A stretch of 64,000 nucleotides of DNA. Source: a bacterium D16-56. GTDB taxonomy: Bacteria; Bacillota; Clostridia; Lachnospirales; Lachnospiraceae. The notes beneath the pieces were generated by a model. It did not search any database, was not told where the DNA came from, and worked only from the letters and a program-made list of their open reading frames with translations. Position numbers and translations under genes: made by a program. Where the stretch lies: the NCBI GenBank assembly GCA_003611875.1, contig RAYY01000015.1, forward strand, positions 1-64,000, written 5' to 3'. The first letter of the stretch is position 1; each line of letters begins with the position of its first letter. Below are positions 1 through 64,000 of this stretch, piece after piece.

Positions 1-1
1 G

Positions 2-133
2 ATCCGGGTCAGCTCAAAAGAAGAATTATCGGAACGAATTTATCAGTATTTTGATGAGATTAATACTGCTCCTGTTGTCTATCACTGGACATATAAAATG
101 AACGAAATAGGAGACGAAGAAGTAAATATTTAA
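2..133 (+). pseudogene. IS630-type transposase C-terminal fragment (cut by window start)
   Basis: An open frame enters from the window edge and stops at TAA 131-133. The 43 visible residues (EELSERIYQYFDEIN, then PVVYHWTYK) resemble the end of IS630-family transposases as I recall them. Only the tail is visible, so it could be the 3' end of an intact copy whose body lies outside the window. It is followed immediately by other truncated genes, which suggests a decayed insertion hotspot. The family call is from memory and moderate. Confidence 0.5.
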
Positions 134-173
134 CTATTCGTTATTTAATATTCGATGTACTAGATCTCCAGGG

Positions 174-377
174 TTGGACACACTGGTCAAATTGGCAAAT
201 GCCCTTGATATCTCAGTAGATATCCTTTTGGGTAAAGAATTAAACAATTACACATCCAAGAAATTAAAAAATATTGAAGGTCAGTTAAAAAAACTCCCAT
301 CTTTGGAGCAGCAAAAGATATTGGATATCCTGGAATCTATAGTGGCTGTTGAAGTGGATTATCACGACGAGGAGTGA
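174..377 (+). pseudogene. XRE-family regulator, 5'-truncated
   Basis: The frame from the TTG at 174 begins with LDTLVKLANAL followed by SVDILLG, the last helices of a Cro/C1-type HTH domain. A short helical tail rich in Lys, Leu and Glu follows. A complete XRE regulator would have about 40-50 more residues at the N-terminus (helices 1-3); upstream sequence gives no such frame, so the recognition helix is lost. The junction is near 160-173. It probably once regulated the sigma-like gene that follows. It is unlikely to bind DNA now. Confidence 0.6.
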
Positions 378-383
378 TAGAAA

Positions 384-835
384 ATGTTGATACTGGTCTT
401 TGACACACCAGAAGACAAGGATAAATTCGTCCACATCTATGAAACATATGGAAAAACGATTTATTACAGATCTAACGGATTACAATAATGCAAGGAATTA
501 TATCATTACGGTTACCCGCAACTACTGCTCTAATTATCTGCACAGGGAAAACAGACATCCTGAAGATCTTCCGGATGAGATTCCAAAGCCGCAGATAGAT
601 TTAGATGAAATACTGGATACTCTCATCATCAAGGAACAGATCAATCAATTGGCGAAAGAAATCCATAAACTGGATGACATTTATAAATCTGTATTGGAAC
701 TAAAAATATATCGCTGGATTTTCGAATGAGGAGATTGCATCATTTTTAAAGATCAAGAAAAAGACTGTGGAAATGCGGCTTTACCGTGCAAAGCTGCTCC
801 TACGAAAAAATATGGAGGCGCATGAGGATGTATAA
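384..835 (+). pseudogene. Sigma-70-type factor, internally deleted and frameshifted
   Basis: The reading frame starts at ATG 384 (MLILVFDTPEDKDKF, then YETYGKTIYY), as in small ECF-like sigma factors of mobile elements. It then jumps frame near 465: the central part (DYNNARNYIITVTRN) is read one frame away, and part of region 2 seems missing. A second shift near 712 moves the C-terminal HTH (GFSNEEIASFLKIKKKTVE, then MRLYRAK) to the third frame, ending at TAA 833-835. Region 4 is recognisable, but no single frame encodes the protein. The stop overlaps the ATG of the next gene by 8 bases, the usual sigma/anti-sigma coupling. Confidence 0.65.
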
Positions 836-1235
836 GGACCTTGGAGATGAAATCTGGGAATCTCTCTTAAAAGCTGCTGTTGTTGAAAATAGCCAGAATG
901 AACTAAAGGATTATCCGTCAGAACAGGAGATCAACCGTATCGTTCTCCCTAAGCATTATGAACTGAGGATGCGCAGGATCCTAAAACACAGCAGCTACCG
1001 CAAAAATATAAAGTTATCTTTACGGTATGGGAAGAAAATAACTTCTATCATCCTTGTGGTCATGGGAATCCGTTTTATCTTGCTGCTGTCATTTGATGAA
1101 GTGTGTGCAGCCTGCCAGAAGGTCATAATAGAAATAATGATCGGTATATCCTCTGTTTTTATACCACGGACTTTACTTTGGATAACATTCCCGTTAGTTT
1201 TGGGTATGTTCCAACAGGATACTCCATGGTGGAGA
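828..1235 (+). pseudogene. Membrane protein partner of the sigma factor (anti-sigma-like), frameshifted
   Basis: ATG 828 overlaps the end of the sigma pseudogene. The product begins MYKDLGDEIWESLLKAAV, has a basic stretch (LRMRRILKHSSYRKNIK) and then a single predicted transmembrane segment (TSIILVVMGIRFILLL). This is the soluble-cytoplasmic, one-TM, extracellular-domain layout of anti-sigma factors with a DUF4367-like outer domain. Near 1145 the frame shifts: the expected outer part (DFTLDNIPVSFGYVPTGY) continues one frame away, and the gene then breaks into reverse-strand Fic sequence at about 1235. Function is inferred from position and topology only. Confidence 0.5.
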
Positions 1236-1596
1236 CTTCGTTCATACGCCTCAGGCGCCTGCTGATATGCATGTCCCGATTCTGCATCTCGGCGCTTCCA
1301 TTTAAGAGCAGGTTTCGCAGGAAAAATTCCAAAAATTCCGTGGTTTCATGGATTCCACGAGTCAAATCCGTGTAATTGGCGCAAACAAGCGCATTACGGA
1401 AATACCACGCATGATCCGCAAAAATATCATTCGTTACTGCAAACCCCAGTGTCCTTAAGTACTTAATGAAAAATACCGCAGTCGTCCTGGTATTGCCCTC
1501 CTCGAAAACGTGAATCTGTCACAGCTGGGAAATAAACACTGCAAGATATAGCGACTCTTTTCCACTTGGCAGCTGTCCCCTACCTCTTCATATCTA
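1236..1596 (-). pseudogene. Fic-domain protein remnant
   Basis: Reading the reverse strand gives ESLYLAVFISQL, an in-frame TGA (1519-1521), then QIHVFEEGNTRTTAVFFIK and ANYTDLTRGIHETTEF. This is the Fic AMP-transferase core; HVFEEGN corresponds to the catalytic HxFxxGN motif. The N-terminal half is absent upstream of about 1596, there is an internal stop just before the active site, and the 3' end fuses into unrelated sequence. Fic proteins AMPylate targets and often act as toxins or regulators, but this copy is dead. Confidence 0.7.
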
Positions 1597-1655
1597 TAAC
1601 TCCTCCTTAAAACCTATTTCCCGTTATCCCATATCCAAATCATCTTTGTATCCGC

Positions 1656-1949
1656 CTATTTTTCTGTGCTTTCTGGATACTCTCTATCCTTCCAGTACCA
1701 CCATTTCAGCTTTTCCGGCTCATGTTCCTTGTTCTCTGCATAATACACGGCACACCGATACACATACAATACGCATCGGTCTTCCTGAAATCCCTTTTTT
1801 AAGCAATCCTTATGATACAGTTCCTCCGGGTTCTGTCCTACCAGGTCGGCAATGCATCGGATTCCGATATTCTGCAGATATTTTTCCATATTGGCGCCCA
1901 CTCCCGGTATTTTTTGCAGATCGCTTTTTTCGTTTTCTGATGTGGCCAT
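1656..1949 (-). CDS. Cdd1-like helix-hairpin-helix protein (pathogenicity locus family)
   Basis: A 97-residue protein. I chose ATG 1949 because AAGGAGA lies just upstream. Residues about 10-35 (LQKIPGVGANMEKYLQNIG) form a helix-hairpin-helix of the type in Cdd1 (Pfam pathogenicity locus) and TfoX C-terminal proteins. The next part has cysteines (HKDCLKKG, DRCVLYVYRC) and an acidic/basic tail. These small proteins are of unknown function; the HhH suggests non-specific DNA contact. It ends 3' of a GNAT gene on the same strand with about 50 bases between, so the two may be co-transcribed. Confidence 0.7.
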   Translation of the reverse strand: MATSENEKSDLQKIPGVGANMEKYLQNIGIRCIADLVGQNPEELYHKDCLKKGFQEDRCVLYVYRCAVYYAENKEHEPEKLKWWYWKDREYPESTEK

Positions 1950-2002
1950 TTTATTCTCCTTATGTATTAGATAGTATCTCCTGATTTGCCGTTTCTCTTT
2001 TG

Positions 2003-2560
2003 TTATTCGTTTTCGACAACGGTTTTCTCCTCTGTCTGCATATCCTTTTCCCGGATTCCATAAACACATACCTTTCTGCAATATCCTTCTTTCTCCAGAT
2101 TACTTTTGTACATATCCTCCTGTTTAAAACCACATTTTTCAAATAGCCTTCTGGAAGATATATTATTTTCCAGGATATTGGAATAAATATGCCCGATTCC
2201 CATCTCACGGAAAGCATAACCAACCAGAGCCTTGACAGAATCCTGTCCATAACCCTTTCCCCGGACAGATTTCATAAGCTTGATGTAAATTTCACCGGTT
2301 TCACATTCGGAATCCTCATGAGAAAGAATAATAATCCCCAAACCATTCCGAGGGTTTTCCCTTTCCGCAATAATCCTGTACAGGCTGTCTGCAGAGTTCT
2401 CCATGGAACGGAACCATTTTATCTGATGATCATAGGATACAGGAAGATGATATCCCCCCGTCACCTTTGCTGCCTCCGGATCTTCAATAAGATTCAGCAG
2501 CATCTCCTGATCCTGTTCTTCCACTGTTCGGAGCACCACTTTATTTCCTGTAATATCCAT
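2003..2560 (-). CDS. GNAT N-acetyltransferase (RimJ/RimL-like)
   Basis: A 185-residue acetyltransferase. It opens with GNKVVLRTVEEQDQEMLLNL, the usual N-terminus of the RimJ/RimL group. The acetyl-CoA loop follows as MKSVRGKGYGQDSVKAL around residues 97-113, and the C-terminal part ends in ENNISSRRLFEKCGF, the conserved N..S..L-EK-GF segment. Substrate is unknown; members acetylate ribosomal proteins, amino acids or antibiotics. A promoter lies 50-80 bases upstream and the Cdd1-like gene follows. The last about 15 residues (MQTEEKTVVENE) are acidic and variable. Confidence 0.8.
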   Translation of the reverse strand: MDITGNKVVLRTVEEQDQEMLLNLIEDPEAAKVTGGYHLPVSYDHQIKWFRSMENSADSLYRIIAERENPRNGLGIIILSHEDSECETGEIYIKLMKSVRGKGYGQDSVKALVGYAFREMGIGHIYSNILENNISSRRLFEKCGFKQEDMYKSNLEKEGYCRKVCVYGIREKDMQTEEKTVVENE

Positions 2561-2610
2561 ATGACCCTCTTTTAGTAAAATTTTGCTGACGGTTTCCCTG
2601 TCATATTTCT

Positions 2611-2639
2611 ATTATATACTTGACAAGATAGGGAAGCAA
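2611..2639 (-). promoter_or_regulatory. Promoter of the GNAT gene
   Basis: On the reverse strand: -35 TTGCTT (2634-2639), a 17-base spacer and -10 TATAAT (2611-2616). It sits about 50 bases before the GNAT start codon. Sequence match only. Confidence 0.5.
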
Positions 2640-2838
2640 GGGTTTTTCCTGTTTAAAATATGTTTCAATTCTGGTTCTCGTCAAACTGATATTCTGCAAT
2701 ATTCTTAAAGTCATTATTTAAAACATAAAAAACCCGTTCTCTTTCACAGAATATACGAAAGAAACCCTCGTTGCCCAAAGTCCCTCTTGTCTTACTGAAT
2801 TTAATATACGGAATGCATCAACAACTGAAAAATTATCA

Positions 2839-2936
2839 TCGATTTCTACATCAAGAAATCGAAAAACATGAAGGAAACAGTCCGATAAAAGTCAAGGCTT
2901 TGAAAAAGCCTGAATTTCTAAGGGACTGTTTCCTTC
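2839..2936. repeat. Two perfect hairpins in the 2561-3068 intergenic region
   Basis: TCGATTTCT at 2839-2847 pairs with AGAAATCGA at 2854-2862 (9 bp, 6-base loop). Then 2870-2883 (GAAGGAAACAGTCC) pairs perfectly with 2923-2936 over 14 bp, with an inner GGCTTT/AAAGCC hairpin. There is no long T-run on either side, so neither is a convincing terminator. They lie downstream of the MATE gene at 3069-4403. The rest of the region shows no supported gene. Confidence 0.5.
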
Positions 2937-3068
2937 TTACATTTCAGGGCATAAATCGTTATTTCCCGACAGCCCCTTCAACCACTTGTATTCTGTTTTG
3001 GCGCATGATGATTTTGCCGCCACACAACGTTTTTTTATTAACCGCCGGACGGCATGAAAATCTTCTTT

Positions 3069-4403
3069 TTATGCGTAGTGATACTTTTCCCTGTTCTGAT
3101 GAAGAAAAACCAGTGCTGCAATCATGGTAATTAGTTCTGCTATCGGTACTGCAAGCCATACACCTGTTACGCCCAAAACATTTGGCAATGTAAGCAACAG
3201 TACTGTAATCAGTCCGAAAGTCCGCAGGAACGACAAAATTGCTGACAGCTTCCCGTTTGATAATGCTGTAAATGTGGCAGAGGTAAAAATGTTCATCCCG
3301 CAAAACAAAAAACTAAAAGGAAAAATCAAAAATCCGTTTCGTGCAATTTCATAAACAGGCGTTCCTTTTTCTGCAAAAATACCAACCAATGGCGAACCAA
3401 AAATATAAGCTGCTGCAAAAACAGTGACCGAAACAAAGACAATGAACCGCATACAAATAGAAAATACATTCTTTAACTGCTTTTTGTCCTGCTTCCCATA
3501 GTTATAGCTGATAACAGGGGCTACTCCCATAGAAAAGCCTATGTAAAGGGCACTCAATAAAAACTGCGTATAGATAATGATTGTGATTGCCGCAACTCCA
3601 TTTTCTCCAAGCAGTTTCATCATAATGCGGTTAAAAAGGAATGTTGTAACCGCTGTTGCCGCCTGACTTACCATTTCCGAAAAACCATTGGTACAGCTTT
3701 CAGCCAACACGGAAAAATCTATGACCGGCTTCCTAAAATGCAAACTGCCTCTCTTTACGGAAAAGAACCACAATCCAATCACCGCCGGTATCATATAGCC
3801 AATGCCCGTACCAAATGCCGCCCCCTTAATACCCATGCGAAGCGGCACCATAAAAATATAGTCCAGTAAGATATTAGCGATTCCTGCGCTTACGCCAAGC
3901 ACCATACCCATTCCGGGGCGTCCCGCCGTTACGATAAGATTTTGAAAAAGCACTTGCAGGATACTTGCGGGCGTGAATAACAGCAGGATAAAAAGATATT
4001 CTTTACAGTATGGAAATAGAATACTGCTTGCTCCAAGTCCCCATACAATCCTGTCAATAAAAGCAGTTCCCAACACTGCAATCAATACACCTGACAAAAT
4101 GCCCGCTGAAATAATCAGCGTAAAATCCTGTGCCGCCCTTGTATGTTCTCCTGCTCCCATTTTGCGGGCGGTGGTAGCGCTGCCTCCTGTTGCAAGCATA
4201 GTTCCAAGACCGACAATCAGATTGATAACAGGGCAGACAATATTCAATGCCGAAAGCGCATTTGTATCTACAAATCGTGCTACAAAGATTGTGTCAACGA
4301 CTGTATACAGCCCCATGAATATCATCATCAAAATTGTCGGAAATGCAAATTTCAGCAACGATTTTATTGTAAAGCTCTGTGATAGTGGATTTAGGTCACT
4401 CAT
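3069..4403 (-). CDS. MATE family efflux transporter
   Basis: A 444-residue, 12-TM multidrug/toxin extrusion protein. I use ATG 4403 (MSDLNPLSQSFTIKSLLKFA) because GAGGAGA precedes it; the open frame runs further upstream but without a start signal. MATE hallmarks are seen in both halves: FPTILMMIFMGLYTVVDTIF (first helices, P and the VD..F motif) and MAATGGSATTARKMGAG-like loop 2 residues (ATGGSATTARKMG). MATE pumps use Na+ or H+ gradients to expel cationic drugs. Its start overlaps the stop of the AraC-GNAT gene by 8 bases, so it is translated with that gene and probably controlled by it. Confidence 0.9.
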   Translation of the reverse strand: MSDLNPLSQSFTIKSLLKFAFPTILMMIFMGLYTVVDTIFVARFVDTNALSALNIVCPVINLIVGLGTMLATGGSATTARKMGAGEHTRAAQDFTLIISAGILSGVLIAVLGTAFIDRIVWGLGASSILFPYCKEYLFILLLFTPASILQVLFQNLIVTAGRPGMGMVLGVSAGIANILLDYIFMVPLRMGIKGAAFGTGIGYMIPAVIGLWFFSVKRGSLHFRKPVIDFSVLAESCTNGFSEMVSQAATAVTTFLFNRIMMKLLGENGVAAITIIIYTQFLLSALYIGFSMGVAPVISYNYGKQDKKQLKNVFSICMRFIVFVSVTVFAAAYIFGSPLVGIFAEKGTPVYEIARNGFLIFPFSFLFCGMNIFTSATFTALSNGKLSAILSFLRTFGLITVLLLTLPNVLGVTGVWLAVPIAELITMIAALVFLHQNREKYHYA

Positions 4404-5253
4404 TCTCCTCGCCCTCCGATTTTTCTCTGTGAAGTATAAACCGCTGTGTCGGATAGCCAAATTCAATTAACAGTTCCGCTTCAACGAAACCAAGGCTTCC
4501 CCATATCTCCCGATAGCCTGTATCTGCCTTGTCACCCTCCCGAAAAGTCGTCACGCTAATCTGTACGGAATATGCAAGTTCATACAATGCTTTTTCACAA
4601 AATACTTTCGCTATCCCTCTTTTCCGATACTGTGGGTGTACCCCAAAGAAATCAATGCTCCCCGTCACCTCGTTAAACGCCATAATCCCGATTGCCGTAT
4701 CAGCGTCTTTCAAAATCAATGCACGCTTATTTTTGATATACTCCTGCAATTGTTCAAGGTACTGCTTCTCGTCCAAGTGCGGGAAACCATCAATGACAAG
4801 GTGAACCAGTTCTATCCATTTGGGTATATCTTCCTGTGTTGCCAAGACGATTTTATCCTGCCATTCTTTTTCTTCTAAATTTGTAGGATTTTCATTCAAG
4901 ACATATCTTAGCTGCAATGGATAAAATTCTTCTTCCTCCCTGTACCTGTTGGGGGATTTTTTATACATGGCTTTGAAAATATCCGTAAAGGACTGCTGGC
5001 TCTCATATCCGGCAGAAAGCGCAATTTCAAGGATTGGTCTGTCGGAAAGAACAAGCAGTTTTGCAGCTTCGGTCAACTGGCGGCGTTGTACGTAAGTCTG
5101 GATTGTCAACCCTACCGTACCTGTGAACATTCGGTGCAGATGATACTTTGAATAATGTACAGCCCCCGCAACTGTTTCCAAGTCCAGTTTTTCGTGCAGG
5201 TGGCTTTCGATATAGTCGATTGCCGCCATTACATTTTTAATATTCTCCGGCAT
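4396..5253 (-). CDS. AraC-type regulator fused to a GNAT acetyltransferase domain
   Basis: 285 residues in two parts. Residues about 5-105 are a complete AraC double HTH (LETVAGAVHYSKYHLHRMF; ILEIALSAGYESQQSFTDIF). Residues about 130-280 are a GNAT fold with the acetyl-CoA motif HPQYRKRGIAKVFCEKAL. There is no cupin or other classic effector domain, so the acetyltransferase half may sense or modify the inducer. The stop overlaps the start of the MATE gene, indicating a two-gene regulator-pump operon. The link between acetylation and export is inference. Confidence 0.85.
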   Translation of the reverse strand: MPENIKNVMAAIDYIESHLHEKLDLETVAGAVHYSKYHLHRMFTGTVGLTIQTYVQRRQLTEAAKLLVLSDRPILEIALSAGYESQQSFTDIFKAMYKKSPNRYREEEEFYPLQLRYVLNENPTNLEEKEWQDKIVLATQEDIPKWIELVHLVIDGFPHLDEKQYLEQLQEYIKNKRALILKDADTAIGIMAFNEVTGSIDFFGVHPQYRKRGIAKVFCEKALYELAYSVQISVTTFREGDKADTGYREIWGSLGFVEAELLIEFGYPTQRFILHREKSEGEENE

Positions 5254-5560
5254 TGCAGCTTCCTCCTTTCTCTCTGCATTATAACAGGATATTTCATTCA
5301 GCTTTTCATATATCTTGCGGTTTTAAGGACAAGTATTTACCAGTATACAGCAGTCTGCCCCGATAAAATAGATTTTTAGAAATTTTCTTCTGATATATTA
5401 GCATTTCCCTAGCTCCCCCGTATTAAGAAACAAGGAAGACTTTTTGAGAAAATTCTTTCAAACTTCCGTCAAAACCGCCCTGCACGGTGTTGTAGATGGT
5501 GTTGTAGATAATGAAAGGAATTATCAGAGGGTTTGGGAAACTTCCCAACAAGCAAAATCT

Positions 5561-5615
5561 GTCCGGCAAGCCATAGTGCGGACGGGCAGATTTACGGAAA
5601 AGGGTACCCTTTTCC
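5561..5615. repeat. Palindromes in the 5254-5620 intergenic region
   Basis: A perfect 20-bp palindrome centred on GGTACC spans 5596-5615 (GGAAAAGGG and its complement). Just before it, at 5561-5591, CTGTCCG and CGGAC plus CAG form a second stem. The surrounding bases read like leftovers of an integrative element (TTGTAGATGG repeated at about 5489 and 5501), but no open frame survives. No other gene is visible between 5254 and 5620. Confidence 0.5.
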
Positions 5616-5620
5616 TATGA

Positions 5621-6130
5621 TTAACTCTTATTAGAAACACGAAAACGCAAGATTTTTGACGAAAATACAAGAAAATAGATTGAAACTATCACATTACGCA
5701 GAAGGCTGTCCTTGAAAATAGGGCGGTTTTTCTGCGCGATATAGCCGAAGCCCACTGGGGGCCGCCCTGTTTTGGCTATCAAGGCGGTCCCCAGCAGACT
5801 GCCTTCTATACTTATGACGGCAGCTTTTGGATACTCTAAAGAAAACCGTTTGCCCGACAGTCTTTCTTTAGAAAATAAGTCCCACATAAAAAATACGTTT
5901 TTCTTCTCTCTCAAAAATGTCGCGGCATCTTCCATACGACATTCTTTTTTCCACTTTTCATTATCTTGTAAGCAGTCCCATAAATACCCATCGTAATAGA
6001 AACCGTCTATATCTTGAATTAAAGTTGCAATATGCTTTTGATAATGTTCACTTGTTGTGTCAACGAATTTCTGGATAAAGGCTTTACGCAAAGCAACTGC
6101 CAGTTCAGTTGGTAATACTTCAAATTCCAT
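5621..6130 (-). CDS. Uncharacterised protein, 169 residues
   Basis: I place the start at ATG 6130 (MEFEVLPTELAVALRKAFI) because AGGAG lies nine bases upstream; the frame is open for 66 codons before that, but this looks like non-coding element sequence. The core (GFYYDGYLWDCLQDNEKWKK, MEDAATFLREKKNVFFMWD) is acidic and aromatic, resembling small DUF4275-like proteins, though I am not sure. The last about 50 residues read like run-on into flanking DNA, so the native C-terminus may be lost. It has no obvious partner; both sides are mobile-element debris. Confidence 0.45.
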   Translation of the reverse strand: MEFEVLPTELAVALRKAFIQKFVDTTSEHYQKHIATLIQDIDGFYYDGYLWDCLQDNEKWKKECRMEDAATFLREKKNVFFMWDLFSKERLSGKRFSLEYPKAAVISIEGSLLGTALIAKTGRPPVGFGYIAQKNRPIFKDSLLRNVIVSIYFLVFSSKILRFRVSNKS

Positions 6131-6390
6131 ATTATGACACTCCTGATAATTGAAAAGTTCTGAAATCATTTTAGCAGAAAGGCCGCCGACCCGCAAGGTG
6201 AAATAGTAGTTGAATAGCGGGGGAGCCGTCAATACAATATTTTGAAATACAATGCCTCTTTGGGACAAAATGTCCCAAAGCTGGGCGGTACTTTTCACAG
6301 TGCCGCCCCTTTTCATGACCGGCGGCATCCTTTCCGATACCTCTAATCGGAGCTATAATATAACTGTAATGAGATAGGGAAGGAGGACAA

Positions 6391-6560
6391 ATGGCAAGGC
6401 AAAAAAATAGAGGGTATCAGCAGATTTTGACCCCTGCCTATACGGCCCGGGCTGGAAAATGGGAGGCTATATCCGGCTCTCCCGTGAGGATTTACAGAAA
6501 ATCAACCGGGGGCTTGACGATAGCAACAGAGCGAAAAACCAGCGCGACATACATTTTACA
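6391..6560 (+). pseudogene. Serine recombinase N-terminal fragment
   Basis: ATG 6391 has GGAAGGAGG upstream and starts MARQKNRGYQQILTP. After about 20 codons the conserved segment continues one frame over: KMGGYIRLSREDLQK and then SNRAKNQRDI. RLSRED is the active-site strand of the resolvase/invertase domain, and NQRD corresponds to the following helix. Coding potential then ends near 6560. So this is only the first 55 or so residues of a large serine recombinase, with at least one frameshift. Confidence 0.65.
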
Positions 6561-6684
6561 ACCCTCCATTTCCATGTTATATAAAAATAATTTTATTCAT
6601 CTGCTACTGTGTTTTCAATACACAAAACATTACCGATACAATATGCAAAAAAGGAGCCGCTTTTCACCAAGCAGCTCCCCGCAA

Positions 6685-6946
6685 TTATTTTTGATATATT
6701 ATTTTTCTGATGGCATAAACCGAAAGATAGCAATAATCAGCAAGTTCTTCCAAAGATGCTCCTTGCTTATATGCTGAGATATTCTTTTTATTACGATTTT
6801 GAAGTTCTTTCCGGTAACCAGATAATTCACCCCAGGATTTATGCTGTTTTTTTTGCAGAAATATAGAGATAACCTGCCTGCATATATTTCTGCAATTCTT
6901 CAACCAACCTGACAGGGACAATTTCAGTTGCATTAATATATTTCAT
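6685..6946 (-). pseudogene. CD3324-family (Mor-like) protein with homopolymer frameshift
   Basis: ATG 6946 follows AAGGAGGAAGG. The product starts MKYINATEIVPVRLVEELQKY and reads into an eight-base A-run (plus-strand T 6847-6854), after which it meets a stop. One frame over, the family pattern resumes: WGELSGYRKELQNRN, then GASLEELADYCYLSVYAIRKII. This matches CD3324-family proteins: a short basic helix, a middle K/R loop and a C-terminal HTH. A single-base slip in the A-run explains everything, so it could be an inactivated gene, a slippage-tolerant gene or a sequencing error. Confidence 0.65.
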
Positions 6947-7016
6947 ATGCAGCCTTCCTCCTTGATTGATTTCGTCAAGCAGCAAAGCCAGCAATATATG
7001 TCAGCGGCTGATAGTT

Positions 7017-7056
7017 GCTCCATGCAAGCGTCGCTTATACTGGCTTTGCATGGAGC
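7017..7056. terminator. Hairpin downstream of pgi
   Basis: GCTCCATGCAA (7017-7027) pairs with TTGCATGGAGC (7046-7056), an 11-bp stem about 80 bases after the pgi stop on the reverse strand. There is no clear T-run, so termination is only plausible. Confidence 0.35.
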
Positions 7057-7135
7057 CAGGCTTCATTCTTTCTTTTCTTGTTTATGCACATAATCCCGCC
7101 TTCTTAGCAAATCAACCAGTTTACTGTCTGTAATA

Positions 7136-8716
7136 TCAGATATTCAGCAGATCACTGAACACCTTCAGTGCTCCGTCTGTCTCATGAGCCAGCACACGTT
7201 TGGCCAGGACTTTTCCAAGCTGTACCCCTTCCTGATCAAAGCTGTTCACATTCCATACAAAACCCTGGAACATCACTTTATTCTCAAAATGGGCAAGAAG
7301 GGCGCCCAGGGTCCTGGGATTGAGCTGGTCGCCGATGATAATGCTGGAGGGCCTTCCTCCCTCAAAATTCTTGTTCCGGTTCTCATCGGATTTACCGCAT
7401 GCAAACGCGACAATCTGAGCCGCAACATTGGCACACAGCTTCTGCTGGCTGGTGCTGTCCTGAATCACTACATCCGTGCCGATCTGATTGTTCCGGAATC
7501 CGATAAACTGCAGCGGCACAACAGAGGTCCCCTGATGGAGCAGCTGATAGAACGAATGCTGTCCGTTGGTTCCCGGTTCGCCAAAGATTACCGGGCCTGT
7601 CTGATAATTGACCGGCTCGCCGAAACGGTTCACGCTCTTGCCGTTGGATTCCATATCCAGCTGCTGTAAATGGGCCGGGAAACGGCTTAAAGCCTGGGAG
7701 TACGGGAGAACTGCCGTGCACAAATATCCCAGCACATTACGTTCATAGACGCCGATCAAAGCATCCAGCATGGCCGGATTCTCCATCAGATCGTTATTCT
7801 TGGCCAGCTTATCCTCTTGTGCAGCCCCTTCCAGAAATTGTGCGAACACCTCCGGTCCGAAGGCCAGAGATAATACAGCCCCGCCCACTGCGGAACTGGA
7901 GGAATAGCGGCCTCCGATATAGTCATCCATAAAGAAAGCAGCCAGATAATCATCACTCTTGGCCAGAGGAGAGGTCTCACTGGTCACTGCCACCATATGT
8001 TTGGAGGCATCCAGTCCCGCATTCTTTAAAGCATCCTTGACAAAGGACTCATTGGTCAGAGTCTCAAGGGTAGTTCCGGACTTTGACACAAGAATAAAGA
8101 GCGAATGAGCCACATCGATGGAATTTAAGACAGCAGCCGCATCATCCGGATCCACATTGCTGATGAATTTCGCTTCCATCTTCAGGGTGTCCTGTTTTTT
8201 CGCCCAGTTCTCAAGAGCCAGGTAAATGGCGCGGGGACCCAGGTCACTGCCGCCGATACCGATCTGGACTACCGTGGTAAATTTCTCACCGGCAGCATTT
8301 GTGATCTCGCCGACGTGTACTTTTTTTGCAAACTCCGCAACCTTCTGCTGAACCCCTGTATAGAAATCACGCTTATCAACGCCGTCTGCCACTACGGCTT
8401 CTCCTAACTGTCCGCGGGTCATATGGTGAAGCACCAGACGTTTCTCACCGGTATTGATCACTTCTCCATTGTAAAGGGCTTCAAATTTCTCTGTCAGCTG
8501 AGCCTCCTGGGCCAGCTTTTTAAGAATCTCCAGCACTGCGTCGTCCACCTGTTTGGCGGCGTAATTGTATACCATGCCCTCTGCCATGGGAACACTGTAC
8601 TTTTTCACACGCTCTGCGCCGCTCTCCCCATCCATCACCTGAACCAGATTTACCTTTTGGGCATTCAAAAGTTCCTGATAAGAAGTAAGCGTGTCCATAT
8701 TGTTCCAGTTGATCAT
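7136..8716 (-). CDS. pgi: Glucose-6-phosphate isomerase
   Basis: A 526-residue enzyme interconverting glucose 6-phosphate and fructose 6-phosphate in cytoplasmic glycolysis. The start is ATG 8716 (MINWNNMDTLTSYQELL), preceded by AAGGAGG; the frame extends upstream without a site. Family marks are visible in order: IGIGGSDLGPRAIYLAL, FILVSKSGTTLETLTNE, the ESNGKS segment with GPVIFGEPGTNGQHSFYQ (second PGI signature), and a lysine near VQLGK at the C-terminus. It has no operon partner and is probably chromosomal backbone between two debris patches. Confidence 0.95.
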   Translation of the reverse strand: MINWNNMDTLTSYQELLNAQKVNLVQVMDGESGAERVKKYSVPMAEGMVYNYAAKQVDDAVLEILKKLAQEAQLTEKFEALYNGEVINTGEKRLVLHHMTRGQLGEAVVADGVDKRDFYTGVQQKVAEFAKKVHVGEITNAAGEKFTTVVQIGIGGSDLGPRAIYLALENWAKKQDTLKMEAKFISNVDPDDAAAVLNSIDVAHSLFILVSKSGTTLETLTNESFVKDALKNAGLDASKHMVAVTSETSPLAKSDDYLAAFFMDDYIGGRYSSSSAVGGAVLSLAFGPEVFAQFLEGAAQEDKLAKNNDLMENPAMLDALIGVYERNVLGYLCTAVLPYSQALSRFPAHLQQLDMESNGKSVNRFGEPVNYQTGPVIFGEPGTNGQHSFYQLLHQGTSVVPLQFIGFRNNQIGTDVVIQDSTSQQKLCANVAAQIVAFACGKSDENRNKNFEGGRPSSIIIGDQLNPRTLGALLAHFENKVMFQGFVWNVNSFDQEGVQLGKVLAKRVLAHETDGALKVFSDLLNI

Positions 8717-8773
8717 AACATGTCCTCCTTGGATATTAATATATTTAGGCGTTTGATAAACGCTCAAATTCAC

Positions 8774-9283
8774 AGGTCATAAAACCAGTGGCGGACAGAC
8801 TGCCGCCAACTGGAAATATTATACTATTAATCTGGTTTTTATTCAAGCATCTATGGACATGCGTCAGAAATTTTATCCCCTTTAATCCGCAAACAAAGGC
8901 ATGGGAAGATGGAGCAGTGCCACAATAAGACCCCAAATGAGAATACACTCCATGCGGATCTGCTGCTTGCCGGAATCACACAGCTTATAACCGTTATAGT
9001 GGCTGACAAGATCCATAAACACCAGTATATCCGCAGCCTGAAGCCCCTGATTGCCTGAAGCCGTCCATTCCATACATTTCCTTTGGCAGGTGCATCCATC
9101 TGTCTTATTGCGCTGCCATAAAATTTTATTTCCTGCATACGCCTCCCTGCCATGCTCCCCTGCCGGGATTTTTGACTATTGGCATCCTATTTAATTCATG
9201 CCTGTATGGGTTACGGTACATGGCCTATATGGCTTTCGCTATACCAAACTGCTCCGCAGCTTTTTCCTAATCGAACAATGCCA
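8774..9283. other. Intergenic region without a supported gene
   Basis: About 500 bases between pgi and the Rpn-like gene. Short reverse-strand frames at 8851-9153 and 8882-9073 have no convincing ribosome site or recognisable motif, though the latter could be a membrane-protein scrap. Around 9210-9280 the reverse strand reads EKAAEQFGIAKAI between stops, which resembles the C-terminal helix of Rpn-like proteins and may be a decayed duplicate of the neighbouring gene's end. Confidence 0.4.
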
Positions 9284-10159
9284 TCATACTTTTCCTACCC
9301 AAGACAAAATTGTTTCTGGTGGTAATTCCAAAAACTTTGCGATCTTATCAATGGGTTCCCCACCATTAAACATATTGGATGCAGTCTTCATCGCCCGCTT
9401 CAAATCGCCTTCCTCGCGGCCTTCCTCGCGGCCTTCCTCGCGGCCTTCCTTGCGGCCTTCCTCGCGGCCTTCTTCGCGGGCATCCCGCCTTTCATCCGCC
9501 AGTTTGATTGCCCACGTCATATAACTCACCTTCCATTCGTCATTGTTATTGATAGTCGTCACCTTCTTTTCCAGTGTCTGGGTATAGGGGTTTTTCGCTT
9601 CTCCTTTCATGATGTAACGCATCAGGATCTTAAACTCATCGCTGACATTTCCCTTATGCCCGTCTGCATTCACAAAAATCTTCCAGGCGTCATCCCCCAG
9701 CGGCTGATATGAACCGTCACTTAGACGATAATATTCCCCACAGCGGTAAATATACTCGCCATGGCCGAAGGGGTCAAACGTGCAGACGAAAATCACAAGG
9801 CTCTTTTTGAGATTGATGTAATCCTCCCCTTTAGCAAGGATGTTCAGATCGATGATTCCCTGATAATACCTAGATCTCCTAGGTAAGTTCCTGTTCCTCC
9901 CCGTCTGCATCTCCACGTCATAGACCGTCCGCTCCTCGTCCTCGATGTACACGTCCATCCGGATCGATTTCGCATTGAGCGTCAGAGTTACAGTCTTTTG
10001 CCTCTCCGGGTACTCGATCTTGCGGATCTTTGTCCCGAGGATGGTTTCCAGGAACGGTTTGCAGCATTCTGGATCTGCCATCACGGTTCCAAACATCATG
10101 TCATCCTGAATGGTGACTGGCTTAAACCGTTCTAAAAATATCTTTTCTTTTTCTGTCAT
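9284..10159 (-). CDS. Rpn-family PD-(D/E)XK nuclease / transposase-like protein
   Basis: 291 residues. The N-terminal two-thirds is the PD-(D/E)XK fold of recombination-promoting nucleases: DDMMFGTVMADPECCKPFLE, then RMDVYIEDEERTVYDVEMQ where D and the ExQ pair form the putative active site, and RSRYYQGIIDLNIL. Residues about 225-250 are a repeat of the tetrapeptide GREE encoded by a 12-bp minisatellite. The C-terminus (EPIDKIAKFLELPPETILSW) is a small helical domain. Relatives in enterobacteria promote RecA-independent recombination. A second gene of this kind is at 62409-63401. Confidence 0.85.
   Translation of the reverse strand: MTEKEKIFLERFKPVTIQDDMMFGTVMADPECCKPFLETILGTKIRKIEYPERQKTVTLTLNAKSIRMDVYIEDEERTVYDVEMQTGRNRNLPRRSRYYQGIIDLNILAKGEDYINLKKSLVIFVCTFDPFGHGEYIYRCGEYYRLSDGSYQPLGDDAWKIFVNADGHKGNVSDEFKILMRYIMKGEAKNPYTQTLEKKVTTINNNDEWKVSYMTWAIKLADERRDAREEGREEGRKEGREEGREEGREEGDLKRAMKTASNMFNGGEPIDKIAKFLELPPETILSWVGKV
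9409..9480. repeat. 12-bp minisatellite inside the Rpn-like gene
   Basis: Six tandem copies of CTTCCTCGCGGC (plus strand), at 9409, 9421, 9433, 9445, 9457 and 9469; the fourth has T for C and the last is degenerate. Each unit adds exactly four residues (EEGR) so copy-number change keeps the frame. Confidence 0.9.
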
Positions 10160-10329
10160 GCTTCCTCCTATTCAGGGATCCTTCCTGCTTTTATTATATA
10201 ATAAAACAGTTCAAAATTCAACACTCTGTAAAACCTCAAAAGCCTTGATTTTATGCAGGTTCAATAAATAAATCCCTTACTAATCCATGTCAGTTTTTGA
10301 AGGTACTTGCAGCAAACTTGTAACACCGA

Positions 10330-10600
10330 TTATACCTTCCAGGCAAGATCATCCATAAAGGATTTCACCAACATCAAGTAACCAGATTCCGTGATAAGGA
10401 TAAATGGGTTGTTGGGGTTGCCGCCTTTTGAGTTGCCTACGAAATTCGTAGACAACTTTTTCTGAGGTACTTTAAAGAAATCAACTCCATTGATAAAACG
10501 CCGTCTATTCTGGGTGAAATTCCGTCCTGCCATTCCTTCTGGCCTCCGGTGCATTGAACCACTCCGAACAGACATTCGAGGAATTGAAACCATACGATTC
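10330..10600 (-). pseudogene. ORF6N / phage antirepressor domain remnant
   Basis: The reverse strand reads VRSGSMHRRPEGMAGRNF, then NRRRFINGVDFFKVPQ, and later FILITESGYLMLVKSF-MDDLAWKV. These match successive blocks of ORF6N-type antirepressor proteins (RPEGTAGRNF, N..FI.G.DFF, LITESGYLMLVKSF-DDLAW). The frame stops right after AWKV, where relatives continue with VQR.LV..YF and an effector domain. The 5' end lacks the first strand. It is a scrap of a prophage or defence-related regulator lying against the end of the next MATE gene. Confidence 0.7.
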
Positions 10601-10601
10601 A

Positions 10602-11984
10602 TCATAGACTTTCCCCCTTGTGGCTTGATTGAATGAGCGTTTTGTGTTCCCATTTTCTACTTGTGAAATAGAGTAAGCCTACAATAGCAGGTAAGACTGG
10701 AGAAAGCGCCTGGCCGTAATAAATCCCGGAAAAGCCCATATTAAGTACAAAGGCCAAGAGCCAGCTCACAGGCAAACGCACAATAACCGCGTCCAGTAAA
10801 GCGTTAATCATAGCAACATTTGCCGCACCGACACCAATAGCAAAGGAGTCCAAAGTGTACATAACGGCATAAATCAAACTATTTATACTGCAACAGACAC
10901 GCAGATAGTAAACTCCATCGTTTACTACTTCCGGGGTGGTACTACCAAAAAGCAAAATCAATGGTTCAGCAAAAAACTGTACTCCAATTACGACAACGAG
11001 CGTTACAGCAACATTCATCACTAAACTGATTTTTACCACTTTACGGGCGCGTTCAATTTGTCCAGCTCCCATGCACTGCCCTGCCATCGCTGTAACTGCC
11101 TGTCCAATAGCCCAGCAGGGCATACCAGCAAAGGTGTTGATTTGCAAGCCTACATTCGATGCAGCAGATACAACAGTACCAAACTGATTGAGCATCCCTG
11201 CCACAAGCAGATAGGCCGTGTTGACTACGACCATTTGGATGGCCGTGGGCAGTCCGACTTTCACGATGGCGGCCAGCTTATCCCATTGAAGCGTAAACTT
11301 TCCGCGATTTTCCATAGAGAAAAATATTTTGTGCCGCTTCAAATAGAATAGAGAAATCACAAAGGAAATTCCTTGCGCGGTAATCGTTGCGTAAGCCGCC
11401 CCTGCCGTTCCCATTCCTAATGGGCCCATCAAGATAATGTCTAAAACGATATTGATGACGGTAGCAATTCCCACAAAATAGAGGGGAGATTCAGAATCCC
11501 CAAGCCCCTTGAGCACAGAGCAGACAGCATTATATCCAAAGACGAACACAGTTCCACAACAAATAATTTTCATATAATCGCAGGCATCTTGATATGCGTC
11601 TGCTGGAACATTTAACATCTTGAATAACGGCTGGCAGGTTGCCAGACTCACAATAGTCACAAGCAAGGAAGATACCAGCGAGAGCAAGGCCAGCATTTGA
11701 AAAGACTCCGTCTGTCCCTTTTTATCGTCTGCCCCCTTATATTGAGCAATCAACACGGCTCCGCCCATCGTCATACCAATACAAATTGAATTGATGATAT
11801 AGCACAATTTAGAAGCATTACCAATGGCCGCAAGACCCGTATCGCCTACAATTTGGCCGACTACAAGCATATCTACTACATTGTAAAATGATTGCAGTGT
11901 ATTTGCTAAAAGCAGCGGGAAAGCGAAAGCGGTCAGTTTTTTCGGCACACTTCCGGTCAACAAACTATGTTCTTCAGTCATATC
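10602..11984 (-). CDS. MATE family efflux transporter behind an attenuator-like leader
   Basis: 460 residues from ATG 11984 (MTEEHSLLTGSVPKKL), with GGAGGAAATAG immediately upstream. Twelve helices; MATE signatures include FPLLLANTLQSFYNVVDMLV and the first-loop GMTMGGAVLIAQYKGA, repeated in the second half as MPCWAIGQAVTAMAGQ-CMGAG. The family exports cationic drugs with Na+ or H+ antiport. It differs clearly in sequence from the pumps at 3069 and 36700. Unusually, about 310 bases of leader separate a consensus promoter from the start and hold three hairpins and a short ORF, the last hairpin ending at the ribosome site; regulated read-through is likely. Confidence 0.9.
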   Translation of the reverse strand, partial: DMTEEHSLLTGSVPKKLTAFAFPLLLANTLQSFYNVVDMLVVGQIVGDTGLAAIGNASKLCYIINSICIGMTMGGAVLIAQYKGADDKKGQTESFQMLALLSLVSSLLVTIVSLATCQPLFKMLNVPADAYQDACDYMKIICCGTVFVFGYNAVCSVLKGLGDSESPLYFVGIATVINIVLDIILMGPLGMGTAGAAYATITAQGISFVISLFYLKRHKIFFSMENRGKFTLQWDKLAAIVKVGLPTAIQMVVVNTAYLLVAGMLNQFGTVVSAASNVGLQINTFAGMPCWAIGQAVTAMAGQCMGAGQIERARKVVKISLVMNVAVTLVVVIGVQFFAEPLILLFGSTTPEVVNDGVYYLRVCCSINSLIYAVMYTLDSFAIGVGAANVAMINALLDAVIVRLPVSWLLAFVLNMGFSGIYYGQALSPVLPAIVGLLYFTSRKWEHKTLIQSSHKGESL

Positions 11985-12002
11985 TATTTCCTCCAAAAAG
12001 AA

Positions 12003-12030
12003 AAAGGGCACACTACATCGTGCGCCCTTT
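12003..12030 (-). terminator. Attenuator/terminator hairpin abutting the MATE ribosome site
   Basis: AAAGGGC..CAC (12003-12013) pairs with GTG..GCCCTTT (12020-12030), one mismatch. On the reverse strand it is followed by TTTTTCTTTTT and then GGAGG. A hairpin plus T-run placed just before the ribosome site is the layout of an attenuator. Confidence 0.65.
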
Positions 12031-12062
12031 GCATAGTCACTTAACAAAATAAGCATAGCAAA

Positions 12063-12092
12063 AGGCCACAAACAAAACATTGTCTGTGGCCT
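12063..12092 (-). terminator. Second hairpin in the MATE leader
   Basis: AGGCCACA (12063-12070) pairs with TGTGGCCT (12085-12092), extended by three more pairs inside, and is followed on the reverse strand by four T. It may act as a pause, terminator or anti-terminator part of the leader. Confidence 0.5.
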
Positions 12093-12175
12093 AAACAGTT
12101 AATTATCTATCGTTGATCTGATAAAAAGGGTACAAAAACCAAAGACAGTAATATCTCTGCCTTGGCCTTTCCACT

Positions 12176-12268
12176 TTATAGATCAACTTTCCGAAAAGGC
12201 TCCGCACAATGTTTCGTGGTATAAACTTGTGTGGAGCCGAAGTCAATACAAAATTTTCCGAACAACAT
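12176..12268 (-). CDS. Leader peptide candidate, 30 residues, upstream of MATE
   Basis: ATG 12268 lies behind AAGAGGTGAG and reads MLFGKFCIDFGSTQVYTTKH, CAEPFRKVDL, then TAA. It starts about 30 bases after the predicted transcription start of the MATE transcript. The ORF contains the two arms of a 12-bp stem with one mismatch (12198-12209 and 12227-12238, GGCTCC/GGAGCC at the base), so ribosome position would decide whether this stem forms. That is the arrangement of ribosome-mediated attenuation in erm, tet(M) and ABC-F leaders. No similarity to a known leader peptide is claimed. Confidence 0.55.
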   Translation of the reverse strand: MLFGKFCIDFGSTQVYTTKHCAEPFRKVDL

Positions 12269-12302
12269 CGTACTCACCTCTTGCATAGTCATATCAAAAT
12301 TT

Positions 12303-12331
12303 ATTATAATCAGTTTTCCCCTTGTTGTCAA
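12303..12331 (-). promoter_or_regulatory. Consensus sigma-A promoter of the MATE leader
   Basis: Reverse strand: -35 TTGACA (12326-12331), 17-base spacer, -10 TATAAT (12303-12308). Both hexamers and the spacing are perfect. The start of transcription would be near 12296, about 28 bases before the leader ORF. Confidence 0.8.
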
Positions 12332-12459
12332 GTCAGCAAAGCCGTCTAAAATTGCGCGGGACATAAAAACAAATAGCCGGTAGTATGAAAATTAAAGTCG
12401 TTCAAATACTAACACCTGAAGTTTTATCATGCAGATGCTTTCTTTTTTCGAACCCGGCA

Positions 12460-12581
12460 TTCATATACATGAGAAAATCCCATCTCCATCCAAGGTTCCA
12501 TTTGAAATCAAATCCTATACCACCCTCCTCTTTCTTTCCTGTCACCTTCGGCCATGCCGTGGATTCTTCCGCTATCACAAT
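12460..12581 (-). pseudogene. Glycogen branching enzyme (GlgB) fragment
   Basis: The reverse strand reads VIVIAEESTAWPKVTGK, then GFDFKWNLGW, matching the GlgB/alpha-amylase-family block MIAEESTAWP-VT...GLGF-FKWNMGW. About 40 residues are left; the frame is broken on both sides. The glutamates of AEES are the GH13 acid/base region. No other part of glgB is in the window. The flank at 12633-12683 is repeated near 32345. Confidence 0.65.
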
Positions 12582-12632
12582 AACTCTCCCTGCTCCTTCC
12601 AAACTTCCAGCCTTGCATTAAAATCCTGCAGG

Positions 12633-12683
12633 AATCACCTGGCCGGATGGAGTACTAATACAGGCTTGTCTAAATTCCGGTGA
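12633..12683. repeat. Dispersed repeat, copy 1 (inverted relative to 32345-32395)
   Basis: The reverse complement contains CACCGGAATTTAG, CAAG, CTGTA, AGT, CTCCATC and GGCC in the same order and spacing as 32350-32395. About 45 bases align with a handful of mismatches. A second short match (CTTCGCAGACGTGCAGATGG at 12749) recurs near 32311 in direct orientation. Origin is unknown; it may be a decayed element end or gene tail. Confidence 0.5.
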
Positions 12684-12828
12684 ATAAATCGCTTGATATG
12701 AATGTCATCTTTTGACTAAAGCGGCGGCCTAGCAGAGCCTGCATCTAGCTTCGCAGACGTGCAGATGGCTCCTTTAAAGGAGCATCCTTATCAGCAGGAG
12801 ATCCTCTCTATGGGCAGCCGAAAGCTTC

Positions 12829-13656
12829 TCACACCCTCCTCCGGCTGCGTCCCCACCCGCTTTCTGCCTCTGCCGCCGTTTCCGCCAGTCCCGGCAAAGA
12901 CAGGCCGCCGTCAACGACAAGGGATGCTCCTGTAATATAAGATGCCTTTTCGGAGGCAAGAAAGACCACGGCATTGCCCACATCTTCTGGAGTTCCGTAA
13001 CGCTCCAGGGGGATTCTTTCGGAAAGAAACCGAATCTTTTCCACATGGGCCGGATCTGCCAGCTTCTCCTCCTCCGGAGTAAAACGCCGGGTTGCTCCCG
13101 GGAGAATGTTATTCACCCGGATTCCGCAGGATGCCACATCCAGAGCGACAGACTGGCAGGCACGGTTAAGCGCAGCTTTGATTCCGCCATAGACCAGATC
13201 TCCCGGATGCGCACTGTTTCCCCGCACGGAGCTGATATTGATGATGCTGCCCTTTATCCCGCCTGCTGCCATATAGGCTGCTGCTTCCCTCATCAGGATT
13301 ACATAGTTGCGGAATAAGAGCCGGTACAGATAATCCATATTTTTTTCCGTCAGGTCGAAAATACTTTCCAGAATGGTCACTCCGGCATTATTAACCAGCA
13401 GGTCCAGCCCTCCCAGCTTTTCCACTGCCTGCCTGAAAAAAGCCGTTCCTGCGCCATCCTCAGAAAGCTCTGCCTCGATCCCTTCAAAGCTCCCACCCGG
13501 ATATTTTGTCCGGAGTTCTTCCAAAACCCTGTACGCATTTTCTTTTTTGCTTCGATAAGAGAATACTATATCATATCCATCCTCTGCCAGACTGTATACA
13601 ATCCCCCTTCCTATTCCGCTGCTTCCTCCTGTTACGATTGCTTTTTTTCGCTGCAT
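12829..13656 (-). CDS. SDR family NAD(P)-dependent oxidoreductase
   Basis: 275 residues from ATG 13656 (MQRKKAIVTGGSSGIGRGI), with GGAGAACAA upstream. It has the classical short-chain dehydrogenase marks: TGGSSGIG near residue 9 (dinucleotide binding), NNAG near 95, catalytic Ser in INISSVRG, Tyr/Lys in YGGIK near 167, and the C-terminal PGATRRF loop. The end (SGWGRSRRRV) is variable. It is the last gene of the ABC importer operon, 32 bases after the cupin gene, so it probably oxidises or reduces the imported compound. A 16-bp palindrome at 12768-12783 lies just beyond the stop. Confidence 0.85.
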   Translation of the reverse strand: MQRKKAIVTGGSSGIGRGIVYSLAEDGYDIVFSYRSKKENAYRVLEELRTKYPGGSFEGIEAELSEDGAGTAFFRQAVEKLGGLDLLVNNAGVTILESIFDLTEKNMDYLYRLLFRNYVILMREAAAYMAAGGIKGSIINISSVRGNSAHPGDLVYGGIKAALNRACQSVALDVASCGIRVNNILPGATRRFTPEEEKLADPAHVEKIRFLSERIPLERYGTPEDVGNAVVFLASEKASYITGASLVVDGGLSLPGLAETAAEAESGWGRSRRRV

Positions 13657-13688
13657 CGATTTGTTCTCCTTCCTGTCTGCATGTTTAA

Positions 13689-14054
13689 TCATGGTTCTGT
13701 CTGTGATGAAAACGCCAGAAACACCAGAAAATCCTTTCCCCGGTTTGCAATCGAATGCATTTCTCCTGCAGGAATATAGATCGCATCTCCGTCCCGGATT
13801 TCCCGAGTTTCCTCTCCGATCGTCATGGCGCCGCATCCGGAAATAATATAGTAGACCTCCTCATGATCACCATGGGCATGAGCTTCATAAGCCTTCCCCT
13901 CCTGAAGCATGGCATATGCGACATACAGCATTCCTTCCATGCAGCAATGCTCTTGTTTTGGGTCAAAGTCTGCCTGTCCTTTCAATAATTTATAATCAAT
14001 ACCAAAATCATGCACAATCGACGGCAATGCTTCTCTCCAATTCCTGATTACCAT
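13689..14054 (-). CDS. Small cupin-domain protein
   Basis: 121 residues. A single conserved double-stranded beta-helix: EAHAHGDHEEVYYIISGCGAM holds the HxH...E metal motif (HAH, E about residues 58-66), and IYIPAGEMHSIAN holds the second-motif His. It starts inside the end of the peptidase gene (7-base overlap), so the two are translationally coupled. Likely a metal-dependent isomerase, lyase or sensor acting on the substrate of this operon. Which one cannot be told from the fold. Confidence 0.8.
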   Translation of the reverse strand: MVIRNWREALPSIVHDFGIDYKLLKGQADFDPKQEHCCMEGMLYVAYAMLQEGKAYEAHAHGDHEEVYYIISGCGAMTIGEETREIRDGDAIYIPAGEMHSIANRGKDFLVFLAFSSQTEP

Positions 14055-15211
14055 ATTGTCCTGTCTCCTTCTCCTCTGATCACAAACTCTTCCTTCGAAA
14101 GTCCGGTCAGAATCTCATATCCGTCTTCTGTCACTAACACCTCGTCCTCGATTCTCACCCCGCCGGCCCCCGGCACATAGATCCCCGGCTCAATAGTAAT
14201 TACCATGTTCTTCTGAAGCACCATATCCGTACCTGGCACAATCGACGGCCATTCCTGGCTGTTTAAGCCTATACTATGTCCCAGATAGGGGTTAAACCAA
14301 GGCTTTAAAGGATGGTTCTCCAGCACCCTTTCTGCACATGCCATCAGCTCTGCAAAGCTCACTCCCGGACGAACGGCAGCAATACATTCCTGCTCGATTT
14401 TCCAAACCAGCTCATACATCTTTATCAGCCGTGAATCGGCTTTTTCTATGGCAAAGCTTCTGGTCCAGTCCGAGGCATAATGCTCCACCACTGCTCCGAA
14501 ATCCAGCAGCACCACATCCCCCGGCCGGATCCTTCGCTCTCCCGGCAGATTGATGGTTCTCGCTGCATTTTCGCCGGACAATACCTTCATGGTAAAGGGA
14601 ACGCCCTCTGAGCCTTTTTTTCTCATAAAATATTCCAGCTCTGCCACGATTTCCATCTCGCTTTTCCCTGGGCAGAGAATGGTTTTTGCATACTCCATGG
14701 CTTCCCTTGCAACCTGGGCTGATTTCCTCATTGCCTGCAGCTCCTCCTTGGATTTGACCAGTCTGGCCCGGCGCAGAGACGATGAAATATCCTGCCAGTG
14801 TATGGATCTCCCCCTTCTCCTCAAAGCATCTTCCAGCTGCAGATATAATTCCAGCTCCAGACGTTCCTTCTCAAACCCCAGCTCCAAACGGTGTGAACAT
14901 CCGTCCTCCCTCAAGCTGTCCAGCAGCTGCACAATGGTTTCTGCCGGCTCTCCTGCTGTCCTTGGATAGGGAATCAATATCACTTTTTCGTCGTATTCCT
15001 GTTCTTCTACCAACGGCTTCCAGTTTTCCGGAAACACAAACCAGGTCGTCTCCTTTGTCATCAAAACCACATTCAGTCCAATCTGAGCCGGTCGTCTGGC
15101 TGTTGTTGAAAAACCGATGGAATAATAAATATTATCCGGCGCCGACAGCAGCACCGGTACAGACAGCCGGCCAAACAAAGATTCATACGTTCTTTTCATC
15201 CCAATCCACAT
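14048..15211 (-). CDS. M24B family Xaa-Pro-type metallopeptidase / creatinase-like
   Basis: 387 residues. An N-terminal creatinase-like domain (to about 150) is followed by a complete pita-bread domain with all five metal ligands visible: Asp in VVLLDFGA, Asp in ASDWTRSF, His in YLGHSIGLN, Glu in ITIEPGIY and Glu in VRIEDEVLV. Members cleave Xaa-Pro peptides or, as creatinase and DMSP lyase DddP, other small C-N or C-S compounds. Being inside a taurine/nitrate-type importer operon, a small-molecule substrate is as likely as a peptide. The start at 15211 has GGGAAGGG six bases upstream; an internal Met four codons later is an alternative. Confidence 0.85.
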   Translation of the reverse strand: MWIGMKRTYESLFGRLSVPVLLSAPDNIYYSIGFSTTARRPAQIGLNVVLMTKETTWFVFPENWKPLVEEQEYDEKVILIPYPRTAGEPAETIVQLLDSLREDGCSHRLELGFEKERLELELYLQLEDALRRRGRSIHWQDISSSLRRARLVKSKEELQAMRKSAQVAREAMEYAKTILCPGKSEMEIVAELEYFMRKKGSEGVPFTMKVLSGENAARTINLPGERRIRPGDVVLLDFGAVVEHYASDWTRSFAIEKADSRLIKMYELVWKIEQECIAAVRPGVSFAELMACAERVLENHPLKPWFNPYLGHSIGLNSQEWPSIVPGTDMVLQKNMVITIEPGIYVPGAGGVRIEDEVLVTEDGYEILTGLSKEEFVIRGEGDRTIW

Positions 15212-15259
15212 TCCTTTCCCTTCCCTCAGAGACTAAGAGACAGCTCTTAACAAGACTTC

Positions 15260-16021
15260 CTACCACCACCGGATCAGGTCCGTCACCTGCTCCCGCAGCC
15301 GGACAAACTCCGGAGCGGCAATATCCCGCGGACGCGGCAGCCGATTGGCCAGCCTCTCCTTCACTGTGGTCGGCTTGTTGGTCAGAATCATAATATTTTC
15401 TCCCAGATACACCGCTTCTTCAATGTTGTGGGTAATAAAAATGACCGTGGTCCCCGTCATCTGCCACAGCCGGACCAGCTCATCCTCCAGCTTAAAGCGA
15501 AGCTCAATATCAAGCTGTCCATAGGGCTCGTCCATCAAAAGCAGCTCTGGCTCTGTGGCAAAGGCCCGTGCAATGGATACCCGCTGCAACATACTGGCCG
15601 AGAGCTGTTTGGGATAGTACTTCCGGTATTTTGTCAGGCCCACAATCTCCAGATACCGGTCTGTCAGCTCCTTCTTTTCCTTTTTCGGCGTATGGCGGAT
15701 ATCCAGCCCAAACGCCACATTCTGCTCCACCGTCAGCCAGGGCATGGTGGAATTTCCCTGAAAAATATAGGCAATGTGATCTTTTTTCGGATCTGCCGGA
15801 TGCCCGTCCAGAAGGATTTCCCCGGAAGTGACATCATAGATTTTGGTCAGGCTGTTTAAAAAAGTGGTTTTTCCGCAGCCGGTAGGCCCTACCACACAGA
15901 GTAGGTCTCCCTTTTCCACATCGAAGGAAATATCATCCAGTACCAAAAGATCTCCGAATTTCTTTGTCAAATGGTTGACCTTTACTTTAATTTGACGGTT
16001 TGACGCTTCTCCTGCTCCCAT
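15260..16021 (-). CDS. ABC importer ATPase subunit 2 (nitrate/sulfonate/taurine type)
   Basis: 253 residues from ATG 16021 (MGAGEASNRQIKVKVN), chosen because AAGGAGG is correctly spaced; an upstream GTG is too close. Walker A GPTGCGKTT is intact, Walker B LLLMDEPYGQLD is intact, and the switch His is present (FITHNIEEA). The signature motif, however, is LSASMLQR instead of LSGGxxQR. Its partner at 16037-16804 has the opposite pattern. SsuB/TauB-type subunits normally work as homodimers; these two look like a heterodimer with one degenerate site. It follows its partner by 15 bases. Confidence 0.9.
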   Translation of the reverse strand: MGAGEASNRQIKVKVNHLTKKFGDLLVLDDISFDVEKGDLLCVVGPTGCGKTTFLNSLTKIYDVTSGEILLDGHPADPKKDHIAYIFQGNSTMPWLTVEQNVAFGLDIRHTPKKEKKELTDRYLEIVGLTKYRKYYPKQLSASMLQRVSIARAFATEPELLLMDEPYGQLDIELRFKLEDELVRLWQMTGTTVIFITHNIEEAVYLGENIMILTNKPTTVKERLANRLPRPRDIAAPEFVRLREQVTDLIRWW

Positions 16022-16036
16022 TTTCGGCACACCTCC

Positions 16037-16804
16037 TTACAATGTTTTATCCACAATATCCGTAATTTCCTTCCGCAGGGCCAAAAATTCCGGGGCAGTA
16101 TATTTGCGGGGACGAGGCAGATCGATCACATATTCCTTTTTCACTGTGGCAGGACAGTTGGAGAGGACAATGATCCGGTCTGCCAGATAGATGGCTTCCT
16201 CAATGTTATTGGTAACAAAGATAACCGTCCTTTTCTCTGACTGCCAGATCCGCTGCAGCTCCTCCTGCATCAGATAGCGTGTCTGGGCATCCAATGCCCC
16301 AAACGGTTCGTCCATCAGCATGACCTTTGGTTCAATGCAGTAAGCGCGTGCGATTCCCACCCGCTGCCGCATGCCTCCTGAAAGCTTAACCGGAAATGTA
16401 TTTTCAAACCCCTGAAGTCCCACCAGGTCGATATACTTTTGAGCCTGTTCCCGGCGTTCCTGCTTTGGTACACCTGCCATTTTCAAGCCATATTCCACAT
16501 TGCCCATAACCGTCAGCCAGGGAAACAGGGTAATATTCTGAAACACCACGCCACGCTCCGGTCCCGGCTCAGTGACCAATTCCCCTCCGACCAGAATATT
16601 TCCTTCATCCGGCAGCTCAAAGCCAGCAATCAAGTTGATAATTGTCGTCTTCCCGCACTGGCCCGGCCCGAACAGACAAATAAACTCATTTTCCTGTGCC
16701 TCCAGGTTAAAATCCCGGATAACCTGATGAGTCCCTTCCGGAACCTGAAAGCTTTTATTGACCCTTTTGCATGATATCAGCTGTCGCTTTTGTTCCATCG
16801 GCAT
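16037..16804 (-). CDS. ABC importer ATPase subunit 1 (nitrate/sulfonate/taurine type)
   Basis: 255 residues. The signature LSGGMRQRVGIARAY and Walker B VMLMDEPFGALD are canonical. Two conserved positions are altered: Walker A reads GPGQCGKTT, with Gln where GxxGxGKT requires Gly, and the switch His is replaced by Asn (FVTNNIEEA; codon AAT confirmed on the reverse strand). The gene overlaps the preceding permease by 28 bases. AAAGGTGG lies ten bases before ATG 16804. It should pair with the next ATPase to energise the two permeases. Confidence 0.9.
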   Translation of the reverse strand: MPMEQKRQLISCKRVNKSFQVPEGTHQVIRDFNLEAQENEFICLFGPGQCGKTTIINLIAGFELPDEGNILVGGELVTEPGPERGVVFQNITLFPWLTVMGNVEYGLKMAGVPKQERREQAQKYIDLVGLQGFENTFPVKLSGGMRQRVGIARAYCIEPKVMLMDEPFGALDAQTRYLMQEELQRIWQSEKRTVIFVTNNIEEAIYLADRIIVLSNCPATVKKEYVIDLPRPRKYTAPEFLALRKEITDIVDKTL

Positions 16805-17559
16805 AGTCTTGTTTCCACCTTTCTGAAAATCATAGAGAGCAGCATACCGACGAGTCCAATTGCCAGAATGCCAGTCATAATCTGAACCATGTCATTATTA
16901 TTCATGCCTGCTATGATGATCCATCCAAGCCCTTCTGAGGAACGAACCATCTCTGCTGCCAGCACGGTTGCCCAACAGCTTGATAGCGCCACCTGCAGCC
17001 CTGCAAAGACAGAAGGAACCGACGCGGGAAGCACGATCGTAAACAACAGGCTGCTTTTTCTCGCTCCCAGCATCTGTGCCGCAAGGATATAGTCCTTATC
17101 CACATTTTTGGCTCCGCTCCAGGCATTTAAGGTTACATTACAAAAAGAGGCCAGAAAGATCAGAAAAATCTTGGCATCCTCTCCCAGGCCGATCCAGATG
17201 ATTGAGATCGGGATCCAGGCAATCGGCGGAATCGGACGGATAATCCGAAACAAGGGAGAGAACACAGCCTCCACAAGGCGGTTCCATCCCATGGCAAGCC
17301 CCAGGATCACCCCTGCCGCTGCCCCCAAAAGATACCCGGCCATTACCCGGATCAGGCTGTACAGAATATGTACAATCATGGTACGGGAACCGATTGTGCC
17401 TCCAAACATGGTTTCCAGAAACATCCAGATAACCGGAACCGGTCCTGGCATCAGTCTGCCCAGCTCCCCCTTCACTCCCAGATGCCACAGACACAAAAAT
17501 GCGAAAATGGAAATAACGGCACAGATCGGCTCCATGATTGTTCTTTGCTTTTTCTTCAT
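16777..17559 (-). CDS. ABC importer permease 2 (SsuC/TauC-like)
   Basis: 260 residues, six predicted helices, BPD_transp_1 fold. The cytoplasmic EAA loop is visible as AAQMLGARKSSLLFTIVLP followed by ASVPSVFAGLQ. It overlaps the first permease by four bases (ATGA) and the first ATPase by 28. Two different permeases suggest a heterodimeric pore, unlike the single TauC/SsuC gene of most taurine and sulfonate systems. Confidence 0.9.
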   Translation of the reverse strand: MKKKQRTIMEPICAVISIFAFLCLWHLGVKGELGRLMPGPVPVIWMFLETMFGGTIGSRTMIVHILYSLIRVMAGYLLGAAAGVILGLAMGWNRLVEAVFSPLFRIIRPIPPIAWIPISIIWIGLGEDAKIFLIFLASFCNVTLNAWSGAKNVDKDYILAAQMLGARKSSLLFTIVLPASVPSVFAGLQVALSSCWATVLAAEMVRSSEGLGWIIIAGMNNNDMVQIMTGILAIGLVGMLLSMIFRKVETRLCRWNKSDS

Positions 17560-18344
17560 TGTGCGTTCATCCCCTTTGCCACCATAGTCTCAACCTTTTG
17601 CAGGATCAGATCCAGAATCAGTCCCACTACCCCAATCATCAGCATCCCGATAATCACCAGATCCGGACGGGAAATATAACGTGCCTGCTGGATCATAAAG
17701 CCAAGCCCCTTGCTGGCTGCCAGCATTTCCGCTGCCACCAGAGCCATCCAGCTTCCTCCCAGGGCCGTTCGAAGGCCAGTAAAAATCATGGGCGTTGCCG
17801 TGGGAATAGCGATCTTAATCAGCTTTTGCCAGCCGCTGGCTCCAAATACATCCCCTACCCACATATGCAGCTCATCGGTCTGCCGGATTCCGGTATAGGT
17901 ATTCACAATGCAGGCCACAAAGGAATTTACAAAAATCACCATTGCCTTTGCCTCAATGCCAATACCAAAGATCAGAATAAACATGGGAGTCCATGCCAGT
18001 CCCGGAACAGGGCGGATCAAGTCAAACACCGGACGGATCAGCCAGTCGCACCACTTATTCCAGGCCATGGCAATTCCTAACGGAATCCCCAGCACTGCGC
18101 CTATACTGTATCCAAGGAGGCATACCTTCAAGCTTTCCTGCAGATGCTGCCCCAGAGTTGCCCCGTCTGGTTTTTTCTCCGTCAGCTTTACCACGAAGGT
18201 CTGAAAGGTCTTCCCTACTCCCGGAAAGACAGAGTTCTTCGTCAGCTTCATCACATCGATCAGAATATACCAGACCAGCAGGACCGCTGCCACAGAAGCA
18301 CAGGATATCAACAGATACTTATATTTTTTCCAGAAATTCTTCAT
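17556..18344 (-). CDS. ABC importer permease 1 (SsuC/TauC-like)
   Basis: 262 residues, six helices. The coupling loop reads FGASGWQKLIKIAIP, then TATPMIFTGLR, with SWMALVAAEM after it, typical of the nitrate/taurine group. The N-terminus begins MKNFWKKYKYLLISC before the first helix. It follows the binding-protein gene after about 110 bases and overlaps the second permease gene by ATGA. The product spans the cytoplasmic membrane and forms half of the translocation path. Confidence 0.9.
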   Translation of the reverse strand: MKNFWKKYKYLLISCASVAAVLLVWYILIDVMKLTKNSVFPGVGKTFQTFVVKLTEKKPDGATLGQHLQESLKVCLLGYSIGAVLGIPLGIAMAWNKWCDWLIRPVFDLIRPVPGLAWTPMFILIFGIGIEAKAMVIFVNSFVACIVNTYTGIRQTDELHMWVGDVFGASGWQKLIKIAIPTATPMIFTGLRTALGGSWMALVAAEMLAASKGLGFMIQQARYISRPDLVIIGMLMIGVVGLILDLILQKVETMVAKGMNAQ

Positions 18345-18454
18345 GATCTCACCTGCTCCTATTCTTTTTTGTCTATGGGAGACTGCCCCATTGCAGGATT
18401 CGAAAATCCCTGATGCGGCAGCCCCCTTCCGGGCCGCTAATGCCGATTCGCCTG

Positions 18455-19606
18455 CTACGGGGTATTTGCCGCCGCCTCACTGCGGTACTGCAGCAGCCGG
18501 TCAACAAAGCTGTGGTTCAAGGCTTCTTCGATTTGAGGCATGGAGCCTTCTTCAATCAGTCCCTGTTCCATCAGAAACTCTCCCATGACCATCATCGTAT
18601 TTCCAAAAGGATATTCCGGATTTTCCAGGCTCTCCCAGGTCCAGAAGGTTACGTTTTTGATTTCAGAGGCCATATCCTCATCGCTGTAGGTGGTGCCGCC
18701 CTCATTTTTATACAGATCCAGCGCATACTCTGACCGGGCGTCATCATCCTTGGCCAGCCGGTCCATGGCTTCATAGCAGCAATTCAGGATCGCTGCCACA
18801 TCGTCCGGATATTCATCTGCCAAATCCCTGTTGACAATAAAGGAATCGATCAGCGGACCCCCTGCCAGGTCAATATAGTCGGCAACCATAGTATAAGCAG
18901 GATCACTCTCCAAAACATTGGAATAAGGCGGTGTTGTAGCCACAAAATCTCCCTGCCCGGTTATGAATGCCTCATACGCCTGTGCATGATCCATAGCGGT
19001 AAATTCGATTTCCTCCGAATCCAGCCCCAAGGCTTCTGCATAGGCATAGGCAATAAACTGCTGCGGCCCTGCCCCCAATCCCAGTACATTGGCTCCAGCC
19101 ACCGTTTCGGGACTTCCATAATATTTTGTATCCTTATAAAGCCCTGCCTTCACAGTATCACTGTCTGTCCGTCCGTACATGGCCTGACCGCCAAAGTTAA
19201 TTGTCGTATCCCCTGCATAGTAAAAATTTTCCGTTGGCAATACATAGACTGCTGCCATACCGTTGGCGGCCGCCTCAATCTCTCCGGCATTTAAAGCCTC
19301 ATTCAATGCCGGACCATTGGCCAATGTTACAATCTCCACATCCAGTCCGGCTTCCTCAAACAATCCCAAATCCCTTGCATAATAAAGATATAAGCTGGTC
19401 TGGCGAACCTGCCCGCCAATCTTCCAATGGCGCCCGGACAGGTTCAGCTCTCCTGCCTTTGCTTCGGCCTGTTCCTCACCAGCTCCCTCTTTCTGAGCCT
19501 CTCCCTGCGTCTGGGCGGGAGCTGCCGGCGCTTCCTGCTTCTGACCGCAGCCTGCCAAAAGGACTGCCGCCATTCCTGCCATCCATACATAATATCTTTT
19601 TTTCAT
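18455..19606 (-). CDS. Substrate-binding lipoprotein, NMT1/SsuA-like
   Basis: 383 residues with a lipoprotein signal: MKKRYYVWMAGMAAVLLAGC, Cys at residue 20, then a linker rich in Ala, Glu and Gln. The mature part starts HWKIGGQVRQTSLYLYYARD-LGLFEEAGLDVEIV, the NMT1/SsuA pattern, with EIEAAANGMAAVYVLP forming the first ligand loop. This group binds sulfonates, nitrate, thiamine precursors, riboflavin or small aromatic and amine compounds. It is first in an eight-gene operon running to 12829. Ligand unknown. Confidence 0.85.
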   Translation of the reverse strand: MKKRYYVWMAGMAAVLLAGCGQKQEAPAAPAQTQGEAQKEGAGEEQAEAKAGELNLSGRHWKIGGQVRQTSLYLYYARDLGLFEEAGLDVEIVTLANGPALNEALNAGEIEAAANGMAAVYVLPTENFYYAGDTTINFGGQAMYGRTDSDTVKAGLYKDTKYYGSPETVAGANVLGLGAGPQQFIAYAYAEALGLDSEEIEFTAMDHAQAYEAFITGQGDFVATTPPYSNVLESDPAYTMVADYIDLAGGPLIDSFIVNRDLADEYPDDVAAILNCCYEAMDRLAKDDDARSEYALDLYKNEGGTTYSDEDMASEIKNVTFWTWESLENPEYPFGNTMMVMGEFLMEQGLIEEGSMPQIEEALNHSFVDRLLQYRSEAAANTP

Positions 19607-19685
19607 TGTACTCTCTCCTGTTCTGTTTTTGTTTTTTCTCGATCTGTCCGTTTCACAATCTCAAGGCAGGTACGTGAATTATGGG

Positions 19686-20326
19686 TCAGTCCCTACACAA
19701 TACCAGTCCCTCCAGCTTTTTATTTATCATAGTAGCTTCCACATAGTCCCAGATGGATCCTGCTGCATCAAGATATGTCCTATCTTCCGTTCTCTGATAA
19801 CGGTCTATAAATGCGGTGATCCCCTCTGCCTGTACCCACCAGATTTTACTCCTGTTTAGTCTCCTGTTTTTTGTCTGCCAGATAGTACATTCCGCCTCGT
19901 ACCGGATCCAAGCCTTCCTGATATACCTGTTCCATCATCCTGCTTACAATTGATTCGATTTTCTGGTAAAGCTCCTTATCCCCCAGAAATTCTGCTGCCT
20001 GCATCATCAGGTAAGAGCATTCGCTGTCATGTCCAAAATTCACTTCTCCGTCCAAGCACGTCCCATCCTTTAGCACATAGGGCAAGATCCTGATCCTCTT
20101 TTCTTCCAAACGTCGCAAAAGCCTGTGAAAGTGTCCAAAGAATCCTGCAGTTCAAAACTACGGATTTGGGACTCTTCTGATCTGGTTTTCCCTCCCCGTC
20201 TATTCTTCCATAAAATCCTCCATGAACAGGATCTGGCATATATTCTCTCCAGAAAGGAAGAATACCGGTTTGAAGATTTTCCTCCATTCTTTTCCTCAGA
20301 TTCCAAAGCAATATTTTGTCATTCAT
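19686..20326 (-). pseudogene. AGE-family epimerase, internally deleted
   Basis: The N-terminal block (LQTGILPFWREYMPDP, VHGGFYGRIDGEGK, VLNCRILWTLSQAF) is in one frame from ATG 20326. Another frame then gives RIRILPYVLKDG and NFGHDSECSYLMMQAAEFLGD, which align with the middle of N-acylglucosamine 2-epimerases after a gap of roughly 150 residues. A third frame carries KIWWVQAEGITAFIDRYQRT and the truncated end (IWDYVEAT). So at least one large deletion and two frameshifts. The parent enzyme epimerises sugars such as N-acetylmannosamine, cellobiose or mannose. It overlaps the upstream cupin gene by four bases, as an operon member would. Confidence 0.75.
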
Positions 20327-20730
20327 CTGCTGTTCTTCTTCCTGAGCCTGGTCTGCAAGTCCACAAAAGCCCGATCAGAATTATCGGACGATACATCTGC
20401 ATTTTCAATAATTACAACCTTTGTCCCCGGAGCAGTTACATGCGTGTGCCAAATTCCCTTGGGTATCCGGTACATTTTTCCTTGTTCCAGCTCCACAGCC
20501 GTGATATCTCCAGGGCCATCTTCCTTGTCGTCTGCTGCATAAAGCGTAAAGCTTCCTTCCAGCAGCAGAAAAACCTCATCGGAGGTATTATGCCTCTGCA
20601 TTTCATTGATCTGATCCAGATGGAATCTTGGAGTATCATTCAGCAGCGCCACTCTCCACCCTTCAAAAAACACCAGCGGATGATAGCCTTCCTCTGAACA
20701 GCCTTTCACCTCAATCAATTCCTTGTCCAT
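20323..20730 (-). CDS. Cupin-domain protein, sugar-epimerase/isomerase partner
   Basis: 135 residues from ATG 20730, behind AGAGGAG. Cupin motif 1: MQRHNTSDEVFLLLEGSFTL (H...E); motif 2: YRIPKGIWHTHVTAPGT (two His). WRVALLNDTPRFH near the N-terminus is typical of cupins that sit with AGE or ManD-type genes, as I recall. It lies directly before the AGE pseudogene and downstream of the RpiR regulator. Probably a metal-binding auxiliary or anomerase-like protein of sugar-acid catabolism. With its AGE partner dead, its role is uncertain. Confidence 0.75.
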   Translation of the reverse strand: MDKELIEVKGCSEEGYHPLVFFEGWRVALLNDTPRFHLDQINEMQRHNTSDEVFLLLEGSFTLYAADDKEDGPGDITAVELEQGKMYRIPKGIWHTHVTAPGTKVVIIENADVSSDNSDRAFVDLQTRLRKKNSR

Positions 20731-20970
20731 CGCCTCACTCCTCTTTGCCGTTGTATCGGATTCTCTGCTTCCTTCTTGTTTCACTCAAAAGGACTTTTTT
20801 GTTCCAGCCGTTTCTCTTCCTGTTCTCTGGAGAATTGAACAAAATATCTTGATTACACAAGTCCTTTTTTATAAAATACACCAATATTCCCCACAAGTAA
20901 ACAAAAAATGCAAATCCTTGCAACCGTTTCTACTTCTATTTTGCAAAAACTGCAAATTTTTCGAAAAAGC

Positions 20971-21002
20971 AACCGGAAGCAGCTTATCTTCTGCTCCCGG
21001 TT
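20971..21002 (-). terminator. Intrinsic terminator of the RpiR-type regulator gene
   Basis: AACCGG-AGCAG (20971-20982) pairs with CTGCT-CCGGTT (20991-21002) with one mismatch. On the reverse strand it is followed by GCTTTTTC. It lies about 70 bases after the stop. The rest of 20731-21074 shows no gene. Confidence 0.65.
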
Positions 21003-21074
21003 TCCTGCCTGCCCAAGCCTAAGTCCAAGCATATGATAGGGATATTTTTACCTGTCTGATTTGTGTTGTGGGAA

Positions 21075-21962
21075 TCACTTGATCCTGCTGGACAGCACTG
21101 CCTTTTTACATGCCTCGATCTTTTCCTGCTGCATGGGACGTCTCAGAATCTCTGCCTGAATTGCTCCGATGATCGCCAGTTCGCACATGCTTGCCAGGTG
21201 GAGATACTGCAGATCATCCGGAATATTGTAGCTGTAAAATAATTTTAGGTTCGCCAGCTTTCCCATGGTGGAAGCCGGATTGGCTGTAATGGCAATCACG
21301 GTTGCTTTGTTATGCTTTGCAGTCGTCATTGCCTCTATCACGGATCTCACCTCACCGCTGTAGGCAATCCCGATTGCCACGTCTCCTTTGCCCAGAGTAC
21401 TGGCTGCCAGGTTCATATCTACCTGACCGCTGACCATCTGGCTTAAAAGATTGATTCTCAAAAGCAACTGCTGGGCAAACAATGCGGAGATGGAACCGCC
21501 GCTCTGGCCGAAAAACACAATATTCTTTGCATTGATGATTGCATCCACCACCCGTATCAGGGTCTTCCCGTCCAGTGTCCGCATGGTATCGGAAACCACG
21601 TTCTGGAAGGTGTTCATCAGCTTTTGTATCACCACCTGGATCGTGTCGCTTTTCTGGATCGGCACATCCATAGCCAGGGGGGAGGCCAGATTTTTTTCCA
21701 TATATACCTTCAGTTCACTGAAGCCTTTATAGGATAATGCCTGGCAGAATCTGGTTATGGTAGACGGAACTGTCCCTGTCTTTTGTGCCATTGTGGTAAT
21801 CGAATAATGAATCACTGCCTCCCGATGGTTCAGAATATAATTCGCAATTCGTTTCTGCGCCTTAGAAAGTGAGGCATACTGCATTTTGATTCTCCCTACA
21901 TATTCAATTTCCTCCGAAAAATCTTCCTCTTTTTTGATTTCATCCTTTTTGATTTTATCCAT
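21075..21962 (-). CDS. RpiR/MurR family regulator (HTH + SIS)
   Basis: 295 residues. The N-terminal HTH_6 (YASLSKAQKRIANYILNHRE, then TMAQKTGTVPSTITRFCQAL) binds DNA. The C-terminal SIS domain (KNIVFFGQSGGSISALFAQQ; GIAYSGEVRSVIEAMTTAKH) binds a phosphosugar or related ligand. An acidic/basic run (KKDEIKKEEDF) precedes the HTH. It is divergent to the ManD-like gene, with 220 bases between, and upstream of the cupin/AGE pair, so it most likely regulates both sides in response to a sugar-acid intermediate. Confidence 0.9.
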   Translation of the reverse strand: MDKIKKDEIKKEEDFSEEIEYVGRIKMQYASLSKAQKRIANYILNHREAVIHYSITTMAQKTGTVPSTITRFCQALSYKGFSELKVYMEKNLASPLAMDVPIQKSDTIQVVIQKLMNTFQNVVSDTMRTLDGKTLIRVVDAIINAKNIVFFGQSGGSISALFAQQLLLRINLLSQMVSGQVDMNLAASTLGKGDVAIGIAYSGEVRSVIEAMTTAKHNKATVIAITANPASTMGKLANLKLFYSYNIPDDLQYLHLASMCELAIIGAIQAEILRRPMQQEKIEACKKAVLSSRIK

Positions 21963-22185
21963 AAGCCTTTCCTCTCCTCATCCTTTACATATTCCCGCAA
22001 TCTATACATTCCTTCTGCTCTGTGTCTTCGAAATATTTGCTTATTAATTTATCAAAAATTAGAATCTATTGCAAGTTTTTTCATTTTATATTTACCTGCG
22101 GCCGTTTTTCCGATAAGATGGAATCAGAGAAAGCTCAGCCGTTTTCTTCTCCTGACATAAAAAATTACAGTAAAAGGATTTCTAT

Positions 22186-23373
22186 ATGAAAATAATACAG
22201 GTAAAAACAATCCTTACCTCTCCGAACCAGAACTATCTCTTTGTTAAGGCTGTCACGGATTCCGGAATCTACGGGGTCGGGGATGCCTCTCTCAACGGAA
22301 GGGAAAAAGCGGTTGCTGATCTGATCGACACCTACCTTTCTCCTCTCCTGATCGGAAGAGATCCAGAACAAATCGAGGATTTCTGGCAGCTTGTGTACAG
22401 GGGAAGCTACTGGAGGGGCGGAAACATTATTATGAGCGCCCTGTGCGGCATTGACATGGCTCTGTGGGATATCCTTGGGAAATCTGCCGGTAAACCTCTC
22501 TATGCTTTACTGGGCGGAAAGGTCCGAAGTAAGGTATTGTGCTATTCCCATGTACTGGGAAAAAGCCAGGAAGATAAGATCGCCCAGGCAGCAGAATATG
22601 TACGGGAACGCGGTTTGAAAGTAATTCGTTTGAGAGCCGGTCTTCCTGCTGCCAACGGCACTTTTGGCGTCACCCAAAACCAGGACAGCCCTAAGATTGA
22701 GTCCTGGAATCCAGAAGATGAGATTATGAATACCGTGGAGTATTTTATTCGGGTTCGGGAGGCTGTCGGTAAAAAAATAGGGATCATCTATGATCTGCAT
22801 GAGCGCTTCAGCCCGGATCAGGCAGTGCGGATCCTCCGCCGGATCGAGGATTATGATCCTTTCTTTATCGAAGATCCGGTGGCTCCGGATTGTGCGGACA
22901 GCCTGCGCTATGTGCGTGAAAAAACGATTGCTCCGATTGCCTTCGGAGAGCTCTATAAAAGCCGCTGGGAATGTCTTCCGGCTATCACCGGACGGTGGAT
23001 TGATTTCCTGCGCTGCGACGTTATCCGTATCGGCGGTATCACGGAAGCCCGCAAGATTGCCGCTTTGGCGGAAACCTATGATATTAAAACAGCATGGCAT
23101 GGTCCTAATGACGTCTCACCCATTACCCATGCCGTAAACTGGCATCTGAATGTCTCAGAATATAATTTCGGCATTCAGGAAGACGGCACTACAGACGGAC
23201 TTATCCACCAGGTAATCTCCGGCGGTCCTGTCTATCAGGACGGGTACCTGATTATGGAGGAACGGCCGGGAATCGGATGTGATATTGACGAGGATGCTGC
23301 CGCACAATATCCGTTTCGCAAGGCATATATCCCTGTATGCAGACAGGAGGACGGAAGCCTGAACAACTGGTAG
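22186..23373 (+). CDS. ManD-like sugar-acid dehydratase (enolase superfamily)
   Basis: 395 residues. The metal and catalytic residues can be counted: Asp203 and His205 in IYDLHERF, Glu229 in FFIEDP and Glu255 in AFGELY. The spacing 2, 26 and 26 is the same as in characterised D-mannonate dehydratases (Asp210, His212, Glu236, Glu262). Also typical are GVGDASLNGRE, YRGSYWRGG and TAWHGPNDVSPITHAVNWHL. The reaction is Mg-dependent dehydration of D-mannonate or D-gluconate to 2-keto-3-deoxygluconate; the family ranges from fast to nearly inactive members. It stands alone, divergent from the RpiR gene, and is followed by a terminator. Confidence 0.88.
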   Translation: MKIIQVKTILTSPNQNYLFVKAVTDSGIYGVGDASLNGREKAVADLIDTYLSPLLIGRDPEQIEDFWQLVYRGSYWRGGNIIMSALCGIDMALWDILGKSAGKPLYALLGGKVRSKVLCYSHVLGKSQEDKIAQAAEYVRERGLKVIRLRAGLPAANGTFGVTQNQDSPKIESWNPEDEIMNTVEYFIRVREAVGKKIGIIYDLHERFSPDQAVRILRRIEDYDPFFIEDPVAPDCADSLRYVREKTIAPIAFGELYKSRWECLPAITGRWIDFLRCDVIRIGGITEARKIAALAETYDIKTAWHGPNDVSPITHAVNWHLNVSEYNFGIQEDGTTDGLIHQVISGGPVYQDGYLIMEERPGIGCDIDEDAAAQYPFRKAYIPVCRQEDGSLNNW

Positions 23374-23422
23374 ATTATTTTCAGCACAGACCGGCAGCTT
23401 CAGAGACAAATGATACATAACA

Positions 23423-23457
23423 AAAGGAGCGCAGCATTAACTTGTCTACGCTCCTTT
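23423..23457 (+). terminator. Terminator after the ManD-like gene
   Basis: AAAGGAGCG (23423-23431) and CGCTCCTTT (23449-23457) form a perfect 9-bp stem 50 bases after the stop. The T-run is short. Confidence 0.6.
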
Positions 23458-23470
23458 ATCCTCTATGACA

Positions 23471-23603
23471 GAAAGCCTCCACGCGCCCGGCGGCGGACGC
23501 ACCACCAATTATGAAAGTTTGGCGGGCGCATTTGGCATCCCTGATTTTAAATCGCCTCCGGCGATGGGGATTATATGGAAAGCCTCCACGCACCCGGCGG
23601 CGG
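23471..23603. repeat. Direct repeat pair, 26 bp
   Basis: GAAAGCCTCCACG-C-CCCGGCGGCGG occurs at 23471-23496 and 23578-23603 with one mismatch, 107 bases apart. It is GC-rich against its surroundings. The space between has no gene. Possibly debris of duplicated element ends. Confidence 0.6.
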
Positions 23604-23608
23604 GACTT

Positions 23609-24535
23609 TTATAGAAAATACCCTTCCATCCCTGTAAACACCGGGGTTTGTTCCCCGCATTCCGGGCATGTATAGGTTCCGAAATAATAGCAGAGACGCT
23701 CCATACCTTCCGTATCATCTAAAAGTGCAAACAGGTTAAACAGCCACAGCTTTCCGTCTGCCAAGCTTACGCCGTCCCATTTTTCATCAGGCGCTTCTGC
23801 TTTTTCAATCCGTTCAGAAAGGTCAAAGTAACCAAATTCCATATCTTCGTCACAGTTTTCACAACCCGGACAGACGATATAACAGGATTCCAGCCCAGAC
23901 ATGGTAAGCATAAACGCCAGCCTCTTCTCCCCCAGGATCGCCGTAACGGCAAAGGCAAACCCACGTCTCCAGCCAATGTCTTTCTCCTGCACATAATCCA
24001 TATGTTCTGCCAAAAAATCTGTGGTTATGGCCCGGATCTGCAGGATGGCATTCTCATAGCTTTCCTGCACACAAGCATCTTCCGGCCTGCTGTCATATAC
24101 ATCTGTGGCAAGACAGCTTCCGGCTGCCAGGATCCCCTGAAACAGCCATTCCCTGTCCTTCTCTTTTTCCCAGTTTTCCATAAGTCTGGCAAGATAAGGC
24201 ATGGCCAGCCATGTGGCAGGATAAAAACTCATCTGGTGCCACAGGTTTTCGCAAAGGTTGTCAAAAGCCATCTCATAGTTTGTTTTTGGTGTTTTGTCCA
24301 GGCGGCGCAGTTTAAAGGTCTCGGGAGCAAGCTCTCGCTCTCCCATCAGAATCATCAGGTACTCTCTTACATTTCCGTAAGCCCCTCTGTAAGCTTCCCA
24401 CAACGGCGAATCCAACTCCTGAAGCGTATAAGGATACTGCCCTGTCCTTTGTTCTGCTGCTTGAAACGGCACCCCTGCACAAGGCTGTGTTCCGGTTTTC
24501 TTTTCTTTGGATGCGGTAGTCTTGGTTAATTCCAT
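23609..24535 (-). CDS. Uncharacterised cysteine-rich protein
   Basis: 308 residues, not recognised. The body is helical and rich in Trp, Glu and Leu (NLCENLWHQMSFYPATWLA, EKDIGWRRGFAFAVTAILGE), suggesting HEAT-like alpha repeats. Near residue 225 is CPGCENCDEDME, and the end has TYTCPECGEQTPVF; the two Cys pairs could bind one zinc. There is no signal peptide. It is monocistronic, between repeats. Such layouts occur in immunity-type proteins of polymorphic toxin systems, but I see no toxin gene beside it. Confidence 0.6.
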   Translation of the reverse strand: MELTKTTASKEKKTGTQPCAGVPFQAAEQRTGQYPYTLQELDSPLWEAYRGAYGNVREYLMILMGERELAPETFKLRRLDKTPKTNYEMAFDNLCENLWHQMSFYPATWLAMPYLARLMENWEKEKDREWLFQGILAAGSCLATDVYDSRPEDACVQESYENAILQIRAITTDFLAEHMDYVQEKDIGWRRGFAFAVTAILGEKRLAFMLTMSGLESCYIVCPGCENCDEDMEFGYFDLSERIEKAEAPDEKWDGVSLADGKLWLFNLFALLDDTEGMERLCYYFGTYTCPECGEQTPVFTGMEGYFL

Positions 24536-24716
24536 ATGGTGATTCTCCTTGTTCTGTGTAAAAATTATCTTTTTGTCTGCCGTTTTGTTTTTCCTGCAAA
24601 CCTGGCAAGGTCTGTGCTCTCTGCCTTGGCTGTTGGCAGCTTTCCCTATTTTACCATACCTGTATCAATTTTTCTATTCCCCAAGAAAAAATAATCAGCA
24701 ACCGTTATTCGGAGGC

Positions 24717-24864
24717 TTACAGTTCACGGGGCGGGGAAAACTGGACGAAAACAGACGTCAAGCTCGCTTGTAAGACTATTTTCGTCCAGTTTTCCACATC
24801 GGGTGGACACCCGATGCTTCTTGTCCGGCGGAGCCGGGCAAGAAGACGTCCCCGTGAACAGTAA
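24717..24864. repeat. Multi-hairpin palindromic element
   Basis: An outer stem of 10 perfect pairs (GTTCACGGGG 24722-24731 with CCCCGTGAAC 24850-24859; extendable by TTAC/GTAA across one mismatch) encloses three hairpins. These are 24736-24751 with 24779-24794 (16 bp perfect, GAAAACTGGACGAAAA), 24797-24805 with 24808-24816 (CATCGGGTG/CACCCGATG) and 24817-24829 with 24833-24845 (CTTCTTG, CCGGC). There is no coding frame. It could be a folded RNA or a non-autonomous mobile repeat. The rest of 24536-25093 is empty. Confidence 0.75.
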
Positions 24865-25093
24865 CAGATCAGTTCATTTGTGATGCGGATGACAAAATTA
24901 CACGTTGCTGCAAAGGACAAAAAATGTTATAATTTTACAAAGATACCTGTTGTTGAGCCTTTTATTTTACGATTTATACTCACGAGCATACTTATTTGCC
25001 GAATGATTGGGGATTGTGCTGAATTGCGCTGGAATCATGAAGGGATATTGGCAAATCATTTCGCTTGCGGGTAAATCGATCAAGGAGAAAACC

Positions 25094-26212
25094 ATGAGAA
25101 AATCACAAAGGAGGATAACTACGATCCTGCTGTCATCCATGTTGGCAGCGTCAGCCTGTCTCACATCAGCTGCATTCTATCAGGAACCGGAAAGTAAAAA
25201 AGGAATTTTAATCTCCGGCCAGGAATCGAACATGCTGCAGGACATTGTCAACTTAGGATGCAAGCAGGCCATCTGCAACCTGGCCTCTTACCAGAACGTT
25301 AATTCCTTTGATCCTCTTGCACAGATGTGCAAATCCAACGGAATCACCATGACCATGATTCTGCTGAACAATTTCGGAGGAAACCCGGATCTGCTCCCGG
25401 TGTCCAGTCCGGTGGAAGGAACAGGAAACTATGCTTTCAATGTAAGTACCGCGGCTGGGGAAGCAGCAGTCAGAGCCTATGCCAGGAACGTGGCCAGCCA
25501 CTACTCCAACACAGTATCCAACTGGGTGATTGGCAACGAGGTCAATGATGCCGTGACGTGGGATTACAGCGGAGTTATGGACATGGATGAACATGCCGCC
25601 CAATATGCCAAGGCGTTCCGTATTTTCTATGAAGAAATAAAAAAGGCCAATTCCGAGGCACGGGTCTTCATTCCCTTTGATATGCGGTGGAATGCCAAAT
25701 ATGCCGACGGTTCAGCCCGCTATACGGTAAAAGAATATCTGCCCAAGCTTAATGAACACTTAAAAGATTTGGATTATGGCATTGCCTGGCACGCTTATCC
25801 GGTACACTTCTTTACCAAACCGGAGTTTTTGGATGATGACGGGATTTCCTTTGACCTGGATACTCCCAACATCAACCTCAAGAACATGGATGTTCTGACC
25901 AGCTATCTGCAGACGCCGGAGATGCTGTCCCCCAGCGGTCAGGTTCGTCATCTGATTCTGACAGAGCAGGGCTTTACCTCAGCCTGCGAAAACGGTGAGG
26001 AAAGACAGGCTGAAGCTATCAGGCAGGCTTATGAGATTGTCAAGGCCAATCCATATATTGAAGGCTTCTATCTGAGCCGCCAGGTAGACGCACAATCCCA
26101 GGAAAACGCCGGAGGAGCCTTCGGACTTTGGACCAGAAACCCGAATGCCTCCAAGGATGAAACTCCTCAGTCAAAGAAGCTAGCCTGGAGTGTATATCAG
26201 TCCTTGAACTAA
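25094..26212 (+). CDS. Secreted DUF5722-like glycoside hydrolase
   Basis: 372 residues from ATG 25094 behind AAGGAGA. An N-terminal signal (MRKSQRRITTILLSSMLAAS, then ACLTSAA) predicts export. The fold is a clan-A-like TIM barrel: NWVIGNEVND at about residue 150 has the N-E pair of the acid/base Glu, and LILTEQGFTS at about residue 300 gives the second Glu as nucleophile. HAYP between them is also typical. DUF5722 proteins are thought to be glycosidases; the substrate is not known to me. It is monocistronic. Confidence 0.75.
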   Translation: MRKSQRRITTILLSSMLAASACLTSAAFYQEPESKKGILISGQESNMLQDIVNLGCKQAICNLASYQNVNSFDPLAQMCKSNGITMTMILLNNFGGNPDLLPVSSPVEGTGNYAFNVSTAAGEAAVRAYARNVASHYSNTVSNWVIGNEVNDAVTWDYSGVMDMDEHAAQYAKAFRIFYEEIKKANSEARVFIPFDMRWNAKYADGSARYTVKEYLPKLNEHLKDLDYGIAWHAYPVHFFTKPEFLDDDGISFDLDTPNINLKNMDVLTSYLQTPEMLSPSGQVRHLILTEQGFTSACENGEERQAEAIRQAYEIVKANPYIEGFYLSRQVDAQSQENAGGAFGLWTRNPNASKDETPQSKKLAWSVYQSLN

Positions 26213-26358
26213 GGGACAGTTCCAAAATAGCTTACCATATTCCTTGAATTTTATCGTTTTTTATAATTTCCTCCATATCTATTGTACATACTTGCAGGAT
26301 ATCCTGCCCTTGTGGTGCAGACCGGTATGGAGGAAATGTTTTTAAGCTGTCTGGCACA

Positions 26359-27612
26359 TCAAAATTCCAGGCTGTCCAAATTCAAAAGAAAATACCTCAT
26401 TCCCATAATTACAAAGCCTTCTTCATTTCTCCAAGGTTTTGCCGTTCCGCTTGCAATCACGATTTTCTTAAAGGAATCCGGAATATTGCGCAGAGAATAA
26501 AATTCCTGAGCCTGCTTTTCCTTGGATGACATATCATAAGCAACCTGAATATAATATCTCTGGCTTCCCTGATTAACAACAAAATCAACCTCAAGCTGCT
26601 TGCGGACACGTTTTCCCTCTTGATTTTTTCCGTACACATCTATGATTCCTGTATCTACATGATATCCGCGAATGAGCAATTCGTTATAAACAATATTTTC
26701 CATAATATGGGTTGGTTCCTGCTGCCGAAAATTTAATCTCGCATTTCTCAGACCCAGATCAGTAAAATAATACTTTAAATTAGCACCAATATATTTTCTT
26801 CCTTTAATATCATAACGATTAGATTTTGAAATCAAAAATGCTTCCTCAAGATAATCAATATGGCTGGATATTGTTTTATTTGTATAGCTTGTCTGACGTT
26901 CGCTTGCAAAAGTATTAGAAATCTTGGTCGGATTTGTAGGAGCCCCGATAGCAGAAGCAAGAATATCAACCAGTGTGTTCAATTCATCCATACTTTGGAT
27001 ACGGTTTCTTTCAACAACATCCTTCAAATATACATTTGTGAAAATATTTTTCAAATATTCTGCCTTCTGGCGCTCCGTCTGAAATCCGGCAACCTGCGGC
27101 AGCCCTCCATAAATCATGTATTCATTCCATGCATCCTCATAGTCTCCATCGTAAGCAGAGTAAAATTCCGCAAAGGAAAGCGGGTAAACCCTGATCTCAT
27201 CTCCTCTGCCCCGAAACTCTGTTACAATGTCACTGGACAGAAATCTGGAATTGCTTCCGGTTACATAGACGTCAAGATTGCCCACACGAAGCAGACTGTT
27301 CAGCACTTCTTCAAATCGGGGCATGAATTGTATTTCATCTAAAAGCAGATAATATCTTTCTTTGTCCTTCACAGCAGTTTTCACAAACTGATAACACGTT
27401 TTTGGGTTTCTTAATTCTTCATTTTCAATACCGTCCAGAGCAATTTCAATGATGTGGTCTTCGCTTACACCGCTTTCCATCAGATATTTTTTAAATATGT
27501 TAAACAGCAAAAATGATTTTCCACATCTGCGTATGCCTGTAATAATTTTTATCATCCCATTACTTTTTCTCAGAATAAGCTGCTGAAGGTAATCATTTCT
27601 TGCAATTTCCAT
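26359..27612 (-). CDS. ATP-binding protein, AAA + DUF4143
   Basis: 417 residues. Walker A is IITGIRRCGKSFLLF near residue 24 and Walker B YLLLDEIQFMPRFEEV near 95; sensor 1 is VYVTGSNSRFL. Then come AEFYSAYD and the winged-helix plus DUF4143 domain (YIGANLKYYFTDLGLRNARL; LEVDFVV with a nuclease-like Asp). This common family has an unclear role, perhaps related to plasmid/chromosome recombination or defence. It is preceded by an empty 268-base gap and stands alone. Confidence 0.88.
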   Translation of the reverse strand: MEIARNDYLQQLILRKSNGMIKIITGIRRCGKSFLLFNIFKKYLMESGVSEDHIIEIALDGIENEELRNPKTCYQFVKTAVKDKERYYLLLDEIQFMPRFEEVLNSLLRVGNLDVYVTGSNSRFLSSDIVTEFRGRGDEIRVYPLSFAEFYSAYDGDYEDAWNEYMIYGGLPQVAGFQTERQKAEYLKNIFTNVYLKDVVERNRIQSMDELNTLVDILASAIGAPTNPTKISNTFASERQTSYTNKTISSHIDYLEEAFLISKSNRYDIKGRKYIGANLKYYFTDLGLRNARLNFRQQEPTHIMENIVYNELLIRGYHVDTGIIDVYGKNQEGKRVRKQLEVDFVVNQGSQRYYIQVAYDMSSKEKQAQEFYSLRNIPDSFKKIVIASGTAKPWRNEEGFVIMGMRYFLLNLDSLEF

Positions 27613-27880
27613 TTTTTCGCTCCTTGTTTTTGTGTAAAAGCATAGTTTTAAGTAATTCTATTTTACTATGAAAGTCCCGCCGCCGATTAGGCGGCATGAA
27701 TTCAGGTATGCCCCATGTGCCCGCCAGACTTTTATGTGCGGTGGTGTGCCGGCAGCCGGGCACATGCAGGTTTACTATAAACATAAGCCTCCCTCAAGAT
27801 GTTATTCCTATTTTTTATGTACTTCCAACGTGAGACAAGAAAAATGGCTGGAAATGATTCGGCTGATCTTGATGTGCAGA

Positions 27881-30406
27881 CTATCCTAAATAAGGGACAA
27901 TAACATCATAGAATCTTTTGCTCCAATCTGCGTGGAATTTTGCCATCTGCAGCCAGTCTGTTTCATTTTCAATGCTGACGCCGCTAAGCTGGTAGAAAAT
28001 CTTTGATGACTTTATATCATCTCCGCGGTTCCAGGCCAATTTAACGCCTAATGCATTTTCTATTGCATCCTTGTGAATGAAGACAGCGTCAAAAGCCTTC
28101 TTATTTTCTTCCTTTTTCGATTTTCCGAAATACAGCTCAACTCTGGCCGAGCCGTAATTTGCAACACAGTACAAACTGAATCCGCTGATTCCCAAAAAAC
28201 CGCTGATCCAGTTTTCCTTGGATGGATTGACATGATTAAAGGAACCACCATCTCCGTGAGCCTGTTTAATATACTCTAATGCATAGGTCCAGTATTTTCT
28301 GTGAAGCTCGTATCTTGTACCGGCCTCATCTTCTGCACCTTCATTTTCATCTCGAAGATAGAATACTAAATCTGCAGGGTCGGCGTCACACAGCTTGAAC
28401 ACCCTGTTTAACACAGATAATTTACTCTGTGTACTTGTATTTGTCCATACATAAATCCCGTCTCCAATTTCAACACTTTTTGTAAAATCGGATTCATTTA
28501 TACTAAAATGTGATGCAATATTATCTTCTGCGGATATTGCAAGCTTTGTAATAACACTTTTATTTTCAGCATAAAGAATCTGCAATACCTTCTGGAACAT
28601 CTCTACCCAGCTTGTTACTGGCTGTTCTGTATTCTTATAACTAAAGCGAGCAATCAATCTTCCGCTTAAATTCGTATCATCATCAAGAGTATAGGAATCC
28701 AGCTGCTTTTGCTCTGGTTTAAACGCAGTGAATGGGGCTGCCCATATAACAAGTGCACGTTCCATAAGATATTGATTGCGATCTTCGATTTCCGAAAGTG
28801 TCCACTTATCCTTCTTGGCAATATAGGTGTTCATTCGAATACCACTATCCTCAAAGCCATTTTTCATGGTTTTCTTTTCCTCGAATGTACGATTGCTATA
28901 TTTTGAGTTATATGCAGTTAAAGTAAGATTCGCAATTCTATGGAGCCAGGTTTCATGAATCTGCTCATAATCATCACCTAATGCTTTTATCCATGCCGGT
29001 GTTAAATGCTGAGGCATAATATGCTCAATAGAGTAATCCCCATCGTCGCAATGCTCATACACATTTTTATCCTCTGCCGTATTGAAATTTTCCAGACGCT
29101 CCAAGATATAGATCTTGTTTTTACTGTTCATCTGATAAACCGGTCTATCCCCAAATCCTGCAGAAAATTCATCATCATCCGGAAAACGTGCTTTTTCCTT
29201 CTTTGACAGAAGGGCATACTTAAACTTCTCGACATAATCCACATCCGTACCATCGTATCGGATGATCTCTCTGTGAAGCATAAGGAATATCTTGTTTAAC
29301 ACATTTGTCGGTAAATCACAGATCGTTCTTCTGAACAAGTAGCTCTCCGTAATCAGGAATACGTCTGTAACCTGAGAAATATCAAGCTTTCCTTCATCAA
29401 GCAATCGCAATATTTCAAGAAAAAAGGGTCTGGTGACGGTGGTCTCCAGCCTGTTTAATCTATAAATGCATGCGTCCAAAGCTTTATTCTTGGTGCCGCC
29501 GCGCAGCAAAATCACATAACGCTTCGCATAGGCCAGTAATTCCTTTAATAATTCCTCTGTGCCTAATGCCAGCTGCTCAACATAATTCTTAAAGCTGATA
29601 TAAATCTTCTTCTGTGAAGGGATCGCCAGCTGCTTTACGCTAAGGTAATCCCTCACAAACGCACTAACGTCATATCTGGTACATTCTTCTATGGGATTCC
29701 AATATTTATCGTAATACTCATCTTGCTCTTTGGCCGGAAGACCCATCAAGATAAAGTTTCTGATTTTATCGCCCTCGCTTAAATCAAGACCAGTAGAATT
29801 TAAGCTTTCAAATATGAGCTGCGGATTATCCTCATTATTGAGTGTAATATTGATAATCTCCAAGCTACAGATCGCATCAAATAGCTCATCTATTGTAATC
29901 TCCTGTTTTTGGATTCGTTCATAAAAATAATTGTAATTAGCAGTTAAGTTGGATTCCCGAATATATTCATCAACACGATCAAACAATTTTCCGAAAGCCT
30001 TTCGGTCGTTCTTGACAGGCTTCAGCTTGATACGAGTATCCTTTGGCTGGTATTTATCTACCAAAAAATCCTCATATATCTGCTTTCCTAAAGAATCATC
30101 CTGCGGAACAATCACATGATGATCGATGAGATTGTACATTGCCAAGAATAGCAGAGATACGGTTGTCAGTCTCTGCTGCCCATCAATAACAAGAAACTCT
30201 GTATTTCTGCCGGATGGTTCATACACGGATACCAAGCTTCCAAAAAAGTGACTTCTTCTCTTGTTTTTCCTTACCTTGACCAGGTCATCAAAAAGCTGCT
30301 TACAGTTTTCTGTCTTCCAGTCATAGTTGCGCTGATAGACAGGAATAATAAAGCGCTTCTTTGATCCTTCCATGTATTCTATTAATCTACATTCTGAACC
30401 TTTCAT
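27881..30406 (-). CDS. GmrSD-like type IV restriction protein (DUF262-DUF1524-DUF4268-like)
   Basis: 841 residues. The N-terminal DUF262 domain has YQRNYDWKTENCKQLF and the hallmark VIDGQQRLTTVSLL (DGQQR nucleotide-hydrolysing motif) near residue 75. The DUF1524 HNH nuclease follows as YSIEHIMPQHLTPAW around residue 460, with TLTAYNSKYSNRTFEEKK. The last about 220 residues (IYVWTNTSTQSKL, AKFHADWSKRFYDVI) resemble DUF4268. GmrSD cleaves DNA with glucosylated hydroxymethylcytosine, an anti-phage function. It is a single-polypeptide form with no methylase beside it. Confidence 0.88.
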   Translation of the reverse strand: MKGSECRLIEYMEGSKKRFIIPVYQRNYDWKTENCKQLFDDLVKVRKNKRRSHFFGSLVSVYEPSGRNTEFLVIDGQQRLTTVSLLFLAMYNLIDHHVIVPQDDSLGKQIYEDFLVDKYQPKDTRIKLKPVKNDRKAFGKLFDRVDEYIRESNLTANYNYFYERIQKQEITIDELFDAICSLEIINITLNNEDNPQLIFESLNSTGLDLSEGDKIRNFILMGLPAKEQDEYYDKYWNPIEECTRYDVSAFVRDYLSVKQLAIPSQKKIYISFKNYVEQLALGTEELLKELLAYAKRYVILLRGGTKNKALDACIYRLNRLETTVTRPFFLEILRLLDEGKLDISQVTDVFLITESYLFRRTICDLPTNVLNKIFLMLHREIIRYDGTDVDYVEKFKYALLSKKEKARFPDDDEFSAGFGDRPVYQMNSKNKIYILERLENFNTAEDKNVYEHCDDGDYSIEHIMPQHLTPAWIKALGDDYEQIHETWLHRIANLTLTAYNSKYSNRTFEEKKTMKNGFEDSGIRMNTYIAKKDKWTLSEIEDRNQYLMERALVIWAAPFTAFKPEQKQLDSYTLDDDTNLSGRLIARFSYKNTEQPVTSWVEMFQKVLQILYAENKSVITKLAISAEDNIASHFSINESDFTKSVEIGDGIYVWTNTSTQSKLSVLNRVFKLCDADPADLVFYLRDENEGAEDEAGTRYELHRKYWTYALEYIKQAHGDGGSFNHVNPSKENWISGFLGISGFSLYCVANYGSARVELYFGKSKKEENKKAFDAVFIHKDAIENALGVKLAWNRGDDIKSSKIFYQLSGVSIENETDWLQMAKFHADWSKRFYDVIVPYLG

Positions 30407-30485
30407 TGGTGCCTCCTTTGCATCTGCCTTATCTGAACATTTTTGAACAGCTCCTTCACATTCCTACATGCTCCTGAATATCACG

Positions 30486-32051
30486 CTACCGAACCCATAT
30501 CCTGTGGCTGATCAGATACCTTCCTCCCTGCAGCTCCTCTGCTTCCAGTGTCATCTCGCTGGAGGATGCCCCGATTTCTGCCATGGCGTTTCTCATGTAC
30601 GCCTGCCTGTAATTGTCCGTCTGATACTCCTGATACCATTCATGAAACAGCTCCTCCCCCTCTATTACATTGTAAAAGGTATAGCTGCCGATTCCGTTTT
30701 GCAGAATCTGGGCATAACAATCCGCATAATATCCCTGCATATCTGTAAGAACCTGTTTCTCCGCCATACCGACATCTTCAAGGCTTTTCAGACTGCTGCT
30801 TTCCGGCTCCAGCCCCCGATATGCCTGCCCGTTGCATGGCGGCAGATATATGGACATCTCCTGCCTGATATGACTGCCTGCATAATCGGCGTCTGACTTG
30901 TTAAAATAGTCATAAGTCCCGTCTCCGGCGTCGTCCCATGTGGTATCCACATTGTAATACCCGTCGTCCAGCCGGACAATATTCCATGCATGGCTTTCCC
31001 CCGCATATCCGGTGCAGTAATAGCAGGGAATCCCAAGCTGCTGCAGCAGATATTGAAAAGCTCTCGCATATCCGGCACACACCGTCTGGCGGTTAACCAG
31101 CGCACTGTAAGCGGTCTGGTTCATCTCCGCTCCTATCTGATAAGAAACCCTTTCTATCAGCGCATCATGTACAAACCTCTCTTTTTCATAATCGTTTGCA
31201 AGGCCTTCGGCCTCTGAAAGGATCTGTCTTGCATTTTCATCAAAAAGCGCCTGGGCATTCCCCAGATCCTGGGCAGTATGGTTAAATTTCAGGTCAATCT
31301 CCACACACACTCCGTTTCTTGTGAATTTCCCTGCATACGCTGACTCCATCCAGAAAAGCTTTGGATGGTCATTATACACTGCAGTAAAGATATTTTTCAG
31401 CTCTCCTGCCGTTACCCTCTCCACCGGGGCAAACTCTGGATTCAGCCCATTGGCATTGGCATAAAGCTGACGGTACAAATGCTTTCCTTTTTCATTCAGC
31501 ATGGCATAATAGGGATAGTACTGTGTGTCAAACTCCAGGCCATCGCCAGTATATCCCGTTTCCAGACGGTCTTGAATTTCCTTAACAGCAGTTTCGTCAA
31601 CCTGCTCCTGCTCGTCTTCGATCTGCTGATAGCCGTTTCTGCCGGACATCGCCTCCGGCATAGTGACTTCAGATCGGTCCGGCGGAATATAGTCGGAGGA
31701 AATGCCATCTTCCATCCCTGGCTTTTCTTCCACAGGCTTCGTTTCTTCCATGGTTTCCCCATCGTTCTGCTGCAGAAGATCGGTTTCTTCCTCTGACTCG
31801 TGATCTTCCTTCAGATAAACGTCCTGTCCTGCTTCCGACGGGGCGCCGTTTATTTCGGTTGTCACTGCCGGATCTTCCTCGCGGGACAAAAGGTCTTCTA
31901 TCCTTTTAGATAAATCCGGTCTGAAAGCACATACAATCGCAAAGACACAGATCACAGCTAGTAATCCTGCTATAAAACAAAGTAATCTCTCGATTATTTT
32001 CATGGTATATTTTTTACCGACCTTTCTGCAGCTGGGAAATCTCTCATCCAT
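30486..32051 (-). CDS. Membrane-anchored transglutaminase-like protein
   Basis: Up to 521 residues. The start is uncertain: ATG 32051 gives a cytoplasmic 16-residue tail before the TM (LLCFIAGLLAVICVFAIVCAF); ATG 32003 (MKIIERLL) starts just at the TM and may be the true one. After the anchor is a 100-residue low-complexity acidic linker. The transglutaminase core is complete: Cys in RQTVCAGYARAFQYLL, His in ESHAWNIVRLDDG and Asp in YYNVDTTWDD. The product acts outside the cell as protease or cross-linker; such genes are common in Clostridia. Confidence 0.85.
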   Translation of the reverse strand: MDERFPSCRKVGKKYTMKIIERLLCFIAGLLAVICVFAIVCAFRPDLSKRIEDLLSREEDPAVTTEINGAPSEAGQDVYLKEDHESEEETDLLQQNDGETMEETKPVEEKPGMEDGISSDYIPPDRSEVTMPEAMSGRNGYQQIEDEQEQVDETAVKEIQDRLETGYTGDGLEFDTQYYPYYAMLNEKGKHLYRQLYANANGLNPEFAPVERVTAGELKNIFTAVYNDHPKLFWMESAYAGKFTRNGVCVEIDLKFNHTAQDLGNAQALFDENARQILSEAEGLANDYEKERFVHDALIERVSYQIGAEMNQTAYSALVNRQTVCAGYARAFQYLLQQLGIPCYYCTGYAGESHAWNIVRLDDGYYNVDTTWDDAGDGTYDYFNKSDADYAGSHIRQEMSIYLPPCNGQAYRGLEPESSSLKSLEDVGMAEKQVLTDMQGYYADCYAQILQNGIGSYTFYNVIEGEELFHEWYQEYQTDNYRQAYMRNAMAEIGASSSEMTLEAEELQGGRYLISHRIWVR

Positions 32052-32344
32052 ATCATTGAGTTAATGACTCACTGTTTTGTCATCTTCCCAGAAAAAATTA
32101 TAATAAATTTCTTCCTCTTGTTCAACACCATTTCCTTACAAATTTGCAAAAATGTGGCTTAACTTTTACCAAGTCAAAGCCAAGCTTTTCCATTCTGCTT
32201 CCCTTTTGATGAATTTCCTAACAATCGTCTGTAGCAGAAGCAATAACTATATCCGAAACAAAATGGGAATGATAAGAAGGCGGCCAGATTTTATAAAAAG
32301 AAGGACCGTCGCTTCACAGACGTGCAGAAGGCGTGGATAGCGGA

Positions 32345-32395
32345 TGATTGATACACCGGAATTTAGGCAAGGCTGTACGAGTGCTCCATCTGGTC
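32345..32395. repeat. Dispersed repeat, copy 2
   Basis: Aligns with the reverse complement of 12633-12683 over about 45 bases (GATTGATACACCGGAATTTA, then CTCCATCTGG). The adjacent CTTCACAGACGTGCAGAAGG at 32311 recurs near 12749 in direct orientation. No gene is visible in 32052-32453 apart from this and the hairpin below. Confidence 0.5.
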
Positions 32396-32404
32396 AGAAA
32401 CTGA

Positions 32405-32446
32405 ACGTCTGAACTGTCTGGCACACACCCCAGACAGTTCAGACGT
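32405..32446. repeat. 16-bp perfect hairpin
   Basis: ACGTCTGAACTGTCTG (32405-32420) pairs perfectly with 32431-32446 around a 10-base loop. Neither side has a T-run. It sits beyond the truncated M20 fragment, so it may be a terminator remnant or a recombination end. Confidence 0.6.
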
Positions 32447-32453
32447 CCCTGCA

Positions 32454-32636
32454 TTATTTATGGATGCTCCTCCAGCCAGCGAACCGCACAGTGGGCCAAA
32501 CAGGCAGAGCCGATTGGACAGACGTTTGTCCCTTAGGCGTGTGCAGACCTACCTCTGTGTTGCGGTGCAGCCAGCGGCGGTGGGTGACAGTTTCCTCCTG
32601 CTGTTCCAGAGCCCGTTCATAAAAATCCATCATCAT
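32454..32636 (-). pseudogene. M20 family amidohydrolase, N-terminal fragment
   Basis: ATG 32636 follows TTAGGAGGT and reads MMMDFYERALEQQEETVTHR, RWLHRNTEVGLHTPK. This matches the start of M20D peptidase/amidohydrolases (HRRYLHQHPE..LHE). After about 40 residues the family pattern is lost and the frame ends at 32454, so about 90 percent of the enzyme is missing. It is adjacent to a hairpin and a dispersed repeat. Confidence 0.65.
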
Positions 32637-32690
32637 ACCTCCTAAATTTGCTATGCGCATTCAAAAAATGCTATAATTGATGAGGGACTA

Positions 32691-33314
32691 TTAACCTTGG
32701 CAATGGTTTAAAATTTGGGCATTTTCCAATGACTTTCGCATCACGAATTTGTTCTCTGTCTCCCCATGTATTTCAAATCCTAAATTCTTATACAGGTCCA
32801 CAAATCCCATGAAGAACAACCTTTCATCTGTCGTTTCTTTCCAGGGATAGGCTTCCACGTAATCAAACCCCTGCTTTTTTGCGTCCTGGCAGATGTAATG
32901 CAGCAGCTGTTTGGCCATCCCCTTTCGTTTCATTTCAGGCGCGATCAGAAAACAGTAGATGGATTTGACTTTTTCCTCTGTATTCCCCTGCAGCTTTCTT
33001 ACCTCCGGCATAGTGAACAGCCAGCCGCCGCAGTTCATACATTCCGATTTTGTGTTGGCATTGCACCAGCCTGCAAGCTTTCCGTCCGCATAAGCCAAGT
33101 ATCCCTGAAGCTTCCCGGTTTTTATATACTCCGATGCCATGGATCTTCTTTCTTCTCTGGAAGGGTATTCTGTCATCCCCCGGTGGTCATCGCTGCACCA
33201 GCTTACACAATAACAGGTGCTTGCAGGATCTAAATCATCATGTGGTGTGGTATCAAAAAAGCGGATGTACTCTTCCACATGCTCTGGTGTCAATTTTTTG
33301 ATTTCTATATTCAT
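32691..33314 (-). CDS. GNAT family N-acetyltransferase
   Basis: 207 residues. TCYCVSWCSDD near the N-terminus, AGWCNANTKSECMNC, and the acetyl-CoA loop FLIAPEMKRKGMAKQLLHYI around residues 125-145 identify a GNAT fold. GFDYVEAYPWKETTDERLFFM and LYKNLGFEI complete it. The group has many cysteines, and the substrate is unknown. GAGGAGG is well placed before ATG 33314. It is monocistronic. Confidence 0.82.
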   Translation of the reverse strand: MNIEIKKLTPEHVEEYIRFFDTTPHDDLDPASTCYCVSWCSDDHRGMTEYPSREERRSMASEYIKTGKLQGYLAYADGKLAGWCNANTKSECMNCGGWLFTMPEVRKLQGNTEEKVKSIYCFLIAPEMKRKGMAKQLLHYICQDAKKQGFDYVEAYPWKETTDERLFFMGFVDLYKNLGFEIHGETENKFVMRKSLENAQILNHCQG

Positions 33315-33495
33315 ATTTTCCTCCTCACTGTGTACATTTATTATAGCACTTCACAGAATGACCGTCAAACCTTTCAAAAGCAGATGTTATGTATTGATTT
33401 TTGTGTTATTGTCCACTATCACCAAACACCCTCCAGATTCAGGCCTGCTATCATTTGGATGAAGGAATTTTTAATTCATAATATCCACCAGACAT

Positions 33496-34293
33496 TCAAT
33501 ATTGTTCCTCAATGACAAATACAGCCAGTCGGTCATTACAGTTTTTAAGTCCCGGCAGGGTTCCAAACAGCCAGCCGAAGAATGTAAATCTTTTCATCAC
33601 CTCATTGAAGCTGATCTCCTTCACCAGCTTCAGTCCCGGACACAAAGGCTGCAGCTCTGTGCCGCTTTTACATCCCCAGCGAAAAACAGCCTTTGTCTTT
33701 CCCACTGTATCATGATGCTTACTCCCTTTTACCGCAAAAGGCGGCATCAATTCTGCAAGGAGCACAAAGTCAGGGAAATCATCCCGGATCTGCTTTAAAA
33801 GTCTGCGAATCTGCTCTTCAGAAAAATACATAAGAAGCCCTTCTGCAAGAAAAATGGTCTTTCTGCCCTTCTCCACCTTTTCGGTCCATCCCTTTTCCAA
33901 TACGGAGCCGTCAATCATCTTTACCCTGTCACTTTCCTGATAAAAATGTCTTCTCACGGCCATGGTATCCGGAAGGTCAATATCATACCAGAGAATTTTC
34001 CCGTTATCCACTCTTGTAAAACGTCCGTCCAGTCCGCATCCCAGATTGACGCACACAGTATCAGGATATTTCTTTATCCATACTTTTATCTCCCGGTCAA
34101 ACAGGATCGTTCTTGAAACTACCCCTTCATGGCTCATAAACTTATCATACTTTGAAGTGTCAAGTCCCAGTGATTTGACAATCTCCACGGCTCTTGTGTC
34201 GCAAATTCTTGCATTTTCCCTTAATGTTTCATTTGCTTTGATTGCCAGGGGAATCAACATAGTTTCCTGCACATCTCCTAATTGCAGCTCCAT
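33496..34293 (-). CDS. SAM-dependent methyltransferase, LCM/Tcm type
   Basis: 265 residues from ATG 34293 (MELQLGDVQETML), chosen because GAGAGGAG precedes it; the frame opens earlier. The leucine carboxyl methyltransferase pattern is seen: ETLRENARICDTRAVEIV, then TVCVNLGCGLDGRFTRVDNG (SAM loop, Asp, Arg), WYDIDLPDTMAVR and IFLAEGLLMYFSEEQI. Bacterial members O-methylate small metabolites; tetracenomycin-type and polyketide substrates are known. Its regulator may be the TetR upstream. Confidence 0.85.
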   Translation of the reverse strand: MELQLGDVQETMLIPLAIKANETLRENARICDTRAVEIVKSLGLDTSKYDKFMSHEGVVSRTILFDREIKVWIKKYPDTVCVNLGCGLDGRFTRVDNGKILWYDIDLPDTMAVRRHFYQESDRVKMIDGSVLEKGWTEKVEKGRKTIFLAEGLLMYFSEEQIRRLLKQIRDDFPDFVLLAELMPPFAVKGSKHHDTVGKTKAVFRWGCKSGTELQPLCPGLKLVKEISFNEVMKRFTFFGWLFGTLPGLKNCNDRLAVFVIEEQY

Positions 34294-34444
34294 TTTTTCT
34301 CTCCTCTCTTTCATGAACCCTGTTTCTGTCTTTGCAGGTGCCATACCCGGCACCCGGTGAAAAACAATGGCAATGCTGTACTAAACTGCTCCTGCTGGGA
34401 AAATCCTTTTTAAGTTAGCTACAGCTAACCTTTTTGTTTGTTTT

Positions 34445-34481
34445 AAGGCTGTCACGGACCTGTAAAACCTTTGACAGCCTT
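34445..34481. terminator. Terminator-like hairpin between TetR and methyltransferase genes
   Basis: AAGGCTGTCA (34445-34454) pairs with TGACAGCCTT (34472-34481). A T-rich run follows on the plus strand, and the stem may also serve the reverse-strand TetR gene. Confidence 0.5.
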
Positions 34482-34555
34482 TATTTTCCTTTTGTTTCTG
34501 CCACTTTTTCATTTTTATGGCAGTGGCGGCTTACCTTTCCCATGGCCCATTGGCT

Positions 34556-35185
34556 TCATCCATTCTTTTCCCAAGAATAAATCGTGTCAAACCCGGCCAT
34601 ATGATACCTCTGGAGCATTTTTATATAACCTTTGGCAGATTCCTTATCCATCTGGTGACGGACCACTTCAAAAACACCATTAAAAAAAGAAGTGGTCACA
34701 ATATGCAGAAATTCTTCTGTCACCATACCGGACTTTCCCGTCTTACAGCCCACTGCTTCCATATACTTATACGTATATTCCACCTCGATCCGAACCAGTT
34801 CATCCAGAAAATGCTGAAATTTCGTACCGTGGGAAGCATCGAGCAAAAGTCGGAACAGTTCAAAATGGCCATACATATAGTCAAGGACAACATCCATTCC
34901 CCGAAAACTGTATGCTTCCATTTCTCTTCTCTGGGTTTCCTGAGCAAGGGCATGGAATGCTTTCTGATTTTCCAGTAATATCTGCATCATCCCATCTGCC
35001 GCCGGCTCCACGATTGCCCGAAACAGCCCTTCCTTGTCTCCGAAACGGGTATAGATGGAACCGGTGGTTGTGTCTGCATTCGCTGCAATGGTACGCAGGG
35101 ATGCATCCGTAAATCCTTTCTCCAGAAATTCAGCCTTTGCACAATCCAGAATACGCTCTGAAACTCCTTCAATCTGCTTTGCCAC
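34556..35185 (-). CDS. TetR/AcrR family regulator
   Basis: 209 residues starting at GTG 35185 with AGGTGAT upstream. The N-terminal HTH (FTDASLRTIAANADTTTGSI-YTRFGDKEGLFRAI) is clear. The C-terminal ligand domain has a Met/aromatic-rich helix (DYMYGHFELFRLLLD). A consensus promoter and a palindrome covering the start region lie directly upstream, so it represses itself. The target may be the methyltransferase gene next to it, though a terminator-like hairpin lies in between. Confidence 0.88.
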   Translation of the reverse strand: MAKQIEGVSERILDCAKAEFLEKGFTDASLRTIAANADTTTGSIYTRFGDKEGLFRAIVEPAADGMMQILLENQKAFHALAQETQRREMEAYSFRGMDVVLDYMYGHFELFRLLLDASHGTKFQHFLDELVRIEVEYTYKYMEAVGCKTGKSGMVTEEFLHIVTTSFFNGVFEVVRHQMDKESAKGYIKMLQRYHMAGFDTIYSWEKNG

Positions 35186-35199
35186 TGTATCACCTATTC

Positions 35200-35255
35200 A
35201 TAACATTGTTTTAAAACGTCGTTATAAATATAGCAGGTGTTTCCTCTTTTGTCAA
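35200..35255 (-). promoter_or_regulatory. TetR promoter with operator palindrome
   Basis: Reverse strand: -35 TTGACA (35250-35255), 17-base spacer, -10 TATATT (35227-35232). Immediately downstream is a 26-bp imperfect palindrome 35200-35225 with ATAAC/GTTAT arms and a perfect GTTTTAAAAC core at 35208-35217. Binding there would block start. Confidence 0.7.
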
Positions 35256-35449
35256 CAGTATGCTGGGAATTTATCTGGATCCGTGTTTCAGGCTGTAACA
35301 GCTCTGCCTTCAGCGGTTAAGATTCAGCCCTTCTCCCCAGCGCCTTATCTCCGATTCGCTTCCTGCCACACTTCCACGGCTTATGGTATAGCCATTCAAT
35401 ACATATTACTCGCATTTCTTTTTATAGAAAACTATAGAACAGTTCGCTC

Positions 35450-36103
35450 TTAATTTTCCACATATAAAGCTAATCTTTTTCCCATATCAAATGCGCTTTG
35501 ACAATCTATCGGAAATTGTTCCCTTCTTATCTTTGCTTTATGTTTCTCACTAAAGTTAGATGCCGCATATTTTGAATAGTCATCAAATTGATAGCAATCT
35601 GCCGAAATTACATATTCCGATTGACCATTTAAAAGCTGTAAATAATTCTTATTGTTCTCAAATATATATTGATACCCAAATGATTCCAACATTTCATGTG
35701 GCAATCCCATTGTATAAACAAAGCCAGTCTGTATCACACCTGTAAAATTTGTACGTTCTGCAGAATCATAGGAAAGATTAGCAAATATCAGTCGCTCCAT
35801 AAATGATTTCATTTCTCCGGTAATATTACCCAAATATACGGGTGATCCCAGAAGCAAGATATCACTTGACATTATCCGCCTCAACACTTCTGTCATATCA
35901 TCCTTCATTACACAACACTCAGCCACTTTACCTGCTTTCCTCTTACAGCTAAAACAACTGCAACAGCCTTTGAACTCTAAATCATAAAGATGAACCAATT
36001 CTACCTCTGCACCTGCAGATGCCGCTCCATCAATGGCTTTCTTTAGTAAAGTAGCTGTGTTCCAGTTTTTTCTTGGACTTCCGTTAATTGCTATTGCCTT
36101 CAT
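35450..36103 (-). CDS. NADPH-dependent FMN reductase / flavodoxin-fold protein
   Basis: 217 residues. MKAIAINGSPRKNWNTATLL binds FMN phosphate; a four-Cys segment (FKGCCSCFSCKRK plus ECC) resembles iron-sulfur flavoproteins, with CSCFSC in the usual place. LLGSPVYLGNITGEMKSFMER is the second conserved block. It probably reduces quinones, nitro compounds or metals. It is monocistronic, with AAAGGG before the start codon. Confidence 0.85.
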   Translation of the reverse strand: MKAIAINGSPRKNWNTATLLKKAIDGAASAGAEVELVHLYDLEFKGCCSCFSCKRKAGKVAECCVMKDDMTEVLRRIMSSDILLLGSPVYLGNITGEMKSFMERLIFANLSYDSAERTNFTGVIQTGFVYTMGLPHEMLESFGYQYIFENNKNYLQLLNGQSEYVISADCYQFDDYSKYAASNFSEKHKAKIRREQFPIDCQSAFDMGKRLALYVEN

Positions 36104-36256
36104 AAAAATCCCTTTCTATTTACATTTTAAAATTTTTTGCTATAATCTAAGTGTAACTGTAAGATACAAAAATACAAGTACGCACATTTTTGTGCCTTAA
36201 AATAGTGAGGATAAAATGTCTGACAATAACTTATACAATACAGGATGCTGTTTAGG

Positions 36257-36385
36257 TTAAGCGTATACCCCTGGTTCTTCGCCCGTGGCAAAATCACTTA
36301 TATTAAAACCAGGATTCCGTTTTTTTATGAATCCGCCAATCTGCTCTCTGATGGCTTCCTCATCATCGACCACTGCTATATTCAA
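36257..36385 (-). pseudogene. Response regulator N-terminal fragment (LytTR-like)
   Basis: From TTG 36385, with GAGGTGA upstream, the reverse strand reads NIAVVDDEEAIREQIGGFI, then KKRNPGFNISDFATGEE, and stops at TAA 36257. VVDDE is the acidic pocket of a receiver domain; the phosphoacceptor Asp and everything after it is missing. No histidine kinase is beside it. It is too short and has an alternative start, hence the fragment call. Confidence 0.6.
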
Positions 36386-36632
36386 AATTCATCACCTCGG
36401 ATTTCCGTTTCAGCCGTCACTTAATTTATCGGCAGATTTTCTGTTATTTTGGGATGGAGGGAACGAAAAGCATATAAAATGGAGCGAAAGGCATAAATGC
36501 AGTACGGAAATTTCAAAAACAGCCCTAAAGTTTTTCGCCATTCGTCCGATATAAGGCGGCACAAACGCAAACCGCCGTGTAAGCATATTAGCTCTGATTC
36601 CCCCGCTGTCCAAGTGGTTTTCTGAATTGGAA

Positions 36633-36652
36633 AAAGGGCCTGTGAGCCCTTT
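36633..36652 (-). terminator. Terminator of the CDF-MATE operon
   Basis: AAAGGGC (36633-36639) pairs with GCCCTTT (36646-36652) 48 bases after the MATE stop. On the reverse strand it ends in TTTTT. The stretch 36386-36632 holds no supported gene. Confidence 0.7.
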
Positions 36653-36699
36653 CCTCATTTCTCCTTAGTGCAGTTTCAGCAACCGGGATATATTGCCAA

Positions 36700-38067
36700 T
36701 CATTCTGCCCCTGTCTGCGAAGCAGCCAATACCTTTATCTGTCGGTTAATCTTAATTGCCAATATGATAATAGCAACAAGAGTAAGTATGTCAGCTATGG
36801 GCTGCGCAAGGAGAACACCGTTCAATCCTATATAGCGCGGCAGAAACATAATTACAGGAATGAAGAAAATGCCTTGCCGCCCGATACTTAATAACCAGCC
36901 CCCGGCGGCTTTTCCAAGAGCAAGTGAAAGCATGGAATAAATCGCTTCTATCCCCATACCAGCAAACATTACGATATTTGCCCGCAATGCAAATGTCCCA
37001 ATTTCAACCACTTCTAAATCATCAGCAGTAAACAGTGAAATAACCGGGGTAGCAAAAATCAACATTAGAATTGTCATTAAGACACAAAACGTACTCGTCC
37101 ATATTAGCCCGGTTTTGGTAGCTTCCTGTACCCGGTGATACTGTTTTGCCCCATAATTATATCCGGCAATCGGCATAAACCCTTTGGCGAAGCCGGACAC
37201 CGCATAAATTCCCATAGAGATAATGCGCGTTACAATTCCCATTGCGGCGATAGCTGCGTCGCCGTATTCTTTCGCTGCTGCGTTGGTAAAACCGATTGCA
37301 ATACTTGCAGCCAACTGAAAAGCAAGGGTAGGAATACCAACTTTGAAGATTTCGCCGTAAATGGTTTTGTCAAACCGGAACTCTTTAGGAGAGAAACTAA
37401 ATACACTCCGCTTTTTCAGTATGTAAAATAGATACATTACCGTTGTTATGGCTTGCGCAAGCGCGGTAGCGATAGCGGCTCCGGCAATCCCTGTATGGAA
37501 GCCATATATAAAAATCGGGTCAAAAATCACATTAAGCCCTGCGCCTAAAAGCATAGCAGTCATAGAAACTTTGGCGGCTCCCTCGCTCGAAGCAATGTTA
37601 TTCATAGTGACATTGAAGATATTGAAAATAGAGCTAATGACGTAAATCATTGCATATTCACGGGCATAAGGATAAATAGTGTCTGTTGTTCCCAATGCAT
37701 ATAAAATCGGGCGCATAAATGCAACGATTATTACAATCATGATCGCTGCGATTGACAAGCTCGAATAAAGAGCTGTGGAAGCAACATGGTTTGCCTGTTC
37801 CTTATCCTTTGCCCCTAAAAGCCGGGAGAGGTAGGAAGCTGCGCCGCCGCCAAACAGTACGGCTAACCCGACTATGGCTTGCCCCAATGGAAACGTAATA
37901 GAAACAGCCCCCATTTGACTTGTTCCAAGCCCACCCACAAAATAAGCGTCTACAAGGTTATAAATACCTGTGACAAGCATACCGATCATGGTTGGAAGTC
38001 CCATTTTAAGAAGTACCTGCGGAATGGGAGCGTTCCGCAGCATTGATACTCGTGTTTCGTTGTTCAT
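36700..38067 (-). CDS. MATE family efflux transporter (MepA-like)
   Basis: 455 residues with twelve helices. GLPTMIGMLVTGIYNLVDAY, then VLFGGGAASYLSRLLGAKDK and the second-half GFAKGFMPIAGYNYGAKQYH are MATE motifs of the MepA group. It overlaps the end of the CDF exporter gene by four bases (ATGA), so it is the third gene of a metal-regulated operon. Drug pump plus manganese exporter in one transcript is not a usual pairing. Confidence 0.9.
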   Translation of the reverse strand: MNNETRVSMLRNAPIPQVLLKMGLPTMIGMLVTGIYNLVDAYFVGGLGTSQMGAVSITFPLGQAIVGLAVLFGGGAASYLSRLLGAKDKEQANHVASTALYSSLSIAAIMIVIIVAFMRPILYALGTTDTIYPYAREYAMIYVISSIFNIFNVTMNNIASSEGAAKVSMTAMLLGAGLNVIFDPIFIYGFHTGIAGAAIATALAQAITTVMYLFYILKKRSVFSFSPKEFRFDKTIYGEIFKVGIPTLAFQLAASIAIGFTNAAAKEYGDAAIAAMGIVTRIISMGIYAVSGFAKGFMPIAGYNYGAKQYHRVQEATKTGLIWTSTFCVLMTILMLIFATPVISLFTADDLEVVEIGTFALRANIVMFAGMGIEAIYSMLSLALGKAAGGWLLSIGRQGIFFIPVIMFLPRYIGLNGVLLAQPIADILTLVAIIILAIKINRQIKVLAASQTGAE

Positions 38068-39272
38068 GTGTTATTTCTCCTTTGCTTTGAAAATTTATTT
38101 TTCTGCGTGACAGTTGCAATTACGAAACGAACCGTAAGCCGATAGTCGGGGTTACAAGATAAAAAGGCTTCTTCTAACGACTTTCGGATTTCCTTTTCAC
38201 GTTTTTGCAGCCTACGCGGGAAAGCGATTGTAAGTGTTACATCAGTAATGCTCTGTGCTTTTACCGCACGGAAATCTTGCAGCTTTGCGTCAACATTTAT
38301 CCTCTGAAATACTGTGCTAACTAAATTTTTGACCGTGTTCGCGGTATCTTCTGAAACGTCCAATATATCCACTTGTATTGTCGTGGTGCAGTCCATTTCC
38401 GTGTAAAGGGCATATTCTATGTCATGTGCGATTGTATCTAAAAGCGGGCGTTGTTCTTCACATAGACCGTCAAAGTGCATGGAAATAACAACATGACCTA
38501 ACCCGTAATCATGGATAATCAAATTTGTTACGCCATAAACAGCGGGGTATTGTCCGGCTAACAAAGTAATTCTGTCTATAAGGTCTTGATCTGCTCCCTC
38601 GCCTAATATTCGTTCAATCGTTTCTGCCAATGCCTTAAAGCCGGAAATGATAATAAAGCCGGAAACGAACAGACCGCACCACCCGTCAATAGACCACCCT
38701 GTAACTGTCTGAATAATCAGTGCTATCAGAATTGCCGTTGTGGATAGTAAATCGCTAATGCTGTCTGCGGCGGTTGATTTCATAGCGGACGAATTGATTT
38801 GCTTCCCAATCCTGTTGTTGTAAAGGAACATATAAGATTTTGCTAATATGGAGCAGCATAAAAGGAAGCCAATCAAATAATTAAAATGTACTTCTTCGGG
38901 TGCTTTAATAGAGCCAATGGAATTTCCGGCAAGCGTAAATCCCATAATCATAACGGCTATGCTGGAAAACATACTCATAAGCCATTCATAACGTCCATGT
39001 CCGAAAGGGTGATGTTTTCCCGCACCTATTCCTGCCATGATAAACCCTAAGAAAGATAAAATAGTCGTCGCCACATCTGCCAAGTTATTAAAACCGTCAG
39101 CGATAATTGCAGCCGAACCGCTGATCGTGCCGCAAAGCAATTTCAGCAGGAACAGCACAAGATTGATTACAATTCCTAACGCGCTGCATAATTTGGCGTA
39201 GGCTTGTTTTACCGTTGGAGAGGAAATGTTTTTATAGTCCTTTATCCATAAACGGGCAAATAGTTGTACCAT
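38064..39272 (-). CDS. Cation diffusion facilitator, MntE-like manganese exporter
   Basis: 402 residues, six TM helices plus a cytoplasmic domain. Metal site A residues are visible: TM2 IIADGFNNLADVATT gives Asn/Asp in NxxxD, and TM5 KSTAADSISDLLST gives DxxxD. The N-D-D-D set is typical of Mn-exporting CDFs (MntE) rather than the HxxxD or DxxxD/HxxxD Zn type. The C-terminal domain is long, with an extra about 80 residues. It starts within the end of the MntR-type regulator gene (41-base overlap). Confidence 0.87.
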   Translation of the reverse strand: MVQLFARLWIKDYKNISSPTVKQAYAKLCSALGIVINLVLFLLKLLCGTISGSAAIIADGFNNLADVATTILSFLGFIMAGIGAGKHHPFGHGRYEWLMSMFSSIAVMIMGFTLAGNSIGSIKAPEEVHFNYLIGFLLCCSILAKSYMFLYNNRIGKQINSSAMKSTAADSISDLLSTTAILIALIIQTVTGWSIDGWCGLFVSGFIIISGFKALAETIERILGEGADQDLIDRITLLAGQYPAVYGVTNLIIHDYGLGHVVISMHFDGLCEEQRPLLDTIAHDIEYALYTEMDCTTTIQVDILDVSEDTANTVKNLVSTVFQRINVDAKLQDFRAVKAQSITDVTLTIAFPRRLQKREKEIRKSLEEAFLSCNPDYRLTVRFVIATVTQKNKFSKQRRNNT

Positions 39273-39648
39273 TTTCAGCGGCTCCTTTCTCTGTCAACTG
39301 ATCTTGCAATGCTCTGATTGTTTCGTCGCTCAAAATATGCTCCAAGTGGCAAGCGTCTTTTTCTGCTGTGGCTGCCTGTATCTGCAAGACAGAAACCATA
39401 AATTCCTTAGTGATACAATACTTTTTGTGTATTGCCTGTGCTGTCTGCAAGCCAAGCTCTGTTAATTGAACATCATGCTGAAAGTGCGTGACGTAGCCCT
39501 GCCCGGTAAGTGCCTTTACCATGTTGCACACGCTGGCTTTGGAATACCCCATTACCTCGGCTATATCACATTCCCGGACTTCTCCCTTTTTTTGGTGCAG
39601 AAGATAGATCACTTTCAGATAGTCCTCGCCGGATTTGTGTAAGCCCAT
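39232..39648 (-). CDS. DtxR/MntR-type metal-dependent repressor
   Basis: 138 residues. HTH: GEVRECDIAEVMGYSKASVCN. The dimer/metal domain contains EKDACHLEHILSD, the Cys/His/Glu/His ligand cluster of the iron/manganese repressors. There is no SH3 tail, as in MntR. It is the first gene of the regulator-CDF-MATE operon and should bind near its own promoter. Usually MntR represses uptake; here it is likely an activator or derepressor of export. With the TetR gene upstream the operon may have two inputs. Confidence 0.85.
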   Translation of the reverse strand: MGLHKSGEDYLKVIYLLHQKKGEVRECDIAEVMGYSKASVCNMVKALTGQGYVTHFQHDVQLTELGLQTAQAIHKKYCITKEFMVSVLQIQAATAEKDACHLEHILSDETIRALQDQLTEKGAAENGTTICPFMDKGL

Positions 39649-39668
39649 GTAATCCTCCTTTCTTGAAT

Positions 39669-39741
39669 GTGAGTAAATTCATTCACTGATATAATACACG
39701 TCAGCTAACCCTTTGTCAATACCAGTGAATAAATATATTCA
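39669..39741 (-). promoter_or_regulatory. Promoter and two operator-like palindromes of the metal operon
   Basis: Reverse strand: -35 TTGACA (39714-39719), 17-base spacer, -10 TATTAT (39691-39696). Palindrome 1 (GTGAGTAAATTCATTCAC, 39669-39686) lies between -10 and the ribosome site; palindrome 2 (TGAATAAATATATTCA, 39726-39741) lies just upstream of -35. A similar sequence is in the TetR promoter at 40468. Confidence 0.72.
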
Positions 39742-39788
39742 TTCGGCAGGGCAAAAAAATAGCTGTGCATATAGCACAAGCTATTTTA

Positions 39789-40442
39789 TCACCCCCAATT
39801 TTCGATTTTCAGTATGTTGGAAAAGACTTCCCGCATGAAGTCGCGGAATAGAATAATATAGTCCTCTGTGTCAATGCCCGGTAAATCATCATGGAACGTA
39901 TGAATTAAGCCAAAAACCAAAAATTTTGTTGTGCGCTGAACGTCCTTACAATGAAAGACATTCTCTGCAATCCCCTGTTCGATTATTGGTATCATTACCT
40001 CTGCCATTTCATTTGCAACATGATCTAACCGGCTTGCGCGTATCTCGGTTTCTTCGTGATAATTGGCTTCAAACTCCTTATGCTTCATTACATACTCAAA
40101 TATCTGCTGAATGAACAAAGACAGCTTTTCAAGGGCAGGGGTATCTTGTGACGTGGGTACTTTAAGCTGTTCGACGGCTTTCATGGCGTAATATTCAGAG
40201 GTCGCCGCGAAAATTTCTGTTTTGGATTTGAAATACCGATAGAACAGCCCCGGCGACACATTCATTCTGTCTGAAATATCCTGTATAGTCGTATTTTCAT
40301 ACCCCTTTTCAGAAAACAGTGTCAATGCCGTTTCAATGATCTCCTGTCTGCGTTCTTCCGGCTCTTTGGAAATGCGGGTGCGGCGCGGGCTGTTCCTTGC
40401 CCTCCGTCTGGGTTGTTCGTCCTGTGTATTGGAAAATGACAT
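39789..40442 (-). CDS. TetR/AcrR family regulator of the metal/MATE operon
   Basis: 217 residues from ATG 40442 (MSFSNTQDEQPRRRARN), behind GGGAGG. A basic N-terminal arm (RRRARNSPRRTR) precedes the HTH (YENTTIQDISDRMNVSPGLFY-RYFKSKTEIF). The ligand domain is unremarkable. Its own promoter and the following metal operon share a TGAGTAAATTCATT motif, so both are likely targets. It is separated from the MntR-type gene by 140 bases. Confidence 0.87.
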   Translation of the reverse strand: MSFSNTQDEQPRRRARNSPRRTRISKEPEERRQEIIETALTLFSEKGYENTTIQDISDRMNVSPGLFYRYFKSKTEIFAATSEYYAMKAVEQLKVPTSQDTPALEKLSLFIQQIFEYVMKHKEFEANYHEETEIRASRLDHVANEMAEVMIPIIEQGIAENVFHCKDVQRTTKFLVFGLIHTFHDDLPGIDTEDYIILFRDFMREVFSNILKIENWG

Positions 40443-40467
40443 TTTATAACCTCCCATTCTGTTGTGA

Positions 40468-40508
40468 GTGAGTAAATTCATTATCTACTATAATGGGGCT
40501 GTTGTCAA
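40468..40508 (-). promoter_or_regulatory. TetR promoter with the shared operator motif
   Basis: Reverse strand: -35 TTGACA (40503-40508), 17-base spacer, -10 GATAAT (40480-40485). The motif GTGAGTAAATTCATTA (40468-40483) overlaps the -10. It matches 39669-39686 in 15 of 16 positions. Confidence 0.68.
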
Positions 40509-40521
40509 GATTTACGAAAAA

Positions 40522-41540
40522 TTACCGTCCCTGCCATTTTTTTGTGAAATACCGACAGGACAGACTGGCCGTACTTATAAGAAAACTCAATGGCCTACAG
40601 AACATGATTCCATAAAACCCGATATACCGCACCGAAACAAAGGCAAAGGCTGTACGGACCCCTAATTCGAGCATAGTATTAAAAACCGGGTATGCAATCT
40701 CCCCTGCCCCTCGCAGGAAATTCGTGAGCAGGTAAAGGTTGACGCAGAAAGGGAATGTCAGGGAAACGATATGGAGATAGCGCACCCCGATGCGGACAAC
40801 TTCCTTTTCGTCGCCCACTAACAGGTACATGAACTGCGGCGAGGCAGCCCATATAACAGCCACCACCGCAGCTGCAAATACTACTGAAATCTTAAACCCG
40901 TCCCTTAACCCCTTACGGCATCTTTCAAAATTTTTAGCCCCCACATTCTGTGCTGTAAAAACACTGAGCAAAGTCCCCATATTGACTGCCGGGATTGTCA
41001 GTATCGTTTCAATCCTATATGCCGCTGCATAGGCCGATATCTCATTAATGCCAAACTTGTTGATCACTCCCTGGATAAAGAACATACTGACAGCGGAGGC
41101 TCCATTCTGCACGATGCTTGTTATGCCAAGACGTAATACGGGCAGTACATGCTTAGAATCAGGCCGCACCGCCAATGCCTTTTTATCTTTACGGCATAAA
41201 TGGAAAACAGCCAGCCCTGCCGCTGCCGCCTGTGAGATCACCGTTGCAGATGCCGCCCCTCTTATCCCCAGACGGAGGATTACGACAAACACATAATCAA
41301 GCACGATATTCATAAGGCAGGAAACGGACATATCCCGTACCGGCGTCCTTGCGTCCCCTCCGGCCTTTTCCACCGCAGAGTAAAAGTTGTATGCTGACAG
41401 GAACGGGATTCCCAATGCTGTGATCCTCAAATACTCTGCCGCATGACGGGCGGTCCCGCCTGACAATATCGATGCTGAGCGAAGCATCCGGTCCTTTTGT
41501 TTAGGAAAACATAACTGGAAGATCATAGACTCCAAAAAGG
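40522..41540 (-). pseudogene. MATE family transporter, N-terminally truncated
   Basis: About 340 residues of a MATE pump survive: AAEYLRITALGIPFLSAYNF, the NIVLDYVFVVILRLGIRGAA block, QNGASAVSMFFIQGVINKFG and the C-terminal half to KKWQGR. The first about 110-120 residues (helices 1-3, including the first VD..F motif) are missing. At about 41540 the sequence changes into an IS66 transposase end in opposite orientation. There is no start codon with a ribosome site at the break. A recombination or IS insertion with deletion is the best reading. Confidence 0.75.
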
Positions 41541-41740
41541 GTGCGAAAGCCAGCGCCATGCTGTACAGCCTGGCTGAAACAGCGAAAGCGAATAGCCTGA
41601 AGCCCTATGAGTATTTCTCCTATCTACTGACCCAGCTTATGAACTATCCCCGTGGAAATGTGCCGGAGGAGGAACTAGAAAAGCTAATGCCCTGGTCAGC
41701 GGAACTACCAGACAGCTGCCGAAAAATGAAAGATCGATAA
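41540..41740 (+). mobile_element. IS66 family transposase C-terminal remnant
   Basis: From about 41540 the plus strand reads GAKASAMLYSLAETAKAN, then LKPYEYFSYLLTQL and LEKLMPWSAELPDSCR, and stops at 41740. These are the conserved last blocks of IS66 TnpC (YSLVETAKANGLNPYEYL, LPWS..LP..C). Upstream parts are absent, replaced by the truncated MATE gene. The bases after the stop (GACCCGGACGGGTTATTTAC, from about 41777) may include the right end of the element. No left end is visible. Confidence 0.75.
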
Positions 41741-41895
41741 ATCCATTGTCGTCCATTCTGGACGGCAATTTTTTTGACCCGGACGGGTTATTTACCATGT
41801 ACCTTACAAACAGCTTGAAATCAGCATTTCTTCATAAATAAGTGCACCCCTTTCGAGTGTGCAACAATAATTTATTATCAGACATATAAAGTTCC

Positions 41896-42345
41896 TCAGT
41901 ATCCATTTAAAAGACAATCTACATGTCGTTGTGCATCTTCAACGTGTTCGAGCATATTAGGTTCATGAAGATGGTCAAATGCTATTTCTGTTAGTTCATC
42001 CATCAAACTTTCTGCTGAATAGTATCCTTCACACTCTAATATCATATAATGAAGATACATAACTTTTATTAAAGGATACGAACTTGACTCGGAAAGAGAT
42101 TCCATCTCATTTAAAAAATCATCTGCTATAGCTTTGGGCTGTCTTCTAAAACAATGATATAATGCATTCATATATATCATTTGAACATCTAAACACTCTT
42201 CATATTCAGGATATAGCGCCTTTATTTCCGATAATTTCGCAATCTGCTCATTATTCTCTGAATGTACAAGATCACTAAGAATCGTATCCATATAACAAGT
42301 TGCCAACTCCCAATTCTTTGGATTATGGATATATATCGTATACAC
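41896..42345 (-). pseudogene. C-terminal helical part of the SIR2 protein, out of frame
   Basis: About 149 residues, all-helical and TPR-like (YPEYEECLDVQMIYMNALYH, SYPLIKVMYLHYMILECEGY). It directly continues the SIR2 gene: the SIR2 frame ends SVYDIYP-stop while this frame reads VYTIYIHNPKNWELATC over the same AT-repeat (GATATATATCC, 42329-42339). Inserting one TA unit would give DIYIHNPKNW and fuse the two into one protein of about 475 residues. If not fused it could be a separate gene with ATG 42345, but that ATG has no ribosome site. Confidence 0.6.
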
Positions 42346-43303
42346 TGGCTTTTAATGCATTTATTCGCGTTAAAGAATATAACTCTCTAAGTTTACCCGC
42401 CTTCTCAAGTATAGCTGGAAATATGGTATCTTCATACAATTTCTTTAAAATTACATTTACACAATCCCATTCGCCATCTGGATAAAAGATAGCAGAAATA
42501 TGTTTATCGCCAAGTTCAAGAGAACGTTTGTCAAGTTTTTCTGCCTTGCAATTTATAATTGCAAAATGAGTCAAACTATTTTTATAGTCTTCTTCATGAA
42601 CAATTTGATTCAATAACCTGATTGGATAATCATCCTCCAAACTACAACCAATAAAGAGCATAAATTTTCCTTTTAGCCAATTTGACAATTGTTTAACCAA
42701 TTGTGTTCCATCCGAATAATATTGCTCATACTGTTCTTTTGAGAAAATAAAAGACTTATAATCAGTATTATTCCTGCCAATATCACCATGTATCTTGTAT
42801 AAAATATGAGAATGGGATTGTAGTGCATCTGCCAATAAACCAAATGGTGCGGTTGGACCTAGTATATGCTCAAACATATGCCCACTTTGAATAAAAGAAT
42901 GTTCCAATACTCGATCAAAATTGGTTGTAATTACAGGGCTTTCAGGAAATAAAGCCGCTAATTGACCAACTGGCATTTCTAATAATTTACTATCACGTGA
43001 ATCTATGTGATTTTCAGAGAATAATTCTACAACATCCTTGCAGAAATTAAAAGTCCCCAAATATTTTTCTAATTCTGAAACAGTATCGAATAAATCAACC
43101 TCGATTAACGAAATGATACGGTTCTTTTCTTTTGGATCCGTTATATTATCACATAATTTTCTTAAAGCTTCTTTCCAAGTGGGCATAATATCCGCACTTA
43201 GCCCGGCACCAATATATGGCACAATATTCTTAAATTGTTTAACAATTTGTCTATAAATCTTGTCATTCCTAGGATGATAACCCATTATTTCCTCAAAAGT
43301 CAT
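42323..43303 (-). CDS. SIR2-domain protein, probable NAD-degrading phage defence effector
   Basis: 326 residues. NIVPYIGAGLSADIMPTWKE (NAD-binding GAGxS), PVITTNFDRVLEHSF, LYKIHGDIGR (His of the catalytic base) and FMLFIGCSLEDDYPI are the SIR2 signature blocks. The group with NFD instead of NID and a TPR-like tail belongs to standalone bacterial SIR2 effectors such as DSR, ThsA or pAgo-linked SIR2, which deplete NAD+ on infection. Its C-terminal sensor part is displaced by a frameshift near 42335. A 44-residue ORF lies 100 bases upstream. Confidence 0.8.
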   Translation of the reverse strand: MTFEEIMGYHPRNDKIYRQIVKQFKNIVPYIGAGLSADIMPTWKEALRKLCDNITDPKEKNRIISLIEVDLFDTVSELEKYLGTFNFCKDVVELFSENHIDSRDSKLLEMPVGQLAALFPESPVITTNFDRVLEHSFIQSGHMFEHILGPTAPFGLLADALQSHSHILYKIHGDIGRNNTDYKSFIFSKEQYEQYYSDGTQLVKQLSNWLKGKFMLFIGCSLEDDYPIRLLNQIVHEEDYKNSLTHFAIINCKAEKLDKRSLELGDKHISAIFYPDGEWDCVNVILKKLYEDTIFPAILEKAGKLRELYSLTRINALKASVYDIYP

Positions 43304-43405
43304 AAAAACATCCTCCTAAATTTAACATAAAAAATATAATTTAGCCAAATCCATACGTCAACACCTCAATCTACTCCATTCCCAAAGCCGATTGAAAACT
43401 TTCAA

Positions 43406-43540
43406 TCATATCTCGTCTTCCGCTTTCTCCCCGCATAATTCTGCAACGCCCATTTTTCCAGTGTATGGATCGTACCACTTATGTTCACCAGAATCTATTC
43501 TTTCAGACAAATATTGCAATGTTACATCTTGTTCTCTCAT
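43406..43540 (-). CDS. Small protein upstream of the SIR2 gene, 44 residues
   Basis: ATG 43540 follows AAAGGACAAAAT and reads MREQDVTLQYLSERIDSGEH, KWYDPYTGKMGVAELCGEKA, EDEI, TGA. Composition is acidic with a WYDPYTG turn. It is about 100 bases before the SIR2 start on the same strand, so the two may share a transcript. Not recognised; possible roles are an antitoxin-like regulator, a sensor peptide or an unrelated leftover. Too short for standard ORF cutoffs. Confidence 0.5.
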   Translation of the reverse strand: MREQDVTLQYLSERIDSGEHKWYDPYTGKMGVAELCGEKAEDEI

Positions 43541-43627
43541 ATTTTGTCCTTTCTATAACATATTTTGAACATAAAACTACCCACTGCAAACAGCAAGATA
43601 CTCTCCCCGGCTTAATTTAGTTTGTAG

Positions 43628-43673
43628 CGCAGCAAGTTGCAGGCAATTAAACCCTCATTTGGATTAAAATTAA
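43628..43673. repeat. Dispersed repeat, copy 1 (other copy 56868-56911)
   Basis: GCAGCAAG, TG, AATTAAACCCTC, TTTGG, ATTAAA occur in the same order as at 56868-56911. In this copy the stem CCCCGCAGC/GCTGTGGGG has decayed. The two copies are direct and about 13.2 kb apart. Confidence 0.55.
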
Positions 43674-43701
43674 TCATACCATATTTATCGTCAATTCCCC
43701 A

Positions 43702-43740
43702 CAAAAAAACAAGCCGGAGAACCCAAAAGTCTCCAGCTTG
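43702..43740 (-). terminator. Intrinsic terminator after the recombinase remnant
   Basis: CAAGC-GGAGA pairs with TCTCC-GCTTG (43710-43740) and is followed on the reverse strand by seven T. It closes transcription coming from the recombinase genes. Confidence 0.75.
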
Positions 43741-43792
43741 ACAAAAATTTTTCTTCTATAATTAAATAACAAAATTTACACATTTTAACCTA

Positions 43793-44650
43793 TCAGTTAA
43801 CTTTCATCTCGTTTCCGGCTTTGAAAGTGAAGCGGATGTCGTCCCTGGCATAGACCGTGGCATGGTCGAGCAGCGCCGTCCAAAGCTCCTCATCAAACTT
43901 CGTGCAGAAGCCGTCCAGCTTTTGCAGCCCGCCGATAAACCGCATATAGGTTTTCCTCTTTCCCTGCCTGTCGGAAATCTCCCCGGATGCTTTTTCGTAC
44001 CCGTCCCTGGCCGCCTCATACCGGGCGGCCAGTTCATTGCGGCGTCTCTGGTATTCCTCCTGGTCCATGGCTTCAGCTTTGTTTTCCGCCACAATCCTTT
44101 TTACCATTTCCGCCACCATCTTCGTCTCAGTCAGAAACCGGCTCTGCTCCACCTCCAGCTCCGTGGTGTCGCATAATGTCCGCATCATCACCTTGGTGTT
44201 CGCTATCAGCTCATCCTTTTCCGGGATGACCGCATTGACGGCTTTCATGAAGGCATCCTTTATCTCGTCCTCGGTAAGGTGCGGCGTCCGGCATTTCTTA
44301 TCGTTCTTGAACTTGCGGTTGCACTGGAAGATCACCCTGCGGTATTTGTCCTGCGAGTGCCACACCTTGGAGCCGTACCAGTTCCCGCACTCGGAACACT
44401 TGATTTTCGAGGAAAATATGCTCGCGCTGCTGTACCTTGCGTCCATATTCCTGCGCCGCTCCATTTCCTCCTGCACCAGCTCCCATGTTTCGGGAGGGAT
44501 GATTGCCTCGTGGTTCCCCTCCACATAATACTGCGGGATTTCCCCCTGGTTCTTCTTCCGCTTTTTGGTGAGGAAGTCCGCCGTGTACTGCTTCTGCAGG
44601 AGCGCGTCCCCTTTGTACTTCTCGTTTGCTTGTGTCAAGTCCTGCATAAA
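43793..44650 (-). pseudogene. Large serine recombinase, C-terminal half (host of the element)
   Basis: About 280 residues: the end of the recombinase domain (KGDALLQKQYTADFLTKKRK), IIPPETWELVQEEMERRR, a zinc ribbon with CSECGNWYG and CNRKFKNDKKCRTPHL, then a coiled coil (EEYQRRRNELAARYEAARDG) and the end VYARDDIRFTFKAG. The catalytic N-terminal domain is missing: at about 44650 it runs into A/T-rich sequence 38 bases after the stop of the next recombinase. So the three-recombinase element probably integrated in this gene, or recombination left only this half. Confidence 0.75.
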
Positions 44651-44687
44651 AAAATTTATACTTTTTTTATCCCCAGCGCCCTCGTTT

Positions 44688-46228
44688 TTAATCAACCATC
44701 CATTCCTTAAAATTCCACACAATCTCCAGCGTATCATTACCACTGACAAGAATCTCCTTCACCAGTTCTACCAGCAGTTCCCTTGTCAGTTCGCTGACGC
44801 AGGCATACCGGCCTAAGTCTGATTTTTCTAAAGAGCCGGACATCTGCTGCAGTTTAACCCGTTTTACATTCAGTTCCGTATACATGGCTGTCATTTCTTC
44901 CTGCTGTCTTGCCATATCTCTCTTGCTGGAGAGATATTCCTGACGTGTAATACGCCCTTCCGCATAATCCTCAAATACAGCCGCCTGTTTTGCTTTGCAC
45001 CGGCTGACTGCCTCCTGGCAGTCCCGTATTTCCTTATTTACCACATCAAGGAAGTTTTCCTCTTCATGTTCTTTTTCCGTCTCCAAAAGCAGCCTGGCCT
45101 GGTTTTGTATTGAGGCCAGTAGCGCCGTCTCCAAATCCCGTTCTCTCAAATGTATCTGCCCGCACAAAGCGTCCGGCACCGTCCTTCTGGTCAGGCAGTA
45201 AAAATAGGGTTCCTTACATACCGAGCGTACCAATACCTTCCCGCACACGCCGCATTTCAGCAGCCCCCGGAACCGCTGGCTTGGCTTTATCCGCATGGTC
45301 TTCCCGCTGCAGCTCCTTAATACCTTTTGGGCCTCTTCAAAAATATCCTTTGGCACAACCGCCTCATGGGTATCCTTTACAACAATCCAGTCCTCTTTCG
45401 GAACCTTCACTGTCTGCTTTTTGGAAACGTCCACTGCGGTTCGTTTCCCGCAGACCAGACAGCCCGTATACCGTTCATCACAAATAATGCGCCTGACATT
45501 GTCCCTTGTCCAGTAGGAAGTGTCACCGGCCACTTTCCATCCCCGCCGTCCGTATGGTTCCTCCTCCTGTAAGCCAGAGGGGAAAGGATTCCCTCCGTAT
45601 TCAGGCTGAGCGCTATCTGCGTGGGCGCCGTCCCGTCCGCCGCCATCCGGAAAATGCGCCGTACCACATCAGCCGCCGGTTCGTCAATCTCCAGTTTGTT
45701 TTTTTCTGTCCCTGACTTCTTATAGCCATAGAAAGCAATGGCGCAAAGGTATTCACCCTTTTTCATTTTCGCTTTTTGCACGCAGCGGATTTTTTCGGAT
45801 ATGTCACGGCTGTACATTTCATAAACCATGGCTTTTAAGGACACGTCCAGGCTGACTGCGCTGCCAAGGCTTTTTTTGCTGTCATAATCCTCATTGACCG
45901 CAATGAAACGGACGCCGAGGAAGGGAAATATCTGGTCAAGGTAATCACCCACTTCAATCAGGTTCCTCCCAAACCGTGAAAAATCCTTTACGATAATGCA
46001 GCGGATTGGGTTCCCTGCCATGGAAAGCATTTTTTGGACCTCCGGACGGTCGAAGTTTGTCCCCGTATAGCCGTCGTCACAAAATTCCATGACCGTGCAT
46101 CCGTCAAACTCCCTGTGGCCTTTCAGGAAATGATGCAGCAGATCCCTCTGGTTCCCGATACTGAAACTCTCCCCCTCGTTTGCGTCCTCGCTGGAAAGGC
46201 GCATGTAAAGTGCAACGGTTTCCGTCAT
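44688..46228 (-). pseudogene. Serine recombinase 3 of the cluster, frameshifted
   Basis: The N-terminal 230 residues from ATG 46228 contain the resolvase domain (MTETVALYMRLSSEDANEG, IIVKDFSRFGRN) and the recombinase domain. Near 45545-45550, in HTDGG, the frame is lost by one base and continues one frame over as WKVAGDTSYWTRDNVRRI. The C-terminal part has the zinc ribbon (CGVCGKVL, CLTRR, CGQIHL), a coiled coil (KRDMARQQEEMTAMYTELN) and ends DTLEIVWNFKEWMVD. Restored length is about 515 residues. It overlaps the end of recombinase 2. A real mutation or a sequencing error are both possible. Confidence 0.8.
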
Positions 46229-47910
46229 ATTCCCACCGCCATTTCTTCTATCCGGGTAAATTCATCTTTGAAATTCCACACAATCTCAATCTCGTTGTAA
46301 CCAGTCACTTTAATATGGTCGATCAGTTCCACTGCCATTTCCCGTGTGACAGTTTCTTCTGTCCGGCACTTTTTCAGCGCCCTGATCCACTGATTCTGAG
46401 GGGACATGGTTTTTGAATATACCTGTTCCTCCTGCTCCAGTTCCCCCAGTTCTTTCCGGAAAGCAGCTGCTTTCCGGTCATATTCCTGCTTTAAGGAAAC
46501 ATATTCCTGCTCCGTCAGGGTATGGTCGGAAAAAGATTCAAACAGCGCCGCCCGGTAAGCGGCATTGCGCCCCATGTCCTGCTTCAGCAGCCTGACCCGC
46601 TCCGCAAGCGCTTCCTGTTTTTTTCTAAAACCGGATTTTTGCTGTGTCCGCTTCAGCAGGTCCTCCAGTTTCAGCGCCGCCTCTGTCTCAATGCGCAGCC
46701 CATGGAATACCGCTTCTTTCAACTCCGGCTCCCCAATACATTTTCTGGTACACCCCTGTCCCGACAGGTTCTCCGCATAGACGCGGCAGATAAATGTGTA
46801 CCTTGCCGTACCGGCGCGGGAAACATCTTTATAACGTACCATCTTCATCCCGCAGTCTGCGCACACCACAAGCCCCTTAAAGACATTTTCCGTTAAGGGG
46901 TATTTCCCCATCCGTCTGCGGCACTCCTCATGCCGCTGTTCACTGACGGACTGTACCTTGTCAAACAGCCCCTGGCTGATAAGCGCCTCATGGGTATGAT
47001 AAACCACCTGCCAGTCTTCCTTATCCATGATTGTCTGCGGCATGCCAAGGCTTAAAGACCTTTTTGTCTTCCCCTGCGCCATATGCCCTGCGTACATGGG
47101 GTTCTTTGTCATCAGCTTTATCATCTGCCCCTGCCAGATGGCCCCTGCGCCTTCCGGCTTTTTCTTTTTGCGCCCTTTCAGGTAATGGTACATGGACGGG
47201 CTGGGTATCTTCCTTTCATTTAAATACCTGGCAATCCTGTTTATGCCAGTTCCATCCGCCCTCTGCCGAAAAATCTCACGCACCACCGCCGCCGTTTCCG
47301 GGTCTGGTATCAGCTTATGCTTATCCTTCGGGGATTTCAGATACCCATAAGGCGGAAACGCCCCGATAAACTCACCCTTTTTCTGTTTTATCTCCAAAGA
47401 AGCCGTTATCTTCTGTGAGATGTCCTTTGCATATAGGTCGTTTACCAGGTTCTTTAAGGACACCACCAGTTCACTGCCGCTTCCGCCTTTTTTAGTGTCA
47501 TAGCCGTCATTGACCGCCACAAACCTGACGCCCAGGTAAGGGAATATTTTTTCCAGGTAATAGCCGGTTTCCACATAATTGCGTCCAAAGCGGGACAGGT
47601 CCTTTACCACAATGCAGTCGATCCTGCGCCTTTTTACCTCCTCCATCAGCCGCTCGAACTGGGGACGCTCAAAATTCGTCCCCGTCTCGCCGTTGTCACA
47701 AAATACGCCGTCAAGCCGCATGTCTTCCTGGACCTCCACATATTTTTCCAGCATATATTTCTGCATGGCAATGGATTCCCTGTCCCCGGCCCTGTTGTTG
47801 TCCTCCACGGACAGCCGGGCATAGACCGCCGCATGGTAGACCCGCTCCGGCTGAAAAGGCTCCTGTGCCCCCTGGCCTGCCTGGGCCGCTTTCCTGCTTA
47901 CCCTTGCCAT
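46225..47910 (-). CDS. Serine recombinase 2
   Basis: 561 residues from ATG 47910 (MARVSRKAAQAGQGAQEPFQ), behind AAAAGGAGG. Catalytic Ser in VYARLSVEDNNRAG, the arginine block IDCIVVKDLSRFGRNYVETG, recombinase domain (GINRIARYLNERKIPSPSMY), zinc ribbon (CADCGMKMVRY, CRVYAENLSGQGC) and long coiled coil. It ends NEIEIVWNFKDEF, the same tail as recombinase 3. The insert between strand 1 and helix A is longer than in single-recombinase ICEs. It lies one base from the stop of recombinase 1. Confidence 0.92.
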   Translation of the reverse strand: MARVSRKAAQAGQGAQEPFQPERVYHAAVYARLSVEDNNRAGDRESIAMQKYMLEKYVEVQEDMRLDGVFCDNGETGTNFERPQFERLMEEVKRRRIDCIVVKDLSRFGRNYVETGYYLEKIFPYLGVRFVAVNDGYDTKKGGSGSELVVSLKNLVNDLYAKDISQKITASLEIKQKKGEFIGAFPPYGYLKSPKDKHKLIPDPETAAVVREIFRQRADGTGINRIARYLNERKIPSPSMYHYLKGRKKKKPEGAGAIWQGQMIKLMTKNPMYAGHMAQGKTKRSLSLGMPQTIMDKEDWQVVYHTHEALISQGLFDKVQSVSEQRHEECRRRMGKYPLTENVFKGLVVCADCGMKMVRYKDVSRAGTARYTFICRVYAENLSGQGCTRKCIGEPELKEAVFHGLRIETEAALKLEDLLKRTQQKSGFRKKQEALAERVRLLKQDMGRNAAYRAALFESFSDHTLTEQEYVSLKQEYDRKAAAFRKELGELEQEEQVYSKTMSPQNQWIRALKKCRTEETVTREMAVELIDHIKVTGYNEIEIVWNFKDEFTRIEEMAVGI

Positions 47911-47911
47911 G

Positions 47912-49579
47912 TCACACCGCCTCCTTTTCGTGGGATACGGCTTCCTCCGGATGGAGCTCCCCCATGTTCCCAATCAGTTCCAGGGCCCTCTCATAATCGT
48001 ACTGGTAGCGGAAACGGATGTCTATGCGGCTGTCCTCAAAAACCATAATGCGGTCAATGAGCGTCACCGCGATGTGCCGTGTCAGTTCCGTGATATTCCG
48101 GTATTTTTTAAACTGTTCTATCCAAAGGCTGGTGCCTGCGCCGTTCTTAAGGAGGGCCTCCAGCTCCCCCTTCAGTTTTTCACTTGCGGCCTGCGCATCC
48201 GCAATTTTCATATCGTAACCGGATTTTAATTCCAGGTATTCCGCCTTGTCAATCAGGCCGTCCGCCAGGGATTCATACAGCGCTGTCTTTAACCGGCTGT
48301 ACCGGGATATCTCTTCCTGCTTCTTCACAAGCTGTGCGTCCGCTTTCTGCACTTCCTCCCGGTGGACCGGGAGGGTTTCTATATACTGCAGTATCCTCTC
48401 CACATTCAGGATATTGGCGATATGCTCCTTCAGGGACAAGAATACCGCCTTCCTTAAGTCTGCCTCGCTGATCCGGTGGCTGGAGCATGCTTTATTCGTG
48501 CGGTTATTTCCGCATATGTAGTACACATAGGTCTTCCCGTTCCGGCACACGCTGTTGCGTACCATGTTCTGTTTACAGTCGCCGCAGAATGCCAGCCCGG
48601 AAAACAGGTACACGGCCTCCTCTTTTGGCGCCACCCTGGTGTTCTGCAGCAGAAGCCGCCCCACTGCGAAAAAATCTTCCTTTTCTATAATGGCCAGATG
48701 GCTGTCCTCCACCCGTATCCATTCCCCGCTGGGCTTTTGTATGGTCTTTTTCACCTTGTGGTTCGATGTTGTCCGCCTCCCCTGGACTAACGTGCCGATA
48801 TAAAATTCATTACGCAATATCCGGCCAATAGCCACCGCCGTCCATTTCGCCTTGGGGTTCACCTGGAACCCCGATTTATACTGCAGGCCGCAAAAACGCT
48901 TGTATTCCATGGGGGATAATTCCCCACGCCCGTTCAGCCGGTCGGCAATCCTCTGCTGGCTTGCCCCTTCCAGCTTCCAACGGAAAATATCCCTGACCAC
49001 AGCAGCGGCATAATCGTCAACAACCAGCTTATGCCGGTCAGAAGGGTCTTTTCGATAGCCGTATACGGCAAAGGAGCCGATGAAATCCCCCTTCTTCCTC
49101 TTGATCTCAAGCTGGCTCCTGACTTTAATGGATATATCCCGGCAATAGGCATCGTTTATCAGGTTCTTAAAAGGGATCAGAATCTTATCGGAAGATGTCC
49201 GCCCGTTTATACTGTCATAATGGTCATTGATGGCAATAAAACGGATGCCAAGGGCCGGAAATATCTGGTCAATGTAACGCCCCGCCTCCACAAAATTACG
49301 GCCAAACCTGGATAAATCCTTAACCACAACGCAGTCTATCCTGCCCGCTTCAATCTCACGGACCATCCGCCTAAAATCGGGACGGTCAAAATCGGCCCCG
49401 CTGTACCCGTCATCCACGCACTCGGCGCAGATACGGATATCCGGCTTATCCGCCAGGAAACTCCTGATAAGGTCTTTCTGATTCACGATACTGTCGCTTT
49501 CCTCTTTGTCGCCGTCCTCTTTTGACAGGCGGACATAAAGCGCGGCATGGTATATCCTGTCCTCTGTTAAATTTTTCAT
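47912..49579 (-). CDS. Serine recombinase 1
   Basis: 555 residues; first gene of the recombinase operon. ALYVRLSKEDGDKEESDSIV holds the nucleophile Ser, IDCVVVKDLSRFGRNFVEAG the active-site Arg, then the recombinase domain, zinc ribbon (CGDCKQNMVRN, CGNNRTNKAC) and coiled coil (KKQEEISRYSRLKTALYESL). It is preceded by a promoter with an operator-like palindrome in the spacer at 49655-49683. Such large serine integrases move ICEs by attP x attB recombination; three in tandem are known from some Firmicutes ICEs. Confidence 0.92.
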   Translation of the reverse strand: MKNLTEDRIYHAALYVRLSKEDGDKEESDSIVNQKDLIRSFLADKPDIRICAECVDDGYSGADFDRPDFRRMVREIEAGRIDCVVVKDLSRFGRNFVEAGRYIDQIFPALGIRFIAINDHYDSINGRTSSDKILIPFKNLINDAYCRDISIKVRSQLEIKRKKGDFIGSFAVYGYRKDPSDRHKLVVDDYAAAVVRDIFRWKLEGASQQRIADRLNGRGELSPMEYKRFCGLQYKSGFQVNPKAKWTAVAIGRILRNEFYIGTLVQGRRTTSNHKVKKTIQKPSGEWIRVEDSHLAIIEKEDFFAVGRLLLQNTRVAPKEEAVYLFSGLAFCGDCKQNMVRNSVCRNGKTYVYYICGNNRTNKACSSHRISEADLRKAVFLSLKEHIANILNVERILQYIETLPVHREEVQKADAQLVKKQEEISRYSRLKTALYESLADGLIDKAEYLELKSGYDMKIADAQAASEKLKGELEALLKNGAGTSLWIEQFKKYRNITELTRHIAVTLIDRIMVFEDSRIDIRFRYQYDYERALELIGNMGELHPEEAVSHEKEAV

Positions 49580-49654
49580 GGTGAACCTCCGTCCTGTAAA
49601 AAATCCTCAGCAAAACTTTTCACAATGGGCTTCACCGTTATGCTTATTGCCTTG

Positions 49655-49683
49655 AATATATCACTTTAAAGTGGTAAAGTCAA
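49655..49683 (-). promoter_or_regulatory. Promoter of the recombinase operon with spacer palindrome
   Basis: Reverse strand: -35 TTGACT (49678-49683), 17-base spacer, -10 TATATT (49655-49660). The perfect palindrome CACTTTAAAGTG (49662-49673) fills the spacer. A second near-palindrome (ATGAATTGAATTCAT) lies upstream near 49695-49709. Confidence 0.65.
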
Positions 49684-49724
49684 GCCCAACTGTCAATGAA
49701 TTGAATTCATACCATTTTTCTCAC

Positions 49725-49982
49725 CTATAGTGTTTTCAGATAATGCTCCAGGCGGTCCTCCAAAGTTACACTGGTATCCGCAAAGCTTACTTTCACCACA
49801 ACTTTTCCGCAGCGGTAACAGTATGGGTTTCCAATCTGGCCCACAAAATCCGCCAGCCTCTGCTCACGGGGCATTTGGGGATTCATATGTATCCCGCTGA
49901 TGTCCACCAGGCTTTCCCGGTCAACTGTCCTTACATCCACATTCCTCATTTTTTCAAAATCCATATTTGGGATCCGTCCCAT
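49725..49982 (-). CDS. DUF6870 family protein
   Basis: 85 residues from ATG 49982, behind GGGGAGGTG. Pattern: MRNVDVRTVDRESLVDISGI, then IGNPYCYRCGKVVVKVSFAD and LEDRLEHYLKTL. This small family occurs on ICEs and related elements of Clostridia, usually next to recombinase or mobilisation genes. The function is unknown; a Cys pair (CYRC) could bind metal. It is 145 bases upstream of the recombinase operon and could repress or activate it. Confidence 0.75.
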   Translation of the reverse strand: MGRIPNMDFEKMRNVDVRTVDRESLVDISGIHMNPQMPREQRLADFVGQIGNPYCYRCGKVVVKVSFADTSVTLEDRLEHYLKTL

Positions 49983-50003
49983 AGGCAGCACCTCCCCTTT
50001 CAA

Positions 50004-50504
50004 GATATGTCGTCCCTGCTTGTCTGAATGTCATGGGATTATGCCAAACATGACACGCCTTCTTTGGCCTGTTTTCTGCTTTGCCTGTTTTTTCACATCC
50101 TCTCGTTTCTTCCTATGATAAGTTCCTGCAGACAGCTGTTGGGAAACAGCCCCAACCGGAGCAGCTTACCTCCGGAAGTATAATGCCCCCATTTTATTGG
50201 GCGGCATTATCAGAAACGGCATCATGGCCGCAAAGTTCCCCTTTCTTTGCCTACAACCAGATAGTTTTCGCTCGTGCCTTTACTTCAATGCCCGAAACAG
50301 CATTTCATCGTTTTCAATCCCCAATCTTTATAGCGCCATATCATAAGCACCGTATTGTAAAATTTAAGGGACAGACAGTCCTGGCGTATCGGTTATACGG
50401 CTCCGCCGTTTCCTATGTCCTGCAGGATTTCCATATTCACCTGTCAAGGTACGCCTGTCTGTTTCCTTTCCGGAGAGCAGAAAGGGATACTCCCCTGAAA
50501 ATCA
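50004..50504. other. Intergenic region with a strong hairpin
   Basis: No gene is supported on either strand, despite a long plus-strand frame. ATAATGCC (50178-50185) pairs with GGCATTAT (50201-50208), extended inside by CCCA/TGGG; the stem resembles a terminator or a small structured RNA. The region lies between the HTH gene and the DUF6870 gene. Confidence 0.45.
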
Positions 50505-50744
50505 TCAGACCCGAATCTTAAAATCCAGAATTTTTGTTATCAGCTTTGTCTCCACCCGCCTTTTCATATACTCGTCCGTCACAAACTCTGCCACGCCGAA
50601 CTCATTGATAAACTTTCTCCGGCTCCTGGCATTGATGTATGGCTGAAAGTAGGCAATAATCTGATTAATCGAATCCACGTCCCCCTGTATCGCCGCCTGC
50701 ACGGTTTCAAATGCAACCGGCTTCCCATGCCGCTTTTCTCCCAT
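50505..50744 (-). CDS. ICE-type helix-turn-helix protein (Tn916 Orf8-like)
   Basis: 79 residues. FETVQAAIQGDVDSINQIIA followed by YFQPYINARSRRKF is the pattern of the small HTH protein that follows the sigma factor in Tn916- and CTn-type elements. The end (RRVETKLITKILDFKI) is also typical. It begins 15 bases after the sigma-like gene. Likely a DNA-binding regulator of the conjugation or excision genes. Confidence 0.82.
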   Translation of the reverse strand: MGEKRHGKPVAFETVQAAIQGDVDSINQIIAYFQPYINARSRRKFINEFGVAEFVTDEYMKRRVETKLITKILDFKIRV

Positions 50745-50759
50745 GTATTTCGTTTACCT

Positions 50760-51167
50760 TTACTCTAAAAACTCCTTCAGCAGCCGCAAGGACTCGGCCT
50801 TGTGGTAATGTATGGTGCTTTGTACAAGTTCCATACACTGGGCAATCTCAGCCTCTTTCATGTCCAGAAAATAAGCCATAAGTATAATCATTCGCCTTTT
50901 CTCTGATAAACGGCCAAGTGCTTCGCTGATTTGATCGTCATTTACCTCCACGTCCATGTCCATCACCTGGAAATGGGTGCCTTTCAGAATTTCATCATAG
51001 GTATAAAGTTGATTCTGCTGTTCTTTGGTAAGGTCTGAAAAGCAAACTTCATGTTCCTGTTGTCTCTTTAGTTCATCAAAGTAGTTCAATATCTCTCCGT
51101 CAATCACTTTTATACAGTAGCTGCAGAATTTCTTCCACACAGTCTCCTGTTCCTGACTGGTCAGCTT
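50760..51167 (-). CDS. Sigma-70-like factor of the integrative element (Tn916 Orf7-like)
   Basis: 135 residues. The most likely start is TTG 51167 (LKLTSQEQETVWKKFCSYC), preceded by GGGAGGTGATTCCC; the open frame extends to 51230. The C-terminal half is region 4: ISEALGRLSEKRRMIILMAY, FLDMKEAEIAQCMELVQ, then IHYHKAESLRLLKEFLE. As in Tn916 it would direct the recombinase/excision transcripts. It is followed by the HTH gene. The usual element genes for conjugation are not in this window. Confidence 0.82.
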   Translation of the reverse strand, partial: KLTSQEQETVWKKFCSYCIKVIDGEILNYFDELKRQQEHEVCFSDLTKEQQNQLYTYDEILKGTHFQVMDMDVEVNDDQISEALGRLSEKRRMIILMAYFLDMKEAEIAQCMELVQSTIHYHKAESLRLLKEFLE

Positions 51168-51230
51168 CAAGGGAATCACCTCCCTTCTGCTTGACAGCCA
51201 TAGTAAGAAACGCCTGATTCTCCCTTTCAT

Positions 51231-51986
51231 ATGGAAGACAGGCGTTTTTAAAGAAATAATCGAAAAATCAAAACAATTTTTAAAAATTTTTTATTCCCTA
51301 TCCCACAAAATGTTTCATAATATTCATATTAAAAAATAGTAATTGCCATAGCTTTTAATATCCATAAATTGATAATAAAAAACCACACCCCCATATATAA
51401 TGGGGTTGTGGTTTTTGTAAAATTAATTTATCTATATTTGTTCTTTAATATATAAAAAATATAGCTGACCAACCTTTTATATATTATTTTTGAAAAATAC
51501 ATTACCATATAGGCTAAATCATATTTAAAAAAAGCAGATTAACTCCTATTTTCTAGAATGCTGTATTGCTTTATTTGTCTCTTCAGTTATTACCTGCGTT
51601 CAATAATCAAACTTACATTTTAAAAGGTTCCCCGACTAGTTCAAGATGACTTTTGCCGGAATTTGAATATATTTCTAATAAGAATAGTATCTTGGCCAAC
51701 ATAAAAATTTATGGTAAAACAAAAGCCACATTCCTACTTCCAAAAGGAATATGGCTTTTGGTTTTTACCATAGAAGCATAGGGATATTTATCCCATCAAC
51801 AAGTCCCGCCTGTTGCTCAAAAGAAAGCTACACGAAATAGATTAGACTTCTCTTATTTTTCATAACGCATTAACCCTTTTACTTTGGCAGAAAATTGGAT
51901 TATTATATCATTCCACAATAGAAATCTTTCCTAAATTCCGATATCCCCCTTCCTATCCCTGCCTCCTTGTTTCTTCATATAATATA
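51231..51986. other. AT-rich intergenic region with two palindromic hairpins
   Basis: About 750 bases of low-GC DNA without a supported gene. 51378-51416 is an almost perfect hairpin, AAAACCACACCCC against GGGGTTGTGGTTTT, and 51721-51757 another, AAAAGCCA-ATTCC against GGAAT-TGGCTTTT. Both have A- and T-runs on either side, so they can terminate in both directions. The change between element DNA and the fumarase operon lies here. Confidence 0.6.
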
Positions 51987-52613
51987 CTATTTAATAAAAC
52001 TTACATGTTTGCAGATTTCCTGAATCGCCTTTTCCTTCTTCTCATTAAACATTACTTTGTTTTCTTCAAAAAGATTTCGCCCCTCTGTGTCAATGGACAC
52101 GATCAAAGGCCCAAATTCTTTCACACGGCAGTGCCACAGCGTCTCAGGCATACCAAGATCCCTCCACTGAGCCTCCACGATCTCCTCAACTTCTGTAGCC
52201 GCTACCACCGCATTGCCAGCAGGGAACACGCAGTGAATCGCCTTATAATTTTTGCAGGCATATTCTGTGTTAGGGCCCATCCCCCCCTTTCCAATAATAA
52301 CCTTCACTCCTGTCTTTTCCACAAATTCTTTCTCAAATTTCTCCATACGCATGCTGGTAGTCGGACCTACGGACACCATCTCAAAGGTATCATTATCCAA
52401 AGGACGGATAATTGGACCAGCATGGAAAATAGCTGCATCTCTCACATCTACAGGAAGTTCTCTTCCACCCTCCACCAGACGCCTGTGAGCCACGTCCCGG
52501 CAGGTTGTCATGCTTCCGTTTAAATATACGATATCCCCGATATGGATATCAGCCAGATCCTCCTCTGATATAGGGGTTGTCAGTATTTTCTTTCCGTCTT
52601 TTACTTCCAACAT
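51987..52613 (-). CDS. Fumarate hydratase class I / L-tartrate dehydratase, beta subunit
   Basis: 208 residues. [27 protein letters not shown] and [11 protein letters not shown] are the conserved blocks of the swivelling domain (Pfam fumarase_C); [20 protein letters not shown] and FPAGNAVVA follow. With the alpha subunit it forms the [4Fe-4S] hydro-lyase for fumarate or L-tartrate. Its ATG overlaps the stop of the alpha gene by one base (TAATG). The operon is run by the SLC13 transporter and LysR gene. Confidence 0.88.
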
Positions 52614-53512
52614 TATAACGTCACCTCCGAATGTGTAGTAATAGTATAATTCAAATCCTTATCAAAAATAATATGGCCACGTCTGTGAGACCAACAACCC
52701 ACATTAACCGCAACACCGATGGCAGAAGGATGCCTTGCTGTATTTTCAATATGTACGCCCATAACAGAATACTTCCCACCCATGCCCTGAGGCCCAAGGC
52801 CGATGGCATTGATTCCGTCTTCCAGAAGCTTTTCCATGGAAGCCGCACGCTCATTTTCATTGTGGCTTCCCAGCGGCCGCATCAGCGCTTTTTTGGAAAG
52901 CAGAGCCGCCGTCTCCACAGACGTGGCTACTCCTACTCCCACCAGAAGAGGCGGACAGGCATTGAGCCCATATGAAGTCATCACATCCATGACAAATTTT
53001 GTCACCCCTTCATATCCTGCTCCTGGCATTAAAACCATAGCTTTTCCTGGAAGGGTACAGCCACCTCCTGCCATATAAGCATATATCTCACACTGATCGC
53101 TGTTTGGAACAATATCCCAGAATACCGTAGGCGTTCCTTTTCCTACATTTTTACCTGTATTATACTCATCGAAAGTTTCTACACTGTTATGACGCAAAGG
53201 AGCCTCAAAAGTGGCTTTCACAACCGCATCTTTTAACAATCCCTCCAATTCTCCAATAAGAGGAAACCCTGTTCCGCATTTTACCCAGAACTGCAGCACG
53301 CCCGTATCCTGGCAGCTTGGCCGGTTCAGCTCCTTGGCCAGTTTCTGGTTTCTCTTCATGGTGTCATAAATAACCTTTGACAGCGGACTGTCCTCCTTTG
53401 CTGCCAACTCATCCAACTTGGCAATGATGTCATCTGGCAGCACTTTACCGATATGGGACACAAAATTTGCCATATAATTGGTAAGCTGCTCTACCTGTTC
53501 TTTCTTACCCAT
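52613..53512 (-). CDS. Fumarate hydratase class I / L-tartrate dehydratase, alpha subunit
   Basis: 299 residues, with GGAGG before ATG 53512. Three cluster ligands are visible: Cys in [17 protein letters not shown], Cys in [14 protein letters not shown] and Cys in [27 protein letters not shown] and [20 protein letters not shown] are further hallmarks. Fumarase and tartrate dehydratase cannot be told apart by eye; the neighbouring dicarboxylate transporter fits either. Reaction: fumarate + H2O to L-malate, or tartrate to oxaloacetate. Confidence 0.88.
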
Positions 53513-53569
53513 TTCTTTACCTCCAATATTTTTATAGTTAAATAATAAAAACTACCAGCTTGTTATTAA

Positions 53570-54835
53570 TCAAGGAAAAAACGGAAACGCAATTGGAAGA
53601 ATCACCATGCTCACAACCGTTGCAATTATAATCAGCGGAAAGCCTGATTTCACATAATCCATAAATTTGTATCCTCCTGCGCCTACCACCATCGTGTTGG
53701 CAGGCATTCCAATGGGGGTTGCATAAGCGCAAGAACCTCCGATTACGCAGGCCATCAGCACCGCCCTGGGGTCAGCCCCCATCCCTTGAGCAATAGACAG
53801 ACAAATCGGAACCATCAGCGCCGTAGTCGCCGTATTCGACATAAAATTCGTTAAAACAACGCAAAGCATGAATACAACGAAAGTCAAAACCATTGGCGAT
53901 GGATTTTCTCCCAACGCTCCCACTACTTTATTGGCAATCATTTCCCCTGCCCCCGTAACAGAAAGAGCCGAGGCCAGGGACAATGTCCCGCCAAAAAGAA
54001 AAATGGTCTTTAAATCTATGGACTTGAGGGCATCCTTTTCCGAGATAACTTTTGTCAGGATGAGAGCCAGCGCCCCAATTCCTCCAGAAACACTCAGCTT
54101 AATGCCAATCTTATCTTCAAAAATCATGGCAAGCAGCGTGAGTACCAGGATGATCAGAGATAACCACTGTTTCCACGGTGGAACATCTCCAAAGTCTTTT
54201 TCCGTATTAAAAGCTCCATCGTCCTGTACCTCATGATCCGGCAGCAAGCGATACCCGATAGTGGCGTAAAAAAGAATACCAGCTATAAGAATGGGAAGAC
54301 CTACAACTGCATACTCAAAAAAGCCAAAAGAAAGTCCGATTTCCTGAAGACCGCTTTGAGCAATCAAATTTCCCGGTGCCCCGATCAGCGAAAGATTTCC
54401 TCCCATAGCCGCCGCAAAAACCAGCGGCATAAGAAGTCTGGACCTTTTATAACCGGATTTTGCGGCGATACCAATCACCACCGGAATGAGAACCGCAGCA
54501 GTTCCGGTGTTGGACAGCACTCCGCTCATTAATCCTACAATCACCATAATGGCAATGATCAAAATCCGTTCTGTCTGTGCAAATTTTGCGACAATTCCGC
54601 CTATCTTATTGGCCATTCCTGTCTCAAACAGCGCCCCGCCTACAATGAACATTGCTACAAATAAAATAACGTTGCTGTCAATAAAACCTGAAAATGCAGT
54701 TTTTACATCAAGCACGCCTGTAACAATCAAGCCAATGCAGACGATCATAGAAGTAACTCCCAAGGGTATCTTTTCAAGAGCAAACATTACCACCGCAAAT
54801 AAAAGAAATAATAGCGTAATCGTTGATGGACTCAT
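53570..54835 (-). CDS. SLC13/DASS-type dicarboxylate transporter
   Basis: 421 residues with about eleven helices. Two SNT motifs that form the Na+/substrate site are present: LSNTGTAAVLIPVVIG near residue 110 and MSNTATTALMVPICLS near 330. LIGAPGNLIAQSGLQ is the helix 5 block. Its length is near the ArsB/NhaD-like SLC13 group. It likely imports fumarate, malate, succinate or tartrate for the hydratase encoded after it. The gene is divergent from LysR. Confidence 0.88.
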   Translation of the reverse strand: MSPSTITLLFLLFAVVMFALEKIPLGVTSMIVCIGLIVTGVLDVKTAFSGFIDSNVILFVAMFIVGGALFETGMANKIGGIVAKFAQTERILIIAIMVIVGLMSGVLSNTGTAAVLIPVVIGIAAKSGYKRSRLLMPLVFAAAMGGNLSLIGAPGNLIAQSGLQEIGLSFGFFEYAVVGLPILIAGILFYATIGYRLLPDHEVQDDGAFNTEKDFGDVPPWKQWLSLIILVLTLLAMIFEDKIGIKLSVSGGIGALALILTKVISEKDALKSIDLKTIFLFGGTLSLASALSVTGAGEMIANKVVGALGENPSPMVLTFVVFMLCVVLTNFMSNTATTALMVPICLSIAQGMGADPRAVLMACVIGGSCAYATPIGMPANTMVVGAGGYKFMDYVKSGFPLIIIATVVSMVILPIAFPFFP

Positions 54836-54916
54836 TCTTTTTCCTCCGTTTTTATTCCAAATGCTGCATACGAGTGTTTAGTCGACTGTTTGATTACTTC
54901 CTCGTTGTGATACTAT

Positions 54917-54952
54917 TATACTAAAATGCGACAGTCCTGTATATTTAGTATA
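54917..54952. promoter_or_regulatory. LysR operator-like inverted repeat between the divergent genes
   Basis: TATACTAAA (54917-54925) and TTTAGTATA (54944-54952) form a perfect 9-bp inverted repeat with 18 bases between. It lies 80 bases upstream of the transporter gene and 140 upstream of LysR. The left arm holds a possible -10 on the reverse strand. This is a plausible LysR site. Confidence 0.65.
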
Positions 54953-55091
54953 AAAAATACCCCTATAAAATTTAATTAAGCTATAAAAATAGCAAAATTC
55001 CCAAAAATGTGTTACAATCCTTATAAGCGCAATTCAAAATTTTACCTTTTTGCAGGAAATATCTCATAAGTAGAATGGAGCAAGGGAATCT

Positions 55092-55991
55092 ATGAAGATC
55101 AGTCAACTGGAATATTTCTGTGCCGTAAGCCAATATCACAGCATTACTCAGGCCGCACAAAAACTTTTCGTTACTCAGCCGGCTATTTCCAATGCCATTC
55201 GGGAATTAGAAAAAGAATTTTCCGTCAGCTTGTTTATCCGATCAAAAAATCATCTGACCCTGACCAATGAGGGTGAATTATTTTATCAAAAAGCCACCAC
55301 CTTGCTTGCGGCCATACATCAGGCATCTTCCCAGTTCTATGACCTGGGTAAACAGATTCTTCCTGTGAAAGTTGGAATCCCCCCCTTGTTAAGCACTCTT
55401 TTTTTTCCTGAAACGCTGATTGCCTTTCATGAACGCTATCCCCAGATCCCTGTAGAGCTTTTTGAATACGGCTCTATCCGGGCCGCATCCTTAGTACAGG
55501 AAGAACAACTGGATCTTGCATTCGTAAATATGCACTTTTATGATGCGGATAACATGAACACCTATCAGATTCTTTCTGAGCATATCGTATTTTGTGTATC
55601 GCCTGAGCATCGCCTGGCTGATGCAAAGAATGTGTCTGTAGAAATGCTAAAAGACGAACCTCTGATCATGTACAATACGGACTCCGTACAGAACGCCACT
55701 CTCCGCGCACTTTTTGAAAGTAAGGGAATCAAGCCCAATGTCATCATGCATGCCAGTCAGCTTTATACCATCAAAGCGTTTATAAGGGAAAATTTAGGCG
55801 GAGCCTGTTTCTATTCCTCCATATTAGCTGATTGTCCTGATTTTATTAAAATCCCCATTGTTCCCCTTATCTCCCAGGACATTGGTCTTGTATGGAAAAA
55901 AGGGAAGTATTTAAACAGCAGTGTGAATCGTTTTATTTCATTTGTTAAGAGCTATACGAGACAAAAGCTTTCATCCATTTCCAAACCTTAA
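55092..55991 (+). CDS. LysR family regulator of the dicarboxylate operon
   Basis: 299 residues. The N-terminal HTH (MKISQLEYFCAVSQYHSITQ, AAQKLFVTQPAISNAIRELE) is canonical; the C-terminal periplasmic-binding fold starts at PVKVGIPPLLSTLFFPETLI. It is divergent to the SLC13-fumarase operon with an inverted repeat in between, so it is the probable activator with a C4-acid ligand. The DUF1847 gene follows 45 bases later. Confidence 0.9.
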   Translation: MKISQLEYFCAVSQYHSITQAAQKLFVTQPAISNAIRELEKEFSVSLFIRSKNHLTLTNEGELFYQKATTLLAAIHQASSQFYDLGKQILPVKVGIPPLLSTLFFPETLIAFHERYPQIPVELFEYGSIRAASLVQEEQLDLAFVNMHFYDADNMNTYQILSEHIVFCVSPEHRLADAKNVSVEMLKDEPLIMYNTDSVQNATLRALFESKGIKPNVIMHASQLYTIKAFIRENLGGACFYSSILADCPDFIKIPIVPLISQDIGLVWKKGKYLNSSVNRFISFVKSYTRQKLSSISKP

Positions 55992-56038
55992 AAATATCAT
56001 AATGCTTATTAACTCAAATCATCAAAAGGAGTGTTTTC

Positions 56039-56659
56039 ATGTATACATGTGCTAACTGCAATATATTGGCTTGCGCTTCCGAAATCAGAGAACAATTACC
56101 TACTAATTGCCCCATGCGCAACACACAGACTGTGCAGGAACTTTTTAAGGAATACAAAAAAGACTGCAATTCCAGATTCTATATAACCAGCTCTTCTATT
56201 GAGGCTTCTGGATACTGCCAATGGCCCCGGCTGAAGGAAACCATTGAATTCTGCAGATCTATGGGATATCAACGGATTGGTATTGCTTTTTGCAAAGGAC
56301 TCAAAAAAGAGGCTAAAATTGTATCTGATTTATTTCGTACCCACCATTTTCAGGTTGTATCGATTATCTGTAAGGCTGGGGGCATTTCCAAAGAAATAGT
56401 TGGCATACCTGAAGAATGCAAAATTCATCCAAATGAATTCGAAGCAATGTGCAATCCCATTGCACAAGCCCATTTTTTAAATGAGCAGAATTCGGAATTC
56501 AATATTGCCATTGGTTTATGCGTCGGGCATGATTCCCTGTTTTATAAGTATTCTCAAGCTCCTGTTACCACTTTAGTCGCAAAAGATCGGGTTCTTGCCC
56601 ATAATCCCTGTGGCGCCATTTATTGTGCGGAAGGTTACTTTAAAACTAAGCTTCTATAA
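56039..56659 (+). CDS. DUF1847 domain protein
   Basis: 206 residues. The N-terminal [11 protein letters not shown] plus NCPMRN are the Cys motif of DUF1847 (about residues 4-27). Later parts [15 protein letters not shown] and [32 protein letters not shown] are also family blocks. The fold may bind a metal or Fe-S cluster. It lies downstream of LysR with AAAGGAG before its ATG. The function of the family is unknown. Confidence 0.82.
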   Translation: [206 protein letters not shown]

Positions 56660-56861
56660 AACATTGTGTGAGGGTTTAAAAAATTCTGTGTCTATGGAAA
56701 TTTAGGTTTCCCTGATAAGAACTTAATATTTAAGATTCCGTTGTCACCTTTTTTGAATTTCTGTTGTCGATGATTATTTCTAATTTAACCCATTGTGTTG
56801 AATTTAAACAATATCTTTTATTTTTTTAAGTACACGGAGCTGCTTCAGAAACTAATGAAAC

Positions 56862-56911
56862 TCCCCGCAGCAAGCTGTGGGGAATTAAACCCTCTTTGGG
56901 ATTAAACTGAT
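56862..56911. repeat. Dispersed repeat, copy 2, with intact stem-loop
   Basis: TCCCCGCAGC (56862-56871) pairs with GCTGTGGGGA (56874-56883); AATTAAACCCTC and ATTAAACTGA follow. A decayed copy is at 43628-43673. The remainder of 56660-56985 shows no gene. Confidence 0.6.
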
Positions 56912-56985
56912 ACAATAACTATGTACTGCATAGTCTTCCTGATATTTTGGACAGATACTTTATCCCTCTTCTTCAAAATTTTATA

Positions 56986-58434
56986 TTAGCACCTTATTAA
57001 TATTCTTTTCGAATTTTTGCTTGCTCCCAAAGTTTTCTGATAAACTTTTCCTTCTTCTATATTTTCCCAACGAAATACTCTCATCTCCTTCAACTCCCAG
57101 AACATCACATCAAATCTACGATTTATCTCAGCCTTTTCCTCTCCCACAGGTCCGCCATAAACTGACTCCCCATTTTCCCTCACAAAGACCACATCCTCCG
57201 AATGTGCGGTCAGATATTGGCTCTGGTTTCCCTCTTTCTCCAGCTTATCCGCCACATAAGCCTCAAAGGCTCTGGCCAGTCTCTCACAGTTATCAGAATA
57301 CCTGCCATGTATGGTCTTTGCATACCGTTTATCCATTTCCCAGGAGTTTTTATAAAACTCTGTTTTATGTTCTCTCCACCTGGGCCTCTCCACATTCACA
57401 GGTATCTCTTCTATTCTTGCCAAAGACGCAAACGCATAATTGAGTCTCCTCTTCTTATCTTTCGGAATCGCATGACCTGTAATCTCCTTATGTACCCTGG
57501 AAAGTTCCTCTATGGCTCGGTTTGGGTAGTTCCTTAATACATACATATCCAGGCTTGCGCACCGTCTGGTATCATAGACCTCCCATACGGCCCGATTCCA
57601 GGCTGTCTGCTGCTGATCCGTAAGCGTATTTGGGATGACAGACTGAAGGATTTCCCCACATCTGATTTCTTCCTCTCTGATTCTGTTTTGAGAAATTTCT
57701 TCCATAATCTGAAGCTGCTCCTTATTCGTAAGGGGCTCCCGTCTCGAAACCATCCCCCAAAGCAGTTCATTTACAGATGGCGGAACCCCTTCCATACCAG
57801 GACATCCGGAAACCGCAGCTCTGGTTCCGTCTCTCCCCAATCTGCACGCTTTCCCAATATAATAATCCAGCGCATGGGCCCATTCGTGGGCCAGGCTCCC
57901 GGCTCCGCCCTCCCTGGTAAAATTGATCACCTGATATTTGGGATCATAGGTAACCGGCCCTGCCCCTCCATGTCCTCTCGCCCCAAAGGAAAGAGAAAGG
58001 GTTCCTCCAAGAGACACTTCCTTTTTATCAATATTCAAAACCCGTGCCAGGTCACAAAGTGCCAGATAGCAGGCATCCATGGCTTCCTGGGCATCTTCAT
58101 CTGACAAGCTTACCCCAAACTCCACACCTTTGATTCCAAGGGCTTTAAAATCTCGTTCATCCGCATGCCTCCCACCGGGCAGATATTCTGGTCCGGTTCT
58201 CTTGACAGATGTTAATCTGGAAAGTTGATACTGCTTTTTCCTGTTGTGCGATACTCTGGGCTGTGTGCTATATACCCCTTCCTCCTTTATCCTGTCGGCT
58301 TTGGAGTATTCTTCTCCCAATTCTTTTCTGTCATTCCCAGTTGCTGCTTTACTTCCCTGTCCTGGAATCCTGGATTGTCGTCTTGCTCTTCCGCCCCCGA
58401 TTGAGACTCCAAAATTCTTTATCTTTTTCGTCAT
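56986..58434 (-). CDS. LPD1-domain protein with an HExxH motif
   Basis: 482 residues from ATG 58434 (MTKKIKNFGVSIGGGRARR), behind GGGAGGG. Residues about 100-200 are the LPD1 (large polyvalent protein-associated) block: FGVSLSDEDAQEAMDACYLA, GTLSLSFGARGHGGAG, then LAHEWAHALDYYIGK with HEWAH fitting HExxH. The later parts (YSDNCERLARAFEAYVADKL) are also family marks. LPD1 proteins occur on conjugative elements and phages. It is likely a zincin-type peptidase or a nicking-associated protein. It is last of the reverse-strand run. Confidence 0.8.
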   Translation of the reverse strand: MTKKIKNFGVSIGGGRARRQSRIPGQGSKAATGNDRKELGEEYSKADRIKEEGVYSTQPRVSHNRKKQYQLSRLTSVKRTGPEYLPGGRHADERDFKALGIKGVEFGVSLSDEDAQEAMDACYLALCDLARVLNIDKKEVSLGGTLSLSFGARGHGGAGPVTYDPKYQVINFTREGGAGSLAHEWAHALDYYIGKACRLGRDGTRAAVSGCPGMEGVPPSVNELLWGMVSRREPLTNKEQLQIMEEISQNRIREEEIRCGEILQSVIPNTLTDQQQTAWNRAVWEVYDTRRCASLDMYVLRNYPNRAIEELSRVHKEITGHAIPKDKKRRLNYAFASLARIEEIPVNVERPRWREHKTEFYKNSWEMDKRYAKTIHGRYSDNCERLARAFEAYVADKLEKEGNQSQYLTAHSEDVVFVRENGESVYGGPVGEEKAEINRRFDVMFWELKEMRVFRWENIEEGKVYQKTLGASKNSKRILIRC

Positions 58435-58479
58435 TCCCGTCCCTCCCAAATATCCTCTGCTTATAGTGGCGGCGGAGTA

Positions 58480-59310
58480 TTACTGATACCGGCCATGAGT
58501 CATTTCCCTTTTATAAACCACAAATCCCATTGCTAAGAATATCAATCCCCCTGCTCCAATACTCACTGCTGCCAAAATATCCGATGAACCGGATGGAGAA
58601 GAAATTGATTCCAGTTCTGACAGGCTCCCCTGTTTTTCCGGTTCCTCTTTCCCTTTAAGATCAACCGCCCTCCAAACCGTAAGTTCCGCTGTCTTTCCCT
58701 CTTCCACTTCAATAGCACTTTCAGAAACAACCAAAGGATATTTACTGCCGTTTTCGTCTCCCGGCACATAGGCACGGTATACCTTATATATCCCTTCCGG
58801 AACCTCTTTCTTAATCTCAAAATCATTCTGACTGTAAACCGTTATTTCCACACGTTTATGGTTTTCGTCATAGAATGCCACTGTGACATTGTATCCCGGC
58901 CATTCATCGCCAAATCTCCCTTTCACAGAAAGCCACCCCTTTTCTAACGTTTCCGGTATCTCTCTGATACTCTCCAGGATTTCCTTCTGCTCCTTAGCTC
59001 CATAGGTCGGCCCTTCCATCCTGTCTGTCTCACACTCATCGCCTGCCCCATCCTCATTGCCAGTTCCGTCCATATCCCAGTCCAGCTCATTGCCATACGA
59101 ATCCGTTGAGTAAGCTGCACCGTATTCCTGTTCCCATCCGTCTATCATCTCATCCGTCACAATCCCATCATAATATTTAGGATTGCCCGTACCTTCTATA
59201 ACATCCTCCTGTGGCTGCGCTGTCTCCACTTCCCCATAAGCCGGAACTGCAGCCATTATAGCCATAAGCACCATAACCACACAGCACCATATCCTGTTTC
59301 TTCCCCTCAT
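58480..59310 (-). CDS. Exported membrane-anchored protein
   Basis: 276 residues. Signal peptide (VVMVLMAIMAAVPAYG), an acidic low-complexity part with many Asp/Gly/Glu, a beta domain about residues 120-220 (GYNVTVAFYDENHKRVEITV; PEGIYKVYRAYVPGDENG) and a C-terminal TM (ILAAVSIGAGGLIFLAMGFV) followed by a positive tail. This is the layout of a wall or pilus accessory protein without an LPxTG motif. It lies six bases from the preceding cell-wall protein gene. Confidence 0.7.
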   Translation of the reverse strand: MRGRNRIWCCVVMVLMAIMAAVPAYGEVETAQPQEDVIEGTGNPKYYDGIVTDEMIDGWEQEYGAAYSTDSYGNELDWDMDGTGNEDGAGDECETDRMEGPTYGAKEQKEILESIREIPETLEKGWLSVKGRFGDEWPGYNVTVAFYDENHKRVEITVYSQNDFEIKKEVPEGIYKVYRAYVPGDENGSKYPLVVSESAIEVEEGKTAELTVWRAVDLKGKEEPEKQGSLSELESISSPSGSSDILAAVSIGAGGLIFLAMGFVVYKREMTHGRYQ

Positions 59311-59315
59311 GAGCC

Positions 59316-60437
59316 TTACTCCTTCCGCCCTGCCTCATCCACCTTTTGACCATCCGGCGTCCTCTCATTCACATACATAGAGCCAAAACTGCGGTATCCC
59401 AGACGTTCATACATCCATTTCCCCAATCCCGTATCCCCAAATGTTTTCCAAAACCAGCTCTGCTGCGCAACTTCTGACGCTGTGGCGAAATAATAGCTGT
59501 GCCCGTCTATCTCCTGCCATCCGGACAGCATAATCCCGGTCTTTCTGTCAAGAAAATATTTCTTTCCATCCTGGCTGTCCTCATGCCACCCCTTTACCAG
59601 CATTCCCAGGTTCCCGTCAGACACCTCATGACAGTAATACCAGACACCGTTGTCCGTCACATACCATCCAACGGTCATAATCCCTTCCTTGTCAAAATGG
59701 AACCAGTCGTATTTTTCCTGTTTGGGTGAATAGGGATTTTGTACGTAAATCCATCCGTTCTTTACATAGTTCCCACTGCTATTGTGGTACTTCCAGGTAT
59801 GGTTTTCCGCATTTACCAGTTCCCACTGCCCCTCCATGGGATTCCCCTTCTCCTGTGGGGAGCTGTATAAAGTGACTGCCCTTGTACGGAAGGAACCTCC
59901 CGAAGAACGGTAAGAGGAAGAGCCGGACACCTGAGAAGCGTGCTTGATCTCCGCCCCTTTCCAGGGTTCCGTACTTCCGAAATCCGGCTTGAATCCATCA
60001 TATTGGACTGCCTCTCCAAACACACTGATAGTAACGCTTGCGCCTTCTCCCACAGACACAATATCCGGAATCTCAACCCCTTTTACAACCGTATAATCCG
60101 TATAGGCTTCCGCCTTTTTCGTGTAATAAAAGTAGTCCCCATGCTTTATCCAATCATCCTGAATATTCAAGCTATTATCAGAAAATGTCTTATCAACATT
60201 CTTTCCGGTAAACGTAAACTTCACCCGGAGCCAGGACGGCCCCAGCTTATTTTTCAAAGTCACGGTGTAATCCGCCTGTTCTTTTGGCCGATAATGTTCC
60301 TTTTCTTCTGACACAGCTTCCAACTCGATTACCACCTGTTTAGGAACTGTATCCGCAGCCCACGTTGGTGTAGGCACGGACAGAATTATTGCTGCCGAAA
60401 GCAAAACAGACAGGATTCTTTTCTTTATCTGTTTCAT
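59316..60437 (-). CDS. Cell-wall-binding-repeat protein
   Basis: 373 residues. Signal peptide (MKQIKKRILSVLLSAAIILS, VPTPTWA). Residues 25-160 are a beta domain (YTVTLKNKLGPSWLRVKFTF). The C-terminal half is four or so CW-binding/glucan-binding repeats: NYVKNGWIYVQNP, GIMTVGWYVTDNGVWYYC, LVKGWHEDSQDGKKYFLD, IMLSGWQEIDGHSYYFA. Such repeats bind choline, teichoic acid or glucan and keep the protein on the cell wall. It starts 145 bases after the TasA-like gene. Confidence 0.85.
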   Translation of the reverse strand: MKQIKKRILSVLLSAAIILSVPTPTWAADTVPKQVVIELEAVSEEKEHYRPKEQADYTVTLKNKLGPSWLRVKFTFTGKNVDKTFSDNSLNIQDDWIKHGDYFYYTKKAEAYTDYTVVKGVEIPDIVSVGEGASVTISVFGEAVQYDGFKPDFGSTEPWKGAEIKHASQVSGSSSYRSSGGSFRTRAVTLYSSPQEKGNPMEGQWELVNAENHTWKYHNSSGNYVKNGWIYVQNPYSPKQEKYDWFHFDKEGIMTVGWYVTDNGVWYYCHEVSDGNLGMLVKGWHEDSQDGKKYFLDRKTGIMLSGWQEIDGHSYYFATASEVAQQSWFWKTFGDTGLGKWMYERLGYRSFGSMYVNERTPDGQKVDEAGRKE

Positions 60438-60581
60438 CGTTTGGCTCTCCTTTCTGCTGATGATTTATGTATTCCTTATATTTCAAAAAAAGTAGCTTCT
60501 CTGGTATATTTCTGATTTTTCTGAAAAAACAGGGAGTGGCAAATCACCTCTCCCCGTCTCCCTTCTGACCTTTTATTCTGT

Positions 60582-61184
60582 TTATTTCAATCCCAGGGCA
60601 GCTGCAGCCTCAGCTAATGTGGCATTTCCCTCTGTCTGAATCATCTTACCTGTAACATCAATGCTGTCGCTGATAGCTTCCGTCTTGGTGAAATCCGGCA
60701 CCGTAAACTGGGTAAACAAGAAAGAAGTTTCCCCTCTGCCTGCCACCTTTTCATTGTAGCCGTATGTGTACTTGGAATTGGTCCCTGCGGTGCTTGACTT
60801 CTCCGACTTAATCAATGTCCATTTAGCGTCTGCATTAAAATTAGGCACTACGGTGTCGTAGACTCCCTCCACATTATTCAGGGTTGCATGGAATGTGGGG
60901 ATCTCCACGGTCATGAATACCCAGGATTCATAATCTACGGAGGAAACCACCTTGGGATTCTTGGGAACCGTCTCCCCTGGCTGCAGGTCTTTCGCCTTCT
61001 CCTCATCCCAGCCCGGCTCTGTTACCTCTCCTGCCTCCTGGCCGTCCTCGCCGGCCACGATGTTGAAGGTATTTACATTGGTCTGGGTTGTTGCCGTAAA
61101 TGCGGAATAGGCTCCCAGCACGGACAATGCCATGGCCCCCACGATAATACCGGCCTTTACCTTTCTTGAAAGATTGATTTTCAT
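60582..61184 (-). CDS. TasA/camelysin-like protein with SipW-dependent signal
   Basis: 200 residues. The signal (KAGIIVGAMALSVLGAYSAF-TATTQ, with NTFNIVAGE after it) is the SipW-dependent type found on TasA and camelysin. The mature part is an all-beta fold (DYESWVFMTVEIP, GRGETSFLFTQFTVPDFTK). TasA forms amyloid-like biofilm fibres. The gene for its dedicated peptidase lies 60 bases upstream. Homology of the mature part to TasA is weak and by pattern only. Confidence 0.82.
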   Translation of the reverse strand: MKINLSRKVKAGIIVGAMALSVLGAYSAFTATTQTNVNTFNIVAGEDGQEAGEVTEPGWDEEKAKDLQPGETVPKNPKVVSSVDYESWVFMTVEIPTFHATLNNVEGVYDTVVPNFNADAKWTLIKSEKSSTAGTNSKYTYGYNEKVAGRGETSFLFTQFTVPDFTKTEAISDSIDVTGKMIQTEGNATLAEAAAALGLK

Positions 61185-61246
61185 TGCTTCGCTCTCCTTT
61201 GCTTTTATTTTCTTTTTTATATCAACAACTTTGTGTTGCGGATATC

Positions 61247-61633
61247 CTACGGAGTGCCTTGGCAGGATTGTATGGTTTTTATGTCTGGTGCTAAAAACCG
61301 TATTTTTACCACTACTTTTCCTATCAGCTGGGATTCCTCCACCACCGCTCCATCCGGTGAAGGGTTTGCGTCTCCCTGGAAGATATAGCCGTCTCCTTCT
61401 ACCCCTGCAATTCGATGGATTACCGTACCCCCATGGTTCTCGTAAGCAAATATGTCCCCTACCTTTGGCCTTGCATTGGGATCGACCATAACTACGCTCC
61501 CCACCGGAAGTTCCGGCTCCATACTCCCGGTCTTTATGTAGAAAAAATCGAACCGGACATTGATGAGGATTATGGCGGCTAAAAGAAGCAGGAATACGCC
61601 ATTATTTTTTACCGCATGCTTAATTGCCCTCAT
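61247..61633 (-). CDS. SipW-type signal peptidase I
   Basis: 128 residues, with two or three possible TM parts; KNNGVFLLLLAAIILINVRF is the first. Catalytic Ser is in IKTGSMEPELPVGSVVMV; the general base is His, in GTVIHRIAG, as in the ER-type (SipW) family, rather than Lys. GDANPSPDG follows. It has no ordinary C-terminal TM that I can call confidently. It processes the TasA-like protein encoded next. Confidence 0.87.
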   Translation of the reverse strand: MRAIKHAVKNNGVFLLLLAAIILINVRFDFFYIKTGSMEPELPVGSVVMVDPNARPKVGDIFAYENHGGTVIHRIAGVEGDGYIFQGDANPSPDGAVVEESQLIGKVVVKIRFLAPDIKTIQSCQGTP

Positions 61634-61730
61634 GGCCGGACTCCTTTCAATTATGTACCTGATATGGATTTAACTGCCTCATGTTTACTTATGGGCAGGC
61701 CGGTTCTTTTTAAGAAATCAGCCGGAGATT

Positions 61731-62279
61731 TTAAGAGAAAAGCCGGAGCGCCGCAGCGCAAATCTCCGGGTCAAACTGTTTCCCACTGTTCACCGCCATT
61801 TCCTGATAGATTTCCTCATCGGTGAACGGTTCCCTGTAAGGCCGCCCAAATTTCATAGCGTCATAGGAATCGGCAACGCAGAGAATCCTTGCCGCAATGC
61901 CAATCCCGGTCCCTTTCTTCCCGCCATATCCTCTCCCATCATATTGTTCATGATGATCCCTTACGGCCTCGCAGATTATTTGGGGGTATCCTTTGGATTT
62001 CAAGAGTAAGTATCCATAAATGGTATGGCATTTCACCAACTGGTACTCTTCCTCTGACAATTCTCCGGATTTATCCAAAACGCCTGCCGGTATGGCCAGC
62101 TTTCCGATGTCATGGAGTCTGGCTGCTATGGACAATTCCTCTAAAGCATTGGATTCCACACCTAAAACATGCCCGATTTCCATAGCATAGCCCATTACTC
62201 TAAGTGAATGCCTGTATGTCCAGTCACTATGTATTTTTAATCTTTTCAACTGATAATTTGTCATCTTCTCATAGTCCAT
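61731..62279 (-). CDS. HD-GYP domain phosphodiesterase-like protein
   Basis: 182 residues, one HD domain. HSLRVMGYAMEIGHVLGV, then LHDIGKLAIPAGVLDKSGEL (HD pair) and HHEQYDGRGYGGKKGTGIGI (HH; DGxGYP motif has G instead of P), then CVADSYDAM. It would degrade c-di-GMP or a related cyclic dinucleotide, or be a catalytically poor sensor because of the altered GYP. It lies 98 bases before the signal peptidase, so it may be in the same operon as the fibre genes. Confidence 0.85.
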   Translation of the reverse strand: MDYEKMTNYQLKRLKIHSDWTYRHSLRVMGYAMEIGHVLGVESNALEELSIAARLHDIGKLAIPAGVLDKSGELSEEEYQLVKCHTIYGYLLLKSKGYPQIICEAVRDHHEQYDGRGYGGKKGTGIGIAARILCVADSYDAMKFGRPYREPFTDEEIYQEMAVNSGKQFDPEICAAALRLFS

Positions 62280-62408
62280 CTGTCCGCCCTCCCCGTTAGA
62301 ATATTATGGAAACACCGGACGGAATTAAGAAACTGCCAATAAAAGAGCAAGAAAAAAGGACTCCTGTTTCCAGGAATCCTGTTTTTATAATCTTATCAAG
62401 CTTTCACT

Positions 62409-63401
62409 TTAATTTTCACCGAACCATTCCTTAATGACAGAAATTCCAACCTCCACAGCTTTTGCTATGGAATCATTAGTCATGCCCATAGCCTTAAGGT
62501 TAAACGCCGTCTGTTTCGCCTGCTCCAGCTTTCCTTTCTTTACGCCATAATCTTCGCCCTCTTTACGTCCCTCTTTACGTCCCTGTTGCCATCCTTCTCT
62601 CAAAATGGTCTTTGCTTCATGCTCAAGAACCCGTCCTCCCATAACTGACGTCACTCCTTCCCTGACATTTTCATATTTCTGCGCAAGGTTCTCCACAACC
62701 TTGTCTGACATTTCCATGATGATCTTTCTGGTGTATGCGCTGATCTGCCCTGCTTCTAAAAGGCCGTCCAGCCGGTTCCTGATATCTATGTATTCCGATT
62801 TCAGAACTTCCAGCTTCTCCTCATCCTCATTATACTCCAAAAAATAACTTTCATGCGAAAAGATATAGAATGGGATCAGGAACAGCAGCTTCTTCTCAAA
62901 TATCTCATCAATGCCGTATCTTCCCGCCTTCATCACCAGGACATCAAAACAGACCGTCCCTCCAGGCGTCTTCATCTCAATGGCCATCTTATCCGGCGTT
63001 GCCGTATTGTACCGGAGAAATAAAATCGCCGAGTGGGGTATCTCTACTTTGAGAGTATTCCCTACAATCTCCCCCTGATCCAACGCAATCTGGGCCGCGT
63101 ACTCAAAAATCCTCACCAGCATGCTGTTGTCCGCCGTACTCTGGCATTCATACAGAAATTTCTTTTCTTTTTTCCCCACAATCTTAAAGCAGCTATCCGT
63201 GATCCGCTTTTCTTCCACACCGTCCTGTCGGTTTAAAAAATGGGTCTCCGGCATAAAAATGATTTCTTCATCCCCATGGAAGTGTTCCGAAAAAATTTCG
63301 TTGATGACCGGTATGATCAGGCTGCTGCAGTCATTGAGCAGTGTGCGGAATACGTCATCATAAGGGGTATTGACTATATTATTGTTCTTCTTTTCATTCA
63401 T
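62409..63401 (-). CDS. Rpn-like PD-(D/E)XK protein 2
   Basis: 330 residues from ATG 63401 (MNEKKNNNIVNTPYDDVFRT). The frame opens earlier but without a convincing start. Relevant blocks are DDVFRTLLNDCSSLIIPVIN, ITDSCFKIVGKKEKKFLYECQ (D/E..ECQ, putative nuclease residues) and FEYAAQIALDQG. The C-terminal charged segment WQQGRKEGRKEGEDYG repeats a short unit (RKEG). It differs in sequence from the gene at 9284. The function is nuclease/transposase-like; unproven. Confidence 0.8.
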   Translation of the reverse strand: MNEKKNNNIVNTPYDDVFRTLLNDCSSLIIPVINEIFSEHFHGDEEIIFMPETHFLNRQDGVEEKRITDSCFKIVGKKEKKFLYECQSTADNSMLVRIFEYAAQIALDQGEIVGNTLKVEIPHSAILFLRYNTATPDKMAIEMKTPGGTVCFDVLVMKAGRYGIDEIFEKKLLFLIPFYIFSHESYFLEYNEDEEKLEVLKSEYIDIRNRLDGLLEAGQISAYTRKIIMEMSDKVVENLAQKYENVREGVTSVMGGRVLEHEAKTILREGWQQGRKEGRKEGEDYGVKKGKLEQAKQTAFNLKAMGMTNDSIAKAVEVGISVIKEWFGEN

Positions 63402-63508
63402 CTGGGCTGTCTCCGCTCCGGCATAAGTCTCCTGCCTTTCTCTGTTCTTATCATACCACAAAATGCTGCATTCGGGCAAGCTGATGTCAAAATTCATATG
63501 GATTCCTG

Positions 63509-64000
63509 TCATTTTTGGTTTTCTTTTTCAATCGCCTTCGGTTCTGCTTCTGTCTCCTCTGATAGTGCCGTCCTTTTCGCATTTGACTCTGTTGCCCGTT
63601 TTACTTCGGATATCCCGTTTCGTTTTGCGTCTGTCTTTTCTTCTGGTTCCATATCCTGCTCCTGGCCGGATGCCTCCTTCGTTTCCGCTGTCTCCAACCT
63701 CTCCGCATTTGATTCCGTTGCCTTTTTTGCGTTTGAGGCTGTTGCCGGTTCCATGGGTATCAGGCTTTCCGTTTCCTCTTTTTCCCAAACCGCATACAAG
63801 GTCATGTCTGTAATCCGGACAATCTCTCCAGCCCCATAAAACTCCCCGGAACCATCCGGCTCCGTATTCCACTCTATAAATACATAGCCTCTTCGGTATG
63901 GTTCCGGCAGTATGGCTTCTGTCCCTGATGCATATAGTTCCTCCGCCCGTTCCCCGCCAGATTTTACATCACTTCTCTTCTCCGAATCACATGAGGTTGC
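63509..64000 (-). CDS. InlB-repeat surface protein, C-terminal part (cut by window end)
   Basis: 163 visible residues; the gene begins beyond 64000. One InlB-type (Listeria-Bacteroides) repeat: PYRRGYVFIEWNTEPDGSGE, then IVRITDMTLYAVWEK. After it a long low-complexity tail rich in Glu, Ala, Thr and Asn with a repeated ATxSNA unit (ATASNAKK, ATESNAER, ATESNAKR) and related forms. There is no LPxTG or TM before the stop at 63509. It is likely an extracellular adhesin or wall-associated protein. Confidence 0.75.
   Translation of the reverse strand, partial: ATSCDSEKRSDVKSGGERAEELYASGTEAILPEPYRRGYVFIEWNTEPDGSGEFYGAGEIVRITDMTLYAVWEKEETESLIPMEPATASNAKKATESNAERLETAETKEASGQEQDMEPEEKTDAKRNGISEVKRATESNAKRTALSEETEAEPKAIEKENQK

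Follow-up and report, generated by a model that had tools for sequence, protein, structure and literature searches.

Complementary motif changes in the paired ATPases of a taurine/nitrate-type importer operon from a Lachnospiraceae bacterium

The composite ATP site of an ABC transporter is formed by the Walker and H-loop motifs of one ATPase together with the signature of the other. In the sulfonate importers TauABC and SsuABC there is one permease gene and one ATPase gene, and the sites are symmetric. The available part of a review (PMC7756269) gives the same site geometry, with the Walker and H-loop motifs of one half meeting the signature of the other, and describes degenerate exporters in which the non-canonical residues of one half face the non-canonical signature of the other and the catalytic Glu is commonly changed; every human degenerate site has an altered signature, and ABCG5/G8 also has changes in Walker A. 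Heterodimeric exporters described, in the portions of the literature available, as having a degenerate site include TM287/288, TAP, BmrCD and CFTR, and loss of the catalytic Walker B Glu is a hallmark of degenerate sites according to the accessible section of PMC7544095.

Degenerate sites are also described in importers. RbsA and NupO of B. subtilis are type II importers in which one fused ATPase polypeptide holds one canonical and one degenerate site, the second Walker A being without its Lys and NupO being also without the Walker B acids (from the accessible section of PMC11466899). IrtAB is an importer of exporter fold whose paper, as far as its text was available, uses the term degenerate site, and the available text of the DppABCDF paper names an alignment with degenerate TM288 (PMC12136057). 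The closest solved relatives of the two ATPases reported here belong to NrtBCD and CmpBCD, the cyanobacterial nitrate and bicarbonate importers (PDB 8wm7, 8w9m, 9u9z, 9ua1), which are of the same subfamily and also use two different ATPase subunits in one importer. However CmpD, NrtD and CmpC, the three chains compared, are canonical at the motif positions discussed below (GHSGCGKS, SGGM and TH), and the NrtC and CmpC chains have 665–690 residues, against 253–255 for our two ATPases.

Here we describe an importer operon in a stretch of 64,000 nucleotides (the window) from Lachnospiraceae bacterium D16-56, in which the two ATPases, A1 and A2, are encoded by distinct genes, divided by a stop codon, and not as one fused polypeptide. 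Like RbsA and NupO the importer would have one canonical and one degenerate ATP site, but A1 keeps its Walker A Lys, with Gln, Arg, His or Leu in place of a Gly across the family, and unlike many degenerate exporters the importer keeps both catalytic Glu residues. An earlier note on this DNA had set asymmetric heterodimeric exporters against homodimeric SsuB/TauB importers; in this subfamily NrtCD and CmpCD were already known to be heteromeric, which leaves the asymmetry as the unusual trait, and RbsA and NupO had already shown that importers can have a degenerate site. Importers with a degenerate site are therefore known in fused form, and judged from sequence the two-gene variant with its glutamates kept would be new. 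In the literature searched, with subscription papers mostly outside it, no description of this importer family was found.

The operon and its relation to known families

The transporter genes lie on the minus strand of the window in the order substrate-binding protein (SBP), P2, P1, A1 and A2, followed by genes for an M24 hydrolase, a cupin and an SDR protein. P2 overlaps the start of P1, and P1 overlaps the start of A1. The genes of the region are listed below, where L009–L013 are the loci that form a clade with the window.

21075..21962, minus strand: RpiR-type regulator, matched in four of the five near loci
20323..20784, minus strand: second cupin, upstream of the operon, in the window and L009–L013
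18455..19606, minus strand: SBP of the NMT1/SsuA type (Pfam NMT1_2 at 38.5 bits, cut-off 24.7; NMT1 at 33.1, cut-off 20.5)
17556..18344, minus strand: permease P2 (Pfam BPD_transp_1; closest NCBIfam families TauC, SaoP and NtrB, all under curated cut-offs)
16777..17559, minus strand: permease P1 (Pfam BPD_transp_1; closest NCBIfam families SaoP, TauC and NtrB, under cut-offs)
16037..16804, minus strand: ATPase A1, 255 amino acids (Pfam ABC_tran; closest NCBIfam families SaoA, TauB and NtrCD, under curated cut-offs)
15260..16021, minus strand: ATPase A2, 253 amino acids (Pfam ABC_tran; closest NCBIfam families SaoA and TauB, under curated cut-offs)
14048..15211, minus strand: M24 (creatinase/prolidase-like) hydrolase, adjoining the transporter in the window and L009–L013
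13689..14054, minus strand: cupin, in the window and L009–L013
12829..13656, minus strand: SDR oxidoreductase, in the window and L009–L013 (start set by eye; the listed open reading frame reaches 13836, overlapping the cupin)

For A2 the ATG at 16021 is a better start than the GTG at 16030; a GGAGGT (16031–16036) lies 9 bases upstream of this ATG and abuts the alternative GTG. Neither the M24 hydrolase nor the cupin at 13689..14054 has a match in the 16 loci L014–L029, and a 33% relative of the SDR oxidoreductase is also found in L028. Further from the operon, a gene for a ManD-like enolase-superfamily dehydratase (22186–23373, plus strand, below cut-offs) diverges from the RpiR gene; this gene lies close to the operon in the window and also in L013, and L014–L029 contain one further match. 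The window also holds genes for a DUF5722 protein (25007–26212, plus strand) and, downstream of the operon, a PD-(D/E)XK transposase-family protein (9284–10159, minus strand).

Several features place the operon in the NitT/TauT superfamily. The NMT1/SsuA-like SBP is above the Pfam gathering score, though under the curated cut-off of the NCBIfam SsuA family, the BPD_transp_1 permeases are closest to TauC, NtrB and SsuC (SaoP being closer than TauC for P1), and among ABC ATPases A1 and A2 are closest to TauB and NtrCD, with SaoA first in NCBIfam. Against SaoA, TauB and NtrCD respectively, A1 scores 265, 238 and 227 bits and A2 scores 196, 194 and 176, where the cut-offs are 360, 357 and 291.8. 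SaoABP (NF040729, NF040733) is the best NCBIfam match of both ATPases and of P1, which reaches 156 bits against a cut-off of 295. As the curated cut-offs are missed, plain orthology to TauB, NtrCD or SaoA was rejected. TauABC and SsuABC have the SBP, permease and ATPase families in common with the operon, many relatives of which lie beside sulfatase or sulfonate genes. The locus would encode a fully heteromeric binding-protein-dependent ABC importer made up of an SBP, two permeases and two ATPases.

The motifs that distinguish A1 from A2 are at the following positions.

16646..16669, minus strand: A1 Walker A GPGQCGKT (G46-P-G-Q49-C-G-K52-T; codon of Q49 at 16658–16660)
16370..16384, minus strand: A1 signature LSGGM, intact (L141-S-G-G-M)
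16208..16210, minus strand: A1 switch position N199 (T198-N199-N)
15866..15889, minus strand: A2 Walker A GPTGCGKT, intact (G45-P-T-G48-C-G-K51-T)
15590..15604, minus strand: A2 signature LSASM (L140-S-A-S-M)
15428..15430, minus strand: A2 switch His198, intact (T197-H198-N)

The earlier note had given A1 a Gln in Walker A and an Asn for the switch His beside a normal LSGG, and A2 a normal Walker A and switch His beside an LSAS signature, and both descriptions are exact. Neither protein has lost its Walker A Lys, Q-loop Gln, Walker B Asp or catalytic Glu, and the Walker A of A1 therefore still matches the loose pattern GxxxxGK[ST].

Conservation and pairing of A1 and A2

A contig scan with A1 gave 22 loci, 21 of them orthologous (L009–L029, 60–87% identity); L030, at 30%, is unrelated and was left out. 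All 21 have the five genes in the same order and, with the window, read GPGQ[CS]GK, LSGG and TNN in A1 and GPTGCGKTT, LS[ASMT]S and TH in A2. In 398 genomes of the phylum, A1 as query found 8 places in 7 genomes, window included (E ≤ 1e-82). In 391 genomes of the class an A2 profile found 7 places, spread over 5 genomes (E ≤ 1.1e-115); the match ranking next, at 6.1e-79, belongs to an A1 partner, and ATPases other than A1 and A2 begin at 2.8e-78. The class scan alone was run in both directions, and the A1 profile returned the identical 7 places from the same 391 genomes (E ≤ 8.3e-126; next match 2.7e-97). The first set of 35 operons comprises the window and 21, 7 and 6 operons from the contig, phylum and class scans, with repeats of the window left out.

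When 397 genomes of the family were scanned with the A2 profile (E ≤ 1e-100), 40 places were found, window included, in a total of 21 genomes. The second set contains 35 operons and one lone A2 (L175), L159–L161 having been dropped as repeats of L021, L011 and L023. The genome scans scored the best six candidates per genome. The total sample is 70 operons (the window and 69 others) with 71 A2 proteins, which are not independent, as there are near-copies (L010/L011, L014/L018) and overlapping flanks (L174/L183, L181/L187). For comparison we used 36 other paralogues, which are the closest ATPases outside the A1 and A2 clades from the scans and the window's own genome, picked by score and not by motif.

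Position 4 of the A1 Walker A is never Gly in the 70 operons, being Q in 54, R in 9, H in 6 and L in 1 (32 Q, 2 H and 1 R in the first set; 22 Q, 8 R, 4 H and 1 L in the second). Nor is His found at the A1 switch position in any of the 70, where 69 have N and one has S (34 N and 1 S, then 35/35 N). The A1 signature is S-G-G-M in 70/70 (35/35 in each set). In A2 the Walker A Gly at position 4 and the switch His are both kept in 71/71 proteins (35/35 and 36/36), the signature reads S-x-S with its second Gly replaced by Ser in 71/71 (35/35 and 36/36), and the D-loop, GQLD in the window, has Q in every copy (again 35/35 and 36/36), where 35 of the 36 other paralogues have Ala. The catalytic Glu is kept in 35 + 35 A1 and 35 + 36 A2 proteins, and no copy of either has lost the Walker A Lys, the Q-loop or the signature Ser. 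All 36 other paralogues have G, K, S, G, G, E and H at Walker A position 4, the Lys, the signature S-G-G, the Glu and the switch, so the substitutions, present in 70/70 operons, are more than chance.

The A1 D-loop is less uniform, with A in 30 operons, H in 21, Q in 18 and K in 1 (21 A, 10 Q and 4 H in the first set; 17 H, 9 A, 8 Q and 1 K in the second). It is thus changed to H, Q or K in 40 of the 70, the window not being among them, and the change falls at the site that otherwise stays intact.

The earlier note had named orthologous operons with intact motifs in both ATPases as the case that would count against it, and there are 0 among the 70. Random decay of a failing transporter in one genome has next to no probability and was ruled out, as nothing was found in its favour, the same changes are common to 70/70 operons, the genes are open and the motifs of the opposite site are nearly invariant.

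The two genes are found together. A2 is present at 8/8 A1 places of the phylum scan, and in the family scan A1 adjoins A2 at 38 of 39 A2 places other than the window's own, the exception (L175) lying at a contig end. Wherever contigs allowed the test, the contig, phylum, class and family scans contained no lone A1 or A2, which bears out the expectation that the pair is conserved in other genomes. Five loci (L040–L044) have the gene order A2-SBP-P2-P1-A1, and the pairing survives this rearrangement. It is very improbable that A1 and A2 form two separate homodimers, each powering a transporter or one acting as a spare or shared ATPase: they are separate genes, and homodimeric ATPases are usual in TauB/SsuB-like importers, but either homodimer would carry two half-altered sites, and neither the lack of lone copies nor the linkage through changed gene order fits such an arrangement.

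A1 and A2 each form a single clade in a tree of 106 ATPases (support 100/99 and 100/100); their sister relationship is less well supported (88/85), and a long stem, of 1.82 changes per column, leads to A2. A FastTree run on 70 A1, 71 A2 and 36 paralogues again groups A1, A2 and A1+A2 as clades, and each of the two subtrees contains the window clade as well as the clade of rearranged gene order. One old duplication followed by complementary change would fit these trees best as the origin of the pair. Correlation of distance matrices was rejected as a measure of co-evolution, since A1-A2 (r = 0.924), A2-P2 (0.942) and all operon gene pairs (0.82–0.94) behave alike and the values are uninformative.

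At the scan thresholds the distribution is patchy, with 7/398 phylum, 5/391 class and 21/397 family genomes positive. The operons with the A1/A2 pattern come from about ten families of one phylum, and horizontal transfer is a possible route. The A2 gene occurs at at least six places in one genome (G1018) and at three in each of four others (G918, G967, G982 and G562); three to six copies in single genomes suggests expansion of the family. Two close relatives (L025 and L026) are in metagenome-assembled genomes labelled Planctomycetaceae and Spirochaetaceae, reflecting either transfer or a binning error. Plasmid-borne spread was considered and rejected, A2 having no match at 1e-60 among 72,556 plasmid records.

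Two composite sites predicted to be unequal

In a head-to-tail dimer, site I, made up of the A1 Walker A and switch with the A2 signature and D-loop, would be degenerate, and site II, made up of the A2 Walker A and switch with the A1 signature, would be canonical. That all the defects fall in the same composite site, as had been claimed, is supported by this geometry and by a matched change in the A1 Walker A and A2 signature. Summed over the Walker A, signature and switch columns, entropy is 7.32 bits at the predicted degenerate site and 0.44 at the other. The D-loops depart from this pattern: that of A1, which should face the intact site, has more entropy per column than that of A2 (0.436 vs 0.295 bits). 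With four D-loop columns added per site the values become about 8.5 and 2.2 bits, a smaller contrast that is still present. Where the A1 Walker A ends in T (49 operons) or S (1), residue 5 of the A2 signature is M in 50/50, and where it ends in V (20 operons) that residue is other than M in 19/20. In the A2 subtree these 20 operons form one clade; in the A1 subtree 19 of them do, L196 falling outside, so the match is a concordance and not many independent events.

An AlphaFold2 model in which A1 and A2 are covalently joined, with the intervening stop read as a residue, a link that biases towards a pair, has a pLDDT of 84.3 and a pTM of 0.68. In Foldseek it matches M. tuberculosis OppABCD (8j5s_D, TM 0.77 by query, rmsd 8.1), DppABCD (8wda_D, TM 0.72, rmsd 6.3) and also tandem ATPases of other kinds (8s7v_K, 0.69). 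Modelling of the dimer, a check that had been proposed, therefore gives weak support to the pair: the joined model resembles fused importer ATPase pairs, but the link was forced and other kinds of tandem ATPases match too.

We consider it likely that the operon encodes a taurine/nitrate-type importer that is obligately heterodimeric, has a consensus site and a degenerate one, and uses one ATP at site II per cycle. The motifs, their fixation, the genomic pairing and the unequal variability of the sites are read directly from the sequences. From these we infer that A1 and A2, after an old duplication, would associate physically as an obligate head-to-tail heterodimer, in which site I most likely binds nucleotide and, either staying closed or hydrolysing poorly, serves as a hinge. 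Each import cycle would then most likely be driven by hydrolysis of one ATP at site II.

The Glu kept in A1 is the main argument against a dead site I. Since no copy has lost the catalytic Glu, the Walker A Lys, the Q-loop or the signature Ser, site I may still be able to hydrolyse, and in the available part of PMC7756269 MRP1 retained wild-type-like transport with Gln or Asn for the H-loop His of its working site, so slow hydrolysis at site I could occur. These points favour a heterodimer in which both sites hydrolyse, two ATPs are spent per cycle and the site I changes tune rate or nucleotide affinity; however we regard it as rather unlikely, as Walker A, switch and signature are altered together and variable at one site but nearly constant at the other, with the second signature Gly being Ser in 71/71 A2 and the switch His missing in 70/70 A1. 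The complementary conserved non-canonical motifs of the degenerate-site class are found in 70/70 operons, but loss of the catalytic Glu is not, and because the Glu is kept the importer would work like the degenerate exporters without being filed in their class.

The degenerate site could also have taken on a new role, gating uptake by binding a regulatory nucleotide such as ADP or AMP, or some other ligand. Regulation through ATPases is known in NrtCD and CmpCD, the Walker A Lys is kept though the position-4 Gly has become Q, R, H or L, and site I varies yet is never lost, but the sequence has no feature indicating a particular ligand and we consider this improbable. This idea overlaps the heterodimer with a single hydrolysing site, which leaves the site I ligand unspecified.

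Neighbouring genes, substrates and the importer lineage

The flanks of the operons suggest what may be transported. In the first set 24 of 35 loci have a sulfatase (16), sulfatase-maturase-like (7), TauE/SafE-like (7) or Xsc-like (5, one doubtful) gene, compared with 1/20 control loci of other paralogues, where the query genes came from the family's own loci and the controls were unmatched by phylogeny. In the second set 23/36 loci (two locus pairs overlap) have a sulfatase, maturase-like or TauE-like gene. The Sulfatase and TauE families were confirmed on examples, and the maturase of L015 is above its cut-off. Such genes, Xsc-like ones included, are in 0/6 flanks of the window clade, which in 6/6 carries the M24 hydrolase, cupin and SDR genes instead.

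The rearranged loci L040–L044 include an Xsc-like gene in four of five and a linked aminotransferase in two of five (e.g. L043:1378-10267). Next to the operon, L043 encodes alanine dehydrogenase, an aminotransferase and sulfoacetaldehyde acetyltransferase (Xsc), above curated cut-offs; in L040 the Xsc piece is cut by the locus edge and below cut-off, and L042 and L044 have taurine degradation genes by similarity. We propose the transporter of L040–L044 as a candidate anaerobic taurine importer; the available part of PMC3569383 describes a taurine pathway in Desulfotomaculum ruminis with Desru_0589 and Desru_0590. Taurine degradation genes were found in 0/6 loci of the window clade, and an Xsc match in L080, which by eye looks like an acetolactate synthase, was dropped as taurine evidence. 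Split transketolase halves and an RpiB-like isomerase lie beside the operon in L078 (2179-4450), with similar open reading frames, by eye, in L076 (3259-5065); we take these genes to resemble the sulfo-transketolase route. LarA-like proteins, far below any curated cut-off, are encoded beside two other relatives (L077:4801-6270 and L079:2164-3660).

More tentatively, the family could be a separate lineage of single-stroke importers with a permanent nucleotide hinge, spending one ATP per molecule and spread patchily through Bacillota by way of swapped binding proteins. In such a lineage the Walker A Gln, Arg or His would occupy the space of the missing glycine, and the asymmetric ATPase pair would have been retained throughout while importing organosulfur and perhaps also sugar-acid-like substrates. 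The usual assumption for this importer class is twice that cost, so one ATP per imported molecule would, if true, halve it. How many ATPs are needed per imported substrate, and why there are two sites, is an open question that symmetric models answer only through engineered mutants. A natural, small five-gene importer with one site changed yet its catalytic Glu kept would suit the question of ATPs per import, and since each site belongs to a different protein, the two could be told apart cleanly by mutating A1 or A2. In genomes of anaerobic bacteria the family may in addition mark the uptake of organosulfur compounds.
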